Below, in pieces: positions 1 to 64,000 of a stretch of DNA of 64,000 bases. Position 1 is the stretch's first letter; the number at the start of each line of letters is the position of its first letter. The translations under genes were made by a program, and so were the position numbers. Source of the DNA: an uncultured SAR86 cluster bacterium (GTDB taxonomy: Bacteria > Pseudomonadota > Gammaproteobacteria > Magnimaribacterales > D2472); assembly GCA_905478035.1 (NCBI GenBank), contig CAJQGX010000020.1:1-64000 (forward strand), in the 5' to 3' direction. Under the pieces are notes generated by a model, which saw nothing but the letters and a program-made list of their open reading frames with translations, did no database searches and was not told the DNA's origin.

Positions 1-570
1 AAATTAAATCTGTCTTACACAAAAAATAATGACAATATTGAATCCCTGATTACTCTTAGTCACTCAGAAAGAACAAAAGATGATGTACTAGAAGACAAAT
101 CATCATTTTTTCACAGCAGATTACTTTTTAAATCAGATAAATCTTATGATTATGAGCTTTATGTTCAAAGTAGCAAAAATCCATTTCAGTCATATAAAAA
201 AAGAGATTTATTAGGTTTTGGAATGAGATTTGATTTAACTAAGAAATCTAAAATTGGACTGAGTTTGCTTCATGAAAAGGAAGAAAGTCTTAAAGGAATA
301 AATAAAGAAACAGATAGAGTAAATTTATATTTATATCGAGAAATAGAACTACAAAATGATAATTTTTTGTCGACATCACTCTTCTATCAACCATCGATTA
401 AAGAGCTTAGTTCAGATTATAAAATTTCAGCACTAATATCTTTAAATATGCCTTTGTCAGAGAAAATATTAATTCAAATTCAAATTTCTACTGCCATGGA
501 TAATGATCCGCCAGACATATCAAAAAAATCAAATCATTCTTTTTCAACCAATTTTAGATACGTCTTTTAG
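1..570 (+). CDS. DUF481 outer-membrane beta-barrel protein, C-terminal part (5' end outside window)
   Basis: The frame is open from the first base to a TAG at 568-570, so at least 189 C-terminal residues of a gene beginning upstream are present. The protein shows short alternating polar/hydrophobic stretches typical of transmembrane beta strands. It has a DNDPPD turn close to the end and finishes in FRYVF; a terminal aromatic residue is the usual barrel-assembly signal. These features match DUF481 ('salt-induced outer membrane protein'), whose function is not settled. The internal Met at 223 is unlikely to be the start because strand-like sequence continues upstream of it. It converges on the helicase gene with one base between stop codons. 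Confidence 0.75.
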   Translation, partial: KLNLSYTKNNDNIESLITLSHSERTKDDVLEDKSSFFHSRLLFKSDKSYDYELYVQSSKNPFQSYKKRDLLGFGMRFDLTKKSKIGLSLLHEKEESLKGINKETDRVNLYLYREIELQNDNFLSTSLFYQPSIKELSSDYKISALISLNMPLSEKILIQIQISTAMDNDPPDISKKSNHSFSTNFRYVF

Positions 571-571
571 A

Positions 572-1738
572 CTACTTCATTCGCTGCCATCTAATGGGTA
601 CATTTTCTAATTGGTATCTATTAGATTCTTCTTTTAACTTTACATATTCAGTATTTGAACTGTAGACAGTAACTATTAATGCATTTTCTTTATTTGCAGT
701 TATACGAAGAACCCTGCCCATTCTTTGTATTCTTTGTCTTTTCGATGAAGAGGCGCTAAGGATCATTGCTCCGTCTGCCTCTGGCATATCAAAGCCCTCA
801 TCCAAAGCAGTGCAGCTTACTAGCACATTAAGATTTCCATTTTTAAAGTTATTTAAATTTTCTTCTCGTTCTGTGTTATCCAAATCTGTATTGTATATTG
901 CTGATTTGTAACCTTTGGTATTAATAATTTTATTAAACTCTTTAGCCTGTTTTTTATTTTCTGTGAAAACTATCCAACTCTCTCTTTTATGCTTTTGCAA
1001 TAACTCCACTCCAAAAGGGATTCTATTCTTTGAATTCTTAACCATTCTTGCTCTGTTAAAGATAAGCATTTTTAATGGGTAATCATTCATATTATTTCCG
1101 CCAATAGTTGCTGCGCGCCTTTGAATACTTTTAGTAAATTTTTTGTATTTATCTTCTTCATCCTTTGTCATTGCTGCATAGGCGTAAAGAAGTTTGAAAT
1201 TAACAATTACTTCGTCCTCTCTGGCATCTATATAGTCATAATCAAAAATAATGTCCCCTAGAATCTTTTTTATAATAATATAAAAATTATCATCGTAATC
1301 TCTTTCAGGAGTAGCCGATAACCCTAAGGTTGCATGCCAATTGTTTGTTAGCATTTCTCCTCTTTTTTCAGTACCGATTTTATGACACTCGTCTACGATC
1401 AAAAGAGTGTTCTCAGGAGTAACTCTATCTATGAGATTTTTTAAGGAGTCTATAGTTGTTATGCATATTCTTGTAATACTTTCTATTTGCTCTCCACCAC
1501 CATTAAGAGAGATTTCTTCAGAACTAAAACTCTGTGATAGGCCCTCATACCATTGGTCTAGTAAAGCTATTGATGGAACAACTATTAAAATTGAATTAGT
1601 TTTATTTTCTTCTAAATATTTAGTCAGGCAATGAATGGCAAATACAGTCTTACCCCCACCAGTTACAACTTTGATGATGCCTCTTTTTTTCGCCCACCAT
1701 AATGGAAATGCATTCTCTTGCCATTCCCTTAATTTCAA
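572..1738 (-). CDS. Small superfamily 2 DEAD/DEAH-box helicase
   Basis: A 388-residue ATP-dependent helicase core of the SSL2/XPB-like group. Seen in order: LREWQ at the N-terminus, Walker A GGGKT (27-31), DECH box (116-119), SAT motif III (141-143), and motif VI QRIQRMGRVLR (335-345). There is no obvious extra DNA-binding or nuclease domain, so it is a minimal two-RecA-domain protein. The start is TTG, sharing bases with the trpC stop (TTGA); no other start upstream of motif I is in frame. It is the last gene after trpE-G-D-C and probably translationally coupled to trpC. The role is unknown; DNA repair or RNA/DNA remodelling are both possible. Confidence 0.85.
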   Translation of the reverse strand: MKLREWQENAFPLWWAKKRGIIKVVTGGGKTVFAIHCLTKYLEENKTNSILIVVPSIALLDQWYEGLSQSFSSEEISLNGGGEQIESITRICITTIDSLKNLIDRVTPENTLLIVDECHKIGTEKRGEMLTNNWHATLGLSATPERDYDDNFYIIIKKILGDIIFDYDYIDAREDEVIVNFKLLYAYAAMTKDEEDKYKKFTKSIQRRAATIGGNNMNDYPLKMLIFNRARMVKNSKNRIPFGVELLQKHKRESWIVFTENKKQAKEFNKIINTKGYKSAIYNTDLDNTEREENLNNFKNGNLNVLVSCTALDEGFDMPEADGAMILSASSSKRQRIQRMGRVLRITANKENALIVTVYSSNTEYVKLKEESNRYQLENVPIRWQRMK

Positions 1739-2484
1739 GCAAAGTCCCCTTTCATGAGACTTTCGCCTATTAAAAAAGCATGAATATCATGTTGTTTGAG
1801 AGTATCTATATCCTTTTGATTTCTAATTCCTGATTCAGCGACAAAAGTATTATTGCCTTCATAAATCTTTTTAAGATTTATTGAATTACTAAGATCAACC
1901 TCAAATGTTTTAAGATTTCTATTGTTCACGCCAATCATTGCATCACCAAAGTGCTCAACTCTTCTGAGTTCATCTTCATCATGAACTTCAATTAAATAAT
2001 CTAATTCTAATTTTTCTGCTACGGTCACAAATTCAGTTATCTCTTGATCAGATAAAATACTAGCAATTAACAAAATACAATCAGCACCAATGAGCTTTGC
2101 CTCATATATTTGATATTCATCAATCATAAAATCTTTTCTAATAATTGGAAGTTTTGTAATTGCCTTAACATCTATCAAAAATTGATTATGTCCCTGAAAA
2201 AAATCTTCTTCAGTAAGAATGGATAGAGCTGAAGCTCCAAAAGCTTCATATTCTTTTGCCTTTTTAACAGGATTAAAGTCTTCAGCAATGATTCCTGCAC
2301 TAGGAGAAGCTTTTTTAATTTCTGCAATGATTGCTTGATCTCTATTGGCTATCCCTTCTTTAAAAGCTCCCTTAGGTAGATCTAACTCACTCAATTTTTT
2401 CTTAATATCATTTAATGGGAATGCTTCTTTCTTTAGAATTAATTTTTCACGCGTATTATTTACTATGTCATTGAGTATAGTCAT
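1735..2484 (-). CDS. trpC: Indole-3-glycerol phosphate synthase
   Basis: Converts carboxyphenylamino-deoxyribulose phosphate to indole-3-glycerol phosphate in tryptophan synthesis. The 249-residue TIM barrel shows the family signatures IAEIKKASPS near residue 53, IRKDFMID, VNNRNL and VAESGI. It is monofunctional: there is no trpF domain fused. ATG start overlaps the trpD stop by one base (TAATG), and its TGA overlaps the TTG of the helicase gene. trpF, trpB and trpA are not in this window, so the pathway is split as in pseudomonads. Confidence 0.97.
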   Translation of the reverse strand: MTILNDIVNNTREKLILKKEAFPLNDIKKKLSELDLPKGAFKEGIANRDQAIIAEIKKASPSAGIIAEDFNPVKKAKEYEAFGASALSILTEEDFFQGHNQFLIDVKAITKLPIIRKDFMIDEYQIYEAKLIGADCILLIASILSDQEITEFVTVAEKLELDYLIEVHDEDELRRVEHFGDAMIGVNNRNLKTFEVDLSNSINLKKIYEGNNTFVAESGIRNQKDIDTLKQHDIHAFLIGESLMKGDFA

Positions 2485-3494
2485 TAGAGATTTGAAACCC
2501 TCACATACCCTGCTAATTTATCTGCAGCTTTACCATTATTCATTAAAGTAAATGCCAATTCCACACCATCTGCAATAGAGTTAACTATTCTAGCAACGTA
2601 GAGTCCTGCGCCAGCATTTAAAGCAATCATATCTTGGACTGCAGATTGTTCACCTGAAAATGCCTCTCTTACAAGTCGCAAGCTGTCCTCTGGAGATTGA
2701 GCACTTATTTCGCTTAGATTTGAATTGGATAATCCAAAATCTTTTGGTGATATCGAGTATTGTTCAATTTTATAATTTTTTAATTCAGATATTTGAGTTG
2801 CTCCAGTAATGCTTATTTCATCTAAGCCATCGTCTCCATGAACAACAAGGACATGCTCCATCTCTAGGTTTTTTGCTACTGTTGAAAATGTATTGAGCAA
2901 ATTCTTATCATAGACACCAATGACTTGCCTTCTTGCTCCACAAGGATTTGTGTGAGGTCCTAATAAATTAAATATTGTTTTCTTACCAATGCGCTGTCTT
3001 GCTGGCATGACATATTTCATAGATTCATGATGAAGTGGGGCAAATAAGAAAATAAAACCAACCTGATTAAATACTTCCAATAGTCTTTCTCTATTGTGGC
3101 CAATGTCTGCACCAGCAGCAGTTAAAAAATCAGCACTACCAGATTTACTAGAAATAGCTTTATTGCCATGTTTTGTTATTGAGGCGCCACCAGCAGCAGC
3201 AACAAATGAAGATGCTGTAGAGCAATTAAAGGTATGCAAACCAGTTCCACCTGTTCCACAGGTATCTATATGAGTACCATCGCCTATTTCAAACTTTAAT
3301 GATTTTTTTTGCATTACTGATGCAGCAGCAGTTATCTCTGGTTCCTTTATACCTTTTTCATTCAGAGCAAGAAGGAAAGTTTCAATATCTCTATCTTCAA
3401 CCTCTCCAGTCATAATACTTTCGACAACATGCTGCATTTCTTCAGACTGGAGATCTTTTTTATCTTTTAATTTTTTAAGAATATCTTTAATCAT
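2484..3494 (-). CDS. trpD: Anthranilate phosphoribosyltransferase
   Basis: Transfers phosphoribose from PRPP to anthranilate, the second step of the tryptophan branch. 336 residues, the usual length. The PRPP-binding loop DTCGTGGTG, the following FNCST segment and KHGNKAISSKSGSAD are all present, then the anthranilate-site stretch with the RQRIGKKTIFNLLGP signature. The start overlaps the trpG stop by four bases (ATGA), which argues for translational coupling. Confidence 0.97.
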   Translation of the reverse strand: MIKDILKKLKDKKDLQSEEMQHVVESIMTGEVEDRDIETFLLALNEKGIKEPEITAAASVMQKKSLKFEIGDGTHIDTCGTGGTGLHTFNCSTASSFVAAAGGASITKHGNKAISSKSGSADFLTAAGADIGHNRERLLEVFNQVGFIFLFAPLHHESMKYVMPARQRIGKKTIFNLLGPHTNPCGARRQVIGVYDKNLLNTFSTVAKNLEMEHVLVVHGDDGLDEISITGATQISELKNYKIEQYSISPKDFGLSNSNLSEISAQSPEDSLRLVREAFSGEQSAVQDMIALNAGAGLYVARIVNSIADGVELAFTLMNNGKAADKLAGYVRVSNL

Positions 3495-4054
3495 AGGGCT
3501 AAAAAGTTTTGAATAAGTTTCATTCCAAAATCTGTCTCTATAGATTCAGGATGGAATTGAACTCCATAAATAGGTTTATCTTTATGCTCGATTGCCATAA
3601 TTATTTCAGGATTATCTTTTAGCACTCCTGTGATCTTTAATTTATCTGGCAAAGAGTCTTTTTCAATTATTAAACTATGATATCTCACTACAGAATAGGG
3701 ACTATCAATACCTTTAAAAATATTTTTATTGTTGTGCTCAACTTCAGATAGCTTTCCATGAAATATTTCTGGAGCCTTAATAATATTGCCTCCAAATGCC
3801 GCACCAATTGCTTGATGTCCTAAACAAACTCCCAGCAAAGGTACTGATGAATTTTTAATTAGCTCAATAGAAATGCCTGCCTCATTTGGTGTGCAAGGAC
3901 CTGGTGAGATAACTATTTTTTCTGGATTTAGATCATTTACTTGCTCTGATGTTATTTCATCATTTCTAACTACCAAAACTTCTTTTCCATTTTCACCAAT
4001 GTAATGAACAAGGTTGTAAGTAAAGCTATCATAATTATCAATAACTAAAATCAT
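3491..4054 (-). CDS. trpG: Anthranilate synthase glutamine amidotransferase subunit
   Basis: Class I glutamine amidotransferase that supplies ammonia to TrpE. The catalytic triad is visible: Cys77 in GVCLGH, and His168 and Glu170 in QFHPES. 187 residues, a stand-alone subunit not fused to TrpE or TrpD. It overlaps trpE (ATGA) and trpD (ATGA) by four bases each. The family also serves as PabA in folate synthesis; with no other copy in view, a shared role is possible. The trpE-G-D-C order makes the tryptophan role primary. Confidence 0.96.
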   Translation of the reverse strand: MILVIDNYDSFTYNLVHYIGENGKEVLVVRNDEITSEQVNDLNPEKIVISPGPCTPNEAGISIELIKNSSVPLLGVCLGHQAIGAAFGGNIIKAPEIFHGKLSEVEHNNKNIFKGIDSPYSVVRYHSLIIEKDSLPDKLKITGVLKDNPEIIMAIEHKDKPIYGVQFHPESIETDFGMKLIQNFLAL

Positions 4055-5517
4055 GAGATCATCTCGATAGCATCTAAAAAAACTTTAGCTTTTTGTTCAC
4101 ATTCAAGCCATTCATTTTCTGGAATAGAATCAGCAACTATGCCAGCTCCAGCTCCTACATGAATAATATTATCTTTAATAACAGCTGTTCTTATAGCTAT
4201 AGCAGTATCAATATTGCCATTCCAAGATATATATCCAATGGCTCCTCCATATATCCCCCTTGAGCTTGGTTCAAGCTCATTAATAATCTGCATTGCTCTT
4301 ATTTTTGGTGCTCCAGACAAAGTGCCAGCAGGAAGTGTAGCTTTTAATGCATCTATGGCATCCAGGTCATCAGCAAGAATGCCCTTAACATTAGATACGA
4401 TATGCATGACATGTGAATATTTTTCAATAATCATTTTATCTGTTACTTGAACTGAGCCCATCTTAGAAACTTTACCAACATCATTCCTGCCAAGATCAAT
4501 TAACATCAAATGTTCTGCAATTTCTTTAGGGTCGTTTAATAAATCTTTCTCATTAGCTAAGTCTTCTTTGGTGTCTTTGCCTCTTTTTCTAGTTCCTGCA
4601 ATAGGCCTTAGAGTAACTTTGTTTTCCTCTAGTCGAATCAAAATTTCAGGAGATGCCCCAACAATTTGGCACTCATCAAAATCCAAGAAGTACATATATG
4701 GAGATGGATTTAATAAACGTAATGCCTTATATAAATCAAAAGGATCTTTATTAAAATCTTTATAGAAGTCTTGAGCAAGAACAACCTGCATAACATCACC
4801 CTCTTCTATATATTTTTTTATGCTATTGACTGCATCAAGGTAATCTTCTTTTATAAAATTAGAATCAAAAGTCATCTCTCTAGAAGGAGTTTTAAAAGTA
4901 TCTTCAGTATTTTTTTTACTGCTGCTCAAAAGTTTAATGATTTCATCAATAACATTTATGGATTCTTCATAAGAATACTTAGATGGGTCTGCATTAAAAA
5001 TTACCTTAGTTGATTGATCAATGTTGTCATAAATAATCAGCTTTTCAGCCTTAACAAGAAAAATTTCAGGCATATGCTCTTTAAATTTTGAATCTTTATT
5101 TTCAAGATCTGCTATTCTCTTCTCAGCATACTTTGCGCTCTCATATGCAAAGAAGCCGACATGCCCACCATAAAATCTAGGTAAATCTGCAATATCGGGT
5201 GTCTTTTGACGACTTATTAAGTTTTGAATATCATCGAGTGGATTCAATGATTCATATATAGAAACTTCTGAATCAACCTTTAATTCAATCGTGCTTCCAC
5301 ATACCTTAATAGTATCTGTACAATCCATTCCAATAATTGAGTATTGCCCCCATTTATCGCCCCCCTCAACAGATTCAAGTAAAAATGTATTTGTCTTATC
5401 TGAAATTTGAGAATAAATAGTTAGCGGTGTTGCTGAATTTAAATGAATCTCCTTAGCAACTGGAATAATGCTAAATCCTTGATCTGTATATTGTTGAAAT
5501 TCTTCTTTATTTATCAT
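4051..5517 (-). CDS. trpE: Anthranilate synthase component I
   Basis: Chorismate-utilising enzyme that makes anthranilate with TrpG. 488 residues. The N-terminal tryptophan feedback motif LLES lies at 46-49. The C-terminal chorismate-binding domain has IAGTRKRG, HVMHIVSNVKG, GTLSGAPKIRAM and GGAIGYISWNG. The feedback motif and operon position favour TrpE over PabB. The start overlaps the DUF192 gene by 11 bases, leaving no room for a leader-peptide attenuator directly upstream. Any tryptophan control must act further up the transcript or by feedback inhibition. Confidence 0.96.
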   Translation of the reverse strand: MINKEEFQQYTDQGFSIIPVAKEIHLNSATPLTIYSQISDKTNTFLLESVEGGDKWGQYSIIGMDCTDTIKVCGSTIELKVDSEVSIYESLNPLDDIQNLISRQKTPDIADLPRFYGGHVGFFAYESAKYAEKRIADLENKDSKFKEHMPEIFLVKAEKLIIYDNIDQSTKVIFNADPSKYSYEESINVIDEIIKLLSSSKKNTEDTFKTPSREMTFDSNFIKEDYLDAVNSIKKYIEEGDVMQVVLAQDFYKDFNKDPFDLYKALRLLNPSPYMYFLDFDECQIVGASPEILIRLEENKVTLRPIAGTRKRGKDTKEDLANEKDLLNDPKEIAEHLMLIDLGRNDVGKVSKMGSVQVTDKMIIEKYSHVMHIVSNVKGILADDLDAIDALKATLPAGTLSGAPKIRAMQIINELEPSSRGIYGGAIGYISWNGNIDTAIAIRTAVIKDNIIHVGAGAGIVADSIPENEWLECEQKAKVFLDAIEMIS

Positions 5518-5956
5518 TTTGTAAAATCTTTTCTATAGCCAATATATCGCCTGAATTAATATTACTTCTTTCAAAGAATCCTTGATTTACCTCTAAAGCA
5601 TAAATAGCAGGTTCATCAGAACATATTGATACTCTTGATAAGGGCTTCATATCTGAAATATTAATGATTTTACCTTTGGCATCTGCATATGCAACGCTTA
5701 ATGGGATATAAGTATTCTTCATCCACATACACTGTATCTTTTCTGAATCCCATATAAATAACATTCCATGGTTTTGAGGGAGCGCATTTCGATACATAAG
5801 CCCTCTTCTTCTTTCTTTAGAACTATCAGCTATCTCTATTTTGTTTAAAAAACTATCTAAATTTATAGGATCAGATCCATGCAAGCTGGATACGAAAAGT
5901 ATGGATAAGACTAAGTTAAACGATCTTCGAACGTAGTGTGTTGATTGTCTGCTCAT
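5507..5956 (-). CDS. DUF192 family exported protein
   Basis: 149 residues. An N-terminal hydrophobic segment (about residues 14-27, [12 protein letters not shown]) looks like a signal peptide. It is followed by the DUF192 core: [31 protein letters not shown] and ISDMKPLS. The family is widespread, probably periplasmic here, and has no agreed biochemical function. The start lies inside rpe, giving an unusually long 41-base overlap. I see no other in-frame ATG, GTG or TTG that would keep the signal peptide, so the overlap is probably real. Confidence 0.85.
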
Positions 5957-6584
5957 AGTTATCCGTATTAAAGATTGCAGATCCTGCTACAAAAGTATCA
6001 GCTCCAGCTGCAGATGCTAGGCCAATAGTTTCATTATTGATTCCGCCATCAACTTCTAAGCGTATATCTTTTCCAGAGTCATTAATCATTTTTCTAACTG
6101 AGGTAATTTTTTCAAGAGAACTATGAATAAAAGACTGCCCTCCAAACCCAGGATTCACACTCATAATTAAAACTAAATCTAAATCATCAATAACATTTTC
6201 AAGAATATTTAATGGGGTTGCTGGGTTAAACACTAATCCTGCTTTACAGCCCTTATCCTTTATTGCATGAATTGATCTATGAACATGTTTTGAAGCCTCT
6301 GGATGGAAGCTAATTAAATCCGCCCCTGCCTTAATAAAACTCTGAGCGAGTTCATCAACTGGATCAACCATAAGATGAACATCAATAAACTCTTTGACTC
6401 CATAGTCTCTTAAAGATTTGCATACCATAGGGCCGATTGTGAGATTGGGCACATAGTGGTTATCCATTACATCGAAATGAATCCAGTCAGCACCAGCATT
6501 CAATACATTAACTACCTCATCTCCCAAGGTTGCAAAATTTGATGCTAATATTGATGGCGCAATAATGTAGTTTGAATCTTTCAT
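5916..6584 (-). CDS. rpe: Ribulose-phosphate 3-epimerase
   Basis: Interconverts ribulose-5-phosphate and xylulose-5-phosphate in the pentose phosphate pathway. 222-residue TIM barrel with [10 protein letters not shown] at the N-terminus, [17 protein letters not shown], the metal-ligand region [19 protein letters not shown] and EVDGGIN. All key positions appear intact. rpe upstream of trpE is also found in pseudomonads, so the linkage is old. Four bases separate it from murU. Confidence 0.97.
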
Positions 6585-6587
6585 GTT

Positions 6588-7259
6588 CTAATTTTCGTCT
6601 TTATAAACCTTATTAGCAAGTTCTAAGCGATCAACTGTGCCAGTATCTATCCATTTATTATTTATAATTTCAGCAGTGACGGATCGATTGTTGATAGATG
6701 AAATCATTACAGGATCCCATATGTTAAAAAACTCCTCTCGATGTCTATAATTATTAAGAATTGATGGATTTACTATAGAGATACCAGTCCAGGTAAAGTC
6801 ATTAATTCCATTTCTTACAATTACAGTATCGCCATCCATAGAAAAATCACCATTGCTATTATGGTCAGGGTTACTGACGCCAACCAAGTGAGCAGATTTG
6901 ATTTTTGTATTTAAATTTTTTATTTTTATGTCGTGACATATATCTGCATTTATTAGTAAAAAGGGATCCTTTCCAATGAGATCAAGTGCTTTCACAATAC
7001 CCCCTCCAGTTCCAAGAGGCTTATCTTCATCAGAAAAACTAATTTTAGTAGATGGAAATTTCTTAGTTACATGATCTTTGATCATGCTTCCTAGATATGA
7101 AGTATTAATAATAAAGTCTTCATAACCCTCATCTAATAAACTCTGGATGTTTCTTTCGATCAAGCTTTTGCCTCCAACCTCTAACAATGGTTTTGGTTTT
7201 GTTTTTGTTAAGGGCATCATCCTCTTTCCATATCCTGCAGCAAGAATCATGACTTTCAT
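6588..7259 (-). CDS. murU: N-acetylmuramate alpha-1-phosphate uridylyltransferase
   Basis: Sugar-1-phosphate nucleotidyltransferase of 223 residues, the length of Pseudomonas MurU. The N-terminus has the nucleotide-binding signature LAAGYGKRMMPLTKTKPKPL, followed by LIERNI and the metal-binding INADI. Its partner kinase gene lies directly upstream with an ATGA overlap. Together they convert MurNAc to UDP-MurNAc, the cell-wall recycling route known from Pseudomonas putida that bypasses the fosfomycin-sensitive MurA step. Annotations as glucose-1-phosphate or mannose-1-phosphate nucleotidyltransferase are possible by similarity, but the amgK pairing decides. Confidence 0.9.
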   Translation of the reverse strand: MKVMILAAGYGKRMMPLTKTKPKPLLEVGGKSLIERNIQSLLDEGYEDFIINTSYLGSMIKDHVTKKFPSTKISFSDEDKPLGTGGGIVKALDLIGKDPFLLINADICHDIKIKNLNTKIKSAHLVGVSNPDHNSNGDFSMDGDTVIVRNGINDFTWTGISIVNPSILNNYRHREEFFNIWDPVMISSINNRSVTAEIINNKWIDTGTVDRLELANKVYKDEN

Positions 7260-8221
7260 ATTTGATTTAGCCTTATTTGAAGCCTTTCTTGAACTTCTCC
7301 AGAAAGATAATCTTTTAGATCTTTAAAATTATTATCAGGAATGAGTTCTATAAAATTATTTAGGATGGTTTTTAAATCCTTTAATCTAAATGATCTGTTG
7401 GTATCTAAATAAATTTTACTTAACGTTCCAAGGATTCGCATGTTTCTTTGTATAGCGCCCCACCTAACCCATTCAAAGATAATATTTGAACCTAAATCAA
7501 ATTTATGAAGCTCGCTATAATAATCAAGAGAGTTCATAACTGTTTTATCTGGATATCTTACGTAATGATCAATAAATATTCCTGCAAGATCAATTCCTAC
7601 TGGCCCAGAACATAGATCTTGATGATCTACTATACAAATCTCTCCATCATCTAGAAGCATTAAATTTCTTCTTTCAAAATCAAAGTGACAATTCATCCAT
7701 GGTTGATTTAATAATTCTTCAATAGCTTGTTTTTTTATATTTTCTAAGTCAGCATGCTTCTCTAATGATAGAAAATCATTAATAAAAATATTCTCAAACC
7801 TTGTCATTTGTTCTAATAAATTATCTTGATCTAATTTTGGAATTTGAGGAACGTTAGCTGTCTGGATTTTTACCAAAACAGCTATAGATTTATCTAATAA
7901 CGATATATTTTCAGTTGCAAGTGGATCAAGGTCTATCAGAGAAGAATCGCCTAAGTCTTCTTGAATAGTAACTCCCAGCTTGGCATTTGAGTAAATAATA
8001 TTAGGGCATCTAACGTTCTGCTCAATTAGAAACTTTGATACATGTTCAAACTTTAGGTGCGTGCCTAGACTTGGATTTAAATAACACAAAACAAAAGTTT
8101 TGCCTGACTTATTAGTAATTCTATAATATTCTCTACCGCTTGCCTCGAGCTTTAGCGGATTAACATTATTGACTTGAAAGCCGCATTCTTGAGCTATTTG
8201 TATTACTTCAGAGTCTATCAA
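7256..8221 (-). CDS. amgK: Anomeric MurNAc/GlcNAc kinase
   Basis: Aminoglycoside-phosphotransferase-fold kinase of 321 residues. The catalytic loop is HFDFERRN (Asp181, Asn186) and the metal-binding segment IVDHQD (Asp199). It phosphorylates the anomeric hydroxyl of MurNAc recovered from peptidoglycan and passes MurNAc-1-phosphate to MurU. The start is TTG at 8219-8221, one base after the SDR stop codon, with no clear ribosome-binding site, so coupling to the upstream gene is likely. In pseudomonads amgK-murU sit next to lptD; here three extra genes separate them. Confidence 0.88.
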   Translation of the reverse strand: MIDSEVIQIAQECGFQVNNVNPLKLEASGREYYRITNKSGKTFVLCYLNPSLGTHLKFEHVSKFLIEQNVRCPNIIYSNAKLGVTIQEDLGDSSLIDLDPLATENISLLDKSIAVLVKIQTANVPQIPKLDQDNLLEQMTRFENIFINDFLSLEKHADLENIKKQAIEELLNQPWMNCHFDFERRNLMLLDDGEICIVDHQDLCSGPVGIDLAGIFIDHYVRYPDKTVMNSLDYYSELHKFDLGSNIIFEWVRWGAIQRNMRILGTLSKIYLDTNRSFRLKDLKTILNNFIELIPDNNFKDLKDYLSGEVQERLQIRLNQI

Positions 8222-8222
8222 G

Positions 8223-9080
8223 TTAGCTGTTTTTTACCTCATCAGGCAGAGGGGTATCATCTGGTACAAAGAAATCTGGCATCAGTTCGCCAAAAGGTAC
8301 ATTTGCATACTTTGTGAAATCTTTGACTCCAGCTGCATGAAGGACTAAATCATCTATACAAAAGTTTCCAGTAAATGATTTAGAATCTTTAGTTAAAATT
8401 TCATAGGCAGCATCAGCCATGATATGAACATTTCTTGATAGTCTCATAATCTCATCTCCACCAAGATGATTTTGAACAGCTGCAGTTGCAATTGCAGTTC
8501 GAGGCCATAACGCATTAACAGCTATACCTTTTTCTGCAAATTCAGCTGCCATCCCCAGAACACACATACTCATGGTGTACTTTGCCATTGTGTATGCAAC
8601 GGTTCCAGAAAACCATTTAGAGCTCATATCTAGTGGTGGAGACAAGTTCAGAATATGTGGATTAGAGGATTTTAATAAATGAGGGAGGCAGTATTTACTT
8701 ACCATATAAGTCCCTCTTCCATTAATCTGATGCATCAAATCATATCTTTTCATTTCTGTATCTGTGACGTTAGTCAATTGAATTGCTGATGCATTATTAA
8801 TGCAAATATCTATCCCACCAAAGTGCTCTACAGCCTTGTTGATGGCATCACGAACGTTATCCTCATCTCTAATATCACACAAAACAGGTAGGGCATCACC
8901 ACCAGCTTCTATAATTTCATCTGCTGCTGTATAAATAGTTCCGGGGAGTTTTGGATGGGGATCTGCAGTTTTAGCTGCAACAACTATTTTAGCTCCATCT
9001 TTGGCTGCTCTTTTTGCCATAGCCAAACCAATACCTCTGCTTCCGCCAGACATAAAAATAACTTTATCTTTTAAACTCAT
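8223..9080 (-). CDS. HSDL2-like short-chain dehydrogenase
   Basis: Classical SDR of 285 residues. The nucleotide-binding motif is SGGSRGIG (11-18), followed by NNAS, and the active site AYTMAK supplies Tyr and Lys. The segments NLSPPLDM, VNALWP and TAIATAA are characteristic of the hydroxysteroid-dehydrogenase-like 2 branch. The HSDL2 sterol-carrier (SCP2) domain is absent. The substrate is unknown; HSDL2 is associated with fatty-acid or lipid metabolism in animals. It is transcribed with the next SDR upstream and amgK downstream. Confidence 0.87.
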   Translation of the reverse strand: MSLKDKVIFMSGGSRGIGLAMAKRAAKDGAKIVVAAKTADPHPKLPGTIYTAADEIIEAGGDALPVLCDIRDEDNVRDAINKAVEHFGGIDICINNASAIQLTNVTDTEMKRYDLMHQINGRGTYMVSKYCLPHLLKSSNPHILNLSPPLDMSSKWFSGTVAYTMAKYTMSMCVLGMAAEFAEKGIAVNALWPRTAIATAAVQNHLGGDEIMRLSRNVHIMADAAYEILTKDSKSFTGNFCIDDLVLHAAGVKDFTKYANVPFGELMPDFFVPDDTPLPDEVKNS

Positions 9081-9104
9081 AATTTTTCCTTCTTTTTTAA
9101 AATT

Positions 9105-9845
9105 TTAGAACTTTTCCATATAGGGTCTTAAATCTAGCTCATGTGTCCATGCACTTCTGTGTTGAGAATGAACAAACCAATATGAATCTGCAATACTTTC
9201 AGGTGATAGGATACCGTCTTTTTCTTTAAGAGCATATGTATCCGGGAAAGTCTCTTTTATAAATGCAGTATCTATTGCACCATCTATAATGAAATGAGCA
9301 ACATGAATACCTTGAGGTCCAAGTTCTCTGGCCATACTCTGGCTAAGCGCTCTTAGAGCAAATTTTGCACTTGCAAATGCTGCAAACCCAGAACCACCCC
9401 TTAATGAAGCCGTTGCACCTGTAAAGAAAATGCTCCCTGACTGTCTTTTTTTCATATATTTTACTGCTTCTCTTCCAGTTAAGAATCCACCAAATGCTGC
9501 CATTTCCCAAACTTTTTTGAAAACCCTTGAAGTAGTTTCTTCAATTGAAAAAAATACATTAGCTCCTGGATTAAAAATAACAACATCTATCGGAGCAATA
9601 TTTTCTTCAACTTCTTTAAATAAATTAGCTATTGAGTCCTCATCACGAGCATCAACACCAAAACCCCTAGCCCATCCTCCAGAATCATTTATTTCATTTG
9701 CAAGTTCATTTACTTTTTCTAAGCTACCTGGTCTCCTTACTGGACATACTTTATATCCATGATTTGCAAACTTTTTTGTAAGAGCAGAGCCAGTAGCATC
9801 TCCAGCTCCTATAATTATTGCTGAATATTTTGAAAAATCTTTCAT
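9105..9845 (-). CDS. Atypical SDR-fold protein lacking canonical Ser and Tyr
   Basis: 246 residues with an SDR Rossmann fold, but the key positions are unusual. The glycine motif reads GAGDATG, the position of the catalytic Ser is Ala (FFTGATAS), and the YxxxK motif reads FASAK with Phe for Tyr. The active-site Lys remains. The rest (GPQGIHVAHFIIDGAID) is well preserved, so the gene is not decaying. It may be a non-redox SDR or use a different mechanism. It is the first gene of the minus-strand series and diverges from the HCCA-isomerase-like gene across 46 bases. Confidence 0.85.
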   Translation of the reverse strand: MKDFSKYSAIIIGAGDATGSALTKKFANHGYKVCPVRRPGSLEKVNELANEINDSGGWARGFGVDARDEDSIANLFKEVEENIAPIDVVIFNPGANVFFSIEETTSRVFKKVWEMAAFGGFLTGREAVKYMKKRQSGSIFFTGATASLRGGSGFAAFASAKFALRALSQSMARELGPQGIHVAHFIIDGAIDTAFIKETFPDTYALKEKDGILSPESIADSYWFVHSQHRSAWTHELDLRPYMEKF

Positions 9846-9891
9846 ATGCGTGTTTAATTGTTTATATAACTTTACAAAATTGTAGGTACAA

Positions 9892-10497
9892 ATGAAAGTA
9901 GACTTTATTTTTGATATAGCAAGCCCTAATGCATATTTCTGTCATCAATTAATCCCAGATTTTGAAGATAGGACTGGGGTTAAATTTAACTATATTCCTT
10001 GTTTGCTTGGCGGGATAATGAAACTATCAGGCAATCAGCCTCCTTTCGTTGCTTTTGCTGATATAAAAAATAAAAATGATTATCAATTAATTGAAATTGA
10101 GAGGTTCGTAAAACAACATAATCTTATCAAATATAAATTCAATTCTAATTTTCCAATGAATACCGTTCAGGTTCAAAGAGGTGCACTTGCAGCTCAAGAA
10201 CTAGATATATTTGATGAATACTTGGAGTCAATGTTACGAGCAATGTGGGAAGAAAATAAAAATCTTTCAGATCTAGATGTGCTTCAAGCTACTCTGGTTG
10301 AAAATAATCTCGATGCAGAGTCAATTATTAAAATAGTTACCTCTCAAGAATGCAAGGATAAGCTAATTGCAAATACAAGTGATGCTGTTGAAAGGGGGGC
10401 TTTTGGTGTTCCAACTTTCTTCTTTAATGACCAAATATTTTTTGGCAAAGATCACCTTCATCAACTTGAAGAATATATTAATTCATCTCAGGGATAG
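9892..10497 (+). CDS. DsbA-fold protein of the 2-hydroxychromene-2-carboxylate isomerase / GST-kappa group
   Basis: 201 residues beginning FIFDIASPNAYF, the family pattern in which a Ser-Pro replaces the CxxC of true DsbA. It ends with the cis-proline region FGVPTFFFNDQIFFG. Such proteins bind glutathione and act as isomerases of aromatic-degradation intermediates or as kappa-class transferases. No signal peptide, so cytoplasmic. It lies between a divergent SDR pair and lptD; the SDR neighbours suggest a shared catabolic or detoxifying role, but the substrate is unknown. Confidence 0.85.
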   Translation: MKVDFIFDIASPNAYFCHQLIPDFEDRTGVKFNYIPCLLGGIMKLSGNQPPFVAFADIKNKNDYQLIEIERFVKQHNLIKYKFNSNFPMNTVQVQRGALAAQELDIFDEYLESMLRAMWEENKNLSDLDVLQATLVENNLDAESIIKIVTSQECKDKLIANTSDAVERGAFGVPTFFFNDQIFFGKDHLHQLEEYINSSQG

Positions 10498-10546
10498 AAC
10501 TTTTTATAAAATACTCTTTCAAAGCTAAGAGGTATAAAATAAATCT

Positions 10547-12889
10547 ATGAAGAGATCTTTTCTCATAATCAATGTTTGTGTGCTTTTAGCTTCAACAAAC
10601 TTTGCATATAGCGATATAAATAAAGAATTCATTCTTTCGCCAGCTCCTGAATCTAATATAAATAGATGTTTAATTTATTCACCTATTATGGGTGTAGTAA
10701 AAGATGGTCAAGATCTAAAAATCAATTCAAATGAATTTGAGTTTACAGATGATCAGAAACTCATTTTGAAAGGAGATGTTGAATTAGATTTCCCTGAAGG
10801 CTTGTTGAGAGCAGATAAGGCAAATTTAGATAGAGAGAATGGAAAAATACAGTTTTTTAATAGAGGTGAAATTTTCTTAGAAGATTTTTACTTTGTTGCA
10901 GAAAATGGATTCTTCAATAAGGAAAATAGTGAATTGGCTCTATCTAATGGAACAGCATATCTCAATCAGAGGAACCTTATTTTCAATTTTAATAATCTTG
11001 ATGGTCGTTTGGATGGAGTAATAAATTTAACAAACACATCAGTAACATCCTGTGCTGATGTGAATCAGGGCTGGGCTATAGAGGCAAAAAGAATAAATCT
11101 TGATACTCAATCACAAAGAGGTATGGCTTCAAATATAAGACTTAAGGTTATGGGAAAAACTATTCTTGCACTGCCTAAGCTTCCATTTGCAACTTCAAAT
11201 GAAAGGATGACAGGCTTTCTTGAGCCCTCTCTATCTTTTTCATCAGATGGTGCGGATATAACCATCCCATATTATAAAGTTATATCACCCTCCTCTGATA
11301 TTACGATTGCGCCAAGATTGATAGCAAAACGTGGGGAAGGTGTAGAAATAAATTTTAGATCGCTTCATGGAAAAAATAAAAATCTAAGAAATTTAGATCT
11401 TATATATTTCAATAAAGATAGTGAGTATGAAAAGGAAGGCTATGGAGATAGCTCTGCGAGATGGGCTTTCAATGTTTCAGATAGTTTTAGTTACAAATCT
11501 ACTGAATTTGATTTAAATTGGTCAAAAGCTTCTGACAGTTTATTTTTAAGAGATATTCCAGGGGATATCACATCTATTGGATACCAAAGGATACAAAATT
11601 TAAGTCAGAATTTTTTAATATCTAAGCAGTTTAAGAATACTCATATCAAAATTGAGCATCAGGGCTATCAATCTTTAAATCCTATCTTAACCAATGGTTA
11701 CAAAAGATCTCCATCAATAGAATTAAACTATTCAAATAAATTGGGTCCATTTATATTCAATGAGCTTATAAATATATCTTCATTTAAAGCAAATGACGTT
11801 CATGGTTATTTTGGCAATCAAGATATGTCAGGAAGCTATCAAAAAATTATTGAGGATCCTGCAGAGGGCTCTAGAATTTATTCTCAGTTATCTCTGCTTA
11901 ATTATGCTCATCATAAAGGATTTTCAATCATTTCAAATTTTGGTATAAAAAGTATCACTTATGATTTAACAGATGCATCTTCTATAGACACTTCGGATGT
12001 TCATATCCCAAATGCATCTATAGATATAAGTTCAGCATTTTTAAGAAATGCTAAAAATGGCACGCATCAAATAGAGCCAAGGATTGTATTTGGTTACTCT
12101 GGATACAAGGATCAATCTAATAATCCAATATTTGATAGCGATGAAGTCTCTATGAATAATGAGTTATTTTCTAACTTCCGTTTTTCAGGGATGGATAGAA
12201 TTGGTGATCAAAAATTTTATACTTTAAGTCTTAACTATAAAAAATTACAAATGGGAATGGAGAAGATATCTATATCTATCTCAAAAAAATATTTTATAGA
12301 AGATAGAAAAACATGGATACGTTCAATGAAATCTATGTCAATGAAAGATATGGAAATGGACAAAGGCCCAACAATAGTTATGGGAAAATGGATGCCAAAT
12401 AAGAACACAATGCTTATGGCATACGGAGGTTATTTTAAAGAATCTAATAAGGTTCCACTTGGCGGTTTTACTCTAAAACATAATTTTAATAAAGGTTCTA
12501 TTGGAGTTGCTAATAGATATAGGAGAATGTCGGGTGATTTTAATTACACTATGAATTACTCAGAGGTATTTGGTGATATTTATCTTAACTCTAAGTTTAA
12601 ATTCATTGCAAAACTTAAACGTGATAATGAGATTAATAAAAATATAGAAAGTATTGTAGGTGTAGAGTATGAGAACTGCTGCTTTGCATTAAGAATAACA
12701 GGATCTGATAAAAATCTTTCAAGGTATAGTAATAAGGAGATTTACTATCCATATTTAGCAGAAGCATGGGATAATATTATTCAAATTGAAAACAAAGGTA
12801 GAGTAAATTTTGAGTTTGAACTCAAGGGCTTTAACTCATCCTCTAATAAAATAAATAGATTGCTAAATAATTCACTTTTTAATTACTAA
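10547..12889 (+). CDS. lptD: LPS-assembly protein LptD
   Basis: Outer-membrane protein that inserts lipopolysaccharide into the outer leaflet with LptE. 780 residues. A signal peptide (about 1-22) is followed by an OstA-type beta-jellyroll (about 55-165) and the large barrel. The four cysteines that form the maturation disulfides are in place: Cys41, Cys169, and the adjacent pair Cys711-Cys712 (YENCC). The segment MGKTILALPKLPF matches the LptD barrel start. It heads the lptD-surA-pdxA-rsmA-apaH-cca series. Confidence 0.95.
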   Translation: MKRSFLIINVCVLLASTNFAYSDINKEFILSPAPESNINRCLIYSPIMGVVKDGQDLKINSNEFEFTDDQKLILKGDVELDFPEGLLRADKANLDRENGKIQFFNRGEIFLEDFYFVAENGFFNKENSELALSNGTAYLNQRNLIFNFNNLDGRLDGVINLTNTSVTSCADVNQGWAIEAKRINLDTQSQRGMASNIRLKVMGKTILALPKLPFATSNERMTGFLEPSLSFSSDGADITIPYYKVISPSSDITIAPRLIAKRGEGVEINFRSLHGKNKNLRNLDLIYFNKDSEYEKEGYGDSSARWAFNVSDSFSYKSTEFDLNWSKASDSLFLRDIPGDITSIGYQRIQNLSQNFLISKQFKNTHIKIEHQGYQSLNPILTNGYKRSPSIELNYSNKLGPFIFNELINISSFKANDVHGYFGNQDMSGSYQKIIEDPAEGSRIYSQLSLLNYAHHKGFSIISNFGIKSITYDLTDASSIDTSDVHIPNASIDISSAFLRNAKNGTHQIEPRIVFGYSGYKDQSNNPIFDSDEVSMNNELFSNFRFSGMDRIGDQKFYTLSLNYKKLQMGMEKISISISKKYFIEDRKTWIRSMKSMSMKDMEMDKGPTIVMGKWMPNKNTMLMAYGGYFKESNKVPLGGFTLKHNFNKGSIGVANRYRRMSGDFNYTMNYSEVFGDIYLNSKFKFIAKLKRDNEINKNIESIVGVEYENCCFALRITGSDKNLSRYSNKEIYYPYLAEAWDNIIQIENKGRVNFEFELKGFNSSSNKINRLLNNSLFNY

Positions 12890-12896
12890 ATTTAAT

Positions 12897-14138
12897 ATGA
12901 AAAAAATATTTTTACCCGCATTTGCCCTTCTAATTCCTTCTTTATATTCTGCAATAGAGATACTAGATAGGGTTGCAGTCATCGTTGATGATGGCTTGAT
13001 CATGGAATCTCAAATCAACAGCGATTTTGAAGAAATGACAATGAGATACGATCAACAGAATATTCCAAAACCGGCTGATAAAGAACTTTTAGAGCAAGTA
13101 ACTGAGAGATTGATTATAGAAGAGCTTCAGCTTCAAATGGCTGACAGGGCTGGAATAAGAATAAGTGATTCTGAGCTTAACCAAACAATGGGAAGGGTCG
13201 CTGCTAATAATCAAATGGAACTACAAGATTTCATAGTCTCCTTAGAAAAAGAAGGAACTAGCTATGAGGATTTAAGAGAGCAAATTCGTAAAGAAATGAT
13301 AATCCAAAGGATACAAAGAGGAAGAGTTCAATCAGAAATTGATATAACCGCTAAAGAGTTTGAAGCATTCTTAGCGACTGACGAGTCACTGATAGAGTTG
13401 GAACCTGAATTATTAGTAAAGCAGATACTTGTAAAAACTTTTAATGAGGCAAATTTAGCAATAGAAAGAATCAACGGAGGGGAAGATTTTTCTGAACTTG
13501 CTAAAGAGATTTCAATAAGCAGCAATGCCTCTACTGGCGGGCTTATGCCTCCGAGAAAAGCTGCTGATATGCCAAAATTATTCTCGGATGCCATTGATAA
13601 TAAAAGTGTCGGTTATGTCAGTGAACCTTTAGAGAGCGGAGCAGGATTCCATGTACTAAAACTTGAAGAAAAAAGAGGTACTTTTGTAAGATATGAAGAT
13701 CAGTGGTTTTCAAGACATATCTTATTAATGCCGTCAGCAATAAGAAGCGAAGAAGAAACTGAAAGAGAACTCAAAACCATAAGACAAAGGGTTATAGATG
13801 GAGAAAGTTTCGAATCGCTTGCCAAGGAATTTTCTGAGGATCCAGGGTCTTCTAAATTAGGTGGTGTATTGGATTGGCTTGGAAGAGGTGTGCTTGCTCC
13901 TGAGTTTGAAGAAACAATGATATCTTCAGAAATTGGAGTCCTATCTGAAGTTTTTCAAACTCAATTTGGTTTTCATTTTTTAGAAGTAATGGATAAAAGA
14001 AATCATGACATGACAAGAGAGTTAATTGAAGATCAGGCATATCAAGTTCTTTACTCCAGAAAATATGATGAACAACTTGAGAATACTTTGAGATCAATGC
14101 GCGCAGAAGCATTTGTTGAATTTAAAGATCTAGATTGA
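12897..14138 (+). CDS. surA: Periplasmic chaperone / peptidyl-prolyl isomerase SurA
   Basis: 413 residues with a signal peptide (about 1-18, ending SLYSA). It has the SurA N-terminal chaperone domain (LDRVAVIVDDGLIMESQI onward) and two parvulin domains, one around 170-270 (VKQILVKT, FSELAKEIS, GFHVLKLE) and one around 278-380 (FSRHILLM, FESLAKEFSEDP, GFHFLEVMDKR). It escorts beta-barrel proteins such as LptD to the Bam complex. The gene begins seven bases after lptD, and its stop overlaps the TTG start of pdxA. Confidence 0.95.
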   Translation: MKKIFLPAFALLIPSLYSAIEILDRVAVIVDDGLIMESQINSDFEEMTMRYDQQNIPKPADKELLEQVTERLIIEELQLQMADRAGIRISDSELNQTMGRVAANNQMELQDFIVSLEKEGTSYEDLREQIRKEMIIQRIQRGRVQSEIDITAKEFEAFLATDESLIELEPELLVKQILVKTFNEANLAIERINGGEDFSELAKEISISSNASTGGLMPPRKAADMPKLFSDAIDNKSVGYVSEPLESGAGFHVLKLEEKRGTFVRYEDQWFSRHILLMPSAIRSEEETERELKTIRQRVIDGESFESLAKEFSEDPGSSKLGGVLDWLGRGVLAPEFEETMISSEIGVLSEVFQTQFGFHFLEVMDKRNHDMTRELIEDQAYQVLYSRKYDEQLENTLRSMRAEAFVEFKDLD

Positions 14139-15112
14139 AAAAAATTATTTACTCTCCTGGAGAGCCATCAGGGATAGGACCTGATTTAATTATTCAGTTA
14201 TGTTCTATGCCCTTTTGGGAAAAAATAAATGTCCCTGTTATTTGCTTGGCAGATAAAAACCTTATACAAGACAGAGCCTTAATTCTAAACAAAAAAATAA
14301 AAATAACTCTACTAAAAGACATTAATAATGTTAACTCAAATAAGCTTGGCGTTATTCAGGTTAAAGAAATATCTAAATGCAAAATTACAAAACCTGGCAA
14401 ACTTTATAAGTCAAATGCAGCATATGTAATTAAAAATCTTGATTATGGTATTGATCAATCATTAGAGTTAAATACTAGCTTAGTAACAGGTCCGATTAGT
14501 AAAGAAAATATTATAACTATAAACAAAAACTTCTCAGGTCATACTGAATATATTCAAAAGAAAACTAATAGCAACGATGTGCTTATGTTGCTAGGTTCAA
14601 AAAAGCTTAGGGTTGCCATTGCAACTACACATGTGCCTTTAAAACAAGTTGCAAAGTTAATAACGAAGAAACTTATCATTAATAAAGCCACAATTCTTCA
14701 TGATGAATTGATAAATAAATTTAAAATAAAGAATCCAAGAATAAAATTACTTGGTCTTAATCCTCATGCTGGAGAAGGTGGAAAAATAGGTACAGAAGAA
14801 AAAAATATTCTTGAGCCTGCTGTGGCTGAATTGAAAAGGAGGAATATTAATATCTCTATGCCGTTATCTGCTGATACAGCATTTACAAAAAAAATATTAA
14901 AAAGTACTGATGCATATCTTGGAATGTATCACGATCAAGTTCTGCCAGTAATTAAAGCACTGAGTTTTGGAAATACAATTAATATTACTCTAGGTGTTCC
15001 AATTATTAGGACCTCAGTAGACCATGGAGTTGCTTTGGATATTGCTGGAACCGGAATGTCTGATACATCTTCTCTTGAAGAGGCATTATTGGCTGCAAAA
15101 AGAATGATGTAA
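14135..15112 (+). CDS. pdxA: 4-hydroxythreonine-4-phosphate dehydrogenase
   Basis: NAD-dependent enzyme of pyridoxal phosphate synthesis, 325 residues. Signatures: YSPGEPSGIGPDL at the N-terminus, TGPISKENI, FSGHTEYIQ, LGLNPHAGEGG, YHDQVLPV and TSVDHGVALDIAG, with the histidines expected to bind the metal. The start is TTG at 14135, overlapping the surA TGA (TTGA); it places the PGEP motif at the family's usual distance from the N-terminus. The family also contains the PdxA2 variant, but context favours PdxA. Confidence 0.95.
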   Translation: MKKIIYSPGEPSGIGPDLIIQLCSMPFWEKINVPVICLADKNLIQDRALILNKKIKITLLKDINNVNSNKLGVIQVKEISKCKITKPGKLYKSNAAYVIKNLDYGIDQSLELNTSLVTGPISKENIITINKNFSGHTEYIQKKTNSNDVLMLLGSKKLRVAIATTHVPLKQVAKLITKKLIINKATILHDELINKFKIKNPRIKLLGLNPHAGEGGKIGTEEKNILEPAVAELKRRNINISMPLSADTAFTKKILKSTDAYLGMYHDQVLPVIKALSFGNTINITLGVPIIRTSVDHGVALDIAGTGMSDTSSLEEALLAAKRMM

Positions 15113-15882
15113 TGGAAAAAAGAGATGTAAGAAGAAAGTTTGGGCAAAATTATTTGTCAGATCCCGCTATTATTTTTGAAATGGGGCAAGCAATAGCCCC
15201 CTACTCTGGAAATAAATTTTTAGAAGTTGGTCCTGGCTTGGGAGCTCTAACAAAAACTTTAAATCATCCAGGTATTAAAATTAAAGCCATTGATGTTGAT
15301 AAAAGTAATATTGATTTTTTATCAAAAAACTTTCAAGGCCCTGCTGAGTTTGACCTTGTTCATGATGATATATTGAAAATATCTTTTAATTTTCTTGAAA
15401 CTGGTAATTTTAGGATAGCTGGTAATCTTCCATACAATATTTCTACACAAATTATCTTAAAATTTATTCAATGGTCGAAATATATACAGGACATGCACTT
15501 CCTAGTTCAAAAAGAGGTAGCTGAAAAAATTACAGGAAATATTAAGACTAAAAATTGGGGAAAACTATCTATAAAAATCTCTACTTTTTTTAATACTGAA
15601 ATATTATTTGATGTACCGCCTGAGTCTTTTGATATTAAACCAAAAGTTATGTCTAGCTTCATTAGAATGACGCCAAAAAAGAATGTGGAATTAGAACCAA
15701 AGTTAATTACAAATTTATACAAGGTTATAGATTTATCATTTTCATCTAGAAGAAAGAATATAAGGAATAATTTAAAGAAACAAAATTTTAATTGGGAAAA
15801 GCTTGATATTGATAACAACCTAAGGCCAGAAGAGCTATCGCTTGAGGATTATCTGAAGCTTGCTGAGTGTTTTAAAGAATAA
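15112..15882 (+). CDS. rsmA: 16S rRNA dimethyladenosine transferase
   Basis: KsgA/RsmA dimethylates two adjacent adenosines near the 3' end of 16S rRNA late in 30S assembly. 256 residues, starting RRKFGQNYLSDP. It has the SAM-binding motif LEVGPGLGALT, then the catalytic NLPYNIS and a C-terminal helical domain with FSSRRKNIRNNLK. The start overlaps the pdxA stop by one base (TAATG), and its stop overlaps apaH the same way. The pdxA-rsmA-apaH order is conserved in gammaproteobacteria. Confidence 0.96.
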   Translation: MEKRDVRRKFGQNYLSDPAIIFEMGQAIAPYSGNKFLEVGPGLGALTKTLNHPGIKIKAIDVDKSNIDFLSKNFQGPAEFDLVHDDILKISFNFLETGNFRIAGNLPYNISTQIILKFIQWSKYIQDMHFLVQKEVAEKITGNIKTKNWGKLSIKISTFFNTEILFDVPPESFDIKPKVMSSFIRMTPKKNVELEPKLITNLYKVIDLSFSSRRKNIRNNLKKQNFNWEKLDIDNNLRPEELSLEDYLKLAECFKE

Positions 15883-16688
15883 TGGCTCACTATGTTATTG
15901 GTGACGTTCAAGGATGCTATGCAGAGCTTGAGAAACTTGTTAATAAAATAAATTTTAATCCGGATAAAGATAAAATCATATTTGCAGGCGATCTTGTTAA
16001 TAGAGGTACGCAGTCTTTAGAAGTTATGGAATTTTGTATAAAGTATAAAAATTCTGTGAAGGCAGTTCTTGGCAATCATGATTTCTACTTACTCTATCTT
16101 ATTGAACACAAAAAAAAGAATAGATCATTAAGAAAAGTTCTAGAATCAGAAAACATTGAAAAATATCATAAATGGTTAAAAAAGTTACCCTTATTGCTTG
16201 AGATTAAAATAAAAAAGACAGATGAGGTTTTTTGGATATCGCATGCAGGCATACCTTTTATTTGGGACATTAGACTGGCTAAAAAATTATCTAAAGAAAT
16301 CCAACTTGGAATGAGAGAAGACTCTTTTAGATTGTTAGAAAATATATGGGGTGATACTCCTAAAATATGGAACTCAAATCTTAAAGAATATAAGAGATCT
16401 AGGACTATTATTAATTACTTTACAAGAATGCGGTTTTTAGGAAAAGATGGATCTCTAAAGCTAAAAGCAAAAAAAAATAAAGAAGATAAGGTTCATATCC
16501 CTTGGTTTAAACAGACTGTAAATAATTTAAAAGATAATGAGTTCATAGTATTTGGCCACTGGGCCGCTCTTAAAGGAAAAACCAATTTAGAGAATATAAT
16601 TGGATTAGATACAGGATGCGTTTGGGGAAATAAACTTACGGCGATAAGATTAGAAGATAGAAAAATATTTCAAGTTAAAAAATCATGA
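15882..16688 (+). CDS. apaH: Bis(5'-nucleosyl)-tetraphosphatase, symmetrical
   Basis: Hydrolyses Ap4A to two ADP and can also decap Np4-capped RNA. 268 residues of the calcineurin-like phosphoesterase fold: GDVQGCYAEL (metal ligands), FAGDLVNRG, GNHDFYLL, SHAGIP and FGHWAALKG. Length and motifs are complete. It overlaps rsmA by one base and cca by four (ATGA). Confidence 0.95.
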   Translation: MAHYVIGDVQGCYAELEKLVNKINFNPDKDKIIFAGDLVNRGTQSLEVMEFCIKYKNSVKAVLGNHDFYLLYLIEHKKKNRSLRKVLESENIEKYHKWLKKLPLLLEIKIKKTDEVFWISHAGIPFIWDIRLAKKLSKEIQLGMREDSFRLLENIWGDTPKIWNSNLKEYKRSRTIINYFTRMRFLGKDGSLKLKAKKNKEDKVHIPWFKQTVNNLKDNEFIVFGHWAALKGKTNLENIIGLDTGCVWGNKLTAIRLEDRKIFQVKKS

Positions 16689-17704
16689 AAATATATGAGG
16701 TTGGTGGAGCTGTTCGAGATACACTCCTTGGAACTAAGCCCAATGATAAAGATTGGGTTGTGGTTGGGTCTTCTCCAGAAGAGATGACTGCGCTAGGTTT
16801 TAAACCAATCGGGAAGGACTTTCCAGTCTTCTTGCATCCAGAAACCAAAGAGGAATATGCTTTAGCAAGAACTGAAAGAAAAAGTGGTCATGGCTATCAT
16901 GGGTTTAACTTCTATTTCGGTAAAGATGTAACGCTTGAAGAGGATCTTTCAAGAAGAGATTTCACTATTAATTCGATTGCTAAAGATGATAAAGGAAATT
17001 TTATTGATCCTTTTTCAGGTATTAATGATATTAAAAATAAAATTTTTAGGCATGTTTCTGATGCATTTTCAGAAGATCCGTTAAGGGCGATTAGGTTAGC
17101 AAGATTTAAAACCTACGACCATCTTAAAGACTTTACAATTCATTCAAAAACAGAAGAACTTCTGAGAAAAATAGTGAAGTCTAATGAGATTAAAACATTA
17201 TCAGAAAACAGAATATGGACTGAAACTGAAAGAGCTCTGTCTTCAAATAATCCGAATATTTATTTTGATATCCTTCTTAGGTTTGAGATGCATATATTTC
17301 ATTTTCCAGGCCTTGCAAAAACTAATTGTGACTCGTGCGATAGCCCTTTGGTAAGATGGGCAGAATTACAAATAAATAATAAATTTGCATTAGAGAACAA
17401 CCTTCCAATTCCGAATAACTTTCAAAATGCCTTAGAAATTTTAAAGAAATTAGTAGTAATTGAAGACGAAGCCAATGATAAAAACATTTTAATGGTCTTA
17501 CAAAAAATTAGATTTGAACAAAACGAAGACCTAATAAAAAAAATTGTATTACTTCCTCATCTTCAAAAAACTAAAGATTTAATTCTAAGATTATTAGAAG
17601 TAATAAAAAAAACTGACTTCTCAATATTGGCAAAGGTCTCAAAAGAGCATATTGAAGAAGAAAAGATTAAACTACTCAATCAAGTTATAAAAGAATCAAA
17701 ATGA
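16685..17704 (+). CDS. cca: CCA-adding tRNA nucleotidyltransferase without HD domain
   Basis: Adds or repairs the 3' CCA of tRNA. Class II nucleotidyltransferase head: VGGAVRDTLLG (6-16), catalytic DKDWVV (Asp21 and Asp23), ARTERKSGHGYHGF, then RRDFTINSIA and EDPLRAIRLARF. At 339 residues it is shorter than E. coli Cca (412). It stops after the neck/body region, so the C-terminal HD phosphohydrolase domain is missing. Not a truncation by mutation: the neighbouring start overlaps cleanly at 17701. Confidence 0.94.
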   Translation: MKIYEVGGAVRDTLLGTKPNDKDWVVVGSSPEEMTALGFKPIGKDFPVFLHPETKEEYALARTERKSGHGYHGFNFYFGKDVTLEEDLSRRDFTINSIAKDDKGNFIDPFSGINDIKNKIFRHVSDAFSEDPLRAIRLARFKTYDHLKDFTIHSKTEELLRKIVKSNEIKTLSENRIWTETERALSSNNPNIYFDILLRFEMHIFHFPGLAKTNCDSCDSPLVRWAELQINNKFALENNLPIPNNFQNALEILKKLVVIEDEANDKNILMVLQKIRFEQNEDLIKKIVLLPHLQKTKDLILRLLEVIKKTDFSILAKVSKEHIEEEKIKLLNQVIKESK

Positions 17705-18426
17705 ATAAAACAATTTTAATCACTGGGGCAGCAAAAAGAATTGGAAAAGAGATTGCTCTGACTTACTCTGAATTAGGATGGAATATTATTATTCATTACA
17801 ATTCCTCAAAAAAGGATGCTGAAAAACTTGCAGAGAAAATTAATTCAAAAAATCCAAATACTGCAAAAATAATTCAAGCTAATTTAGATATAGATAGTGA
17901 AGTCTCAAAGCTTATAGATGAAAGTAAAAAACTTTTTGATACGATAGATATTCTTGTTAATAATGCATCTACCTTCTACCCTACTCCGATTGATAATATA
18001 TCAAATGATCATTGGCAAAACCTAATAGGTTCTAATCTAAAAGGTCCTCTTTTTTTAATTCATGGGCTTAAAGATAAATTAAAAGAATCCAATGGCTCAA
18101 TAATCAATATAACTGATACTAATTTGAGCAAGGGAGTTGCAAATTTCTCTATATACACTGCAGCTAAGGGGGGTTTAGAATCTATTACAAAAGGCTTGGC
18201 AAGAGAACTAGCTCCTGAGATTACTGTCAATGCAATTGCTCCTGGAGCAATGCTTGAACCGCCAGATGTAGAGTGGACTGAAGAACAAAAAGAAAAAGTT
18301 ATTGCAAATATACCTTTAAAAAAAATGGGTTCTGAGAAGGATATTGCTCAAGCTGTGAAATTTGTTGCCGATGCAAAATATATAACAGGACAGATTATTA
18401 AAGTTGATGGAGGGAGATCATTGTAA
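17701..18426 (+). CDS. folM: Pteridine reductase-type SDR (FolM-like)
   Basis: SDR of 241 residues with the pteridine-reductase pattern: TGAAKRIG and the NNASTFYPTP segment. The active site is NITD...YTAAK, with Asp where most SDRs have Ser, as in PTR1. It ends VNAIAPGAML and a C-terminal VDGGRSL. Such enzymes reduce dihydrobiopterin, dihydromonapterin or dihydrofolate with NADPH. folB and folK lie just beyond the next gene on the other strand, which supports a pterin/folate role. Overlaps cca by four bases. Confidence 0.8.
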   Translation: MNKTILITGAAKRIGKEIALTYSELGWNIIIHYNSSKKDAEKLAEKINSKNPNTAKIIQANLDIDSEVSKLIDESKKLFDTIDILVNNASTFYPTPIDNISNDHWQNLIGSNLKGPLFLIHGLKDKLKESNGSIINITDTNLSKGVANFSIYTAAKGGLESITKGLARELAPEITVNAIAPGAMLEPPDVEWTEEQKEKVIANIPLKKMGSEKDIAQAVKFVADAKYITGQIIKVDGGRSL

Positions 18427-19487
18427 TGACGACTGATGCACAAAAATATGAACAAATATTTTCTGGAACTAAAGAGGTTGCTGAGAATTTAAAAATTGAG
18501 ATTTCAAAATTACAACCATGGATTGATGCTCATGTTCCTGGCGCTGGATCAATCAAAACAATTGAGCAATTCAAAGGTGGTCAATCAAATCCAACATACA
18601 AGATTATTACTGATGGAAAAAACCTTGTATTAAGAAGAAAACCTCCAGGCAAGCTACTGCCATCAGCACATGCGGTTGATAGAGAATATAAAGTTATTAC
18701 TGCTTTATATGAAACCGACGTGCCAGTGCCTAAAACATATGGATTGTGCACTGATGAAGATGTTGCTGGGACTGCGTTTTTTGTTATGGACTGTCTCGAT
18801 GGTGATATATATTGGGATCCAATGTTGCCCTCTCTTTCAAAAGAGCAGCGTATTAAAGTCTATCAAAATAAAAATAAGACACTTGCCGCTCTTCACAGTG
18901 TTGATTATAAGAAAGTTGGCCTTGATGATTATGGCAAGCCTGGAAACTATGTTGCAAGGCAAGTCTCTAGATGGTCAAAACAATATGTAGCATCTGAAAC
19001 TGACAACATTGAAGCTATGAATAACTTAATTGAGTGGTTGCCTAAAAATATTCCTGATGATGATGAGACTTCCATTGTTCATGGTGATTATCGTTTGGAT
19101 AATATGATAATGAAGAACCAAGAAGTTATTGGAGTTCTTGATTGGGAACTTTCAACTTTAGGACATCCTGTAGCAGATTTTAGTTATCATTGTTTAACTT
19201 GGAGAACTGAACCGCTCTACTATGATTACGCAAAACTAAAAGAGCTTGGTGTACCCAATGAAATGGAATATCGTGATATGTATTCTGAAGCAACTGGAAA
19301 AGATATGTCAGCTAATTGGGAGTTTTATATGGCATTCAATATATTTAAAGTTGCTGCTATATGTCAGGGAATCTTAGGAAGAGTAAGAGATGGAACGGCT
19401 GCTAGCAAGCATGCTGAGGATAGAGGGATGAAAGTCTATCCTTTATCAGACGGAGCCTGGTCTATAGTTGAAAAGCATTTTAAATAA
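18426..19487 (+). CDS. ACAD10/LvaA-type phosphotransferase (APH fold)
   Basis: 353-residue kinase resembling the N-terminal domain of mammalian ACAD10/11 and bacterial stand-alone versions. Visible: FKGGQSNPTYKI, the ATP-binding RRKPPGKLLPSAH, the catalytic loop HGDYRLDNM, the metal site LDWELSTLGHPVADF and the family segment CLTWRTEP. Relatives phosphorylate 4-hydroxyacyl-CoAs on the way to beta-oxidation (LvaA in Pseudomonas putida). No acyl-CoA dehydrogenase domain is fused or adjacent, so the substrate here is inferred only. Overlaps the pteridine reductase stop by one base. Confidence 0.85.
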   Translation: MTTDAQKYEQIFSGTKEVAENLKIEISKLQPWIDAHVPGAGSIKTIEQFKGGQSNPTYKIITDGKNLVLRRKPPGKLLPSAHAVDREYKVITALYETDVPVPKTYGLCTDEDVAGTAFFVMDCLDGDIYWDPMLPSLSKEQRIKVYQNKNKTLAALHSVDYKKVGLDDYGKPGNYVARQVSRWSKQYVASETDNIEAMNNLIEWLPKNIPDDDETSIVHGDYRLDNMIMKNQEVIGVLDWELSTLGHPVADFSYHCLTWRTEPLYYDYAKLKELGVPNEMEYRDMYSEATGKDMSANWEFYMAFNIFKVAAICQGILGRVRDGTAASKHAEDRGMKVYPLSDGAWSIVEKHFK

Positions 19488-19508
19488 AAATTAAAGTAAT
19501 TAATTTTT
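19486..19508. terminator. AT-only stem-loop between converging genes
   Basis: A perfect 9-base-pair inverted repeat (AAAAATTAA, loop AGTAA, TTAATTTTT) sits exactly between the converging kinase and folK genes. It could end transcription in both directions because each arm gives a T-run, but the stem has no G-C pairs and may be weak. Confidence 0.4.
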
Positions 19509-19881
19509 AGAGCAATTCCTTCAATGGCTCTGAAACAAAAGAATATTTTTCTATCTCATCACTTTCAAATAGTATTTCTTCATCTTCTATTTGAAGAACG
19601 ATATCAATATCTAAAGTTCTTGCACTAAATTTAGGGGCAGCTCTATTTCTTCCTGCCTCATCTTCAATATCTTTTAATTTTTTATTTAGTTCTTCAAAAG
19701 ATAGTTCAGTATCTCCGGATGCAACAAGATTTAAAAAGTCATCGCCTTCGAACCCTTCTGCTTTAGTCTGATGCACTGATGAGTATTCACTGTTATCTAA
19801 TATTTTTTGGAGTTTTTCTATAGCTAGAATAATATTAGCTTCAGCATTTATGTTGCTGCCCAAGGAGAGATAGAACTTCAT
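19507..19881 (-). CDS. folK: Hydroxymethyl-dihydropterin pyrophosphokinase, short form
   Basis: HPPK transfers pyrophosphate from ATP to hydroxymethyl-dihydropterin in folate synthesis. The N-terminus LSLGSNINAEANI, FLNLV and the signature RNRAAPKFSARTLDIDIVL are clear. At 124 residues it is well below the usual 155-165; most of the region after the signature, including the usual HPxxxxR segment, is absent or shrunken. The gene is closely coupled to folB (TAATG), so it is probably functional rather than decayed. Confidence 0.85.
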   Translation of the reverse strand: MKFYLSLGSNINAEANIILAIEKLQKILDNSEYSSVHQTKAEGFEGDDFLNLVASGDTELSFEELNKKLKDIEDEAGRNRAAPKFSARTLDIDIVLQIEDEEILFESDEIEKYSFVSEPLKELL

Positions 19882-20228
19882 TATCTATGAATCACTAGAC
19901 CAACGTCTTTAGCACCTCTAAGGGCGCCTGGCTTTGATACTCTTAACTTAATTGACTCTACTTGGTATTCATCTTTTACAAGTGCTGCTATGCCCTCAGC
20001 AAGAGATTCTTGAAGTTGGAAGGAGGACTCTTCAACAAATTTTATTACGCCCTTGCAGATTGCTTTATAGTCGATGGTGTCCTCTATCGAGTCAGTTGCT
20101 GCAGCTTTTTTACAATCAAAAGGAAACTCCATATCAATAGATACTTCTTGTTTCACTTTTCTTTCCCAATCAAATATCCCAATAATGGTTTCAACCCGTA
20201 AGTCTTTTATATAAATAATATCTTTCAT
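19881..20228 (-). CDS. folB: Dihydroneopterin aldolase
   Basis: Cleaves dihydroneopterin to hydroxymethyl-dihydropterin and glycolaldehyde, the step before FolK. I take the ATG at 20226-20228, which overlaps the tsaD stop (TAATG) and gives 115 residues starting MKDIIYIKDLRVETIIGIFDW, the family's normal N-terminus. An upstream in-frame ATG at 20252 would add eight residues inside tsaD. Conserved TIDYKAI and the C-terminal KPGALRGAKDVG are present. Confidence 0.92.
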   Translation of the reverse strand: MKDIIYIKDLRVETIIGIFDWERKVKQEVSIDMEFPFDCKKAAATDSIEDTIDYKAICKGVIKFVEESSFQLQESLAEGIAALVKDEYQVESIKLRVSKPGALRGAKDVGLVIHR

Positions 20229-21229
20229 TATGATAGCTCGCTTAGTGGCCATCTAGCTCTTACTGATGAACCACTAATATCAATTTTATCAGAAGATCTT
20301 AAAGATCCAACAAAGGCAATCATTGCTGCATTATCACCACAATATTTTAGTGATGGGTAATAAACTTTGATATCAAGAGTATTCTCTAGTTCTTTTATTG
20401 CAGACCTAAGAGCTTTATTGGCGGCTACTCCACCAGCTATTATGACTTCTGATCTGCCAGAGAGATTAACAGCTTTTTTTATTTTCTTTGTTAAAACATC
20501 AATTACTGCCTGTTGAAATGAAGCAGCAATATCAGCTTTTACTTGATCTGTAAGATTTTCTATATCTCTGACTGTATACAGTACTGATGTTTTTAGTCCA
20601 CTAAAGCTTAGATCAAGATTGTCACTATGCATCATAGGTCTAGGGAAGTCGTAAGCTCTAGGATCACCATTTAACGCTAATTTTTCTATATGTGGGCCGC
20701 CTGGGTAAGGTAGACCAAGCAATTTACCAACCTTATCAAAGGCTTCACCTACTGCATCATCCTGAGATTGACCAAGTATCTTATAATTGCCTCTATCTTT
20801 AACATCTACAATCATGCTGTGACCACCACTAACTAATAAACAAATATAAGGAACTACTATCTCAGGGAATTCCATCACAGGAGACATTAAGTGACCTTCT
20901 AAGTGATTAATTGGAATAAGAGGAATGTCTAAAGCACTTGAGATACCCTGAGCAAAGCTCTCGCCTATTAACAAGGCGCCCAATAACCCAGGGCCTGAGG
21001 TATATGCAACTTGGTCAATTGATTTTAAATCAATATCTTTAATTGCTTCTTTTAAAACAGATATTATTTTTACACAATGATCTCTAGAGGCTAGTTCAGG
21101 AACTACTCCTCCATATTCAGCATGCATATTTATCTGACTGAAGACAGATTCGCCAATAATACCTTGCTCAGTATCATATACAGCTACTGCCGTCTCGTCA
21201 CATGATGTTTCTATTCCTAAAGTTTTCAT
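20228..21229 (-). CDS. tsaD: tRNA threonylcarbamoyladenosine synthase subunit TsaD
   Basis: Catalytic subunit that transfers the threonylcarbamoyl group to A37 of ANN-decoding tRNAs. I place the start at the ATG of MKTLGIETSCDE, 333 residues; a TTG five codons earlier is open but less likely. The metal-binding His109 and His113 lie in NHLEGH. Also present: LLVSGGHS, AVGEAFDK and ARWPLSE at the end. It diverges from rpsU, the arrangement found in many gammaproteobacteria. Confidence 0.96.
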   Translation of the reverse strand: MKTLGIETSCDETAVAVYDTEQGIIGESVFSQINMHAEYGGVVPELASRDHCVKIISVLKEAIKDIDLKSIDQVAYTSGPGLLGALLIGESFAQGISSALDIPLIPINHLEGHLMSPVMEFPEIVVPYICLLVSGGHSMIVDVKDRGNYKILGQSQDDAVGEAFDKVGKLLGLPYPGGPHIEKLALNGDPRAYDFPRPMMHSDNLDLSFSGLKTSVLYTVRDIENLTDQVKADIAASFQQAVIDVLTKKIKKAVNLSGRSEVIIAGGVAANKALRSAIKELENTLDIKVYYPSLKYCGDNAAMIAFVGSLRSSDKIDISGSSVRARWPLSELS

Positions 21230-21238
21230 AAAAATGTT

Positions 21239-21267
21239 TTGCAAAAATTGTAATTACAGCCTACACT
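21239..21267 (+). promoter_or_regulatory. Candidate sigma-70 promoter of rpsU
   Basis: TTGCAA and TACACT are separated by 17 bases just upstream of rpsU. Transcription would begin about 6-8 bases before the ATG at 21280, leaving almost no leader and no Shine-Dalgarno sequence. Each hexamer has 4 of 6 consensus bases, so this is a candidate only. Confidence 0.45.
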
Positions 21268-21279
21268 ACGCGACTAATT

Positions 21280-21498
21280 ATGCCTTCAATTATAATAAAA
21301 GAAACAGAACATTTTGACATTGGTCTAAGAAAGTTCAAACGCGCCTGTGAAAAAGCAGCAATTGTTCCTGAGATAAGAGCAAGAGAATTTTATGAAAAGC
21401 CAACTGAAAAAAGAAAGCGTCTAATGGCAGCTGCTGTTAAGCGTGCAAGAAAATCAAACAGAAAGTATTCTTTCCCAAGACAAAGATCCTACAGATAA
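21280..21498 (+). CDS. rpsU: 30S ribosomal protein S21
   Basis: 72 residues, basic, with the S21 pattern [25 protein letters not shown] at the N-terminus and an Arg/Lys-rich tail ending RQRSYR. S21 joins the 30S platform near the anti-Shine-Dalgarno region. No purine-rich ribosome-binding site precedes the ATG. The gene is followed two bases later by yqeY rather than by dnaG-rpoD as in E. coli. Confidence 0.97.
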
Positions 21499-21500
21499 CC

Positions 21501-21947
21501 TTGTCCCTTCTTTCAGAAATCCAGTCAGACCTCAAGCAATCAATGCTTAATAAAGATGAGTTAACTCGTGATACGTTGCGCATGTTTAAATCTGAAGTTC
21601 AAAAATTTGAAATAGATAATAGGGATACGGTCGATGATGCTAAGGCTTTGCAAATTATCAATAAGATGATTAAACAAAGAAAGGATTCCATAGCTCAATT
21701 TACCGATGGGGGCAGAGCTGATCTTGCTGAAAAAGAACAACTAGAAGTTGATGTCCTCTCAAAATATAAACCAACACAACTTAGTGACACAGAAATTGCT
21801 ACCAAGGTTACTGCAGCAATTGCTGAATCTGGTGCAGCTACTATGCAAGACATAGGAAAGGTTATGGGGATTCTTAAGACATCTATTGAAGCAGGAACTG
21901 CAGATATGGGTGTTGTAAGTAAAATTGTTAAAGAGCAATTAAGTTAA
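21501..21947 (+). CDS. yqeY: GatB/YqeY domain protein
   Basis: 148 residues. N-terminal SLLSEIQSDLKQSML, central KQRKDSIAQF and C-terminal GAATMQDIGKVMGILK match the YqeY family, related to the tail domain of GatB. The biological role is unclear; a link to tRNA or amidotransferase work has been proposed. The start is TTG two bases after the rpsU stop. The rpsU-yqeY pairing is common in bacteria. Confidence 0.92.
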   Translation: MSLLSEIQSDLKQSMLNKDELTRDTLRMFKSEVQKFEIDNRDTVDDAKALQIINKMIKQRKDSIAQFTDGGRADLAEKEQLEVDVLSKYKPTQLSDTEIATKVTAAIAESGAATMQDIGKVMGILKTSIEAGTADMGVVSKIVKEQLS

Positions 21948-21984
21948 ATACTGATATAGGGTCATCGTGCCCTTAGGAAAAAAT

Positions 21985-22689
21985 ATGGAAAGAAGTAACG
22001 ATAGAAAGCCTAATGAGCTTAGAGAAATTACAATTGAACCAAATGTTAATGTCCATGCCGAAGGCTCGGTTCTAGTATCATTTGGTAATACAAAGGTTAT
22101 TTGTACTGCATCTATAGATACTAATGTACCTAGATGGATGAGAGGGAGCGACGAGGGTTGGGTAACTGCTGAATATGGAATGCTTCCTAGATCAACAAAT
22201 GAAAGAATGGGCAGAGAAGCTGCAAGGGGCAAGCAAAGTGGAAGAACTCAAGAAATTCAAAGACTTATAGGAAGATCTTTAAGACAAGCTGTAAATTTAA
22301 AATATATTAAAGGCAAAACTATCAATATTGATTGTGATGTGATCCAGGCTGATGGTGGAACTAGAACAGCTTCTATTACTGGTGGGTGTGTCGCATTGTT
22401 TTTAGCTTTGCAAAATCATCATGATGATCATAGAGCCATCAGAACACATGTTGCTGCAGTTTCACTTGGAATACTCGATGGTCAAGTTGCGCTTGATTTA
22501 GATTACAAAGAAGATAGCAGTGCCGAAGTTGATTTGAATCTGGTTATGACCGATAGTTCAGAAGTAATCGAAATACAAGGAACTGGTGAAGAAGCGCCAT
22601 TCAACAGAGAGCAGCTTGATGGTATGCTTGATATTGGAAGTGCTGCTATTGCAGATATTATTCAAAAACAAAAGGCCTGTTTAAAATAA
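21985..22689 (+). CDS. rph: Ribonuclease PH
   Basis: Phosphate-dependent 3'-5' exonuclease that trims tRNA 3' ends. 234 residues from the ATG at 21985, which is preceded by an AGGA ribosome-binding site at 21975; a GTG 18 bases earlier is possible but adds a non-family extension. Signatures: NDRKPNELREITIE, SGRTQEIQRLIGRSLR, IDCDVIQADGGTRTASITG and EIQGTGEEAPF. rph followed directly by pyrE is conserved with E. coli. Confidence 0.96.
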   Translation: MERSNDRKPNELREITIEPNVNVHAEGSVLVSFGNTKVICTASIDTNVPRWMRGSDEGWVTAEYGMLPRSTNERMGREAARGKQSGRTQEIQRLIGRSLRQAVNLKYIKGKTINIDCDVIQADGGTRTASITGGCVALFLALQNHHDDHRAIRTHVAAVSLGILDGQVALDLDYKEDSSAEVDLNLVMTDSSEVIEIQGTGEEAPFNREQLDGMLDIGSAAIADIIQKQKACLK

Positions 22690-23325
22690 GTGAAGGATTA
22701 CCAAAAAATATTTTTAAATCTTGCATTGGATGTTAAAGCATTAGAGTTTGGTACTTTTACTCTTAAATCAGGCAGAACAAGTCCCTACTTCTTTAATGCA
22801 GCCAAAATGCTTTCAGGTAACCTATCAGAGTTAGCTAAGTGCTATATTGAGGCAATAAATGATGCTGAAATAGATTTTGATAGTATCTATGGTCCTGCAT
22901 ATAAAGGTATATTCCTGGGATCAATTGTTGCCTTACTTCTAAGTCAGGAAGGTAAGCATTATCCTCTATCGTTTGATAGAAAAGAGCTTAAAGACCATGG
23001 AGAGGGTGGAAATATTATCGGTGCTAATCCTCATGGAAATGTAATGATTATTGATGATGTCCTTTCTGCTGGAACTGCTGCAAGACAATCAATTGAATTA
23101 ATAAAAAATACTGGTGCAGTGCCAAAGGTATTTGTTGTGGGCTTGGATAGGCAAGAAAAAGGCTCAACAGAGCAATCTGCTTGCTCTGAATTACAAAATG
23201 ATTTTGACATTACTGTGAAATCAATAGTAAATCTTGATACCTTAATATCATTTACAGAAAATGATTCTGACTATGCTCAGTATTTAGAAGATCTTAGAGC
23301 CTATAGAGAGCATTGGGGAGCGTAA
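22690..23325 (+). CDS. pyrE: Orotate phosphoribosyltransferase
   Basis: Makes orotidine 5'-phosphate from orotate and PRPP in pyrimidine synthesis. 211 residues: FGTFTLKSGRTSPYFFNA at the N-terminus, YGPAYKGI, FDRKELKDHGEGG (flexible loop) and the PRPP signature VMIIDDVLSAGTA. The start is GTG immediately after the rph stop. pyrB, another pyrimidine gene, lies just downstream on the opposite strand. Confidence 0.97.
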   Translation: MKDYQKIFLNLALDVKALEFGTFTLKSGRTSPYFFNAAKMLSGNLSELAKCYIEAINDAEIDFDSIYGPAYKGIFLGSIVALLLSQEGKHYPLSFDRKELKDHGEGGNIIGANPHGNVMIIDDVLSAGTAARQSIELIKNTGAVPKVFVVGLDRQEKGSTEQSACSELQNDFDITVKSIVNLDTLISFTENDSDYAQYLEDLRAYREHWGA

Positions 23326-23940
23326 ATGTTTTCTGGAATTGTTTCAGCCAAGGCCAAAGTTTCTAAAGTTAAAAAATTTGATGATTACTTGTCAGTGGAA
23401 ATATCTACACCCAAAGGATTTAACAAGAATCTAAAAAGAGGTGCTAGCATTTCTGTCAACGGGGTTTGTCTAACCTCAAAAGATAGTGGCTCTAAATTAT
23501 TAAAATTTGACGTGATTGAAGAAACTCTTGATAGAACAAATCTCAAAAATATTACGAAAGGAGATATGGTTAATCTTGAAAGATCCATCAAAGCTTCAAC
23601 AGAGATTGGCGGACACTTAATGTCGGGACACATTCACTTTTCGGGTAAAGTAAAAAAAATTGTGGATAAAAAAAATACTAGGGATATGCAAATCACTTTA
23701 GCTAAGAAATATGCTGACTATGTAATGGAGAAAGGATATATAGGCATAAATGGTTGCAGCTTAACAATTGGGAAAGTTAATGCAGGTGATTTTAATATCC
23801 ACCTAATACCAGAAACATTGGATATCACTAACTTAGGTCAATTATTAAAGGGCAGTCTAGTAAATATAGAGATAGATCAAAACACAATAACTGTAGTCAA
23901 TACTGTGAAGAAGACTTTAGCTACTAAGGTATCTGGCTAA
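23326..23940 (+). CDS. ribE: Riboflavin synthase alpha chain
   Basis: Dismutates two 6,7-dimethyl-8-ribityllumazines to riboflavin. 204 residues with two lumazine-binding repeats: MFSGIV, ISVNGVCLT, ETLDRTNL and GGHLMSGH in the first; YIGINGCSLTI and PETLDITNL in the second. E. coli calls this gene ribC. It abuts pyrE, and its last 24 bases overlap the convergent pyrB end. No FMN riboswitch was seen. Confidence 0.95.
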   Translation: MFSGIVSAKAKVSKVKKFDDYLSVEISTPKGFNKNLKRGASISVNGVCLTSKDSGSKLLKFDVIEETLDRTNLKNITKGDMVNLERSIKASTEIGGHLMSGHIHFSGKVKKIVDKKNTRDMQITLAKKYADYVMEKGYIGINGCSLTIGKVNAGDFNIHLIPETLDITNLGQLLKGSLVNIEIDQNTITVVNTVKKTLATKVSG

Positions 23941-24822
23941 TACTGCCATTCGTATAGCTACACCATTTGCAATCTGGTTTCTTATAACTGAATTATCAGA
24001 TTGATAAACACTTTCTGATATTTCAATATAATTTACAGGGCCTGGGTGCATCACAATAACATCGCCTCTAGCTTGCTCTACTCTCTCAGAAGTCAATTCA
24101 TAGGCATGTTTATAATCGTCAAGATCGAGATTCAGCTCCTCTTCGAATCGCTCATACTGAATTCTCAAAGTAATAATCACGTCAGCATCTTGAATAGCTA
24201 GATCTAGGTCTGGCTCATATTTACCCAAGGCTGGATCTAAATATTTAGAGCACATGCTTGGATGACCACAGAATGTTAATGAATTGAAAGAAAAGTTAGA
24301 TATTCCCTCAACAAAAGAGGATGTGACACGAGAATGATCTAGATCTCCAACAATAACAATATTTAAATCATCTATTGACCCTTTGCTATCAATGATTGTC
24401 ATTAGATCAATTAAAGCTTGTGTTGGATGAGATATAGAGCCTTCTCCACCATTGATAAAAACCATTTCAGGCATGTATTCTTCTAGTTCGCGAATGACTG
24501 AATCTGGATGTCTAAGAACGCATAAATCAACTCCCATTAAACCAAGAGCATCAACTGTCTCATAAATTGATTCTCCTTTTTCAATTGAAGAACTTGAGGC
24601 ATCAAATCCAACTACGCTGCACCCAAGATTCTTAGCAGCAATCTCAAATGATGATTTGGTTCTTGTACTAGGTTCACAAAAAACATTTGCCACTGTCTTA
24701 TCTGGAAACAAATTTTCTTTCTTAAAAGAACCATCGTCATTTTTAAAATTCTGAGCGAACTTTATGAGATCCAATATCTCTTGTTTAGATAAATCATTTA
24801 TTGATAAAAGACTTTTATTCAT
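23917..24822 (-). CDS. pyrB: Aspartate carbamoyltransferase catalytic subunit
   Basis: Commits aspartate and carbamoyl phosphate to pyrimidine synthesis. 301 residues: carbamoyl-phosphate motif EPSTRTKSSFE, HPTQALIDLMT, and the aspartate-domain loops DLDHSRVTSS and MHPGPVN. No pyrI regulatory gene lies beside it; the next gene upstream is ridA. It starts eight bases inside ridA, so the two are translated as a unit. Confidence 0.96.
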   Translation of the reverse strand: MNKSLLSINDLSKQEILDLIKFAQNFKNDDGSFKKENLFPDKTVANVFCEPSTRTKSSFEIAAKNLGCSVVGFDASSSSIEKGESIYETVDALGLMGVDLCVLRHPDSVIRELEEYMPEMVFINGGEGSISHPTQALIDLMTIIDSKGSIDDLNIVIVGDLDHSRVTSSFVEGISNFSFNSLTFCGHPSMCSKYLDPALGKYEPDLDLAIQDADVIITLRIQYERFEEELNLDLDDYKHAYELTSERVEQARGDVIVMHPGPVNYIEISESVYQSDNSVIRNQIANGVAIRMAVLARYLSS

Positions 24823-25201
24823 CTAGTACAACCACTGCATCCATTTCTACATTTACTCCAAGAGGAAGCCCTGAAACCTCAACAGTTGCTCTAGCGGGAT
24901 AAGGAGACTCAAAGTGGCTCTCCATGGCATTGTTAACAATAGAAAAGTCACTCATATCTGTTATATATATAGTTAATTTAACAATATTAGACAGATTCGT
25001 ATTTGCAGCTTCACATATGGCGCTTAGGTTCTTAATCACTTGCTCTGCTTGTTCTTCAATAGAGGAATTCATTAAATCCCCAGTGGAAGGGTTTAGTGCT
25101 ACTTGACCAGAAACAAATAGAAAACCACCCGACTTGACAGCCTGTGAGTATGGTCCAATAGCCTTTGGAGCATTTTCTGTAAAAATTATTTCTTTAGTCA
25201 T
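24815..25201 (-). CDS. ridA: Reactive intermediate deaminase RidA
   Basis: YjgF/RidA family trimer of 128 residues that hydrolyses enamine/imine intermediates released by PLP enzymes. Signatures: AIGPYSQAVKSGGFLFVSGQ, the catalytic Arg in YPARATVEVSGLPLG, and VEMDAVV. Next to pyrB as in E. coli. Confidence 0.95.
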   Translation of the reverse strand: MTKEIIFTENAPKAIGPYSQAVKSGGFLFVSGQVALNPSTGDLMNSSIEEQAEQVIKNLSAICEAANTNLSNIVKLTIYITDMSDFSIVNNAMESHFESPYPARATVEVSGLPLGVNVEMDAVVVLDE

Positions 25202-25275
25202 CAGATTTATCTCTCTGTAAAATGTTGGTTTTGTTAAAAATAGAATTGTACATAATTAAAGACATTTAGGTCCTA

Positions 25276-27465
25276 TTATTTATCATTAATGTCCCTTACG
25301 CAGCTGGCAGTAAATTTCTTGGATCGCACCTTAGACATAATTCTTTTAAGTTCATCAAGATTTTCAATATTTGCTTCTATAGAAAACTCAGAAAACTTTT
25401 TATCAACTGCTTTAGTATTGACTTGCTCAATATTCATTCCAGATTTAGCAAATATAGAAACAATATCTGATAAAACTCCTACTTTATTTTCTGTTGTAAT
25501 CTTAAGCAACACTAAGTACAAATGAGCTTTTTTAGAAGCTTCCCAGTATGCAGAAAAATATCTAGGGTCTTTATTAATATAAGGTGCTACCTGCTTGCAT
25601 CTCTGATGATGAACCACTATTCCTCTTTCTGTATCAGAGTGGGCAATTACAGGGTCTCCTTGAATTGGATGACAGCACTTTGCAAATACTACTGAAACTC
25701 CTTCAATATGATTGTCTATAATTGCAACAGTTCTTATTTCAGAAACTTCTTTTTCTTTTCTAATTTGTAATCCTGAATAAAAACGCTCAGCAACAATATT
25801 TCCAGTACGCTTACCCGATCCAAGATCAGTTAAGAGTTTATTTAATGTTGTTACGCCTATTGAATCGAGAACTCTTTTTAATGTACTTCCTCTGTAATCT
25901 TCTAAGGACTTTCCTGATCTTTTTAACTCTGATTCCAGCATTAATTTTCCAGCTTTTCTTGCAGAAGAATTCTTTTGATTTCTCAGTCTTGAGCGAATAC
26001 CACTTCTTGCCTTGCTTGTTACAACAAAGTTAAGCCAAGCAGGATCTGCGTCTACTGGATATTGAGATGTAATAATCTCTACTGTTTGTCCACTTTCAAG
26101 CTCGACATTTAGAGGGGCCTCCCTTCTATTTACCTTGCATCCAATTATGCTATTTCCAAGTCCAGTATGAACCTCATAAGCAAAATCAATAGGTGTTGCT
26201 CCAGTTTTAATTGCATACACATGACCTTTAGGTGAAAACAAATAAACCTCATTAGGTTCTAAGTCTTTTTTGATTGATTCAGCAAATTCAATTGAGCTAG
26301 TAGATTTTTTTTGAAGATCAATTAAGCCTGACAGCCACTTACTTGCTCGTAATTCTGGTCCTCTTTTGCCATCATTGGTTTTATAGCTCCAATGAGCAGC
26401 TATCCCCATATTAGCAGTAGCCCACATACTTCTTGTTTGTATTTGAACTTCTATTGGGAAAGCATTTAAGGCTAATAAACTTGTATGGAGAGCTTGATAA
26501 CCATTTATTTTGGGTATGGCTATGTAGTCCTTAAATTTATTTTCAATTGGTGAAAAATAATTATGAATAATGCCTAGAGCTCTGTAGCAGTCATCTACAT
26601 TATCAACAAGAATCCTGAACCCATAAACATCTAAAATTTCAGAAAATGGTTTATGTTTTTTCTTAATCTTATTATAAATACTGTAAATATTTTTTTCTCG
26701 TCCTTTAACAGCTGCATTCTCTATGTCATTTGATTTCAAATGACTCTTAAGTTCTTTCCTTATTTTTTCAACAATCTTTTTCCTGCCCCCACTTGAACTA
26801 TCTATAGCATTCTCAAGCATTTTAGCCCTCATTGGATGAATACATCTGAATGAAAGATCTTCTAATTCTGCTCTTAAATCCTGCATTCCAATTCTTAATG
26901 CTAGTGGGCCATAAACCTCTAATGTTTCTCTTGCTTTTTGAATTTGCTTGAACCTTGGAACGTGCTCAATTGTTCTCATGTTATGAAGGCGATCACATAA
27001 TTTTACTAGAATGACTCTGACATCATTAGCCATTGCTAAGGCCATCTTTTGCAGATTATTTGCATTTCGCTCTGCTTTGTTTTGCATATCTAAATTACTT
27101 AATTTACTAACGCCATCAACAATATTTGCAACATCTTCTCCAAAATATTTGGATAAATTATTTTTTTGTATATTGCAGTCCTCTAATACATCATGCATGA
27201 GAGCTGCACATATTGAATCTGGTCCAACTTTTAGACCTAGCATTATTTTTGATACTTCTATCGGATGTGAAATGTAATCTGAGCCGTCTTTCCTCTTTTG
27301 GCCCTGGTGTGCATAAAACGCAAATGTATATGCCTTCTGAACTTTTTTGATATCTTTATAGGAAAGATAGGATTTGGCTTCTTTAAACATAGATACAGGA
27401 AGTTTAATAACTTCTGTATCTGTAAAATTTATTAATGCGTTGTTGGGTAGAGCTGTTTCAGTCAA
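25276..27465 (-). CDS. spoT: Bifunctional (p)ppGpp synthetase/hydrolase
   Basis: Makes and degrades the stringent-response alarmone. 729 residues. The HD hydrolase domain has intact ligands (His53, His67, and His91-Asp92 in MHDVLED). The synthetase domain has YGFRILVDNVDDCYRALG and DYIAIPKINGYQALHT. These are followed by TGS (VYLFSPKGHVYAIKTGATPIDFAYEVH) and a C-terminal ACT domain. Both activities look intact, so this could be the organism's only Rel enzyme. It is last in yicC-gmk-rpoZ-spoT, the arrangement of E. coli gmk-rpoZ-spoT. Confidence 0.95.
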   Translation of the reverse strand: MTETALPNNALINFTDTEVIKLPVSMFKEAKSYLSYKDIKKVQKAYTFAFYAHQGQKRKDGSDYISHPIEVSKIMLGLKVGPDSICAALMHDVLEDCNIQKNNLSKYFGEDVANIVDGVSKLSNLDMQNKAERNANNLQKMALAMANDVRVILVKLCDRLHNMRTIEHVPRFKQIQKARETLEVYGPLALRIGMQDLRAELEDLSFRCIHPMRAKMLENAIDSSSGGRKKIVEKIRKELKSHLKSNDIENAAVKGREKNIYSIYNKIKKKHKPFSEILDVYGFRILVDNVDDCYRALGIIHNYFSPIENKFKDYIAIPKINGYQALHTSLLALNAFPIEVQIQTRSMWATANMGIAAHWSYKTNDGKRGPELRASKWLSGLIDLQKKSTSSIEFAESIKKDLEPNEVYLFSPKGHVYAIKTGATPIDFAYEVHTGLGNSIIGCKVNRREAPLNVELESGQTVEIITSQYPVDADPAWLNFVVTSKARSGIRSRLRNQKNSSARKAGKLMLESELKRSGKSLEDYRGSTLKRVLDSIGVTTLNKLLTDLGSGKRTGNIVAERFYSGLQIRKEKEVSEIRTVAIIDNHIEGVSVVFAKCCHPIQGDPVIAHSDTERGIVVHHQRCKQVAPYINKDPRYFSAYWEASKKAHLYLVLLKITTENKVGVLSDIVSIFAKSGMNIEQVNTKAVDKKFSEFSIEANIENLDELKRIMSKVRSKKFTASCVRDINDK

Positions 27466-27483
27466 ATTAGCCCTCCAAATTAT

Positions 27484-27753
27484 TTAACCAGTTGTTTCTG
27501 TTTCTTCATTTCCTGGTGTTGAAAATTCATCAAGCAATAGATCTTCTTCTAAGGTTCTATCTAAAGTCTCTTTATCTAGAAGCCCTGCTTCAATCTCTCT
27601 TAATGCAACAAGAGTTGGCTTATCATTATCCCATTCAACAAGAGGGTCTCTACTTGTAGTTGCAAGCTGTCTAGCTCTTTTAGAGGCCATAATTATTAAA
27701 TCAAACCTACTTGGTATTATTTGTAAACAATCCTCTACTGTAATTCTAGCCAT
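27484..27753 (-). CDS. rpoZ: RNA polymerase omega subunit
   Basis: 89 residues starting [30 protein letters not shown], the omega signature, with an acidic C-terminus. Omega helps assemble RNA polymerase and contributes to a ppGpp site, in keeping with its place directly upstream of spoT. Confidence 0.96.
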
Positions 27754-27795
27754 ATTATTTCTCCTGGGTCGTGTATTCTAATTGGTATTTACCCA

Positions 27796-28416
27796 TTAAG
27801 ACAGTAAATTTTGTAAGATCTTTGCACTTTTTTCATTTTCAGACTCAGCATAATCATTGTTATAGATTATAGATAAGAGGTTATTTAATGCATCCTCAAA
27901 AGCATCATTAAGAACTCTATAATCAAAATCTTTTGCATATGTTAATTCATTTTTAGCATTTTCTAGCCTTCTTTGTATAACGTCATTGGAATCTAAACCT
28001 CTTGTATTTAACCTATTTTGAAGTTCTTTTATGCTTGGAGGTATTATAAAAATTGATGTGCTATCAATGCCTGCGTCTTTAATCTGCATAAATCCTTGAA
28101 CATCTATATCAAGGATAATATTAATGCCCTTCTCTATCCTTTCATTTATATAAGACCTCAGAGTTCCGTATTGGTGATGATAATGAACAGTCGCGTGCTC
28201 CACGAATTCATTTTTTAATTTTAATGAATCGAACTCCTCATCAGAAATAAAAAAATAGTCTTTACCATTTTCTTCGCCATGTCTTGGCTCTCTAGTTGTT
28301 GCAGATATTGAAAGCTCAATATTCTCATTAGAGTCTATAATAGACTTAATTAAAGAAGACTTGCCAGCACCTGATGGTGCGGAGATTACAATTAGTTTTC
28401 CTTTTTGATTATTCAA
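27796..28416 (-). CDS. gmk: Guanylate kinase
   Basis: Phosphorylates GMP to GDP. 206 residues: P-loop APSGAGKSSLI (13-23), the GMP-binding ATTREPRHGEENGKDYFF region, and DIDVQG. Starts eight bases inside yicC and precedes rpoZ. Confidence 0.96.
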   Translation of the reverse strand: MNNQKGKLIVISAPSGAGKSSLIKSIIDSNENIELSISATTREPRHGEENGKDYFFISDEEFDSLKLKNEFVEHATVHYHHQYGTLRSYINERIEKGINIILDIDVQGFMQIKDAGIDSTSIFIIPPSIKELQNRLNTRGLDSNDVIQRRLENAKNELTYAKDFDYRVLNDAFEDALNNLLSIIYNNDYAESENEKSAKILQNLLS

Positions 28417-29260
28417 TATTCTGTGCCTGTTCCCTCATTTCCTCAACTGAAAGTTTCATGTCTAATGCCAATTCTTTATATGATGGCTCATCAAGCTTTA
28501 CTGATAATGTACTTGTTTCTCTAAATAGCTCTTGAAGAACAAAATCAATTTTCTTACCACTGGTTTTTTTTGATGTTAGCTCTTCTTTTAATGAATTAGA
28601 GTGGAAATTTATTCTTTCAACTTCCTCGGCAACATCATGTTTCAAAACAAGCAAAGCAACCTCTTGCTCTAATCTACTTTTATCAAGGCTTAAAGACAAC
28701 TTAGCAATTTTATTTATTAAATTGTCATATCTTTTCTTTACAAGCTTTCTATTTACAGTTGAAAGCTTTAAAGCATTCTTTTCAATAAGATTTATTTTCT
28801 TAAGAAACAGTTTTTCAATTTTTGATCCTTCTATAATCCTATCATCAAGGAGATTATTTAAAGATTCTGTAAATACTTTCTTAACTAAACTAAGTTTGAT
28901 ATTTGTTTTTTGTTCAACGCCAATTATTCCAGGCATATCTTTAATATCTTTAAAGCTTAGATTCTCAGACTTTATGTCTTTGATATCCTTTATTGTTTTT
29001 AATAGATTATTGAGTGATGCGCGATTTACAGTATATTTATTCTCTATTGGAAATTTTAATTTGAATCTCACATCGACACTTCCACGTTGCATTTTCTTTG
29101 ATGCTAAATCTCTTACATACACATCAAGCTCACTATTTAAGTCATTTGGTTTTGTAGAGATTTCAAGAAATCTATGATTTACAGTCTTAATTTCACAATA
29201 AATCTCAACCTTTTTATCTAAGTAGCTTGAAGATCCAAACCCTGTCATGCTTTTTGTCAT
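28409..29260 (-). CDS. yicC: YicC-family endoribonuclease
   Basis: 283 residues. N-terminal SMTGFGSS, EIKTVNHRFLEI and RGSVDVRFKL, and C-terminal domain (DUF1732) with GKKIDFVLQELFRETSTLSVK and EEMREQAQNIE. E. coli YicC acts in RNA decay as a metal-dependent endoribonuclease. In many gammaproteobacteria it is next to rph; here it begins the gmk-rpoZ-spoT unit. Confidence 0.93.
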   Translation of the reverse strand: MTKSMTGFGSSSYLDKKVEIYCEIKTVNHRFLEISTKPNDLNSELDVYVRDLASKKMQRGSVDVRFKLKFPIENKYTVNRASLNNLLKTIKDIKDIKSENLSFKDIKDMPGIIGVEQKTNIKLSLVKKVFTESLNNLLDDRIIEGSKIEKLFLKKINLIEKNALKLSTVNRKLVKKRYDNLINKIAKLSLSLDKSRLEQEVALLVLKHDVAEEVERINFHSNSLKEELTSKKTSGKKIDFVLQELFRETSTLSVKLDEPSYKELALDMKLSVEEMREQAQNIE

Positions 29261-29297
29261 AGTTTATTGTATTTCGCTTAAGTATTTTGTTCTAGGC

Positions 29298-29975
29298 TTA
29301 AAAATCAAATGAAAAGCCTAATTCTTTTAATTTTATGTTTGAGATGCATCTTTTCGATGAATCCATGGTTATATCTTCTGAGCAATGAATGATATTATTT
29401 TTTGTCTCAATTATAGGAGTGGGTTTATTGATAAGAAAATCTATTATTTTTGCTGCGCTGTTTCTGTTGAGCCTATTAAAAGAATGTTTTTTAGAGGTAT
29501 CAGAATAAAGTCCTGAAAACCTTAAAATAGTTAGTTTAGCTTTATAACAATCCCTTAGAGATGACTCATAATCTTTTATTATCTTTCCTCTGAAATCACC
29601 TGGAATGGGCTCTGTATCTTCTGTTAAGTTGCCAGTTTGATCTTCGCCAAATACACGAGTTGATGATATTGCAATAATATTGTTATAAGTAATAAATTTA
29701 AGTGCATCATTAATATTTTTTATAGATGTTAAAAAACCATCTACATAACCACTTTCTGACATTTCACTTGGCTTAGGTATCACAATTACAAAATCAAAAT
29801 TAATATCTTTAATAGGAAATGGCTTAGATAAAAGCCAATCCCAAGAAAAATGATTCACACCCTCTTCTTTAACTATGCCTCTGCTTAAGGCATAAATATT
29901 AATATCTTGATTACAATGCGCTCTTAATCTTCGACCAATATCACCGTAGCCTATTATTAGGATATTTTTCTTCAC
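29298..29975 (-). CDS. YeeZ-like NAD(P)-binding epimerase/dehydratase family protein
   Basis: 225 residues with an N-terminal dinucleotide-binding motif IIGYGDIGRRL, an SSTRVFGEDQTGNLTEDTEP segment like extended SDRs, and RFSGLYS. It lacks a clear YxxxK catalytic pair (KDYESSLR is the nearest), so enzymatic activity is uncertain. It stands alone between yicC and hppA on the minus strand. Confidence 0.75.
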   Translation of the reverse strand: MKKNILIIGYGDIGRRLRAHCNQDINIYALSRGIVKEEGVNHFSWDWLLSKPFPIKDINFDFVIVIPKPSEMSESGYVDGFLTSIKNINDALKFITYNNIIAISSTRVFGEDQTGNLTEDTEPIPGDFRGKIIKDYESSLRDCYKAKLTILRFSGLYSDTSKKHSFNRLNRNSAAKIIDFLINKPTPIIETKNNIIHCSEDITMDSSKRCISNIKLKELGFSFDF

Positions 29976-29989
29976 GATTTAATTTAACA

Positions 29990-30019
29990 TATGATCCAGA
30001 GAATTAACCCTGGATCATA
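29990..30019 (-). terminator. Stem-loop downstream of hppA
   Basis: A perfect 10-base-pair inverted repeat (TATGATCCAG, ten-base loop, CTGGATCATA) begins 18 bases after the hppA stop. On the minus strand it is followed by an AT-rich but interrupted T tract, so it probably ends hppA transcription, possibly imperfectly. Confidence 0.6.
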
Positions 30020-30036
30020 AGAATTTGAAAGTACTT

Positions 30037-32019
30037 TTATATACTTAAAAGAGGAGCTATAACTAAACTGACAATAGCCATAACATTAATTAATATGTTC
30101 ATTGCTGGACCAGAGGTATCCTTAAAAGGATCTCCTACAGTATCTCCAACAACAACAGCAGCATGAGTATCTGAACCCTTGCCACCAAGATTTCCTTTTT
30201 CAACATATTTCTTAGCGTTATCCCATGCCCCACCAGCGTTTGCCATCATTAAGGCCAAAGATACACACCCCAGAAGACCACCAGCAAGCATTCCACCAAG
30301 AGCTTCGGCGCCAAGGACAAAACCAACTAATGCAGGCATACCTACAGCAATAACCCCAGGAAGTAACATTTTCTTTAAAGAAGCCTGAGTTGCTATTTCA
30401 ACACATTTTTCAGAATCTGGATCTGCGGTTCCTTCCATCAATCCATCAATTTCTTTAAATTGTCTTCTTATTTCATTAATCATTTCGAATGCTGCATCAC
30501 CAACGGCTTTCATTGTGATAGATGCAATAGCAAATGGGATACAGCCGCCAATAAACATTCCAACAAGAACAATTGGTTTTGTAAGTGCTAAAGAGAAGTC
30601 TGGGTTATTTAAAGATACAACAGCAGAGAAGGCTGAAATAATTGCAAGCGCAGCCAAAGCAGCAGCACCAATAGCAAAACCTTTACCAATTGCTGCAGTA
30701 GTATTACCCAGCTCATCTAATGAGTCTGTAATATCTCTAACTTCCTTACCCATCCCTGACATTTCTGCAATTCCACCTGCATTGTCTGCAACAGGTCCAT
30801 ATGCATCAATTGCCATAGTGATACCAACTGTCGACAACATTCCAACAGCTGCAATACCTACACCGTAAACACCTGAAAGCCCTGTAGAAACAAAAATTAT
30901 TGAGGCAAGAATCACGATAGGAATAACAACAGATTCCATTCCTACTGCAAGACCAGAAATCATAACTGTAGCTGAACCAGTCTCTCCTGACTCTGCAATA
31001 CTTCTAACAGGTTTGTTTTCAGAATCTGTATAGTATTCAGTTATTAAGCCGATTAAAACTCCACCAACAGCACCAGCGATAACACACCACCAAACTGCAG
31101 TTGATACACCAGGAAGTGAATCAATTAGAACCCATGCAAAGCCCACAAATATAACTGGTGCTAGCATTGTTCCTGATCTTAAAGCACTTGCAGGCGCTTT
31201 TGCTGATTGAAGTTTCACTATTATGATTCCTATGATTGAGGCAATTAATCCAACAGAGGCAAGCAATAAAGGAAGCATCATCATATCTTGAGATCCCAAG
31301 GTGTATGCAATAGCAATAGATGCAATCATAGAACCGCAATATGATTCAAAGATATCAGAGCCCATTCCAGCTACATCACCAACATTGTCTCCAACATTAT
31401 CAGCAATAACACCAGGGTTTCTTGGATCATCTTCAGGAATACCAGCCTCAATTTTGCCAACTAAATCAGCACCAACATCAGCACTTTTTGTGAAGATGCC
31501 TCCACCAACTCTTGAGAATAAAGCAACAACAGATGCTCCCATTCCAAAACCTTCTAATGCATGAACATGTCCATCGCTAAAAAAGAAATATAATCCACCA
31601 AGGCCAATTAGACCAAGAGATGCTACGCAAAGCCCCATTACCGAACCACCATAAAATGAAACTGATAAAGCTGCGGGAGCGCCATCTTGCTGAGCAGCAG
31701 TTGCTGTTCTAACATTTGCTTTAGTGGCGGCATACATGCCTATGAAACCAGCTAAAGAGGAAGCTGCCGCACCAGTAATAACTGCAATTGCAGAATGAAC
31801 ACCCAAAGCTATGTAAACCAATACAACTAAAACAGCCATAAAAGCTAATAGATACTTATATTCAGTTTTCATAAACGCTAGTGCGCCATTGTGGATTTGA
31901 TCACCAATTTTTTTGACTTTATCTTGGCCATCTGGATATTTCATTACTAGTCTGTAAACTACAAGTGCAGCTACCATGCCGACCAAACCTAGTAATGGTG
32001 GAATTAATAAAACATTCAT
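30037..32019 (-). CDS. hppA: K+-dependent membrane-bound pyrophosphatase
   Basis: Couples hydrolysis of cytoplasmic PPi to export of Na+ and/or H+. 660 residues, about 16 membrane segments. Pyrophosphate-binding motifs are DVGADLVGK (181-189) and DNVGDNVGD (207-215). In [10 protein letters not shown] (438-447) residue 442 is Ala, where K+-independent enzymes have Lys, so this is the K+-dependent type. Glu225 in SDIFESY sits where Na+-transporting relatives carry their gate glutamate. A strong AGGGG ribosome-binding site precedes the ATG. Which ion is pumped cannot be settled from sequence alone. Confidence 0.93.
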
Positions 32020-32082
32020 ACGGAACCCCTTTTTTTAAAAAAGCATTCTATCAAATTATTGTAAAAAAGACCTATTTAAATA

Positions 32083-33333
32083 CTATTTATTGTAAATATT
32101 TTTATCAAGTAGGCCTTCAGAATTTGCCACAATACATGCAACTGCCGCATCGCCAGTAACATTTACAGATGTTCTTAACATGTCCAAGATTCTATCTACT
32201 GCTAATATTATTCCTATTGCTTCCAAAGGAAGGCCAAATTGTTGCAATATTATTACTAACGTTATGGTCCCAGCCGAAGGAACTGCAGCAGTTCCAATCG
32301 AGGTTACAACAGCCAAAATAACAACCTGAATATATTGAATAAGAGATAGATCAATTCCAGACATTTGAGCAATAAATACTGTAGCCATCCCCTGCATAAT
32401 TGCAGTTCCATCCATATTTATGGTTGCTCCAACTGGTATAACGAATGATGCAACATTTTTATTAACGCCAAGATTATCCTGAACTGTTTTTAGGGTTACA
32501 GGAATAGTTGCTGCGCTTGATGATGTTGAAAAAGCAAAAATAGCCACTTCTCTCATTTTTTTATAAAAAGTTGTTAGGCTTAGATTTGTAAATATTTTAA
32601 GAATTAAAGAATAAGTGACAACCGCATGAATAAATAAGACTGCTATTAATAAAGCAACATATTTAAAAGCTTCTTGGAAAATATCTAACCCATCAGCAAT
32701 GACAAACTTTCCTATTAAACAAAATACACCAATAGGTGCGAATGCAATAATCATTATTACAAGCTGCATGAAAACAGTATTAAGCTTTTCAAAAGACTCA
32801 CTAAAATTATTAGTTAAATGATTTGTTTTATTTAAAGCTAGGCCAAATAAAATACTAAAAAATACAACAGCAAGCATTTGGTTGTTAGCCATGGCCTCAA
32901 TAATATTTGAAGGGAAAATATCAAGAACAGTCTCATAGATGCCTTGACCCTGAGGCAGTTTTTCTGGAGGCGCTATATTAGAAGAATATCCAGATCCAGG
33001 TTTAAAAATAGAACCTACAATTAAAGATAGAGAAACTGCAATTGCAGTAGTAGATAAATACAAGGCAACAGTCTTAAAAGTTATATTCCCAAGACTAGTC
33101 ATATTTGTTAATGATGAAATTCCTGAAACAAGTGAAAAGAAGACCAAGGGAACAATAAGAAGTTTCAGTAAATTCACAAATATAGAGCTGCCTAAATTAA
33201 ATATATAAGTTTCTATAAATTGTTTAATCCCAGATGGAAGAAAATTTGTATAAAAAAGAATTGCGCCAACTACAAAACCTATAAACATTCCAAGAAGAAT
33301 ATTTCTTGTTAAATTCTTAGGCGCGTCAATCAT
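32083..33333 (-). CDS. Dicarboxylate/amino acid:cation symporter (DAACS family)
   Basis: 416 residues with multiple membrane segments and the family hairpin and substrate motifs SSSAATIPVTL, INMDGTAIMQG and GTAAVPSAGTITL. Such carriers take up glutamate, aspartate or C4-dicarboxylates with Na+ or H+. Substrate is not decided by sequence. The ATG overlaps the rubredoxin stop by one base. Confidence 0.9.
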   Translation of the reverse strand: MIDAPKNLTRNILLGMFIGFVVGAILFYTNFLPSGIKQFIETYIFNLGSSIFVNLLKLLIVPLVFFSLVSGISSLTNMTSLGNITFKTVALYLSTTAIAVSLSLIVGSIFKPGSGYSSNIAPPEKLPQGQGIYETVLDIFPSNIIEAMANNQMLAVVFFSILFGLALNKTNHLTNNFSESFEKLNTVFMQLVIMIIAFAPIGVFCLIGKFVIADGLDIFQEAFKYVALLIAVLFIHAVVTYSLILKIFTNLSLTTFYKKMREVAIFAFSTSSSAATIPVTLKTVQDNLGVNKNVASFVIPVGATINMDGTAIMQGMATVFIAQMSGIDLSLIQYIQVVILAVVTSIGTAAVPSAGTITLVIILQQFGLPLEAIGIILAVDRILDMLRTSVNVTGDAAVACIVANSEGLLDKNIYNK

Positions 33334-33503
33334 TAGATTTCTATCATATCAAAATCTTCCTTCCCAACACCACATTCTGGACATAACCAATCATCAGGCA
33401 CATCATCCCAAGCTGTTCCTGGCTCTATTCCATCATCCGGCCAACCTAATTCTTCATCATAAATTAAGCCACACACTATGCATTCCCACTTTTTAAATTC
33501 CAT
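33333..33503 (-). CDS. Rubredoxin
   Basis: A 56-residue protein: MEFKKWECIVCGLIYDEE at the N-terminus and DDWLCPECGVGKEDF near the end. The iron is held by Cys8, Cys11, Cys41 and Cys44 (two CxxC pairs). The core GWPDDGIEPGTAWDDVP is typical. Rubredoxins pass electrons to alkane hydroxylases or oxygen/peroxide-reducing enzymes; no such partner is adjacent. A rubredoxin beside ubiC-ubiA also occurs in pseudomonads. Confidence 0.95.
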   Translation of the reverse strand: MEFKKWECIVCGLIYDEELGWPDDGIEPGTAWDDVPDDWLCPECGVGKEDFDMIEI

Positions 33504-33545
33504 AATTTGTTAAATGTTATAAATATTAATAAAAAAACTTGCGAG

Positions 33546-33551
33546 TATAAT
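33546..33551 (+). promoter_or_regulatory. Candidate -10 box for ubiC
   Basis: A perfect TATAAT lies 16 bases upstream of the ubiC ATG in the 64-base region shared with the divergent rubredoxin gene. No good -35 hexamer is seen at the proper spacing. Confidence 0.4.
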
Positions 33552-33567
33552 ATCAGAATTATAAAAC

Positions 33568-34071
33568 ATGACTATGCAGCTTAAACAAATTTCATCATGG
33601 AAAACATTTGATAGCATCCATAAGGATGTGAAGGATGAATACGTTAAGTCTTGGCTTCTTGAAAAAGGTCCAATTACAAACAGAATAAGTATTAATAATA
33701 GTTTTAATCTAGAGTTATTGAGCGATGCTATTTCAAATGTTCTAGAGCAAGATCAATTATTCCTTGGCTCCTTATCAAAAGAATTTAAAGTTAGAGAAGT
33801 CATTCTTCATGGAGATGGCATTCCAATGGTATTTGCTAGAACTATAATTCCCTTAATAACCATTCAGGATGGTTTAGCTGAATTGGGTGAATTGGGACAG
33901 AGACCTCTAGGAGATATTTTATTTGAAAAAAAAATATTTAAGAAAAAAGATTCTGTATATTCATCATTTGAATTTAAGAAAAATATTTTTTGGGGAAGAA
34001 AAATAAAATACTTAGTAAATAAACAACCATTCTCAGTAATGGAGGTTTTTCTTTTCAAGAATGAAGACTAA
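33568..34071 (+). CDS. ubiC: Chorismate lyase
   Basis: Converts chorismate to 4-hydroxybenzoate and pyruvate, the first step of ubiquinone synthesis. 167 residues with WLLEKGPITNRI, VREVILHGDGIPMVFARTIIPL and RPLGDILF. Overlaps ubiA by 11 bases. Together with the trp genes it marks two separate uses of chorismate in this window. Confidence 0.93.
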   Translation: MTMQLKQISSWKTFDSIHKDVKDEYVKSWLLEKGPITNRISINNSFNLELLSDAISNVLEQDQLFLGSLSKEFKVREVILHGDGIPMVFARTIIPLITIQDGLAELGELGQRPLGDILFEKKIFKKKDSVYSSFEFKKNIFWGRKIKYLVNKQPFSVMEVFLFKNED

Positions 34072-34915
34072 AATAATAAGCTACATCAGACTTGCTAGGC
34101 TTGATAAGCCAATTGGTATTTATCTTTTATTATGGCCTGCATTGCTTGGTCTTCTGCTTGGAACGATTGCTGAGGGATATATTGATTTTGAAAATATACT
34201 TATTGTTGTAATTGGTTCAGTCTTAGTAAGATCATGTGGCTGTGTTATAAATGATATCAGCGACCACGACTTTGACAGGTTAGTAGAAAGAACAAAAAAT
34301 AGACCACTTGCATCACGAGAAATTTCAGTGAAAGGTGCATGGATCTTTTTTTCTTTTTTATCTTTGGCCTCACTAAGCTTACTCTTGATCACTCCCCCGC
34401 TAACTATAAAACTAGCATTATTCTTTTCACTTCTAATTCTTTTTTATCCATTGGCTAAGAGATTTTTAAAAGCTCCTCAACTTATCCTTGGTATAACATT
34501 TGGTTCGAGCTCATTAATATCGTATTCGCTTCAATCTGCATCATATACACCATCAATAATTGTTTTATATTTTGGTCTTATAGCCTGGATAGTTAGCTTC
34601 GATACTTTCTATGCTCTTGAGGACATTGATGATGATAGGAAGATTGGTATTAACTCTACTCCTCTTTTGTGGGGTGAAAAGGCCACAACGATTGCTAACT
34701 TTTTACATATAATTTTTTTATTTACCCTTTCACTAATTGCATACATAAATTCATTTTCTATATTTTTCTTATTTACAATGTTTTGCTTAATAGCACTTTT
34801 TTATTTCCAAAATCAGTTAGTTAAAGAAAAAAGGTTTTTAGAAGCTTTCAAATTAAATAACTATGTCGGCATGGTTGCGGTTTTCAGTTTTACTTTAGAA
34901 ATATTTTTTTTATAA
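34061..34915 (+). CDS. ubiA: 4-hydroxybenzoate polyprenyltransferase
   Basis: Membrane prenyltransferase that attaches the isoprenoid tail to 4-hydroxybenzoate. 284 residues, about nine membrane helices, with the two Asp-rich motifs NDISDHDFD and ALEDIDDDRKIG that bind Mg2+-diphosphate. Typical GIYLLLWPALLGL start and NRPLASREIS. Confidence 0.95.
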   Translation: MKTKIISYIRLARLDKPIGIYLLLWPALLGLLLGTIAEGYIDFENILIVVIGSVLVRSCGCVINDISDHDFDRLVERTKNRPLASREISVKGAWIFFSFLSLASLSLLLITPPLTIKLALFFSLLILFYPLAKRFLKAPQLILGITFGSSSLISYSLQSASYTPSIIVLYFGLIAWIVSFDTFYALEDIDDDRKIGINSTPLLWGEKATTIANFLHIIFLFTLSLIAYINSFSIFFLFTMFCLIALFYFQNQLVKEKRFLEAFKLNNYVGMVAVFSFTLEIFFL

Positions 34916-34918
34916 AAG

Positions 34919-36058
34919 ATGACTATCGAAAACAAATTTCTAAATAAAATTTCTGACATATCTAAAATCGATTTTAAGAATAACCTTAATGGTTATAACT
35001 CCCCATTTATGTCGTATGAGTTTTTACAGTCACTTGAAGAAAGTGGATCTGTTGCAGTGTCTTCAGGCTGGGATCCGTTCCATTTTGCATCCTATGATGA
35101 TGAAAGACTTAATGGTTTTATGCCTTTATATATTAAAAATAATAGTCAAGGAGAGTTTGTGTTCGATCATCAATGGTCATATGCACTTAACAGAACAAAT
35201 AGAAATTATTATCCAAAGCTTCTGAGCGCCATACCATTTACACCATGCGAAACAAAAAAAATTATAACAAGTGATAACAACGATAATAATTGTATAGAGA
35301 TAACCAAACAATTGATGGAAGAAAAAAATATTGAAACCTGGCATATTCTTTTTCCAAACCAAGATGCTGGCAAGCAACTTATTTCTAATAATTTTATAAA
35401 AAGAAGTGGTTATAGGTTTGTCTGGAATAATAAAAAATATCAAGAATTCGAAGATTATCTTAAAATTTTTACATCCAGACAAAGAAAAAATATTAAATCA
35501 GAAAGAAAAAAAATAAAAGATCTTGGCATCACATTTGTAACAAAAGATTGGGATTCAATCACAGAAAAGGATTGGGATGACTTTTATCTTTTTTATAAAA
35601 ATACTTACTTGGAAAGAATGCAATCGCCATACTTAAATAGAAAGTTTTTTAAGCATATCCATAAAGATAAAAAAATACTTAAGCCCGTTCTCTTTTTTGC
35701 TGAATATGAAAATAAAAAGATTGCCGGATCATTATGCTTTCACGGGGAAGATACCCTGTATGGAAGGCATTGGGGAGCATTTAAAAATATTGATAATTTG
35801 CATTTTGAATGCTGCTATTATCAAGGTATAGACTATTGTATTAAAAATAATATTAAATTTTTTGATCCTGGCGTTCAGGGAGAGCACAAAATTAGAAGAG
35901 GTTTTGAACCTCAGTCTTGCGACTCATATCACTTCGTATTAAGAGAAGATTTTAGAGATGCAATCAAGAACTTTTGTTATGAAGAGAGTAAATCTATTGA
36001 AAATTATCTTAAGGCATGTGAAGAATATACACCTATAAAAAAAGAATATAGAATTTAG
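34919..36058 (+). CDS. COG3146/DUF482 predicted N-acyltransferase
   Basis: 379 residues, FemAB-like double GNAT architecture. Recognised by NSPFMSYEFLQSLEESG, GWDPFHFA, FVFDHQWSYA, YYPKLLSAIPFTP and the C-terminal HWGAF...FDPGVQGEHKIRRGFEP. The family is common in proteobacteria and its acceptor is unknown. No membrane segment. It follows ubiA by three bases, but there is no evidence for a ubiquinone role. Confidence 0.85.
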   Translation: MTIENKFLNKISDISKIDFKNNLNGYNSPFMSYEFLQSLEESGSVAVSSGWDPFHFASYDDERLNGFMPLYIKNNSQGEFVFDHQWSYALNRTNRNYYPKLLSAIPFTPCETKKIITSDNNDNNCIEITKQLMEEKNIETWHILFPNQDAGKQLISNNFIKRSGYRFVWNNKKYQEFEDYLKIFTSRQRKNIKSERKKIKDLGITFVTKDWDSITEKDWDDFYLFYKNTYLERMQSPYLNRKFFKHIHKDKKILKPVLFFAEYENKKIAGSLCFHGEDTLYGRHWGAFKNIDNLHFECCYYQGIDYCIKNNIKFFDPGVQGEHKIRRGFEPQSCDSYHFVLREDFRDAIKNFCYEESKSIENYLKACEEYTPIKKEYRI

Positions 36059-36060
36059 AA

Positions 36061-36507
36061 ATGATTAAAACCTTGCCAATAACCTCCCATCATATAGCAA
36101 TTTGTGAAGGTAACTTTTTAAGATTACAAAGGCTTCTAGGAGAGTTTAATCAAGATAGCTATGAGTTTGAAACAGTAAATCCTGATTCATCATCACTAAA
36201 TATTAGCTTTGTTATATTAAATAGAACCAAACATACGCTTACTGTTGAGGCTAAACAAATCTCAAATCCAGAAGAAAGAATAAATACATTTATTTTAAAA
36301 ATACAAATAAGTATTGATGCAAAGTTAGCGGAGGTGCATTCGTATCAGGGCGAAAAATCCTTATCCTTTTTTACAAAACTATCCACCATTCAGTCACTAG
36401 ATGAGAAGGCTCAGCAAAATAGATTTCTTACTGAATGGCTTGAGAGTATTTTTATAGCAGGCATTGCATCAAAGGATAGCCTTCAAAGAATTATTAAAAA
36501 TGAATAA
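36061..36507 (+). CDS. yqiB: YqiB-like DUF1249 protein
   Basis: 148 residues matching DUF1249: IAICEGNFLRLQRLL near the N-terminus, an internal beta-rich region, AEVHSYQ, and DEKAQQNRFLTEWLESIFIAG. Function is unknown. In E. coli yqiB is in the same cluster as yqiA, and the same pair is found here, overlapping by eight bases. Confidence 0.82.
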   Translation: MIKTLPITSHHIAICEGNFLRLQRLLGEFNQDSYEFETVNPDSSSLNISFVILNRTKHTLTVEAKQISNPEERINTFILKIQISIDAKLAEVHSYQGEKSLSFFTKLSTIQSLDEKAQQNRFLTEWLESIFIAGIASKDSLQRIIKNE

Positions 36508-37075
36508 AACTATTTTATATTTTCATGGCTTTAAATCATCCTCTGATTCAACTAAAGCACAAAACTTAAAGAAATTTATTAAAAAAAACACTAAGAGTAC
36601 ATTAATAAAAGTCCCCAATCTTAATGATAATTTTGAGAATGCTTTTAATGAAATTAATAAAATAATTGAAAGTTGTGATAATGATATTGTTTTTATGGGG
36701 AGTTCGTTGGGTGGATATTATGCAACATACTTTTCCCAACTACATAACACTAAAGCTGTTTTAATTAATCCTGCCATAGCTCCGCTTAAAGGTTTTGATG
36801 TGAACCTAGGAGAAAATGAAAATTATGCTACCGGAAATAAATTTATTATTAACAAAGGTGATATAAATTTTCTTAGGAGTCTTAGTTTTAAAAAACTATC
36901 TAATCTTGAAAACATAATGGTTTTAGTAGAGTCTGATGATGAGATTTTGCCTTTTAACAAGACTAGTTCATACTTTAGTGGTTCTCATATTGATGTAACA
37001 TTTGGTGGAGACCATTCATACCAATCTCTATCAAGCAAATATATAAAAATTAAAAACTTCTTAAATTTAGCTTAA
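36500..37075 (+). CDS. yqiA: YqiA/YcfP-family alpha/beta hydrolase
   Basis: 191 residues from the ATG at 36500, giving the family N-terminus MNKTILYFHGFKSSS; a longer open frame from 36464 lies within yqiB and is unlikely. The nucleophile elbow is GSSLGGYY, and a C-terminal GGDHSY supplies the His. Probably an esterase or thioesterase. The last gene before the nitrogen operon. Confidence 0.85.
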   Translation: MNKTILYFHGFKSSSDSTKAQNLKKFIKKNTKSTLIKVPNLNDNFENAFNEINKIIESCDNDIVFMGSSLGGYYATYFSQLHNTKAVLINPAIAPLKGFDVNLGENENYATGNKFIINKGDINFLRSLSFKKLSNLENIMVLVESDDEILPFNKTSSYFSGSHIDVTFGGDHSYQSLSSKYIKIKNFLNLA

Positions 37076-37076
37076 T

Positions 37077-37093
37077 TGCAATATTTTAGTGCA
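37077..37093. promoter_or_regulatory. NtrC-type operator, strong
   Basis: TGCAATATTTTAGTGCA agrees with the NtrC consensus TGCACYA-N3-TRGTGCA at 13 of 14 defined positions. It lies about 85 bases upstream of the sigma-54 promoter, a normal enhancer distance. Confidence 0.75.
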
Positions 37094-37106
37094 TAAATTA
37101 TCATTT

Positions 37107-37123
37107 TGAACTAAAATTGTGCG
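37107..37123. promoter_or_regulatory. NtrC-type operator, weaker
   Basis: TGAACTAAAATTGTGCG matches the same consensus at 11 of 14 defined positions. It starts 30 bases (about three DNA turns) after the first site, so NtrC dimers could bind side by side on one face. A further half site (TTGTGCA) ends at 37145. Confidence 0.55.
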
Positions 37124-37161
37124 CATAAATTTCAAATATTGTGCATTTACTATTAATTTAG

Positions 37162-37177
37162 TGGCATGTAAATTGCT
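37162..37177 (+). promoter_or_regulatory. Sigma-54 promoter of glnII-ntrBC
   Basis: TGGCATGTAAATTGCT has the invariant GG and GC dinucleotides with exactly ten bases between them and matches the consensus TGGCACG-N4-TTGCW except for one base. Transcription should begin near 37188, about 26 bases before the glnII ATG, which has an AGGAG ribosome-binding site at 37204. Confidence 0.85.
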
Positions 37178-37213
37178 TTAAATAAATAGAGTTAATTCTA
37201 TTTAGGAGAAAAA

Positions 37214-38194
37214 ATGACAAACTATAAAACGTATGAATACATATGGCTTGATGGCTATAAACCAGAGTCATCAATGAGAAGTAAAGTAAAAGCTACAGAT
37301 GCTGATACACCACCTGATTGGTCTTTTGATGGATCATCTACACAACAAGCTGAAGGCGGAAGTTCGGACTGCCTTCTAATACCTGTTCAAACTTATGCAA
37401 ATGATAATGGACATGACCTTGTAATGACTCAAGTTCAGTCAGCTGATCATACGACTCACCCTTCTAATTTTAGAGCAGCTGCAGAGAAAGTTGTCACTGA
37501 TGAATGGTGGTTTGGTTTTGAACAAGAGTTCTTTTTTACAGATCCAGAAACTGGTGACCCATTAGGATGGGAAAAAGGAGAGCCACGAGCACAAGGTGAT
37601 TATTACTGTGGTGTTGGAGCTGGAAATGTTGTTGGAAGAGAAATCTCTGATATTCATTTACAGGCATGTCTAGATCTTGGAATTACACTTACTGGAACAA
37701 ACGCTGAAGTTGCTCTTGGACAATGGGAATATCAATGTCTTGGAAAAGGAATTAAGGCTGCTGATGATTTATGGGTAAGCAGATATCTACTTTATAAAAT
37801 AGCTGAAGAGTTTGGCGTAGGAGTAAATATTCATCCTAAACCTAAAACTGGTGATTGGAATGGATCTGGAATGCATACAAATTTCTCAAATGAAGAAATG
37901 AGAACAAATGGTTCTGAGGAATTATTTAATTCAATGTGCGACAAACTTGGTGCGGTTCACAAAGAAGGAATTGAGGCATACGGATCAGATAATGACATGA
38001 GATTGACTGGATTACATGAAACTCAAAGCATTGATCAATTTTCTTACGGTGTTAGTGACAGGGGCGCAAGTATAAGAATTCCTGTATACACAGTTGAACA
38101 TAATTGGAATGGTTACTTAGAAGATAGAAGACCTGCTTCTAATGCTGATCCATATAAAATCCTTTCTCATATTGTAGGGACTTTATCTAAATAA
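37214..38194 (+). CDS. glnII: Glutamine synthetase type II (eukaryotic type)
   Basis: ATP-dependent synthesis of glutamine from glutamate and ammonia. 326 residues, much shorter than the 470 of bacterial GSI. It carries GSII signatures: EYIWLDG, PDWSFDGSSTQQAEG, EQEFFFTD, GDYYCGVGAGNVVGREI, GTNAEVALGQWEYQ, NIHPKPKTGDWNGSGMHTNFS and RPASNADPY. GSII is decameric and lacks the adenylylation loop of GSI, so control is expected at transcription. Preceded by a sigma-54 promoter and followed by ntrB-ntrC in place of the usual glnA. Confidence 0.96.
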   Translation: MTNYKTYEYIWLDGYKPESSMRSKVKATDADTPPDWSFDGSSTQQAEGGSSDCLLIPVQTYANDNGHDLVMTQVQSADHTTHPSNFRAAAEKVVTDEWWFGFEQEFFFTDPETGDPLGWEKGEPRAQGDYYCGVGAGNVVGREISDIHLQACLDLGITLTGTNAEVALGQWEYQCLGKGIKAADDLWVSRYLLYKIAEEFGVGVNIHPKPKTGDWNGSGMHTNFSNEEMRTNGSEELFNSMCDKLGAVHKEGIEAYGSDNDMRLTGLHETQSIDQFSYGVSDRGASIRIPVYTVEHNWNGYLEDRRPASNADPYKILSHIVGTLSK

Positions 38195-38202
38195 ATAACT
38201 CA

Positions 38203-38230
38203 AACTAGCTCCTTGAAAAAGGGGCTAGTT
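38203..38230 (+). other. Intercistronic stem-loop between glnII and ntrB
   Basis: AACTAGCTCC, an eight-base loop and GGGGCTAGTT form a 10-base-pair stem with one G-U pair. No T-run follows, so it is not a textbook terminator. It may slow 3' decay of glnII mRNA or partly reduce read-through into ntrBC. It also sits across the TTG at 38213, making the ATG at 38237 the better ntrB start. Confidence 0.65.
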
Positions 38231-38236
38231 CAATTA

Positions 38237-39316
38237 ATGGCTGATATCAATAATATTAAAAACTCTTTACTGAACCAACTAGCATCAGAAATAATTGTAT
38301 TAAGTAAAGACCTTAATATACTTTGGGCAAATGACTCTGCTCTTAGCAATGGCTGGATGTTGAGTGATGGTGACTCAAATAAAATAACTAATCAATTTAA
38401 TCACGAAACTTCTGAAGAATTAACCAAACTTTTAACGGATTGCATTTCATCTAACGCATCCATTACAAAAAGAGGTTTTAGACTTTATAAGTCACAAGAA
38501 AAAAATAGAACTGTTGATCTAACAGTAAGTTGGTCTAACAGTGACGATATATTAATAATAGAGTTATTTTGCATAGATAATCTAAATAAGATAATAGATT
38601 CTTCAAAAACTTTTTCTACACAAAAAATTGCAGCAAACCTAGCTAGAACTTTAGCTCATGAAGTTAAAAACCCTCTTTCTGGAATTAAAGGTAGTGCTCA
38701 AATACTCTCTTCAAAACTTGAAGATGATTTTTCAAAGAAATTTTTAAAAATAATAATTGATGAAACTGAACGTTTAAATAGCATAGTAACTAAAATTCTA
38801 ACTCCACCTAAAAAACCAAAGCTTGAACTTTTTAATATTCACTCTGCTCTTGAGAAGGTTTTTGCACTATCCCAAGTTGATAAGGATGACGTGTTAACTC
38901 TTAAAAGAGATTATGATCCAAGCATCCCAGAGATTCATGGTGATGAAGACTTATTTATTCAGGCAATTTTAAATATAGTTAAGAATGCCCAACAAGCCCT
39001 TCTTCATACAAATAACCCAATCATTACTATTAAATCAAGAGTTTCATACAATCAACCTATTAATGGAAATCTTCATGCTACGGTTTGTGAAGTTAGTATT
39101 ATAGATAATGGTCCGGGAATTCCATCTGATATACAGGAGCAAGTCTTCTTTCCTATGGTTTCGTCCAAGGAAGACGGTTCAGGGCTTGGACTTTCAATTT
39201 CTCAAGATATTATCAGAATTCATGGTGGCTCAATATCGTTTAAAACAAAATCAGGACAAACCGCTTTCTCTATCGTTATTCCAATAAAGCTTGATGCTGA
39301 GGTAAAAAGTGCATAA
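38237..39316 (+). CDS. ntrB: Nitrogen-regulation sensor kinase NtrB
   Basis: 359 residues from the ATG. An N-terminal PAS-like domain (about 10-120) is followed by the phosphorylation site His141 in LAHEVKNPLSGIKGSAQIL. The ATPase domain has N box IVKNAQQAL, G1 DNGPGIP and G2 GSGLGLSIS. No membrane segments, as expected for NtrB, which senses nitrogen through PII protein. It phosphorylates NtrC. A TTG at 38213 would add eight residues. Its stop overlaps the ntrC start. Confidence 0.94.
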   Translation: MADINNIKNSLLNQLASEIIVLSKDLNILWANDSALSNGWMLSDGDSNKITNQFNHETSEELTKLLTDCISSNASITKRGFRLYKSQEKNRTVDLTVSWSNSDDILIIELFCIDNLNKIIDSSKTFSTQKIAANLARTLAHEVKNPLSGIKGSAQILSSKLEDDFSKKFLKIIIDETERLNSIVTKILTPPKKPKLELFNIHSALEKVFALSQVDKDDVLTLKRDYDPSIPEIHGDEDLFIQAILNIVKNAQQALLHTNNPIITIKSRVSYNQPINGNLHATVCEVSIIDNGPGIPSDIQEQVFFPMVSSKEDGSGLGLSISQDIIRIHGGSISFKTKSGQTAFSIVIPIKLDAEVKSA

Positions 39317-40685
39317 AGTTTGGGTCGCGGATGATGACAATGCAATCAGAGTTGTTCTTGAAGAAAGTCTTTCTTCTGCAGGATTTGATGTAAATACATT
39401 TTCTTCTGGAGATGAAGTGGTATCACTCTTAAAGAGTGAAGAGCCAGATCTAATATTAACAGATGTTCAAATGCCAGGAATGCTTGGGTATGATCTTCTA
39501 AAACATATTAATGATAATCATGAAAATATTCCTGTAATTATTATGACCGCATTTACTGATATGCAGGCTGCGGTTGATTCTTATGGCGGTGGAGCTTTTG
39601 AATATATCCCAAAACCCTTTGATCTTGATGAGGCTATTCAAATAATAAACAGGGCTTTAGAAAAAAAACCAACCACAAAAGGCTTAAAAACAAAACCAAC
39701 TACTGACATTATTGGTGAATCAGCCTCTATGCAGAATGTTTTTAGAGCAATTGGCAAGCTTTCAAATACAAATGCAACTGTCTTAGTCCAAGGAGAATCT
39801 GGAACTGGAAAGGAGCTTATAGCAAAATCTTTACATAAAAATAGCCCAAGAAATGACATGCCCTTCATTGCATTAAATATGGCTGACATCCCAAAGGAAC
39901 TTGTGGAATCTGAACTATTTGGTCATGAGAAAGGAGCTTTCACTGGCGCTGTTGAGAAAAGAATTGGTAGATTTGAGCAAGCTAATGGAGGAACTTTATT
40001 TCTTGATGAAATTGGTGATATGCCACTTGATTCACAAACAAGACTTTTAAGAGTTCTCTCAAATAAAGAGTTTTATAGAGTTGGTGGAGATAAACCTATA
40101 AAGGTTGACGTAAGAATAATTGCAGCAACTCATCAAAATCTTAATAATCTTGTCTCTCAGAAGTCCTTTCGAGAAGACCTCTTTTATAGATTAAATGTAA
40201 TTAAGATTGATGTTCCACCATTAAGAGATAGAAAAGAGGATATTGAAGTATTAACGAAATATTTCTTAAAAAATCATTCTGATTCATTGGATGAAGAGTT
40301 AAGAGTTCTTTCTTCTGAGGTTATTGATGTTATTGCTAGTTATGATTGGCCAGGAAATGTTAGACAACTGGAGAATATTTGTTATTGGCTTGCTTTAATG
40401 ACCCCAACCCAAAATGTAAAAATTCAGGATCTTCCGTCTGAAATAAAAGATTACGAGGAGGAGGAATCATCTTCTAATTCTTGGGAAGAAAGTTTTGAAA
40501 CTTGGATTAAAAGCTTAGCCTTATCAATGGACAAAGACTTGATGCATGTTGCTAATAAAAAACTTGAAAAGATAATGATAAAAACTGCGCTTGATAAGAC
40601 TAAAGGAAGAAAAAATGAAGCTGCTATTTTACTTGGAGTTGGAAGAAATACTCTTACAAAGAAAATTAAGGAACTTGGAATCTAA
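39309..40685 (+). CDS. ntrC: Nitrogen-regulation sigma-54 activator NtrC
   Basis: 458 residues: receiver domain with phospho-acceptor Asp52 in [11 protein letters not shown]+ domain with Walker A GESGTGKE (162-169), the sigma-54-contact loop GAFTGA (209-214) and LFLDEIGD. The C-terminal Fis-type helix-turn-helix is [21 protein letters not shown]. The start is GTG at 39309, eight bases inside ntrB. It should activate the sigma-54 promoter upstream of glnII, forming a positive loop over its own operon. Converges on the rhodanese gene with a four-base overlap. Confidence 0.95.
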
Positions 40686-41086
40686 ACCAGTGGCAAATTC
40701 CCCATACGCCATTCCCCCACACCGCCTTTCAATATCAAAATATCATCAAATCCTTCTTTATTAAGAAGCTCTCCAGCATTTCCTGATTGGCTACCCATCT
40801 CGCAAACTAGGACGATCGACTTTTTAGTATTTTGTAATTTGTATGTACTATTTTCTAAGTCGTTAAATGGGATATTGATTGCGCCAGTTATATGTCCCTT
40901 ATCAAAGTCATCTAATGATCTAAGATCAACTATAAGAATACTATCAGTATTGGCAAGGGCTATTAACTCTTGGCAAGATATTCTTTTTCCGCCCTTATTA
41001 GCATGAGATCTAATCAACAAAATTATTGTGATTAATAGCGGTAATGAAAGATAGTAATAATCTATTAAGAAAAAAATAATATTCAT
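40682..41086 (-). CDS. Membrane-anchored rhodanese-domain protein (YibN-like)
   Basis: 134 residues from the ATG at 41086. One N-terminal membrane helix (about 5-27) is followed by a rhodanese domain: ILIVDLRSLDDFDKGHITGAINIP and the active-site loop VCEMGSQSG with Cys. The open frame continues 89 codons upstream into gpmA on the opposite strand and is not part of the gene. E. coli YibN lies next to a phosphoglycerate mutase gene; here the neighbour is the divergent gpmA. Confidence 0.85.
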   Translation of the reverse strand: MNIIFFLIDYYYLSLPLLITIILLIRSHANKGGKRISCQELIALANTDSILIVDLRSLDDFDKGHITGAINIPFNDLENSTYKLQNTKKSIVLVCEMGSQSGNAGELLNKEGFDDILILKGGVGEWRMGNLPLV

Positions 41087-41135
41087 TGGGGTATTATCTA
41101 TTAAAATAAAACAAAATAGTTCAAAAAAAATAAAA

Positions 41136-41759
41136 ATGGAAAAAAGAAATCTTGTACTTGTAAGACATGGACAAAGTGAATGGAATGCAAAAAATCTATT
41201 TACAGGTTGGAAGGATCCAGACCTTACAAAATTGGGTCTTAATGAGGCAGAAAATGCAGGAATTTTAATCAATAAGACTGGTATCAATTTTGACAAAATG
41301 TTTACCTCTAATTTAATAAGAGCCCAAAAGACCGGTTCGATAATTCTTAGCACTATGCAGCAAGCTGATGTTCAGATCATTAAAAATCAATCTTTAAATG
41401 AAAGAAATTATGGGAGTTTGGCGGGTCTTAATAAAGATGATGCCAGGAAAAAATGGGGAGAAGAACAGGTGCATATATGGAGAAGATCTTTTGATATACC
41501 GCCACCTGACGGTGAGAGCTTAAAAGATACTGCAGAAAGAGTTTTACCCTATTTTAATGATGAAATTATGCCCAATGTTATTAAGGGAGATAACATACTT
41601 ATCGCAGCACATGGTAACTCACTTAGAGCTCTAATAATGCAATTAGATGGAATTTCAGATCAAGATATAGTGAAGCTTGAAATTCCTACAGGGGCTCCAA
41701 TTCACTATGCTTTCAACAAAGATGGTTCAATTGGCTTAAAAGAAAAGCTTTATGAATGA
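41136..41759 (+). CDS. gpmA: 2,3-bisphosphoglycerate-dependent phosphoglycerate mutase
   Basis: Interconverts 3- and 2-phosphoglycerate in glycolysis. 207 residues, a short form (E. coli 250). Catalytic LVRHGQSEWNAKNLFTGW, SLNERNYGSLAGLNK, PPPDGESLKDTAERVLPY and AAHGNSLRAL are all present. Overlaps mutY by four bases (ATGA). Confidence 0.94.
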   Translation: MEKRNLVLVRHGQSEWNAKNLFTGWKDPDLTKLGLNEAENAGILINKTGINFDKMFTSNLIRAQKTGSIILSTMQQADVQIIKNQSLNERNYGSLAGLNKDDARKKWGEEQVHIWRRSFDIPPPDGESLKDTAERVLPYFNDEIMPNVIKGDNILIAAHGNSLRALIMQLDGISDQDIVKLEIPTGAPIHYAFNKDGSIGLKEKLYE

Positions 41760-42778
41760 ATGAACTAAAAAATGGGGATAGTAAGCTTTCAACATTAGTA
41801 GTTAAGTGGTATCTGCTTAATGGAAGGAAAGAGTTACCATGGAGAAAAAATGTTACGCCCTATAAAATCTGGATTTCTGAAATCATGCTTCAGCAAACTC
41901 AAGTTAAAACTGTAATACCTTATTATCTTAAATTTATAAAAACATACCCTAGTCTTAAAAAAATAATGACTGCTGATGAGAACCAAATAATAGCACTTTG
42001 GTCTGGATTAGGATTCTACAGAAGGGCAAAAAATATTTTTAAAGCAAAGGAGCAAATTAAAAATAAATTTGGTGGCAGGTTCCCTAATAATTTTAATGAT
42101 TTAATATCTCTTCCTGGAATTGGAGAATCAACAGCCGGTGCGATAATGTCAATTGCATTTAATGAGTCATACCCAATTCTTGATGCTAATGTCAAAAGAG
42201 TTCTTACTAGACATTCTAATGTGGTCGAAGATTCTCCAACAAAAAAAAATAATCTTTTATGGGAAATATCACGAAAGCAAACACCAAGAAATAATATATT
42301 TGAGTATACTCAGGGCATTATGGATTTGGGGGCTAGAATTTGTAAGCCAAAAGATCCTCTATGCTCAGAATGCCCTATTGTGCATATATGCGGATCTGCA
42401 TTTAAAGTTGACAAAAGAAAACCCAAACAAAGAGTATTAAAAAATAAGCCTGAAGTGGACATAAATTTTACTTTAGCTTATACGAATAATGAGTATCTTC
42501 TCTTTAAAAGAAATGAAAAAACATTCTGGCAGGATTTATGGTTACCATCTGAAGAACCAAAGATTCATAGAATTTTTAAAAAAAACTCTTATGAACAAAG
42601 AAACATAGATAAAAAACATAAATTAACTCATTTAGATTTGAATTTAAGTATTACCCTACTAAGATATAATAAAGTTTTTGATATTAAATCAAATAGTGAA
42701 TATCGCTGGGTGAAAAAAATTGATATAGATAAAATTGGAATGCCAGCTCCAATTAAAAAAATAATATTAGAACTATGA
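41756..42778 (+). CDS. mutY: Adenine DNA glycosylase MutY
   Basis: Removes adenine mispaired with 8-oxoguanine. 340 residues. Catalytic Glu42 in SEIMLQQTQ, helix-hairpin-helix LPGIGESTAGAI, Asp143 in LDANVKRVL. The 4Fe-4S cluster has four cysteines, Cys196-x6-Cys203-x2-Cys206-x5-Cys212. The C-terminal Nudix-like 8-oxoG recognition domain spans about 230-340. Followed directly by yggX as in E. coli. Confidence 0.96.
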   Translation: MNELKNGDSKLSTLVVKWYLLNGRKELPWRKNVTPYKIWISEIMLQQTQVKTVIPYYLKFIKTYPSLKKIMTADENQIIALWSGLGFYRRAKNIFKAKEQIKNKFGGRFPNNFNDLISLPGIGESTAGAIMSIAFNESYPILDANVKRVLTRHSNVVEDSPTKKNNLLWEISRKQTPRNNIFEYTQGIMDLGARICKPKDPLCSECPIVHICGSAFKVDKRKPKQRVLKNKPEVDINFTLAYTNNEYLLFKRNEKTFWQDLWLPSEEPKIHRIFKKNSYEQRNIDKKHKLTHLDLNLSITLLRYNKVFDIKSNSEYRWVKKIDIDKIGMPAPIKKIILEL

Positions 42779-43044
42779 CCAAAAAAGTATTTTGTAGAAA
42801 ATTTAAAGAGGAGCTTCCCGCTCTAACTATTCCTCCAATGCCTGGTAAAAAAGGACTTGAATTGCTTTCTACTATTTCACAAAGAGCTTGGGATGAGTGG
42901 AAATCACATCAAACTACTCTTATTAATGAAAAAAGATTAGATATGTCTAACCCAGATAGCAGATTATGGCTTATGAACCAAATGGATAAATACTTTAATA
43001 ATGAAGAGTACGAAAAAGCATCTGGTTTTAAAGCATTGGATTAG
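42775..43044 (+). CDS. yggX: Fe(2+)-trafficking / oxidative-damage protection protein YggX
   Basis: 89 residues with VFCRKFKEELPAL, PGKKGLELLSTISQRAWDEW and the C-terminal DMSNPDSRLWLMNQMDKYFN, the whole YggX pattern. Protects iron-sulfur proteins from oxidative damage; its pairing with the Fe-S enzyme MutY is conserved. ATGA overlap with mutY. Confidence 0.95.
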   Translation: MTKKVFCRKFKEELPALTIPPMPGKKGLELLSTISQRAWDEWKSHQTTLINEKRLDMSNPDSRLWLMNQMDKYFNNEEYEKASGFKALD

Positions 43045-43146
43045 AGTTTTGCTAGCTTTTGATAAGAATTAATTTCATATATTTATAACTACACAGCATC
43101 AAAAAAAATTACATTTTGAGCTATTTCTTGATTAGTTTTTTTTTGA

Positions 43147-43175
43147 TTTACAAAAATAAAAAAATAGAGTCTAAT
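43147..43175 (+). promoter_or_regulatory. Sigma-70 promoter of the DMGDH-like gene
   Basis: TTTACA and TCTAAT, each one base off consensus, are separated by exactly 17 bases. Start of transcription would be near 43182, about 25 bases before the TTG start, which has a GGAGACGAGAA ribosome-binding region. The remainder of the 162-base gap is AT-rich with no recognised riboswitch. Confidence 0.65.
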
Positions 43176-43206
43176 TTTAAAATAGTGTTATTTATGGAGA
43201 CGAGAA

Positions 43207-45810
43207 TTGACTACTAAAACAAATTCTAAATTCCCATCTGAGGCGGATGTAGTCATCGTTGGGGTCGGCGGTATTGTTGGATCTATGCTTGCATATTGGC
43301 TTGCAGATCTTGGTCAAGAAAATATTGTGGGATTAGAAAAATCATCTGTTATTCCATCTGATATTGCCTCTACCGCTCATGCATCTGATTTTGTATACAA
43401 CACAACTCACGATAAATTAGGTTGTTGGACAACAGAATTTAGTAGAAAATTTTATGAAGACAATGGTTTTTTCTTAAAAAAGGGTGGTTTAGAGATATGT
43501 AGAAAAGATGATGATGCCCGTTGGGAAGAGCTCAAAAGAAAAGTTGCATCAGGAAAAGCATTTGGTACAAATATCAGATTAATATCTGCTTCTGAAGCCA
43601 AAGAAAAGTTTCCGTTACTTGAAGAGGAATCGATTCGGGGTGCAATGTGGGATCCAGATGCTGGTCTTGTAACACCGCGCTCTCAAGATGTAGTTAGTTT
43701 TGCAGTAGAAACAGCAAAAGATAAAGGTGCACTGAAAACATTTACTGATACTCCAGCATTAGATTTTGAAATAGAGGATGGTCGAGTAGTTGGAGTAAAG
43801 ACAGATAAAGGAACAATTAAAACTAAAAAAGTAGTAATTGCTTCAGGGATCTGGGGACCTTTAATGGGCAAAAAAGCTGGAGTCCCTGTACCCTTGATGC
43901 CATTAGAACATCCATTATTATTTTTTGGGCCACTACCAGAAGCACAAGGCGCTGAAGATTTCCTAGTTTATCCCCTACTTAGAGATCAAGGTAATTCAGC
44001 ATATGTAAGGGATACTGGAAGACTTCATGGCGGAATGCTTGAGTGGGGTTTTTATGAAGACAAAAATCCAAGATTGGTCGATCCAGAAGATATTGGTAAT
44101 CCAGAAAAAACAATGGGATCAGATTCTATGAGATATCTAGATCTCGAAGAGGTTGCAGAACCTCTTGAAAAGGCTTTTGAAACTACCCCTATTCTTAATG
44201 AATTAGGCTGGGATGAAAAAAGCTCTTTTAATGGATTGTTATCTGTAACTCCTGATGCAGGATCTTTAATAGGTGAAAGTCCTGAGGTCAGAGGTTTTTG
44301 GTTATGTGAAGCTGTCTGGGTAAAAGATGGTCCTGGATGTGCAAGACTTTGTGCTGAGTCAATGGTTCTTGGTAAAACTCAAGTAGATATGCATTCATTT
44401 GATATAGCAAGATTCTACCCAGAGCAAAAAGAAAAAGAGTTTGTGAAAAGTAGAGTTTTTGAAAACTCACAAACTATCTATACGCCTGCTGTTCATCCAA
44501 GAGAACCTTATATTAGTCAAAGAGAAAAATTTGTAAGTCCCTTCTATGAAAGAGAAAAAGAGCTTGGCGGCCATTTTGACAATGAAGTAGCAAGATGGGA
44601 GCGAGCATTAGCATATGAAAGTAATAGAGATAAGCTTGAAAAATATTTAACTGACATTCCAATTAGAGAAAATGAATGGGATCGACGCCATGTTCCCTAT
44701 GAGCTTGCCAACGCTGAGCACTTAGCTATGAGTGACTCAGTTGGAATGATTAATCTGTCTCACTTTCCTATCATGGATATAGAAGGCCCAGATGCAGAAA
44801 AAATGTTAGAGTATCTTTCGATTGCAAAAGTTGGTGGAAATACTCCTATTGGGAAAGTTGTTTATACAAATTTCCTTGATGAAGATGGCGGTGTTCATGC
44901 AGATCTAACAATTTCACGTCTTGAAGAAAATAAATACAGAATAGTAACAGGTGGTGCAGACGGTAACAGAGATTGGGTGCACTTACGAAACTATCGTGAT
45001 GATAATGGTTTAAATGTAGATATAAAAATTCGTACTCATGAAATTGCAACACTTGGGTTATGGGGTCCGCAGGCAGAGGCTGCTTTAGGTAACTTTGTTG
45101 ACCCACATGAAATTAGTTTAGAAAATTTTCCTTTTGTAACTGCAAAAAATTTAACTCTAAGTTTGTCCGGAGGTAAAGAAATTGAAGTTTGGGCAGCTCG
45201 CATATCTTATGTTGGAGAAAGTGGTTGGGAGATTTATCTGAATAATGATGCAGAAGAAGGCCTGGCGCTTTATGATTCATTGCTTGAAGTCGGAGTTGTT
45301 CCGGTCGGAATAGAGACCTATGCGAATAGTAGACGACTTGAAAAGAGCTTCCGACTGCAAGGCGCAGACCTTGAAACTGAATATAATGCTTGTGAAGCAG
45401 CTATTCAAAGACCCCTTGTAAAAGAAGCCGATTTCCATGGAAAGGCAGCTCATCTTATTCAAAGAGAAGAAGAGCCCTGTTCACTCCTTTGTACTATGAC
45501 TGTTGATGATTTGAATGTTTCAGGAGAAACAAGATATCCTGTAGGTATAGCACCAATTATTGATCCAGATACAGGCAAGGTGCCATTAGATAGCAAAGGA
45601 AGGAGATCATATACAACAGGTATGTCATATTGTCCTTCTATAAAAGAATTTGTAGTCATGGGTTATTTGCCTAACGAAATTGCAAAAGAAGGTAAAAAAC
45701 TTTCTATTGAATATTTTAATGAGGATGGCGATGGCATATATCCTATTACTGTAAAGATAGTTGGCAAGGGATCACTTTATGATCCAACTAATGAGAAGGT
45801 GCGAACCTAA
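43207..45810 (+). CDS. Dimethylglycine/sarcosine dehydrogenase-like flavoprotein with GcvT domain
   Basis: 867 residues, the length of DMGDH. The N-terminal FAD-dependent oxidoreductase half (about 1-400) has VVIVGVGGIVGS and STAHAS, where His58 is in the position that carries covalent FAD in the family. The C-terminal half (about 430-850) is a GcvT-like, folate-binding aminomethyltransferase (GVHADLTISRL, GLWGPQAE, VGESGWEIY). It probably demethylates an N-methylated amine and passes the one-carbon unit to tetrahydrofolate. The exact substrate is not readable. TTG start. Confidence 0.85.
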   Translation: MTTKTNSKFPSEADVVIVGVGGIVGSMLAYWLADLGQENIVGLEKSSVIPSDIASTAHASDFVYNTTHDKLGCWTTEFSRKFYEDNGFFLKKGGLEICRKDDDARWEELKRKVASGKAFGTNIRLISASEAKEKFPLLEEESIRGAMWDPDAGLVTPRSQDVVSFAVETAKDKGALKTFTDTPALDFEIEDGRVVGVKTDKGTIKTKKVVIASGIWGPLMGKKAGVPVPLMPLEHPLLFFGPLPEAQGAEDFLVYPLLRDQGNSAYVRDTGRLHGGMLEWGFYEDKNPRLVDPEDIGNPEKTMGSDSMRYLDLEEVAEPLEKAFETTPILNELGWDEKSSFNGLLSVTPDAGSLIGESPEVRGFWLCEAVWVKDGPGCARLCAESMVLGKTQVDMHSFDIARFYPEQKEKEFVKSRVFENSQTIYTPAVHPREPYISQREKFVSPFYEREKELGGHFDNEVARWERALAYESNRDKLEKYLTDIPIRENEWDRRHVPYELANAEHLAMSDSVGMINLSHFPIMDIEGPDAEKMLEYLSIAKVGGNTPIGKVVYTNFLDEDGGVHADLTISRLEENKYRIVTGGADGNRDWVHLRNYRDDNGLNVDIKIRTHEIATLGLWGPQAEAALGNFVDPHEISLENFPFVTAKNLTLSLSGGKEIEVWAARISYVGESGWEIYLNNDAEEGLALYDSLLEVGVVPVGIETYANSRRLEKSFRLQGADLETEYNACEAAIQRPLVKEADFHGKAAHLIQREEEPCSLLCTMTVDDLNVSGETRYPVGIAPIIDPDTGKVPLDSKGRRSYTTGMSYCPSIKEFVVMGYLPNEIAKEGKKLSIEYFNEDGDGIYPITVKIVGKGSLYDPTNEKVRT

Positions 45811-45830
45811 TTAATTAAAAATTAATCTTA

Positions 45831-45859
45831 ATGACATTGTGTGAAATCTTTTCTATAAT
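45831..45859 (+). promoter_or_regulatory. Promoter of tRNA-Phe
   Basis: ATGACA and a perfect TATAAT with 17 bases between them lie just upstream of the tRNA; start of transcription near 45866 gives a leader of a few bases. Confidence 0.7.
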
Positions 45860-45872
45860 CCTTTTTCACAAA

Positions 45873-45948
45873 GGCCTGATAGCTCAGTCGGTAGAGCAAA
45901 GGATTGAAAATCCTTGTGTCGGTAGTTCGATTCTACCTCAGGCCACCA
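45873..45948 (+). tRNA. tRNA-Phe (anticodon GAA)
   Basis: A 76-base cloverleaf. Acceptor arm GGCCTGA pairs with TCAGGCC; D arm AGCTCAGTCGGTAGAGC; anticodon stem-loop AGGATTGAAAATCCT with GAA at 45906-45908; T arm with GTTCGATTC; 3' ACCA encoded in the gene. The genomic CCA agrees with the gammaproteobacterial habit. Confidence 0.96.
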
Positions 45949-45958
45949 TTCTTTAAAT

Positions 45959-47311
45959 TTATTTTAACCTCACAGGTAATTCCTGAATTGCATGCACAAA
46001 ATTGTTAGGTGCAACCTTCCAATCTCCTGTTACTTTGTAATCCGGAAACCTAGATAAAAATTGAGAAAAAAATTCTTTTAGTTGCATTAAAGCCACTGGC
46101 TTGCCTAAACAAGTATGTCTACCTATTCCAAAAGCAAGATGTTTATCTGCATTCTCTCTTAAAATATTAAAGTCATCTGGACAATCAAAGATGTCTGGAT
46201 CTCTGTTTGCTGCCCCATACCAAAGTGCAATCTTTTCATAGGGCCCTATTTTTTGCCCGCCAATCTCCGTTTCCTGTAAAGACGTTCTTCTCATATGGAT
46301 TACTGGAGATACGTAACGAACTGTCTCGTTTACTAAACCTATAATATTTTCAGAATCCTCTAAAACAAGCTTTTTTTGATAAGGGTTGTCATTGAGCAAT
46401 TTAATGCCACCACTCATCGTATTTCTAGTTGTATCGTTACCTGCAAATATAATTAAGAGCCAAGAACCATCGAGAAACTCAGGTGATAATTCCTCTCCTT
46501 CTATTTGGGCATTGGCGATAGCGCTAAGTAAATCATTTTTTGGATTTTCTCTTTTTTGATTGAGGATATATCTACCATAATCAAACATTTCCTCAATCAT
46601 ATTATTAAACATATCAATAAGTGCCGGATCGGGGGTGGTGTCGGTAACCCCTGCTTCATTTTGTTTAATCTGTTCTAAAGTAAAATACTGAGCCAATTCT
46701 AGAAATTCCATCCATTCAACTAATTTCTGTCTATCTGCTTCAGGAATTCCAAGAATTTCAGAAAGTGTATATATGGGTAATTGTTGGGAAAGCTCTTTAA
46801 CTAAATTAAATTCATTTAGCTTTTCAGCGTTATCTAATAGCTGAGTAACTTTTATAGAAACCTTACTTTGCAGCTCACTTACGAAATTTGGTTTAAAAAA
46901 AGGCATATGCTCTTTTCTTAAATTTAAATGCATTTCTCCATCAAGGTTCAACATATGATCTATAGTTGATTTAAATAATTTAGGATGCCTATTCTCCTCA
47001 GACCCTAGTGTTAATAAAGTGCCGGTAGAATACTGGGAAGAAAATATTTGTGGATTCATTGAAACCTTTTTTATATCTTCGTACCTTGTAAGAACCCAAT
47101 ACCCTGGCTCGGGGTCGCTCAACATAGGAGGGTGATAGAAAACGGGAGCATTTTCTCTTAGCTCTTTGTATAAATCAAAGGGCTGACCTTTTGTAAAAAG
47201 GTCTAAATCGTTAAGAAATCCAGACGGCTTGTGTGTAAAACTTTTTTCGAAAGCAGGGCCATTAATTCTGTTATTAATTATTTTAGATGAAAGATTAAAA
47301 TTTTTAGTCAT
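45959..47311 (-). CDS. Cytochrome P450
   Basis: 450-residue soluble bacterial P450. I-helix oxygen-binding motif AGNDTTRN, ExxR in NETVRYVS region, and heme-ligand loop FGIGRHTCLG with Cys401. No membrane anchor and no fused reductase; no ferredoxin gene is adjacent. Substrate unknown; the closest feel is of the large bacterial group that includes steroid, fatty-acid and terpene hydroxylases. Diverges from the serine hydrolase gene. Confidence 0.93.
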   Translation of the reverse strand: MTKNFNLSSKIINNRINGPAFEKSFTHKPSGFLNDLDLFTKGQPFDLYKELRENAPVFYHPPMLSDPEPGYWVLTRYEDIKKVSMNPQIFSSQYSTGTLLTLGSEENRHPKLFKSTIDHMLNLDGEMHLNLRKEHMPFFKPNFVSELQSKVSIKVTQLLDNAEKLNEFNLVKELSQQLPIYTLSEILGIPEADRQKLVEWMEFLELAQYFTLEQIKQNEAGVTDTTPDPALIDMFNNMIEEMFDYGRYILNQKRENPKNDLLSAIANAQIEGEELSPEFLDGSWLLIIFAGNDTTRNTMSGGIKLLNDNPYQKKLVLEDSENIIGLVNETVRYVSPVIHMRRTSLQETEIGGQKIGPYEKIALWYGAANRDPDIFDCPDDFNILRENADKHLAFGIGRHTCLGKPVALMQLKEFFSQFLSRFPDYKVTGDWKVAPNNFVHAIQELPVRLK

Positions 47312-47409
47312 ATTTTATTCTACTATTTTTGACGCCTAATTGTTTTAAATTATAAAAGTCTGTATTAATCTATTTGAGAGATCTTAGGAATTTATTAACA
47401 AAAAATAAG

Positions 47410-48627
47410 ATGAGTGATGTAAAAGGATATTGTCGGCCTGATTTTATTGAAATACAGAATATATTTTCTGATTCAATTACATCCGGCCATGAGACAGGTG
47501 CTTCTGTTGCAATTGAGTATAAAGGCGAAATGATTGTCGATCTTTATGGTGGCTATAAGGATGCTGCAAAAAATACTCCTTGGGAAAAAGATACTCTTGT
47601 AAATGTTTTTTCAGTTACAAAAGGAGTTACAGCTGCTTGCGTTGCAATGCTTGTTGACCAAGGAAAGTTAGATGTTCACTCTAAAGTATCTGATTATTGG
47701 CCAGAATATGGGTGTAATGGCAAAGAAAATACAAAAGTTATTGATTTTTTATGCCACAGATCAAATAACTTTGGTTTCAGGGATGGGATACCTATGGGTA
47801 GTTTTCAGAACTGGGATGTTTTCACTCAAGCGCTAGCTGATCAAGAGCCATTTGGAGAACCGGGATCTTCTCAAGGATATCACGCATTTACATATGGGTG
47901 GCTTGTCGGTGAGATTATTAAAAGAGTTGATGGAAGAGATGTTGGAACATTTTTTAAAGAAGAAATTTCAGATCCATTTAATATTAATTTTAAAATTGGT
48001 TTATCAGATGAGGATATGATTAATTGTGCAGATATGATTCTGCTTGAGGATGATAGAATCAAAGGACTGCCCTTCTCTAAAATTAAATATATTCCAGATT
48101 TCCTTCTCCCAAAGCAGTTTATAAACTTTAAAAAATTTCTAATAGATGGAAATTTCAAAATTGCCTTCCAAAGAAGAGAAGGAGAAACTAAAGATTACGT
48201 TAACTCAACTGATTGGAGGAAAGCTCAAATACCATCTGCAAATGGACATGGCACATCTGAAGCGCTGGCAAAATTTTATGGAATTCTTAGTATGGGGTGT
48301 GAGCGTAACGGATATTCATTAATGGCACCAGATACATTGAAAGCCTCCTTCCAGCCGCAATCAAGTGGCCCTGATTCCGTTCTTTTTGGATCAGATATAA
48401 CTTTTGGTCTTGGCTTTGAGCTAGCAAGTAAAAAATTACTTAAAGTGGATTTTGCTCCAAGGTTTATGGGCTCAATGTTTGGTCATGCTGGAATGGGTGG
48501 CGCTGTAGCATTTGGCGATGTTAATAAAAAGATAGGTTTCTCTTTTATTTGTAATGAAATGCATCAATCAAAGGATTTATATAAAACGGCTAATTTGCTC
48601 ATTGATTCTTTATATTCAAAGCTTTAA
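47410..48627 (+). CDS. Serine beta-lactamase-like esterase (class C / EstB / LACTB type)
   Basis: 405 residues from the ATG at 47410; a TTG at 47374 is also open but adds a non-family extension. Active-site SVTK (Ser68, Lys71) in VFSVTKGVTAACVAMLV, a Tyr in YHAFTYGWLVGEI, and a C-terminal FGHAGMGGAVAFGD region. N-terminal VDLYGGYKDAA is typical of this esterase group. No signal peptide, so cytoplasmic and unlikely to be a defensive beta-lactamase. Diverges from the P450. Confidence 0.88.
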   Translation: MSDVKGYCRPDFIEIQNIFSDSITSGHETGASVAIEYKGEMIVDLYGGYKDAAKNTPWEKDTLVNVFSVTKGVTAACVAMLVDQGKLDVHSKVSDYWPEYGCNGKENTKVIDFLCHRSNNFGFRDGIPMGSFQNWDVFTQALADQEPFGEPGSSQGYHAFTYGWLVGEIIKRVDGRDVGTFFKEEISDPFNINFKIGLSDEDMINCADMILLEDDRIKGLPFSKIKYIPDFLLPKQFINFKKFLIDGNFKIAFQRREGETKDYVNSTDWRKAQIPSANGHGTSEALAKFYGILSMGCERNGYSLMAPDTLKASFQPQSSGPDSVLFGSDITFGLGFELASKKLLKVDFAPRFMGSMFGHAGMGGAVAFGDVNKKIGFSFICNEMHQSKDLYKTANLLIDSLYSKL

Positions 48628-48668
48628 TCTTTTACAAAAGATATAAAATATATGTTGAGGCAACAAAA

Positions 48669-49652
48669 ATGATTTCTGATTTACAAAAGCCAACCAATTC
48701 AGGGTTTGGACAAAAAACTGAGCCAAGTGAAATACTAAATAATATTAATCTTGATAATAAAAATATAATTGTCACTGGAGGTTATTCTGGTATAGGCCTC
48801 GAAACAACTAAAGCCCTTAGGACTGCTGGAGCGCGATTAATAATTCCAGCAAAAAGAAAAGATATTGCGCAAATAGAATTAAAAGATGTGGTCCCTGAAG
48901 AAGATATTTTTGAAATGGACCTTGCTGATCTTAATTCAGTAAAAAAGTTTACCGATTCATTCCATGAGCTAAATATTAATCTTGATATTTTGATTAATAA
49001 TGCAGGGATAATGGCGTGTCCAGAAACTAGAGTCGGTAATGCATGGGAGAGTCAATTTGCGGTTAATCATATTGGCCATCATCTTTTAACAAAAGAATTA
49101 ATGGATAGTTTTAATGATAATGGAGAATCAAGATTGGTGAGCTTATCTTCATCTGCACATTCTATCTCCAAGATTTTATGGAATGACATTAATTTTGAAA
49201 ATACTGAATACAATAAATGGACTGCCTATGGGCAATCAAAAACAGCTTCATCACTATTGGCTATAGAGTTTGATAGAAAAATGAAAAACAGAGGGGTCAG
49301 AGGTTTTTCTGTTCATCCAGGAGGTATTATTACTCCTCTTCAAAGACATCTAGCAAATGAAGAAATGGTAGCTTTGGGGTGGAAGAAAGAAGATGGTTCT
49401 TTGTCTGATTTAGCTGCTAATTTTTTTAAAAGCCCAACTCAGGGAGCATCTACAACTCTTTGGTGTGCTACGAATCCTTTACTTAATAATATTGGTGCAG
49501 TATTTTGCGAAAATTGTGATGTTGCAGAACTAAAGAAAAACTTAGACGAATCACAACATAGATTCTTTGGAGTTGCAGATTGGGCAATAGATAGTGAAGA
49601 GGCTATTAAATTGTGGGAAGTAACAGATAAAATGATATCCAGTTATTTTTAA
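48669..49652 (+). CDS. Short-chain dehydrogenase, retinol-dehydrogenase-like
   Basis: 327 residues. VTGGYSGIGLE nucleotide-binding motif, NNAGIM, SLSSSAH catalytic Ser and AYGQSK catalytic Tyr-Lys. The long N-terminal lead (about 35 residues before the Rossmann fold) and GNAWESQFAVNHIGHHLLT place it with the WWOX/retinol dehydrogenase-like SDRs. Follows the esterase by 41 bases with an AGGCA-type ribosome site, likely cotranscribed. Confidence 0.88.
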   Translation: MISDLQKPTNSGFGQKTEPSEILNNINLDNKNIIVTGGYSGIGLETTKALRTAGARLIIPAKRKDIAQIELKDVVPEEDIFEMDLADLNSVKKFTDSFHELNINLDILINNAGIMACPETRVGNAWESQFAVNHIGHHLLTKELMDSFNDNGESRLVSLSSSAHSISKILWNDINFENTEYNKWTAYGQSKTASSLLAIEFDRKMKNRGVRGFSVHPGGIITPLQRHLANEEMVALGWKKEDGSLSDLAANFFKSPTQGASTTLWCATNPLLNNIGAVFCENCDVAELKKNLDESQHRFFGVADWAIDSEEAIKLWEVTDKMISSYF

Positions 49653-49653
49653 T

Positions 49654-50388
49654 TTAAGTTTTATATCTTTCTTTTCGCCAAGAAAAAACTGAAAAAGGGA
49701 TTGTTAATAAATAAATTAATGCCAACACATTAAGAGTGTGCCATGGCAGATTAATCATGCTTAGGACTAATATTGAAAATAGAATTAGAAAGGCAAATTT
49801 TGATCTTATAGGAAATCCTTTGCCTTTTAGCGAGAAAGTTGGAATCTTACTTACAAGCAAGCCACTTATTAAAATTATATAGCCTGCAACAAAATTTATA
49901 TTTTCATAAGCCCACTCATAACCGATAAAAATATGAGTAAGCGGAAGCAATATTAAAATTGCGCCTGCTGGAGTAGGTATACCTGTAAAAAAATCTATTT
50001 CTTGAGTTTCATCGTATTTTGATTTTTCGTGCAAAACATTAAAAAGAGCCAACCTTATACAAGAAAATATAATAAAAATTAATGTGGCAAAAACTCCAAT
50101 ATTGCTATTTTCATAATAAAAAATGGCCATATAAATTAAAATACCAGGTGCTACTCCAAAGCTAAGAAAGTCTGAAAGTGAATCAAGTTGGAAGCCAAGA
50201 TCTGACTCACTATCTAGATATCTTGCTAGCATTCCATCAAGCGCATCACATACTGCTGCAAATAGAATACAAATTACTGCTAAACTGAACTCTCCTTCGA
50301 TAGCAAATCTGATAGAGCTTAATCCAAAGCTTAAACCTGACAAAGTGATTAAATTTGGTATTAAGGATTTAAGATTCAATCTCTTCAT
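49654..50388 (-). CDS. pssA: CDP-diacylglycerol--serine O-phosphatidyltransferase
   Basis: Makes phosphatidylserine. 244 residues, about seven membrane segments, and the CDP-alcohol phosphotransferase motif D48-DGMLAR-G65-D69-D73 (LDGMLARYLDSESDLGFQLDS). Type II, integral membrane form. Its ATG overlaps the psd stop by four bases, so the two steps to phosphatidylethanolamine are coupled. Confidence 0.93.
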   Translation of the reverse strand: MKRLNLKSLIPNLITLSGLSFGLSSIRFAIEGEFSLAVICILFAAVCDALDGMLARYLDSESDLGFQLDSLSDFLSFGVAPGILIYMAIFYYENSNIGVFATLIFIIFSCIRLALFNVLHEKSKYDETQEIDFFTGIPTPAGAILILLPLTHIFIGYEWAYENINFVAGYIILISGLLVSKIPTFSLKGKGFPIRSKFAFLILFSILVLSMINLPWHTLNVLALIYLLTIPFSVFSWRKERYKT

Positions 50389-51053
50389 ATGTTTTCAGCT
50401 AAAGTTGCCAAGAGGCTCTCACCAGCCACAACCTTATCACCAACATTGCAATTTATTGAGGAGTTCTTTGGTAAGTAAATATCTACTCTAGACCCAAACC
50501 TGATTAACCCATATCTTTCACCCTGATCAAGATTTTCATTTTTTGATACAAAACTTAGAATCCTTCTAGCAATTAAACCAGCAATCTGAACAACTACTAC
50601 CTCAATGCCTTTTTCATTAGAAATGATAATACTGCTTCTTTCATTTTTTTCGCTAGCCTTATCTAAGCTAGCATTAAAGAAACTTCCCTCTTTATAAACA
50701 ATCTTTTTAATTGCTCCTGATATTGGGCTTCTATTAATATGAACATTAAAAACATTCATGAAAACACATATTCGAAGCATTTCAGAGTCGATTCCAGTCT
50801 CTTCAGGGGGGCATGCTGTATCAATTAAACAAACTTTTCCATCTGCAGAGCTAATAATTGAATTAGGAATTTTAGGGTTTGTTCTCTTTGGATTTCTAAA
50901 AAAACATAAAGTAAAAATAGTCAAAAAGAAACCAAGTACGGCTACGATTGGAAAAATAAAATATATTAAGTATGAAGCAATAAAAAAAATAAATGAAAAT
51001 TTCCAGCCTTCTGGATGAATATAATACTTGCTGTTAGATTCCTTTTTTGTCAT
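50385..51053 (-). CDS. psd: Phosphatidylserine decarboxylase, short form
   Basis: 222 residues with two N-terminal membrane helices, FMNVFNVHINRSPISG and the self-cleavage site RFGSRVD, where Gly187-Ser188 would yield the pyruvoyl group. This is the short PSD-A class typical of alphaproteobacteria and other lineages rather than the 320-residue E. coli form. Pairs with pssA. Confidence 0.93.
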   Translation of the reverse strand: MTKKESNSKYYIHPEGWKFSFIFFIASYLIYFIFPIVAVLGFFLTIFTLCFFRNPKRTNPKIPNSIISSADGKVCLIDTACPPEETGIDSEMLRICVFMNVFNVHINRSPISGAIKKIVYKEGSFFNASLDKASEKNERSSIIISNEKGIEVVVVQIAGLIARRILSFVSKNENLDQGERYGLIRFGSRVDIYLPKNSSINCNVGDKVVAGESLLATLAENI

Positions 51054-51121
51054 TTTTGGCTTTCCAAGTTTGTAAGGCTTTTTATATTCAATAATTGAAG
51101 GTGATAAAGTATAGTTTAACT

Positions 51122-52390
51122 ATGAGCTTTTTCCAAAATATGATTTCTTCAATTATGAAGAACGGTCTTAGCTTGGGTAGATTTCGTTCTCAGAACTTTG
51201 GCACCCTTCATAAAGACATTAATAAGGCAGCTGATTCGGTTATGTCTACAACCGGAGAAGTTTCATCGATTGTTTTTGCTGAACATCTTCTCGAGCTAAT
51301 AAATGAACAAACTGACGAAGATCTACTTGTTTTCTTAAGTTATCTTTTAAAAGAATATGATATAGACACAGAATCTTTGTTAAAGAATATACAAGCATAT
51401 CAGTCTGAGAGAAATCAAAATAACTTAACTCTTGTATCAAACTCATCAGAACCAAAGTGGATTGAGTTATTCAGAAGGCTAAATGCCACTCCTGCTGGAA
51501 CTCATAAACTTATTAAATTAAGAGAAAAAATTAAAGATCTTATGGCTGAAGGTAATTCAGGATTGGAGTCTTTTGATGAAGGTTTGCTTAAACTTTTTAA
51601 ATACTGGTTCAATCCATCTTTTTTAGTCTTGGAAAAAATAGACTGGTCAACCCCAGCAAATGTTCTTGAGAAAATTATAGAATACGAAGCTGTTCATGAA
51701 ATTAACTCTTGGGATGACTTAAGGGCCAGGTTAGCACCTAGCGACAGATATTGCTTTGCATTTTTTCACCCCTTGATACCAGAAGATCCTCTTATTTTTG
51801 TTGAGGTTGCGTTAACCAATAAAATACCTGAATCAATTGAAGAGGTAATAAAGATTGAAAGAGAAGAACTTGAATTTAATCAAATTAATACAGCTGTTTT
51901 TTATTCCATCTCTAACTGCCAAAATGGTCTATCAGGAATCTCCTTTGGAAACTTCTTAATTAAGAAGGTAGCTCATAAGCTTAAACAAGAGATTATAGGT
52001 TTGGATAATTTTGTAACCCTATCTCCAGTTCCTGGTCTTATGAGATGGCTAGAAAATAATGCTCCATTAACCTATGAGAGATGCAAAGATAAGATAATTG
52101 ATGATGAAGAGCTTAATCAAAAAGCTATTAACTATCTTACAGAATCTACCAGAGAAGATGGGCTGCCAAATGACCCAGTAGCTAGATTTCATCTCGGCAA
52201 TGGTGCCATACTTAAACATATTAACCTTAATGCGGATCAATCTAGTAAAGGCTTAAGTCAATCAAATGGCATAATGGTCAACTATTTATATGATCTCGAG
52301 ACTGTCGAACGAAACCATGAATTATTTTTTGAAACAAAAGAGGTTTTACTTTCGAATGAGATAAAATCTCTTAAAAAGAAATATAGCTAA
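51122..52390 (+). CDS. Malonyl-CoA decarboxylase
   Basis: Converts malonyl-CoA to acetyl-CoA and CO2. 422 residues from the ATG at 51122; a TTG at 51095 is open but less likely. Recognised by CFAFFHPLIPEDPLIFVEVALT, VFYSISNCQNGLSGISFGNFLIKKV and TLSPVPGLMRWL, and the helical N-terminal domain. The gene stands next to a prolyl aminopeptidase, with no malonate transporter or malonyl-CoA synthetase in view, so the malonyl-CoA source is unknown. Confidence 0.94.
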   Translation: MSFFQNMISSIMKNGLSLGRFRSQNFGTLHKDINKAADSVMSTTGEVSSIVFAEHLLELINEQTDEDLLVFLSYLLKEYDIDTESLLKNIQAYQSERNQNNLTLVSNSSEPKWIELFRRLNATPAGTHKLIKLREKIKDLMAEGNSGLESFDEGLLKLFKYWFNPSFLVLEKIDWSTPANVLEKIIEYEAVHEINSWDDLRARLAPSDRYCFAFFHPLIPEDPLIFVEVALTNKIPESIEEVIKIEREELEFNQINTAVFYSISNCQNGLSGISFGNFLIKKVAHKLKQEIIGLDNFVTLSPVPGLMRWLENNAPLTYERCKDKIIDDEELNQKAINYLTESTREDGLPNDPVARFHLGNGAILKHINLNADQSSKGLSQSNGIMVNYLYDLETVERNHELFFETKEVLLSNEIKSLKKKYS

Positions 52391-52395
52391 TTTAC

Positions 52396-53355
52396 ATGGA
52401 TCAATTTTTAACTTTATACCCATCATGTGAGCCATTTGATCATGGATTCATTGAAAGAGATGGTCATCAAATATACTACGAGCAATGCGGCAACCCTGCA
52501 GGAAAGCCAGCAGTTTTTCTTCATGGCGGTCCTGGTGGTGGAGGTAGTACTCAAGTAAGAAGATTTTTTAATCCAGAAATATATCGCATTGTAATTTTTG
52601 ACCAAAGAGGTTGTGGAAGAAGTACTCCTCATGGACTCCTAGAAAATAATACTACTTGGGATTTAGTTAAAGATATTGAAGAGCTAAAAAAAATGCTAAA
52701 AATTTCAAAATGGTTAGTATTTGGAGGATCATGGGGTAGTACCTTGTCCCTTGCATATTCTCAAACTTACCCAAATTCTGTGAGTGAAATGGTGCTTAGA
52801 GGAATTTTTATGCTAAGAGAGAAAGAGCTTAGCTGGTTTTATCAGTATGGTGCTAGTAATATTTATCCTGAAGCATGGCAATATTTCCTTGAGCCAATTC
52901 AGGAAGAAGATCGAGGAGATCTAATATCTGCTTATCATAAAATTTTTAATGGCGTTGACGAAGATAAAAAATTAAAAGCAGCTATAGCCTGGTCAAGGTG
53001 GGAGGGTTCTACAAGCAGCTTGGCTTATAAACCTGAAATGGCGGACAGCTTTTCAGATCCCAAATTTGCTCTTGCATTTGCTCTTATTGAAAACCACTAC
53101 TTTGTTAACAAGGGATTTCTTGAACATGAGAATCAATTAATAGAATCAGGTATAGATACTATCCGTTCAATTCCCACGATCATTGTTCAAGGAAGATATG
53201 ACATGGTTTGCCCTATGACTACTGCATGGGAGTTATCACAAAATTGGCCTGAGGCAAAACTTGTTGTTGCCCCCTCCTCTGGTCATACTGCTTTTGAAAA
53301 AGAGATTACACACGAATTAATTAAAGCAACAGATTTGTTTGGTTTGAATGTTTAA
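52396..53355 (+). CDS. pip: Proline iminopeptidase
   Basis: Alpha/beta hydrolase of peptidase family S33, removing N-terminal proline from peptides. 319 residues: oxyanion region HGGPGGGG (43-50), DQRGCGRSTPH, nucleophile Ser112 in GGSWGS, Asp in QGRYDMVCP and His in SSGHTAF. Complete. Overlaps the kinase gene downstream by eight bases. Confidence 0.94.
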   Translation: MDQFLTLYPSCEPFDHGFIERDGHQIYYEQCGNPAGKPAVFLHGGPGGGGSTQVRRFFNPEIYRIVIFDQRGCGRSTPHGLLENNTTWDLVKDIEELKKMLKISKWLVFGGSWGSTLSLAYSQTYPNSVSEMVLRGIFMLREKELSWFYQYGASNIYPEAWQYFLEPIQEEDRGDLISAYHKIFNGVDEDKKLKAAIAWSRWEGSTSSLAYKPEMADSFSDPKFALAFALIENHYFVNKGFLEHENQLIESGIDTIRSIPTIIVQGRYDMVCPMTTAWELSQNWPEAKLVVAPSSGHTAFEKEITHELIKATDLFGLNV

Positions 53356-53845
53356 AAATATTTCATTTATAGGCATGGCTGGTTGTGGGAAGTCTACTAT
53401 TGGTAAAGCTTTATCTATTGAATTTTCTATCAAATATGCTGATACAGACCTATTAATTGAAAATGAATTTAATAAATCGCTTGAAGATATTAAGCAAAAC
53501 AAAGGATATAAATTTGTAAGAATGGCAGAGGAGAAAGCAATCCTTAATTTAAATAAGGATTTCAGAATAATTTCTACCGGTGGAAGCGCTGTTTATTCTA
53601 AAACTGCCATGAGTCATCTTCAGTCTTTCACAAAAATAATATACATATCAACTCCCCTTAATATTATTAAAGAAAGAATAGGAAATGGGCAAGAAAGAGG
53701 GTTTGCTGTTCCCGATGGAATGAGTATTGAAGATGTTTTCTATGAGAGAGAACCCCTTTATAACAAATGGGCTGACAAGACAGTTGATGGGAGTCTTTCG
53801 GTTGATCAACTGGTACAAATAATATCTAAATTTAAAAATGATTAA
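53348..53845 (+). CDS. Shikimate kinase-like protein
   Basis: 165 residues. P-loop GMAGCGKST (9-17), DTD acid pair, FVRMAEEKAI with the Arg that contacts shikimate, and ISTGGSAVYS in place of the usual GGGAV. The lid region (GQERGFAVPDGM) and the YEREPLY segment are also non-standard, so the substrate may be shikimate or a related small alcohol. True aroK normally lies beside aroB, which is not here. Confidence 0.72.
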   Translation: MFKNISFIGMAGCGKSTIGKALSIEFSIKYADTDLLIENEFNKSLEDIKQNKGYKFVRMAEEKAILNLNKDFRIISTGGSAVYSKTAMSHLQSFTKIIYISTPLNIIKERIGNGQERGFAVPDGMSIEDVFYEREPLYNKWADKTVDGSLSVDQLVQIISKFKND

Positions 53846-54512
53846 CCCTAAAGTTTTAATAATTGGTGCTAGTGGGCTCGTTGGTGGAGAAATTCTAAAA
53901 ACTATTGAGGATATGGACCAAGAAATAGTTGCTCTCTCAAGAAAAGAGCTGATAGCAAAAAACCAAGATACCAAAGAGATTATTATTAATTTTGATGATC
54001 TCCAGCTTTCGGATATTCCTAAAGTCGATCATGTTTATATTGCTCTTGGGACAGAATTAGACACTTCAGAGCTTATATATATAAAAAAACATAGAAGAAA
54101 GGAATTTAGAAAGGTTGATTATGAGTACGTTACAAAAATAGCCAAAATGGCTCATGGAAAAGGAGCAAAATCCATTTCCATAGTATCTGCTGTAGGTGCT
54201 AATAAAAGTTCTAGGAACCTTTATTTACAAACAAAGGGGGAAATGGAAGAGAAGATAATTTCAATTGGTTATAACAAAATAGTCTTTGCACAACCTGGGC
54301 ACTTGTTAGGAAAAAGGCCTTTAAAAAAGATCAGGCCTGAGGTACCAATAATGGAGTTTGGAGCAAGAATACTAAAACCACTAATGATTGGACCATTAGA
54401 AGATTTAAAATTTATTGAAGCATCTCTTGTTGCAAAGTCTATGATTAAACACATGAACAGACCAACTGATAAAATTGTCAGGCTCAAATATAAAGAACTT
54501 GTTGATATCTAA
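53838..54512 (+). CDS. TIP30/HTATIP2-like NAD(P)-binding atypical SDR
   Basis: 224 residues. N-terminal IIGASGLVGGEIL, then VDHVYIALGTELD, VDYEYVTKIAKMAHGKGAKSISIVSAVGAN and YLQTKGEMEEKI, the pattern of the TIP30-like group, where the KGE motif replaces YxxxK. Function in bacteria is unknown. Starts eight bases inside the kinase gene. Confidence 0.82.
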   Translation: MINPKVLIIGASGLVGGEILKTIEDMDQEIVALSRKELIAKNQDTKEIIINFDDLQLSDIPKVDHVYIALGTELDTSELIYIKKHRRKEFRKVDYEYVTKIAKMAHGKGAKSISIVSAVGANKSSRNLYLQTKGEMEEKIISIGYNKIVFAQPGHLLGKRPLKKIRPEVPIMEFGARILKPLMIGPLEDLKFIEASLVAKSMIKHMNRPTDKIVRLKYKELVDI

Positions 54513-54760
54513 TATAAATGCTTATTGGAGCGAACCATTTTTCTGATTGCATAAGTTGAATTAAGAAACCAAAACACAGATGCAAAAAAGAAATAATATA
54601 AACCAGCATTAAATTGAACAATCATTGCCAATATGCTTCCTGCTGAGATAGCATAAAAACCCAAGAGTCTTTTATTATATTTTTTTGAAGCAATAAGAGG
54701 TGCGGCTACTAAAGTACCGAAAAAAACACTAATTATCTGAATTAATTCAAAGATAGTCAT
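54509..54760 (-). CDS. Small membrane protein, unknown
   Basis: 83 residues from the ATG at 54760 (a GTG four codons upstream is possible). Three predicted membrane helices: IIQ-ISVFFGTLVAAPL, LLGFYAISAGSILAMIV and GLYYFFFASVFWFLN, with a positively charged C-terminus. I do not recognise a family. It converges on the TIP30-like gene with a four-base overlap. Confidence 0.6.
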   Translation of the reverse strand: MTIFELIQIISVFFGTLVAAPLIASKKYNKRLLGFYAISAGSILAMIVQFNAGLYYFFFASVFWFLNSTYAIRKMVRSNKHLY

Positions 54761-54899
54761 ACTGATAAACACAAGGGATTGTGCCTATGAGTATAAATAT
54801 CGGAGCATTATGAATATCTTTTATATAAAGTAAAGCAAAAGTTGAACTTTTTTATAAAAAATATAGTCTTATGATTACAAACAATATTAGGTACATAAC

Positions 54900-55472
54900 A
54901 TGAAAGTAATTCTAACTTTAACCCTTCTTATTTCACTTCCATCATTTGCCACAGATCACAATCATGAAAAGACTGTTTCTGACGGAAGTACCATCGAAAT
55001 CAAACTTGATGAGAATATGGAAATGTTAGATAAAAGAGCTATCGTAATAAAGCTTGATGAGAATATGGAAATGTCTGGTGATGGAACTAGCGTATTCATA
55101 CTTGATGAAAATATGCAGATGCCTGATGGAAGTACCATCGAAATCAAACTTGATGAAAATATGGGAATGTTAGGAAAAGCTAAAGAAAAAATAATCAATA
55201 ACCAAAACTACCTTATGAATCGAGAAGAATGTAAAGAAGTAAAAGATGGAGTCGCGGGGCTTTTATCAATGAGTGATGGCATATGGAAAGAAATTGAAAA
55301 AAATCCAGCGGACAAAGAAAAGTGGGCCGAGGTTATAGCTTTATCTAGCCTGGCCTCAAATTACTCGAATATTTATGATGTTTGGTGCAAAAGTTTGGCT
55401 CATCATGGAATGAAAAAAATGAAAATAAAAGCCAAAAAATATCAAAAAAACCACAAAGATAAGAAGGATTAA
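54900..55472 (+). CDS. Exported protein with four 16-residue LDENMxM repeats
   Basis: 190 residues. Signal peptide (about 1-17, ending PSFA). LDENM starts at residues 36, 52, 68 and 84, an exact 16-residue period, and each is followed to give MEM, MEM, MQM and MGM. The first and last copies share DGSTIEIKLDENM and are almost identical in DNA over about 48 bases (54981 and 55125). A C-terminal helical part has two Cys (EECKEV, VWCKSL), possibly a disulfide, and a Lys-rich tail. No family recognised with confidence; DUF6799-type repeats would be worth comparing. Confidence 0.75.
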   Translation: MKVILTLTLLISLPSFATDHNHEKTVSDGSTIEIKLDENMEMLDKRAIVIKLDENMEMSGDGTSVFILDENMQMPDGSTIEIKLDENMGMLGKAKEKIINNQNYLMNREECKEVKDGVAGLLSMSDGIWKEIEKNPADKEKWAEVIALSSLASNYSNIYDVWCKSLAHHGMKKMKIKAKKYQKNHKDKKD

Positions 55473-55697
55473 CTAAAACTTACCCCTTTGAAAACGCATT
55501 CTTATAGAGTAAACCCTTATAAGAGCTACAAAAGTTAAGATTGATTGGGTAAAGATAGAAATAGTTATTGGGTTTGACCAGCTCCAGTTATCAATAGTTA
55601 GCCATAATAAAAACGTTTGGAGTGGGAAATTTATGACTGCACCCATTAGTACAACAATTATAGCCTCTCTAAATGCAACTTTTTCTGTCTTATTCAT
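55473..55697 (-). CDS. Small two-helix membrane protein, unknown
   Basis: 74 residues with two membrane segments (AIIVVLMGAVINFPLQTFLLWL and ISIFTQSILTFVALI) followed by RVYSIRMRFQRGKF. The layout, an early Glu-Ala, FT near the second helix and a final RxYxxRxxF, is like small phage-associated DUF7220 proteins, but I hold this loosely. Its stop adjoins the repeat-protein stop. Confidence 0.55.
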   Translation of the reverse strand: MNKTEKVAFREAIIVVLMGAVINFPLQTFLLWLTIDNWSWSNPITISIFTQSILTFVALIRVYSIRMRFQRGKF

Positions 55698-55709
55698 AAT
55701 TTTTTCCTT

Positions 55710-56057
55710 TTATATTTTTACACCAGTGCCATATGCAAGTATTTCTGATGCTCCTTGAGTAATGGTGGAAGTTTGAAACCTAAAACAAACTATGGCATTG
55801 GCTCCTTTTGCTTTGGCGTCTTCTATCATCCTAGAATAAGCCTGCTCTCTTGAGGATGCCAGTAGTTTTGAATAGCCAACAAGCTCTCCTCCAACTATAT
55901 TTTTGAGACCAGCAAATATATCAGACCCTACATTACGAGACCTAACAGTACTACCTTGAACAATTCCAATGTGCTCCTTTATATTTACACCAGCTATATC
56001 GTTTGCAGAAACAACTATAAGATCATCGTTTCTAGTAAGAATTCTATTATTTTCCAT
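55710..56057 (-). CDS. YbjQ-family (UPF0145) heavy-metal-binding-domain protein
   Basis: 115 residues: GIVQGSTVRSRNVGSDIFAGLKNIVGGEL, SREQAYSRMIEDAKAKGANAIVCFRF and a C-terminal AYGTGVKI match YbjQ. The family forms pentamers; its physiological function is not known despite the name. No signal peptide. Confidence 0.88.
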   Translation of the reverse strand: MENNRILTRNDDLIVVSANDIAGVNIKEHIGIVQGSTVRSRNVGSDIFAGLKNIVGGELVGYSKLLASSREQAYSRMIEDAKAKGANAIVCFRFQTSTITQGASEILAYGTGVKI

Positions 56058-56093
56058 GAAATATATTTAAAAATGATTTAAGTTATCAATATA

Positions 56094-56426
56094 ATGCAGA
56101 AGTTAATAGAAGCAAAGTTTTCTATAGGAAATATAGTTAAACATAAGTACCTAAATTTTAGAGGCGTAATTTTTGACTTAGATCCGGAGTTCAGTAATTC
56201 TGAGGAGTGGTATAACTCAATACCAGAGAAAATTAGACCAAGGAAAAATCAACCTTTCTATCATTTATTTGCAGAAAACGAAGATATTTTTTATTTAGCA
56301 TATGTGTCTGAACAAAACTTAGTTATTGATGAATCTAACGGTCCGTGCAACCATCCAGACATTAAAAAAATGTTTTCTGATTTCAATGGCGAAATTTATT
56401 TGCCACATAAGAGATCAAAGAATTAA
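56094..56426 (+). CDS. hspQ: Heat shock protein HspQ
   Basis: 110 residues. KFSIGNIVKHKYLNFRGVIFDLDPEF, EEWYNSIP, RPRKNQPFYHLFAE and LAYVSEQNL are family signatures. HspQ modulates Lon protease in enterobacteria. Shares four bases with the convergent aminotransferase gene. Confidence 0.93.
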   Translation: MQKLIEAKFSIGNIVKHKYLNFRGVIFDLDPEFSNSEEWYNSIPEKIRPRKNQPFYHLFAENEDIFYLAYVSEQNLVIDESNGPCNHPDIKKMFSDFNGEIYLPHKRSKN

Positions 56427-57631
56427 CCGATGGCTTCAGCGTGAGCAATTTGAATTGCTGTTACAAAGACATCCATAGCTTCCTTAAGCTCGTTATGATC
56501 AACGAAAGTTGGTGCCAGCCTAAGTACATTATCATTGGGGTCAATGCCATAAGGGAATGTAGCTCCTGCAGGAGTTATTAAAACCCCAGCTTCCTTGCAT
56601 AACTCTACTATTCTTGACGCTATAGGCTGTATTGATATAAAAGTAATAAAGTAACCACCAGTAGGTTTAGAATAAGTCCCAATATCATTAGTTAATATAT
56701 CCAGCGCTTTATAAGCTATTTCAAATTGTGGCCTGATTAAATCAGCATGTTTTTCCATGTGCTTTTTAATATCATCAGCATTTTTGAAAAACTGAGTATG
56801 TCTTTTTTGATTAATCTTATCGGGGCATATGACCATTGAGGCTCTTATCCTTTTAATCAGAGAAAGATTTTTACCGCCTGCTGCCATGAATGAAAGACCG
56901 CCACCACCAAAGGTTACTTTTGAGAAAGATGTGACTTCGACAACCATATCGACAACATCCTCTTCCTGAGCTATTACTGAAATAGGTTTTTGATTTTTTG
57001 TTGGTAAAAAATCATGGACTAGATATGCATTATCAAAAACGAATAAAAAATTATCAGAATAATTCTTACAGATATTAAATATTTCTTTAAGGTTGTTATC
57101 AGAATATACCTCTCCTGATGGATTTGAATGTCTTGGAACGCAAAGCAAGCCCATGACATTTTCATTGCTTTCCAAGAGCAGCTTCAATGAATCAAGATCC
57201 ACGCCATCTTCAATTATTGGAACAGTTAGCATTTCAATGCCAAAATCTTCTAACATTCTAAAGTGTCTATCAAAGCCAGGTACTGGGCAAATTACTTTAG
57301 GATTCTCTAAATCTTTCCATGCAATATTATTACCAAACAGATAGTGAGCAAGGATCATTTGATAGGTAAGCAAAAGACTAGACTGCTCTCCTGTAATAAT
57401 ATTTTCATAAGGAGCTGACAACAAATCAGAGCCAAGTCTTCTTGCATCTTCTATGCCTAAGGGCTCACCATAATTCCTTAGGTCAATTGAGCCACTTAAA
57501 GGATTTACATCCATAGTTAATAATTCATTTGAAAGGTCTAGCTGAGATGCATGAGGTTTGCCTCGAGTAATATCTATATCTAGTTTTTTATTTTTTAAAT
57601 CATTGAATTTTGTTACTATTTCATTATCCAT
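56423..57631 (-). CDS. Class I aminotransferase, aspartate aminotransferase-like (PF12897 type)
   Basis: 402 residues. The N-terminal DITRGKPHASQLDLS, LCVPRHSNPSGEVYS (substrate/PLP contacts), the PLP Lys in SFSKVTFGGGGLSFMA, and GATFPYGIDPNDNVLRLAP match the alternative aspartate aminotransferase group exemplified by mycobacterial AspC. Aspartate-glutamate specificity is inferred. Diverges from rmuC with 31 bases between starts. Confidence 0.87.
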   Translation of the reverse strand: MDNEIVTKFNDLKNKKLDIDITRGKPHASQLDLSNELLTMDVNPLSGSIDLRNYGEPLGIEDARRLGSDLLSAPYENIITGEQSSLLLTYQMILAHYLFGNNIAWKDLENPKVICPVPGFDRHFRMLEDFGIEMLTVPIIEDGVDLDSLKLLLESNENVMGLLCVPRHSNPSGEVYSDNNLKEIFNICKNYSDNFLFVFDNAYLVHDFLPTKNQKPISVIAQEEDVVDMVVEVTSFSKVTFGGGGLSFMAAGGKNLSLIKRIRASMVICPDKINQKRHTQFFKNADDIKKHMEKHADLIRPQFEIAYKALDILTNDIGTYSKPTGGYFITFISIQPIASRIVELCKEAGVLITPAGATFPYGIDPNDNVLRLAPTFVDHNELKEAMDVFVTAIQIAHAEAIG

Positions 57632-57662
57632 ATTTAGATTATTTTATAGGAGAAGTCCGTCA

Positions 57663-58784
57663 ATGAGTGACATTATAAACTTTCTAGCTCTAATAGCTAT
57701 TTGCACAACTGGCATTCTTTTGTGGATAGGATTTAAAAAGTTTGATGGCATTTTGAATAAAAAAATTGATGGTGCTTTTGATGAAGCAAAGAATGACGCT
57801 ACTGAAAGTATTAATGAAAAACATATATCAGAATTAAAGAATCAATTAGAAGCAAAACTGAAGCCTTTTAGTGAGCTAATGCAAAGAGAAATAGATCAGT
57901 TACAAGAAAGTATTAAAAAACAAAGTCTTGAGAGAGCAAAATCTGAAGGAAGATTTACTGAACAAATAGATAGTCTAAGAAGTGCTACTTTTGGTATGCA
58001 AGAAGATGCTCAAAATCTAACAAAAGCTCTTAAGGGTGATGTCCAACAACAAGGAGCATGGGGTGAGCAAGTTCTTGAAACTGCATTAGAAAAAGCTGGC
58101 TTACAAGAGAATATTAGTTACTATCTTCAACCAACTTATAAAGACAGAAAAGGAAATAATCTTAGACCAGATGCTGTAATAATGCTTCCAAATGAAAGAA
58201 ATATTGTTATTGATTCAAAAGTATCTTTAACTGCATATGAAAGGTTTGTGAATGCAGAAGATGAAGAAGAAAAGAAGTCATATCTAAAAGATCATATAGA
58301 CTCAATTAAAAAACATATAAAAATTCTATCAGCAAAAAACTATAATGATCTTGAAGATCTTAATGCTCCAGACTATCTATTTATCTTTGTACCAATAGAT
58401 TCAGCACTCTCAGTTGCTCTAATAAATGATTGGAATCTGCAAACACTAGCAAATGATAATAAAATTGCTTTTGTAACACCTATTAATTTAATAGCTATAT
58501 TAAGAATTGCAGAAAATCTATGGAGACTAGATAGTCAGAATAAGCATGCTGAAGATATAGCCAGTAGAGCTGGTTTATTATTTGATAAATTTTCAAATCT
58601 AAATAAAGATCTCTCTGAGATTGGAAGACATATAGATAAAGTTCAAGAATCTTATAATTCTGCAATAAGCAAATTATCTGAAGGTGATGGCAATCTATTT
58701 ACGCATGTTAATAAACTTAAAGACCTTGGCGCAAAAACACAGAAAGAGTTATCAAAACCTAAAAAAAGCTATATTGAGGATTAA
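57663..58784 (+). CDS. rmuC: RmuC family DNA recombination protein
   Basis: 373 residues from the ATG at 57663, preceded by AGGAG; the longer open frame from 57558 overlaps the divergent aminotransferase and is rejected. One N-terminal membrane helix, a coiled coil (about 50-110), then the RmuC nuclease-like core: QGAWGEQVLE, LRPDAVIMLP, VIDSKVSL and LFIFVPIDSAL. RmuC limits inversion at short repeats in E. coli. Confidence 0.94.
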   Translation: MSDIINFLALIAICTTGILLWIGFKKFDGILNKKIDGAFDEAKNDATESINEKHISELKNQLEAKLKPFSELMQREIDQLQESIKKQSLERAKSEGRFTEQIDSLRSATFGMQEDAQNLTKALKGDVQQQGAWGEQVLETALEKAGLQENISYYLQPTYKDRKGNNLRPDAVIMLPNERNIVIDSKVSLTAYERFVNAEDEEEKKSYLKDHIDSIKKHIKILSAKNYNDLEDLNAPDYLFIFVPIDSALSVALINDWNLQTLANDNKIAFVTPINLIAILRIAENLWRLDSQNKHAEDIASRAGLLFDKFSNLNKDLSEIGRHIDKVQESYNSAISKLSEGDGNLFTHVNKLKDLGAKTQKELSKPKKSYIED

Positions 58785-58799
58785 GTAAGCTTTAAATAG

Positions 58800-59639
58800 T
58801 TATAAGTAAAACCTTCGCCACATATTTAAACCAAAAAATAATGAAGCCATCCATAATAATACTTCAGGTATATTTGGGTTGCTATTGTACCCAAAGAATC
58901 CTTTTGCAAAAACGCCAATAGATCCTTTGTCATGAAGTGGATGATAGATTTTTATGCCCTCATCTATTTCCTGAGGTTCTAAGATATTCCATGGCCTGGT
59001 TACTTCAGATTCTTCTATTTTGTCCGATTTAACTAGATATTCTTCAAATTCATGAGTTCCATATGCAACCATTCCGGCTGCTAAGAAGACAAGAAGCAAA
59101 GTTGTATATTTAAATACATATTTTAAGTTAATTCTTCGACCTTGAAGGACAATCAAATAGCCAATCAAAATAGCCAGAATAGCACCAGTCAAAAAACCGA
59201 TATAAGAAAAAGACCCTGTTATAGAAAAACTAGAAATGAGAAATACTGCTGTTTCAAAGCCTTCTCTTAGAATTGCAAAAAACACTACAAAAAATACGCC
59301 CCATGATGAAAGCTCTATTGCTCCTAAAGTTTTACCCTCAAGCTCTTTCCTATCACTCACATGCTTTGAAAGCCAAAAAATTACATACCAAATTAATAAA
59401 GCTGTTAAATATAAAAAGACTGCTTCAAATAATGCAGCTGTAGAGTCATTTCCCAAAGAATTTTTAGCGCTTAGCACTAAATATCCAACTATCACACTGG
59501 CTATAATAGCTGCAGCTACTCCAGTCCATAACTTATAAAAATGACTAGTTTGGTTAGATTTTTCAAGAATTAAATAAATAATGCCCACAACTAGTGATGC
59601 CTCAAGTACCTCTCTAAATGTGATAATAAATTCACTCAT
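58800..59639 (-). CDS. FTR1-family iron permease
   Basis: 279 residues, seven membrane helices, with both iron-binding RExxE motifs: REVLE (9-13) and REGFE (125-129). These permeases move iron as Fe3+ with an oxidase partner (Fe2+ oxidised on passage, as in EfeUOB). No efeO or efeB is adjacent, so the partner lies elsewhere or is dispensed with. Preceded by a Fur-like palindrome. Confidence 0.92.
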   Translation of the reverse strand: MSEFIITFREVLEASLVVGIIYLILEKSNQTSHFYKLWTGVAAAIIASVIVGYLVLSAKNSLGNDSTAALFEAVFLYLTALLIWYVIFWLSKHVSDRKELEGKTLGAIELSSWGVFFVVFFAILREGFETAVFLISSFSITGSFSYIGFLTGAILAILIGYLIVLQGRRINLKYVFKYTTLLLVFLAAGMVAYGTHEFEEYLVKSDKIEESEVTRPWNILEPQEIDEGIKIYHPLHDKGSIGVFAKGFFGYNSNPNIPEVLLWMASLFFGLNMWRRFYL

Positions 59640-59667
59640 ATTATATGACTCCGTATATTTTTCTAGA

Positions 59668-59682
59668 TGAGAATGATTCTTA
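59668..59682. promoter_or_regulatory. Fur-box-like palindrome upstream of the iron permease gene
   Basis: TGAGAATGATTCTTA fits the 7-1-7 Fur consensus TGATAATNATTATCA at 11 of 14 defined positions and is nearly palindromic. It lies about 29 bases before the permease ATG, well placed to block RNA polymerase when iron is plentiful. Confidence 0.65.
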
Positions 59683-59770
59683 TTTAAATTGTAGCTAACT
59701 TTTAAGTAAATTTGAAGCTTATTTGATGATTAGCTATGGGCTTTTAGAGTATAAGTTGAGACAATGAGCC

Positions 59771-61003
59771 ATGAAAAGAGTTGCGGTAATTGGAGCAGGA
59801 ATTGCAGGAACAACAACTGCATATGCACTTCTTAAGAAAGGCTACAGAGTAACTATTATAGACTCTAGGCGCTACCCTGCTATGGCAACTAGCTATGCGA
59901 ATGGCGGTCAATTAAGTGCAAGTAATGCTGAGACATGGAATACGCCCAAAAATGTAATGAATGGCATGAAATGGATGTTTAAGCCAGATGCTCCCTTATT
60001 ATTTAACCCCTCACCTGAAATACAAAAATATAAATGGATGATGGGTTTTCTTTGGGCTACATTAAAAGGAGAGCATAAAAAAAATACTCTTGAAACCATA
60101 GATATGGCAAAAAAAGCTAGAGAAATTTATTTTAAAATTGCTGACGAAGAAGGTATAGAGTTTGAGCTTCTTAAGAAAGGTATTTTGCGATTTTATGATT
60201 CAGAAAAAGAGTTTAAGTTAGATCAAGCAAAAACATCATGGTTAGATCAGGAAGGTATGGAATGGGATACCCTCACAACTGAAGAGGTTAAAGAACTTGA
60301 GCCTGCTTTTAAAAATAATGCTAATTACGAAAAAATAGTTGGGGGCATTTATACAAAATCAGATGCTAGCGGTGACATACATAAATTCTGCACTAATCTT
60401 GAAAAGGTGCTGGTTGATAAATATTCTGCAAACCTTCAGCTTGATACTACTGTTGAGTACATATCTAGGCAAAGAGATGAATTGGTATTGACTATGCGTA
60501 AAGAGAATGAGGTTATGAATGAAGCTTTTGATAATGTAATTATTTGTGCAGGAGTGGGTACACAAGGTTTTGCTGATAGGCTTGGAGACAAAATGAATAT
60601 CTATCCTGTAAAAGGTTATAGCGTAACAATAGATTTAAAAGATGATATTTCAAAAAGTTGCGCTCCTTCAGTTTCACTTATTGATCAACCAGTAAAAATA
60701 GTTGCTAGTCGACTTGGGGATAGATTTAGGGTTGCTGGAACAGCAGAGCTTGCAGGAATTAATACAGATATACGTCAGAATCGAATAAGACCACTTTTAG
60801 ATTGGGTTGAAAAATACTTCCCTAACGTTAGTACAGAGACTTACACACCCTGGGCAGGCTTAAGACCTATGACTCCAAATATGATGCCAATAACTTCTGA
60901 AAGTAAAATGAAAGGAGTTTTTTACCATGCTGGTCATGGACATCTTGGTTGGACTTTAAGTGCGGAAACAGCAAATCAGGTTGTAAGCAAGCTTGAAAAT
61001 TAA
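59771..61003 (+). CDS. dadA: D-amino acid dehydrogenase
   Basis: FAD-dependent quinone-linked oxidation of D-amino acids to 2-oxo acids. 410 residues: VAVIGAGIAGTTTAYALLKKG, SYANGGQLSASNAETWNTP, KGYSVTI and C-terminal WAGLRPMTPNMMPI and HAGHGHLGWTLS. Matches E. coli DadA closely in layout. No dadX alanine racemase follows. Peptidoglycan-derived D-alanine is a likely substrate. Confidence 0.94.
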   Translation: MKRVAVIGAGIAGTTTAYALLKKGYRVTIIDSRRYPAMATSYANGGQLSASNAETWNTPKNVMNGMKWMFKPDAPLLFNPSPEIQKYKWMMGFLWATLKGEHKKNTLETIDMAKKAREIYFKIADEEGIEFELLKKGILRFYDSEKEFKLDQAKTSWLDQEGMEWDTLTTEEVKELEPAFKNNANYEKIVGGIYTKSDASGDIHKFCTNLEKVLVDKYSANLQLDTTVEYISRQRDELVLTMRKENEVMNEAFDNVIICAGVGTQGFADRLGDKMNIYPVKGYSVTIDLKDDISKSCAPSVSLIDQPVKIVASRLGDRFRVAGTAELAGINTDIRQNRIRPLLDWVEKYFPNVSTETYTPWAGLRPMTPNMMPITSESKMKGVFYHAGHGHLGWTLSAETANQVVSKLEN

Positions 61004-61005
61004 TT

Positions 61006-61668
61006 TTAAGGTAAATCTATAATTTCCCAATTATTTTTAATACTTATCTCTCGTAATTGATCATCAGGGTTAACTGCTTTTGGAATTCCTACTGCTTCTA
61101 GTAGAGGAAAATCGTTTATTGAATCAGAATAAAATGTTACATCTTCAAAATTATCAATATCATTTTGTAATGCCCACTCTTTGACCTTTAAAAGCTTACC
61201 AGCTCCTAATGCAGGTTTTCCCAAAATTTTTCCTGAATATACCCCTTCAATAATTTCAACTTCACTTGCAACTACATATTCAAACCCTAATCTTTTAGCA
61301 ATAGGATTAACTATTACAGAATTTGTAGCGGATGCCAAAAGCATAATGTCATTATTATGATGATGGCCATGTAACAGCCTTAATGCATAAATATTTATCA
61401 TCGGCTCTATAATTGAGATTAAAAACTTAGATATGAGCCCTTCAATATCATTTGGGGTCTTGTCTTTAATAGTTGAAAGAGCGAATTCTGCCCATTCATC
61501 ATAATCTAACTTTCCTTCATAATATTGATCATAAAAATATTTATTTTTCTTTTCATATTCTTCTTTATCAACATGGCCTTCATTTATTAAAAAATTAATC
61601 CACGAATAATCGGAATCCCCATTAAGAATGGTATTATCTAAATCAAATATTACTAATTTTCTTTTCAT
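61006..61668 (-). CDS. HAD-superfamily phosphatase, subfamily IB
   Basis: 220 residues. Nucleophile DLDNT (Asp9, Asp11) in LVIFDLDNTILNGDSDYSWINFL, LASATNSVIVNPIA, and the metal site YSDSINDFPLL. The LDNTxLxGDSDxxW start is that of the pseudomonad gene beside rppH; some relatives act on histidinol phosphate or phosphoserine, so the substrate is open. Diverges from rppH across 18 bases, the same neighbourhood. Confidence 0.87.
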   Translation of the reverse strand: MKRKLVIFDLDNTILNGDSDYSWINFLINEGHVDKEEYEKKNKYFYDQYYEGKLDYDEWAEFALSTIKDKTPNDIEGLISKFLISIIEPMINIYALRLLHGHHHNNDIMLLASATNSVIVNPIAKRLGFEYVVASEVEIIEGVYSGKILGKPALGAGKLLKVKEWALQNDIDNFEDVTFYSDSINDFPLLEAVGIPKAVNPDDQLREISIKNNWEIIDLP

Positions 61669-61686
61669 AAAATACTAACTCATATA

Positions 61687-62172
61687 ATGATTCTTGAACC
61701 AGGATACAGATTAAATGTCGGTCTAATTATTATTAATGATAAAGGTAAATTACTACTATGCAAAAGAAAAGAAACTAATAATTGGCAATTTCCTCAAGGT
61801 GGAATTGATGAAGGTGAAACTTCATTGAAGGCTGCTAAAAGAGAACTCTTTGAGGAAGTAGGAATAACCTCAAACTCAGTAACTCTTTTGGGTAGTTCTA
61901 AAAATTGGTATAAATATGATGTACCAAAGCTACAAAGAAAGAAAAATTTTATAAAAAAGAAAATAAAAGGGCAAAATCAAAAGTGGTATATGTTTGAACT
62001 AAAAAAAGAAGTAAATATTAGCTTTATCAATGATCCTGATAATGAATTCGATGATTATAAATGGGTGTCATACTGGTATCCATTATTTAAAATTGTCTCA
62101 TTTAAAAATCATGTGTATAGAAAGGTTTTAAATGAAATGAGGCATCTATATTGTAAAAGAGATATTAAATGA
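61687..62172 (+). CDS. rppH: RNA pyrophosphohydrolase
   Basis: Removes pyrophosphate from the 5' end of mRNA, triggering decay. 161 residues with the Nudix box GGIDEGETSLKAAKRELFEEVGI (38-60), GYRLNVGLII and QKWYMFEL. ATGA overlap with the next gene; no ptsP follows, unlike pseudomonads. Confidence 0.95.
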   Translation: MILEPGYRLNVGLIIINDKGKLLLCKRKETNNWQFPQGGIDEGETSLKAAKRELFEEVGITSNSVTLLGSSKNWYKYDVPKLQRKKNFIKKKIKGQNQKWYMFELKKEVNISFINDPDNEFDDYKWVSYWYPLFKIVSFKNHVYRKVLNEMRHLYCKRDIK

Positions 62173-62957
62173 TTGAAGAAATGATAATTTTTATATTGCT
62201 AGGAGTTTTCTCAGGTCTCATTGCTGGGCTTTTTGGAATTGGAGGAGGAACACTAATAGTCCCTGTTTTAGTTGCTTGTTTCTTTAGTATGGGATTTGAA
62301 GAGAGCATTATTGTTCATTTAGCATTAGGTACATCGATGGCTTGTATATTTTTTACTGGTTTAGCTTCTGCTAATGCACACAAAAAAAAGAATGCGATTG
62401 ATTTTGGAGTCATGAAGCCAGTGGTCATTGGAATTATCTTTGGATCTTTTTTAGGAGCAATTTTTGCTATTCAAATAGCTGGATCAATATTAAAAATTAT
62501 TATTGGCCTATTTGCATTATTTGTAGCAATCCAAATAGGCTTCCAACTAGAATTACGAAGAAGAAGAAGTGATAATAAATCTACATCTTATGTCGCAGGC
62601 TCGTCTATTGGTTTCTTGTCATCAATTTTAGGCATTGGAGGTGGAATATTTTCGGTCTCCTATTTTAAAAGCTCTGGCCTAAGCCTTACCACCAGTATTG
62701 GTACATCTGCAGCATGTGGGGTGCCAATTGCCATATTTGCATCACTTGGATATATATTTGTAGGTTTTAATAATTCAGTGTTACCACCTATGAGCATTGG
62801 TTATATATATCTTCCAGCTGTTATTGGAGTTTCGATAACCAGTATTTTTACTGCTGTTTATGGAGCAAAGCTAGCTCATTTTATTTCAGAAAAATTACTT
62901 AGAAATTTACTTATTTCTTTGATGCTAACTATATCAATATATATGATAGCTTTATGA
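62169..62957 (+). CDS. TauE/SafE-family (DUF81) sulfite/organo-acid exporter
   Basis: 262 residues, about eight membrane helices in two inverted halves, each with the family GIGGG loop: GLFGIGGGTLIVPVL and LGIGGGIFSV. Members export sulfite, sulfoacetate or similar anions; the substrate here is unknown. Overlaps rppH and lgt by four bases each. Confidence 0.9.
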   Translation: MIEEMIIFILLGVFSGLIAGLFGIGGGTLIVPVLVACFFSMGFEESIIVHLALGTSMACIFFTGLASANAHKKKNAIDFGVMKPVVIGIIFGSFLGAIFAIQIAGSILKIIIGLFALFVAIQIGFQLELRRRRSDNKSTSYVAGSSIGFLSSILGIGGGIFSVSYFKSSGLSLTTSIGTSAACGVPIAIFASLGYIFVGFNNSVLPPMSIGYIYLPAVIGVSITSIFTAVYGAKLAHFISEKLLRNLLISLMLTISIYMIAL

Positions 62958-63751
62958 TTATTGAATTATCAGACTTTTTTAATAACCCTAGTCTCTTAGA
63001 AATAGGGTCAGTAAAAATTCAGTATTATGCTGTTACCTGGCTATTATCAGCATACTTGATATATCTATTTTTAAAATCTAATAAAATTATTAAAGAAATT
63101 AATCTTTCTTCTGAAAGAGTAAATGACTTGGTTTTTTTATATGGTCTTTTTTTTGGTGCAATGTGTGGGGGAAGAGTCGGATACATGTTGTTCTACGGAA
63201 CAGATCAGTTAATTAATAATCCTATTTCTCTATTTTTTGTATGGCAAGGTGGGCTCAGTTTTCATGGAGGCCTTTTGGGCGTTGTAGTTAGTGTAATTAT
63301 TTTTTGTAAAAAATATGAAGTGAAGTTTTTGAGATTAATGGATGCTGTAGCCTTATCAATGCCAATTGGCCTTGGGCTCGTAAGGATTGGTAACTTTTTA
63401 AATGGCGAGCTATATGGAAAGCCTACAAGTGGAGACTGGGGATTTATCTTCCCAACAGATCCATTTGGATATTTAAGACATCCCTCTCAGCTATATGAGA
63501 GTTTTGGTGAAGGGATTGTATTATTTTTGATGTTATATTTTATTAGTAAGCTTAATAATATACATGGTGTTGTTTGCTCGTCATTTCTTATACTTTATGG
63601 CTCAATAAGATTTATAATTGAATTTTTTAGACAGCCTGATGCTCATATTGGTTATGTAGCATTGGAGTCTTTAAGTATGGGTCAGTTATTATGCATACCA
63701 ATGATAATCGGTGGTTTTGTTTTGCTGTCTTACTCTAGGAGGAATGTATGA
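62954..63751 (+). CDS. lgt: Prolipoprotein diacylglyceryl transferase
   Basis: First enzyme of lipoprotein maturation in the inner membrane. 265 residues, about seven helices. HGGLLG, GRVGYMLFYG and the Lgt signature GLVRIGNFLNGELYGKPTSGDWGFIF are present. Followed by thyA with a four-base overlap; lgt-thyA is conserved in many proteobacteria. Confidence 0.95.
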   Translation: MIIELSDFFNNPSLLEIGSVKIQYYAVTWLLSAYLIYLFLKSNKIIKEINLSSERVNDLVFLYGLFFGAMCGGRVGYMLFYGTDQLINNPISLFFVWQGGLSFHGGLLGVVVSVIIFCKKYEVKFLRLMDAVALSMPIGLGLVRIGNFLNGELYGKPTSGDWGFIFPTDPFGYLRHPSQLYESFGEGIVLFLMLYFISKLNNIHGVVCSSFLILYGSIRFIIEFFRQPDAHIGYVALESLSMGQLLCIPMIIGGFVLLSYSRRNV

Positions 63752-64000
63752 AAGCATATTTAGATCTTCTTCAATACATATTAGATAATGGTGATGAAAA
63801 AGATGATAGAACTAATACTGGGACAATCTCTTCCTTTGGCCATCAATTAGATTTTGATTTAGAAAAGGGTTTCCCTGCCGTAACAACAAAGTCGCTTGCA
63901 TGGAAAGGCGTTGTTTCAGAGCTTCTATGGTTTTTAGAGGGGTCAAGTGATGAAAGGCGACTTGCAGAAATTAGATTTAATAAGAGAAGAGATGAGCTAA
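63748..64000 (+). CDS. thyA: Thymidylate synthase, N-terminal part (3' end outside window)
   Basis: 84 codons run to the end of the window. YLDLLQYILDNGDEKDDRTNTGTISSFGHQLDFDLEKGFPAVTT and SELLWFLEGSSD match ThyA, including the Arg of DRTNTGT that binds phosphate. A strong AGGAGG ribosome site lies at 63737-63742. An ATG four bases earlier (63744) is in another frame. Confidence 0.96.
   Translation, partial: MKAYLDLLQYILDNGDEKDDRTNTGTISSFGHQLDFDLEKGFPAVTTKSLAWKGVVSELLWFLEGSSDERRLAEIRFNKRRDEL

Follow-up and report, generated by a model that had tools for sequence, protein, structure and literature searches.

The region ahead of glnII in a 64-kb stretch of DNA (hereafter, the window) from SAR86, a streamlined marine gammaproteobacterium, is best read as the enhancer-promoter of a glnII-ntrB-ntrC operon acting as a nitrogen-starvation switch, with a probability that we put at about 0.88. 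The closest named relatives of the window are likewise SAR86, and the source is a draft genome of 1.255 Mb (88% complete). The control region shows the testable defining features of a textbook system, here in a new host, and it means that a dominant streamlined ocean bacterium has kept the complete sigma54/NtrC response to nitrogen, with one known activator.

The gene order on the + strand (36061-40685) is a DUF1249 gene, yqiA, the control region, glnII, a 28-nt hairpin, ntrB, and ntrC. The glnII gene (37214-38194, +), preceded in the sequence by a ribosome binding site, AGGAGA (37204-37209, +), encodes a type II glutamine synthetase of 326 aa; its product matched the GlnII equivalog model NF041605 over nearly the full length (E = 8.6e-106; 353.8 bits, cut-off 500), and the GSI and GSIII models matched far more weakly. 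The genes directly downstream of glnII scored above the cut-offs for NR(II) and NR(I), namely the sensor kinase gene ntrB (38237-39316, +; NF008293, 262 bits, cut-off 240) and the sigma54 activator gene ntrC (39309-40685, +; TIGR01818, 654 bits, cut-off 559). The translation of ntrC contains a receiver domain, an AAA+ domain in which the GAFTGA loop can be read, and a Fis-type helix-turn-helix (HTH) domain matching the DNA-binding domain of E. coli NtrC (1NTC); its cognate NtrB is also present. The hairpin between glnII and ntrB (38203-38230, +; -18 kcal/mol, z = -4.3), a candidate attenuator, recurred at the same place in relatives of families f1 and f2 with changed stem letters and was not seen at the corresponding place in the f3 loci displayed. 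Elsewhere in the genome, a full-length rpoN (147 bits), on whose presence the original prediction depended, was found in the order lptB-rpoN-mgtE, along with genes for GlnD and two PII proteins.

The sigma54 promoter TGGCATGTAAATTGCT lies exactly where it had been predicted, at 37162-37177 (+), with GG-N10-GC spacing and one departure from TGGCAC-N5-TTGCW. The exact pattern occurred once in the window. From the geometry of sigma54 promoters, transcription is predicted to start at 37187 (+), about 12 nt past the -12 GC. Across family f1, the element was kept upstream of glnII in about 40 distinct sequences, including the L003 copy CGGCATCGTTATTGCA, which was counted as a promoter with one mismatch, and stood 51-63 nt ahead of the glnII start codon in the promoter-bearing f1 relatives. 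As the letters used for picking promoters are invariant by construction, conservation was judged on the remaining columns, where A at +10 was conserved in 35/39 and T at +16 in 39/39 while neighbouring columns varied. The original prediction would have failed had the motifs varied between relatives while the surrounding bases stayed the same; instead, the motifs were kept between relatives and the bases between them were not.

Upstream of the promoter, we found an array of dyads of the type TGCAC-N7-GTGCA, a known NtrC site. Both operators claimed at 37077 and 37107 were present and scored here as 9/10 for dyad 1, TGCAATATTTTAGTGCA (37077-37093, +; centre 37085), and 8/10 for dyad 2, TGAACTAAAATTGTGCG (37107-37123, +; centre 37115). 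The half site GTGCA ending at 37145 turned out to be the right arm of a third 17-bp dyad with a decayed left arm, ATTTCAAATATTGTGCA (37129-37145, +; centre 37137), 22 bp from dyad 2. Dyads 1 and 2 occupy the same helix face upstream of the promoter together with a decayed third; the weak points in the window are site 2, at only 8/10, and site 3, a half site. In relatives, the counterpart of dyad 1 was located about -79 or -69 from the TGG, orthologues of dyad 2 (e.g., TGCACTAAAATAGCGCA and TGCACATTATTAGTGCA) followed about 30 bp from dyad 1, and the third dyad, often better preserved than in the window, had the same 22 bp spacing (AGCACAGTTTTTGTGCA in L004; TGTACAAATACAGTGCA in L034). The centre spacing of 30 bp plus 22 bp was fixed across relatives, with centres at about -79/-49/-27 from the TGG in one genus set and -69/-39/-17 in another; the window array (-78/-48/-26) belongs with the first. 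The whole array has shifted between genera by about 10 bp, or one helical turn, relative to the promoter, as expected of activators that need to face the polymerase across a loop.

Single operators were no better than chance within the window (61 matches with at most two mismatches versus 85 expected), and significance at that level was rejected. A pair of dyads scoring 8/10 or better within 110 bp arose in about 1% of dinucleotide shuffles of the window sequence and in 0-0.5% of shuffles for nearly all relatives, with L018 as a clear exception. Chance cannot explain the array, since about 40 distinct relatives share it at the same fixed spacing.

Under nitrogen shortage, low glutamine would lead GlnD to uridylylate PII, upon which NtrB would phosphorylate NtrC. 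Phosphorylated NtrC dimers are predicted to occupy dyads 1-3 and assemble into a hexamer, which would loop to the sigma54-RNA polymerase waiting at 37162-37177 and touch it through the GAFTGA loop, with ATP-driven opening of the polymerase complex allowing transcription from near 37187. The outcome would be more glutamine synthetase and more NtrBC, a positive feedback in which the hairpin probably lowers ntrBC relative to glnII. Under nitrogen plenty, a basal transcript probably comes from a weak sigma70 promoter, its -10 in dyad 2, under NtrC repression, as with E. coli glnAp1.

The candidate -10 of this second, glnAp1-like promoter is the hexamer TAAAAT (37112-37117, +), which is overlapped by the NtrC site of dyad 2. 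Of the promoter-bearing f1 loci, 25/40 had a TAnAAT-type hexamer within one of their dyads, as did 14/15 of the f3 loci that encode full-length NtrC but lack full-length rpoN; in many relatives, TAAAAT or TATAAT held a fixed offset in the middle dyad, and it outlasts the sigma54 promoter in f3. By analogy with E. coli glnAp1, the hexamer may be a sigma70 -10 element lying under an NtrC site. Inspection by eye found no convincing -35 at 16-18 bp, where GTGCAT/AGTGCA (37088-37094) agrees with TTGACA at 2/6 positions. The persistence of the hexamer in sigma54-less f3, together with an f1 clade (genus g5) that dropped the glnII promoter yet keeps rpoN, would also suit a reading in which the -24/-12 element is a vestige and glnII is transcribed mainly from the sigma70 promoter, with NtrC only repressing or tuning it. 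We consider this improbable, because the promoter letters are conserved in 39-40 distinct sequences, GAFTGA and rpoN are intact, and the array shifted as a unit by roughly one turn of the helix.

The reach of sigma54 in this genome was estimated from exact TGGCAYN5TTGCW sites, of which five of eight were intergenic. They point to a small regulon: one site precedes glnII (with ntrBC), one an outer-membrane-type gene followed by glnK and amtB, one a second amtB, one a gene of roughly 130 residues followed by an msrB-like gene, and one a TonB-dependent receptor gene. Except for PII, these gene names were taken from reading the sequences and not from profile searches. The intergenic share was 11/20 in three other rpoN-bearing genomes versus 0/20 in three rpoN-less genomes (Fisher, 1.5e-4; 2e-5 when the 5/8 of the source genome were added). 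Raw genome-wide counts were rejected as evidence for a sigma54 regulon, as rpoN-less genomes gave similar totals because the pattern also falls in coding sequence; the reversed-pattern control was too lenient for these counts, and only the intergenic subset discriminates. In g1 and g5 of f1, a sigma54 promoter lies in the intergenic stretch ahead of the gene of roughly 130 residues (L154:981-1439, L158:1128-1532, L200, and L216), with the msrB-like gene downstream in L154 and L158; the 130-residue gene is a candidate addition to the nitrogen regulon.

Of three PF00158 matches in the genome, only the NtrC encoded behind glnII scored convincingly as a sigma54 activator (250 bits); the remaining two reached about 24 bits, both within one 750-residue frame. 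That the TGCA dyads belong to another regulator, with sigma54 served here by a different activator, is less probable still than a vestigial promoter: the operators are individually not above chance in the window and an activator may be missing from a genome that is 88% complete, but the sole convincing candidate lies next door, its HTH matches that of E. coli NtrC, and the dyads are of the known NtrC type. A chance resemblance in an AT-rich intergenic stretch, which the background level of one-mismatch promoter matches in the window (7 versus 5.1 expected) might suggest, is negligibly probable and already contradicted by the conserved position and spacing and by the link to rpoN presence, all seen across families.

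As a probable NtrC-driven enhancer-promoter, the region resembles E. coli glnALG, with its glnAp1/glnAp2 promoters and NtrC enhancer sites (PMC3870243), in that glutamine synthetase is followed by ntrBC behind a sigma54 promoter with high- and low-affinity NtrC sites and a probable sigma70 promoter beneath them. Unlike in E. coli, the SAR86 enzyme is GSII (glnII) and not GSI, the array is more compact and nearer the promoter, and no convincing -35 is visible. The rhizobial glnII of S. meliloti and R. leguminosarum is also a GSII gene activated by phosphorylated NtrC (PMC10746234), as is predicted for SAR86; in this gammaproteobacterium (draft genome, 1.25 Mb), however, ntrBC immediately follows glnII.

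The graded dismantling of this system outweighs the region itself in interest. We surveyed 203 genomes of the order, checking GlnD and PII in 23 of them and using a tree built from glnII, YqiA, and DUF1249; rpoN loss was scored only where consistent across a genus, single incomplete genomes (e.g., G083) were not counted, and the apparent lack of an AAA+ domain in L082 is an artefact of a locus that ends inside ntrC. The remark in the original prediction that streamlined bacteria often lose such regulation holds within SAR86 itself, where cis and trans parts were lost together across the order. In most of family f1, RpoN, GlnD, PII, NtrBC (with GAFTGA or GSFTGA), and the glnII promoter are all present. 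Genus g5 of f1 keeps RpoN and a GSFTGA NtrC, and its glnII promoter is lost or degraded (L046, AGGCATCACAATTGCA); sigma54 sites kept there ahead of two other genes, the outer-membrane-type and the 130-residue one (L200, L205, L216, and L217), would explain the retention of rpoN. Family f2 has RpoN, GlnD, NtrBC, and NtrC-like dyads, yet no -24/-12 element could be recognised at glnII, so the promoter may have been either gained in f1 and f3 or lost in f2. It follows from these two cases that glnII can do without this promoter even where sigma54 is present.

Family f3 keeps PII and NtrBC; no full-length RpoN and no GlnD were found in the genomes checked, nor any intact glnII promoter, the best being eroded sequence in its place (L045, TAGCATTTACTTTGCT). 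The NtrC loop reads GAFTGA in f3 genera g12 and g19 and otherwise GAFKGA or GAFAGA. In an f3 subclade without rpoN (L040, L049, L050, L060, L080, and L173), the NtrC downstream of glnII is a receiver-HTH protein of roughly 256 residues from which the AAA+ domain has been deleted. The NtrC of Rhodobacter capsulatus and Caulobacter, which is sigma54-independent, has lost GAFTGA, and acts on sigma70 promoters (PMC10274813), is a model for these f3 relatives and not for the window; loop L1 deletions there contrast with GAFKGA/GAFAGA or the removal of the whole AAA+ domain, plus the loss of rpoN, in f3.

The rpoN locus of f3 genera g12 and g19 is occupied by an ORF of 75-80 residues consisting only of the RpoN-box domain (L115:2605-2841 [-], L116:2353-2589, L117:2193-2420, L118:2504-2740 [-], and L219-L224), with no activator-interaction or core-binding domain. 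Its SRKTI-KYR motif was invariant in 10 genomes, and in each of the four fully read loci its neighbours are lptB and mgtE. The dN/dS was 0.02-0.05 among g19 members where dS was estimable, as low as in neighbouring genes, so the ORF appears to be a working gene and not debris; the simplest guess is a free DNA-binding protein. We tentatively suggest, at somewhat less than even odds, that after rpoN was lost in f3 the operator-keeping NtrC was rebuilt as a sigma54-independent regulator of the old sigma70 promoter (through GAFKGA/GAFAGA or as an AAA+-less two-domain protein), and that the RpoN box alone survived in two genera under purifying selection in a new, non-sigma role.

In f1/g6 and family f4, two separate lineages on the tree, no RpoN, GlnD, PII, or NtrBC was found. 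A glutamine riboswitch (RF01739, 62-71 bits) lies directly upstream of glnII in both (f1/g6: L037, L061, L062, L065, L074, L078, and L079; f4: L166-L172), in tandem in most of f1/g6. This glnA leader element is known from cyanobacteria and marine bacteria (PMC9004378), and in these lineages it sits where the lineage of the window has the sigma54/NtrC region. One order thus presents, at the same gene, a full switch, rpoN without the promoter, NtrC without sigma54, an ATPase-less NtrC, and a riboswitch instead, which makes the dismantling of a sigma54 regulon during genome streamlining a directly testable question. No description of such graded dismantling in SAR86 was found in the open-licence papers searched.

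Several glnII loci stood out in the survey. In L172 (G039, f4), the synthetase behind tandem riboswitches has 468 residues and is 25% identical to the GlnII of the window, apparently another glutamine-synthetase type in the same place. In L171 (G042, f4), a frameshift or an assembly error divides glnII between two frames (residues 1-108 and 106-326). Ten loci from mostly Pelagibacteraceae-titled records (L041, L042, L051, L058, L067, L068, L072, L073, L075, and L076) have a glnII that shares 87-89% identity with its SAR86 counterpart and follows a gene with a PII-like end; they may reflect glnII transfer between SAR11 and SAR86.
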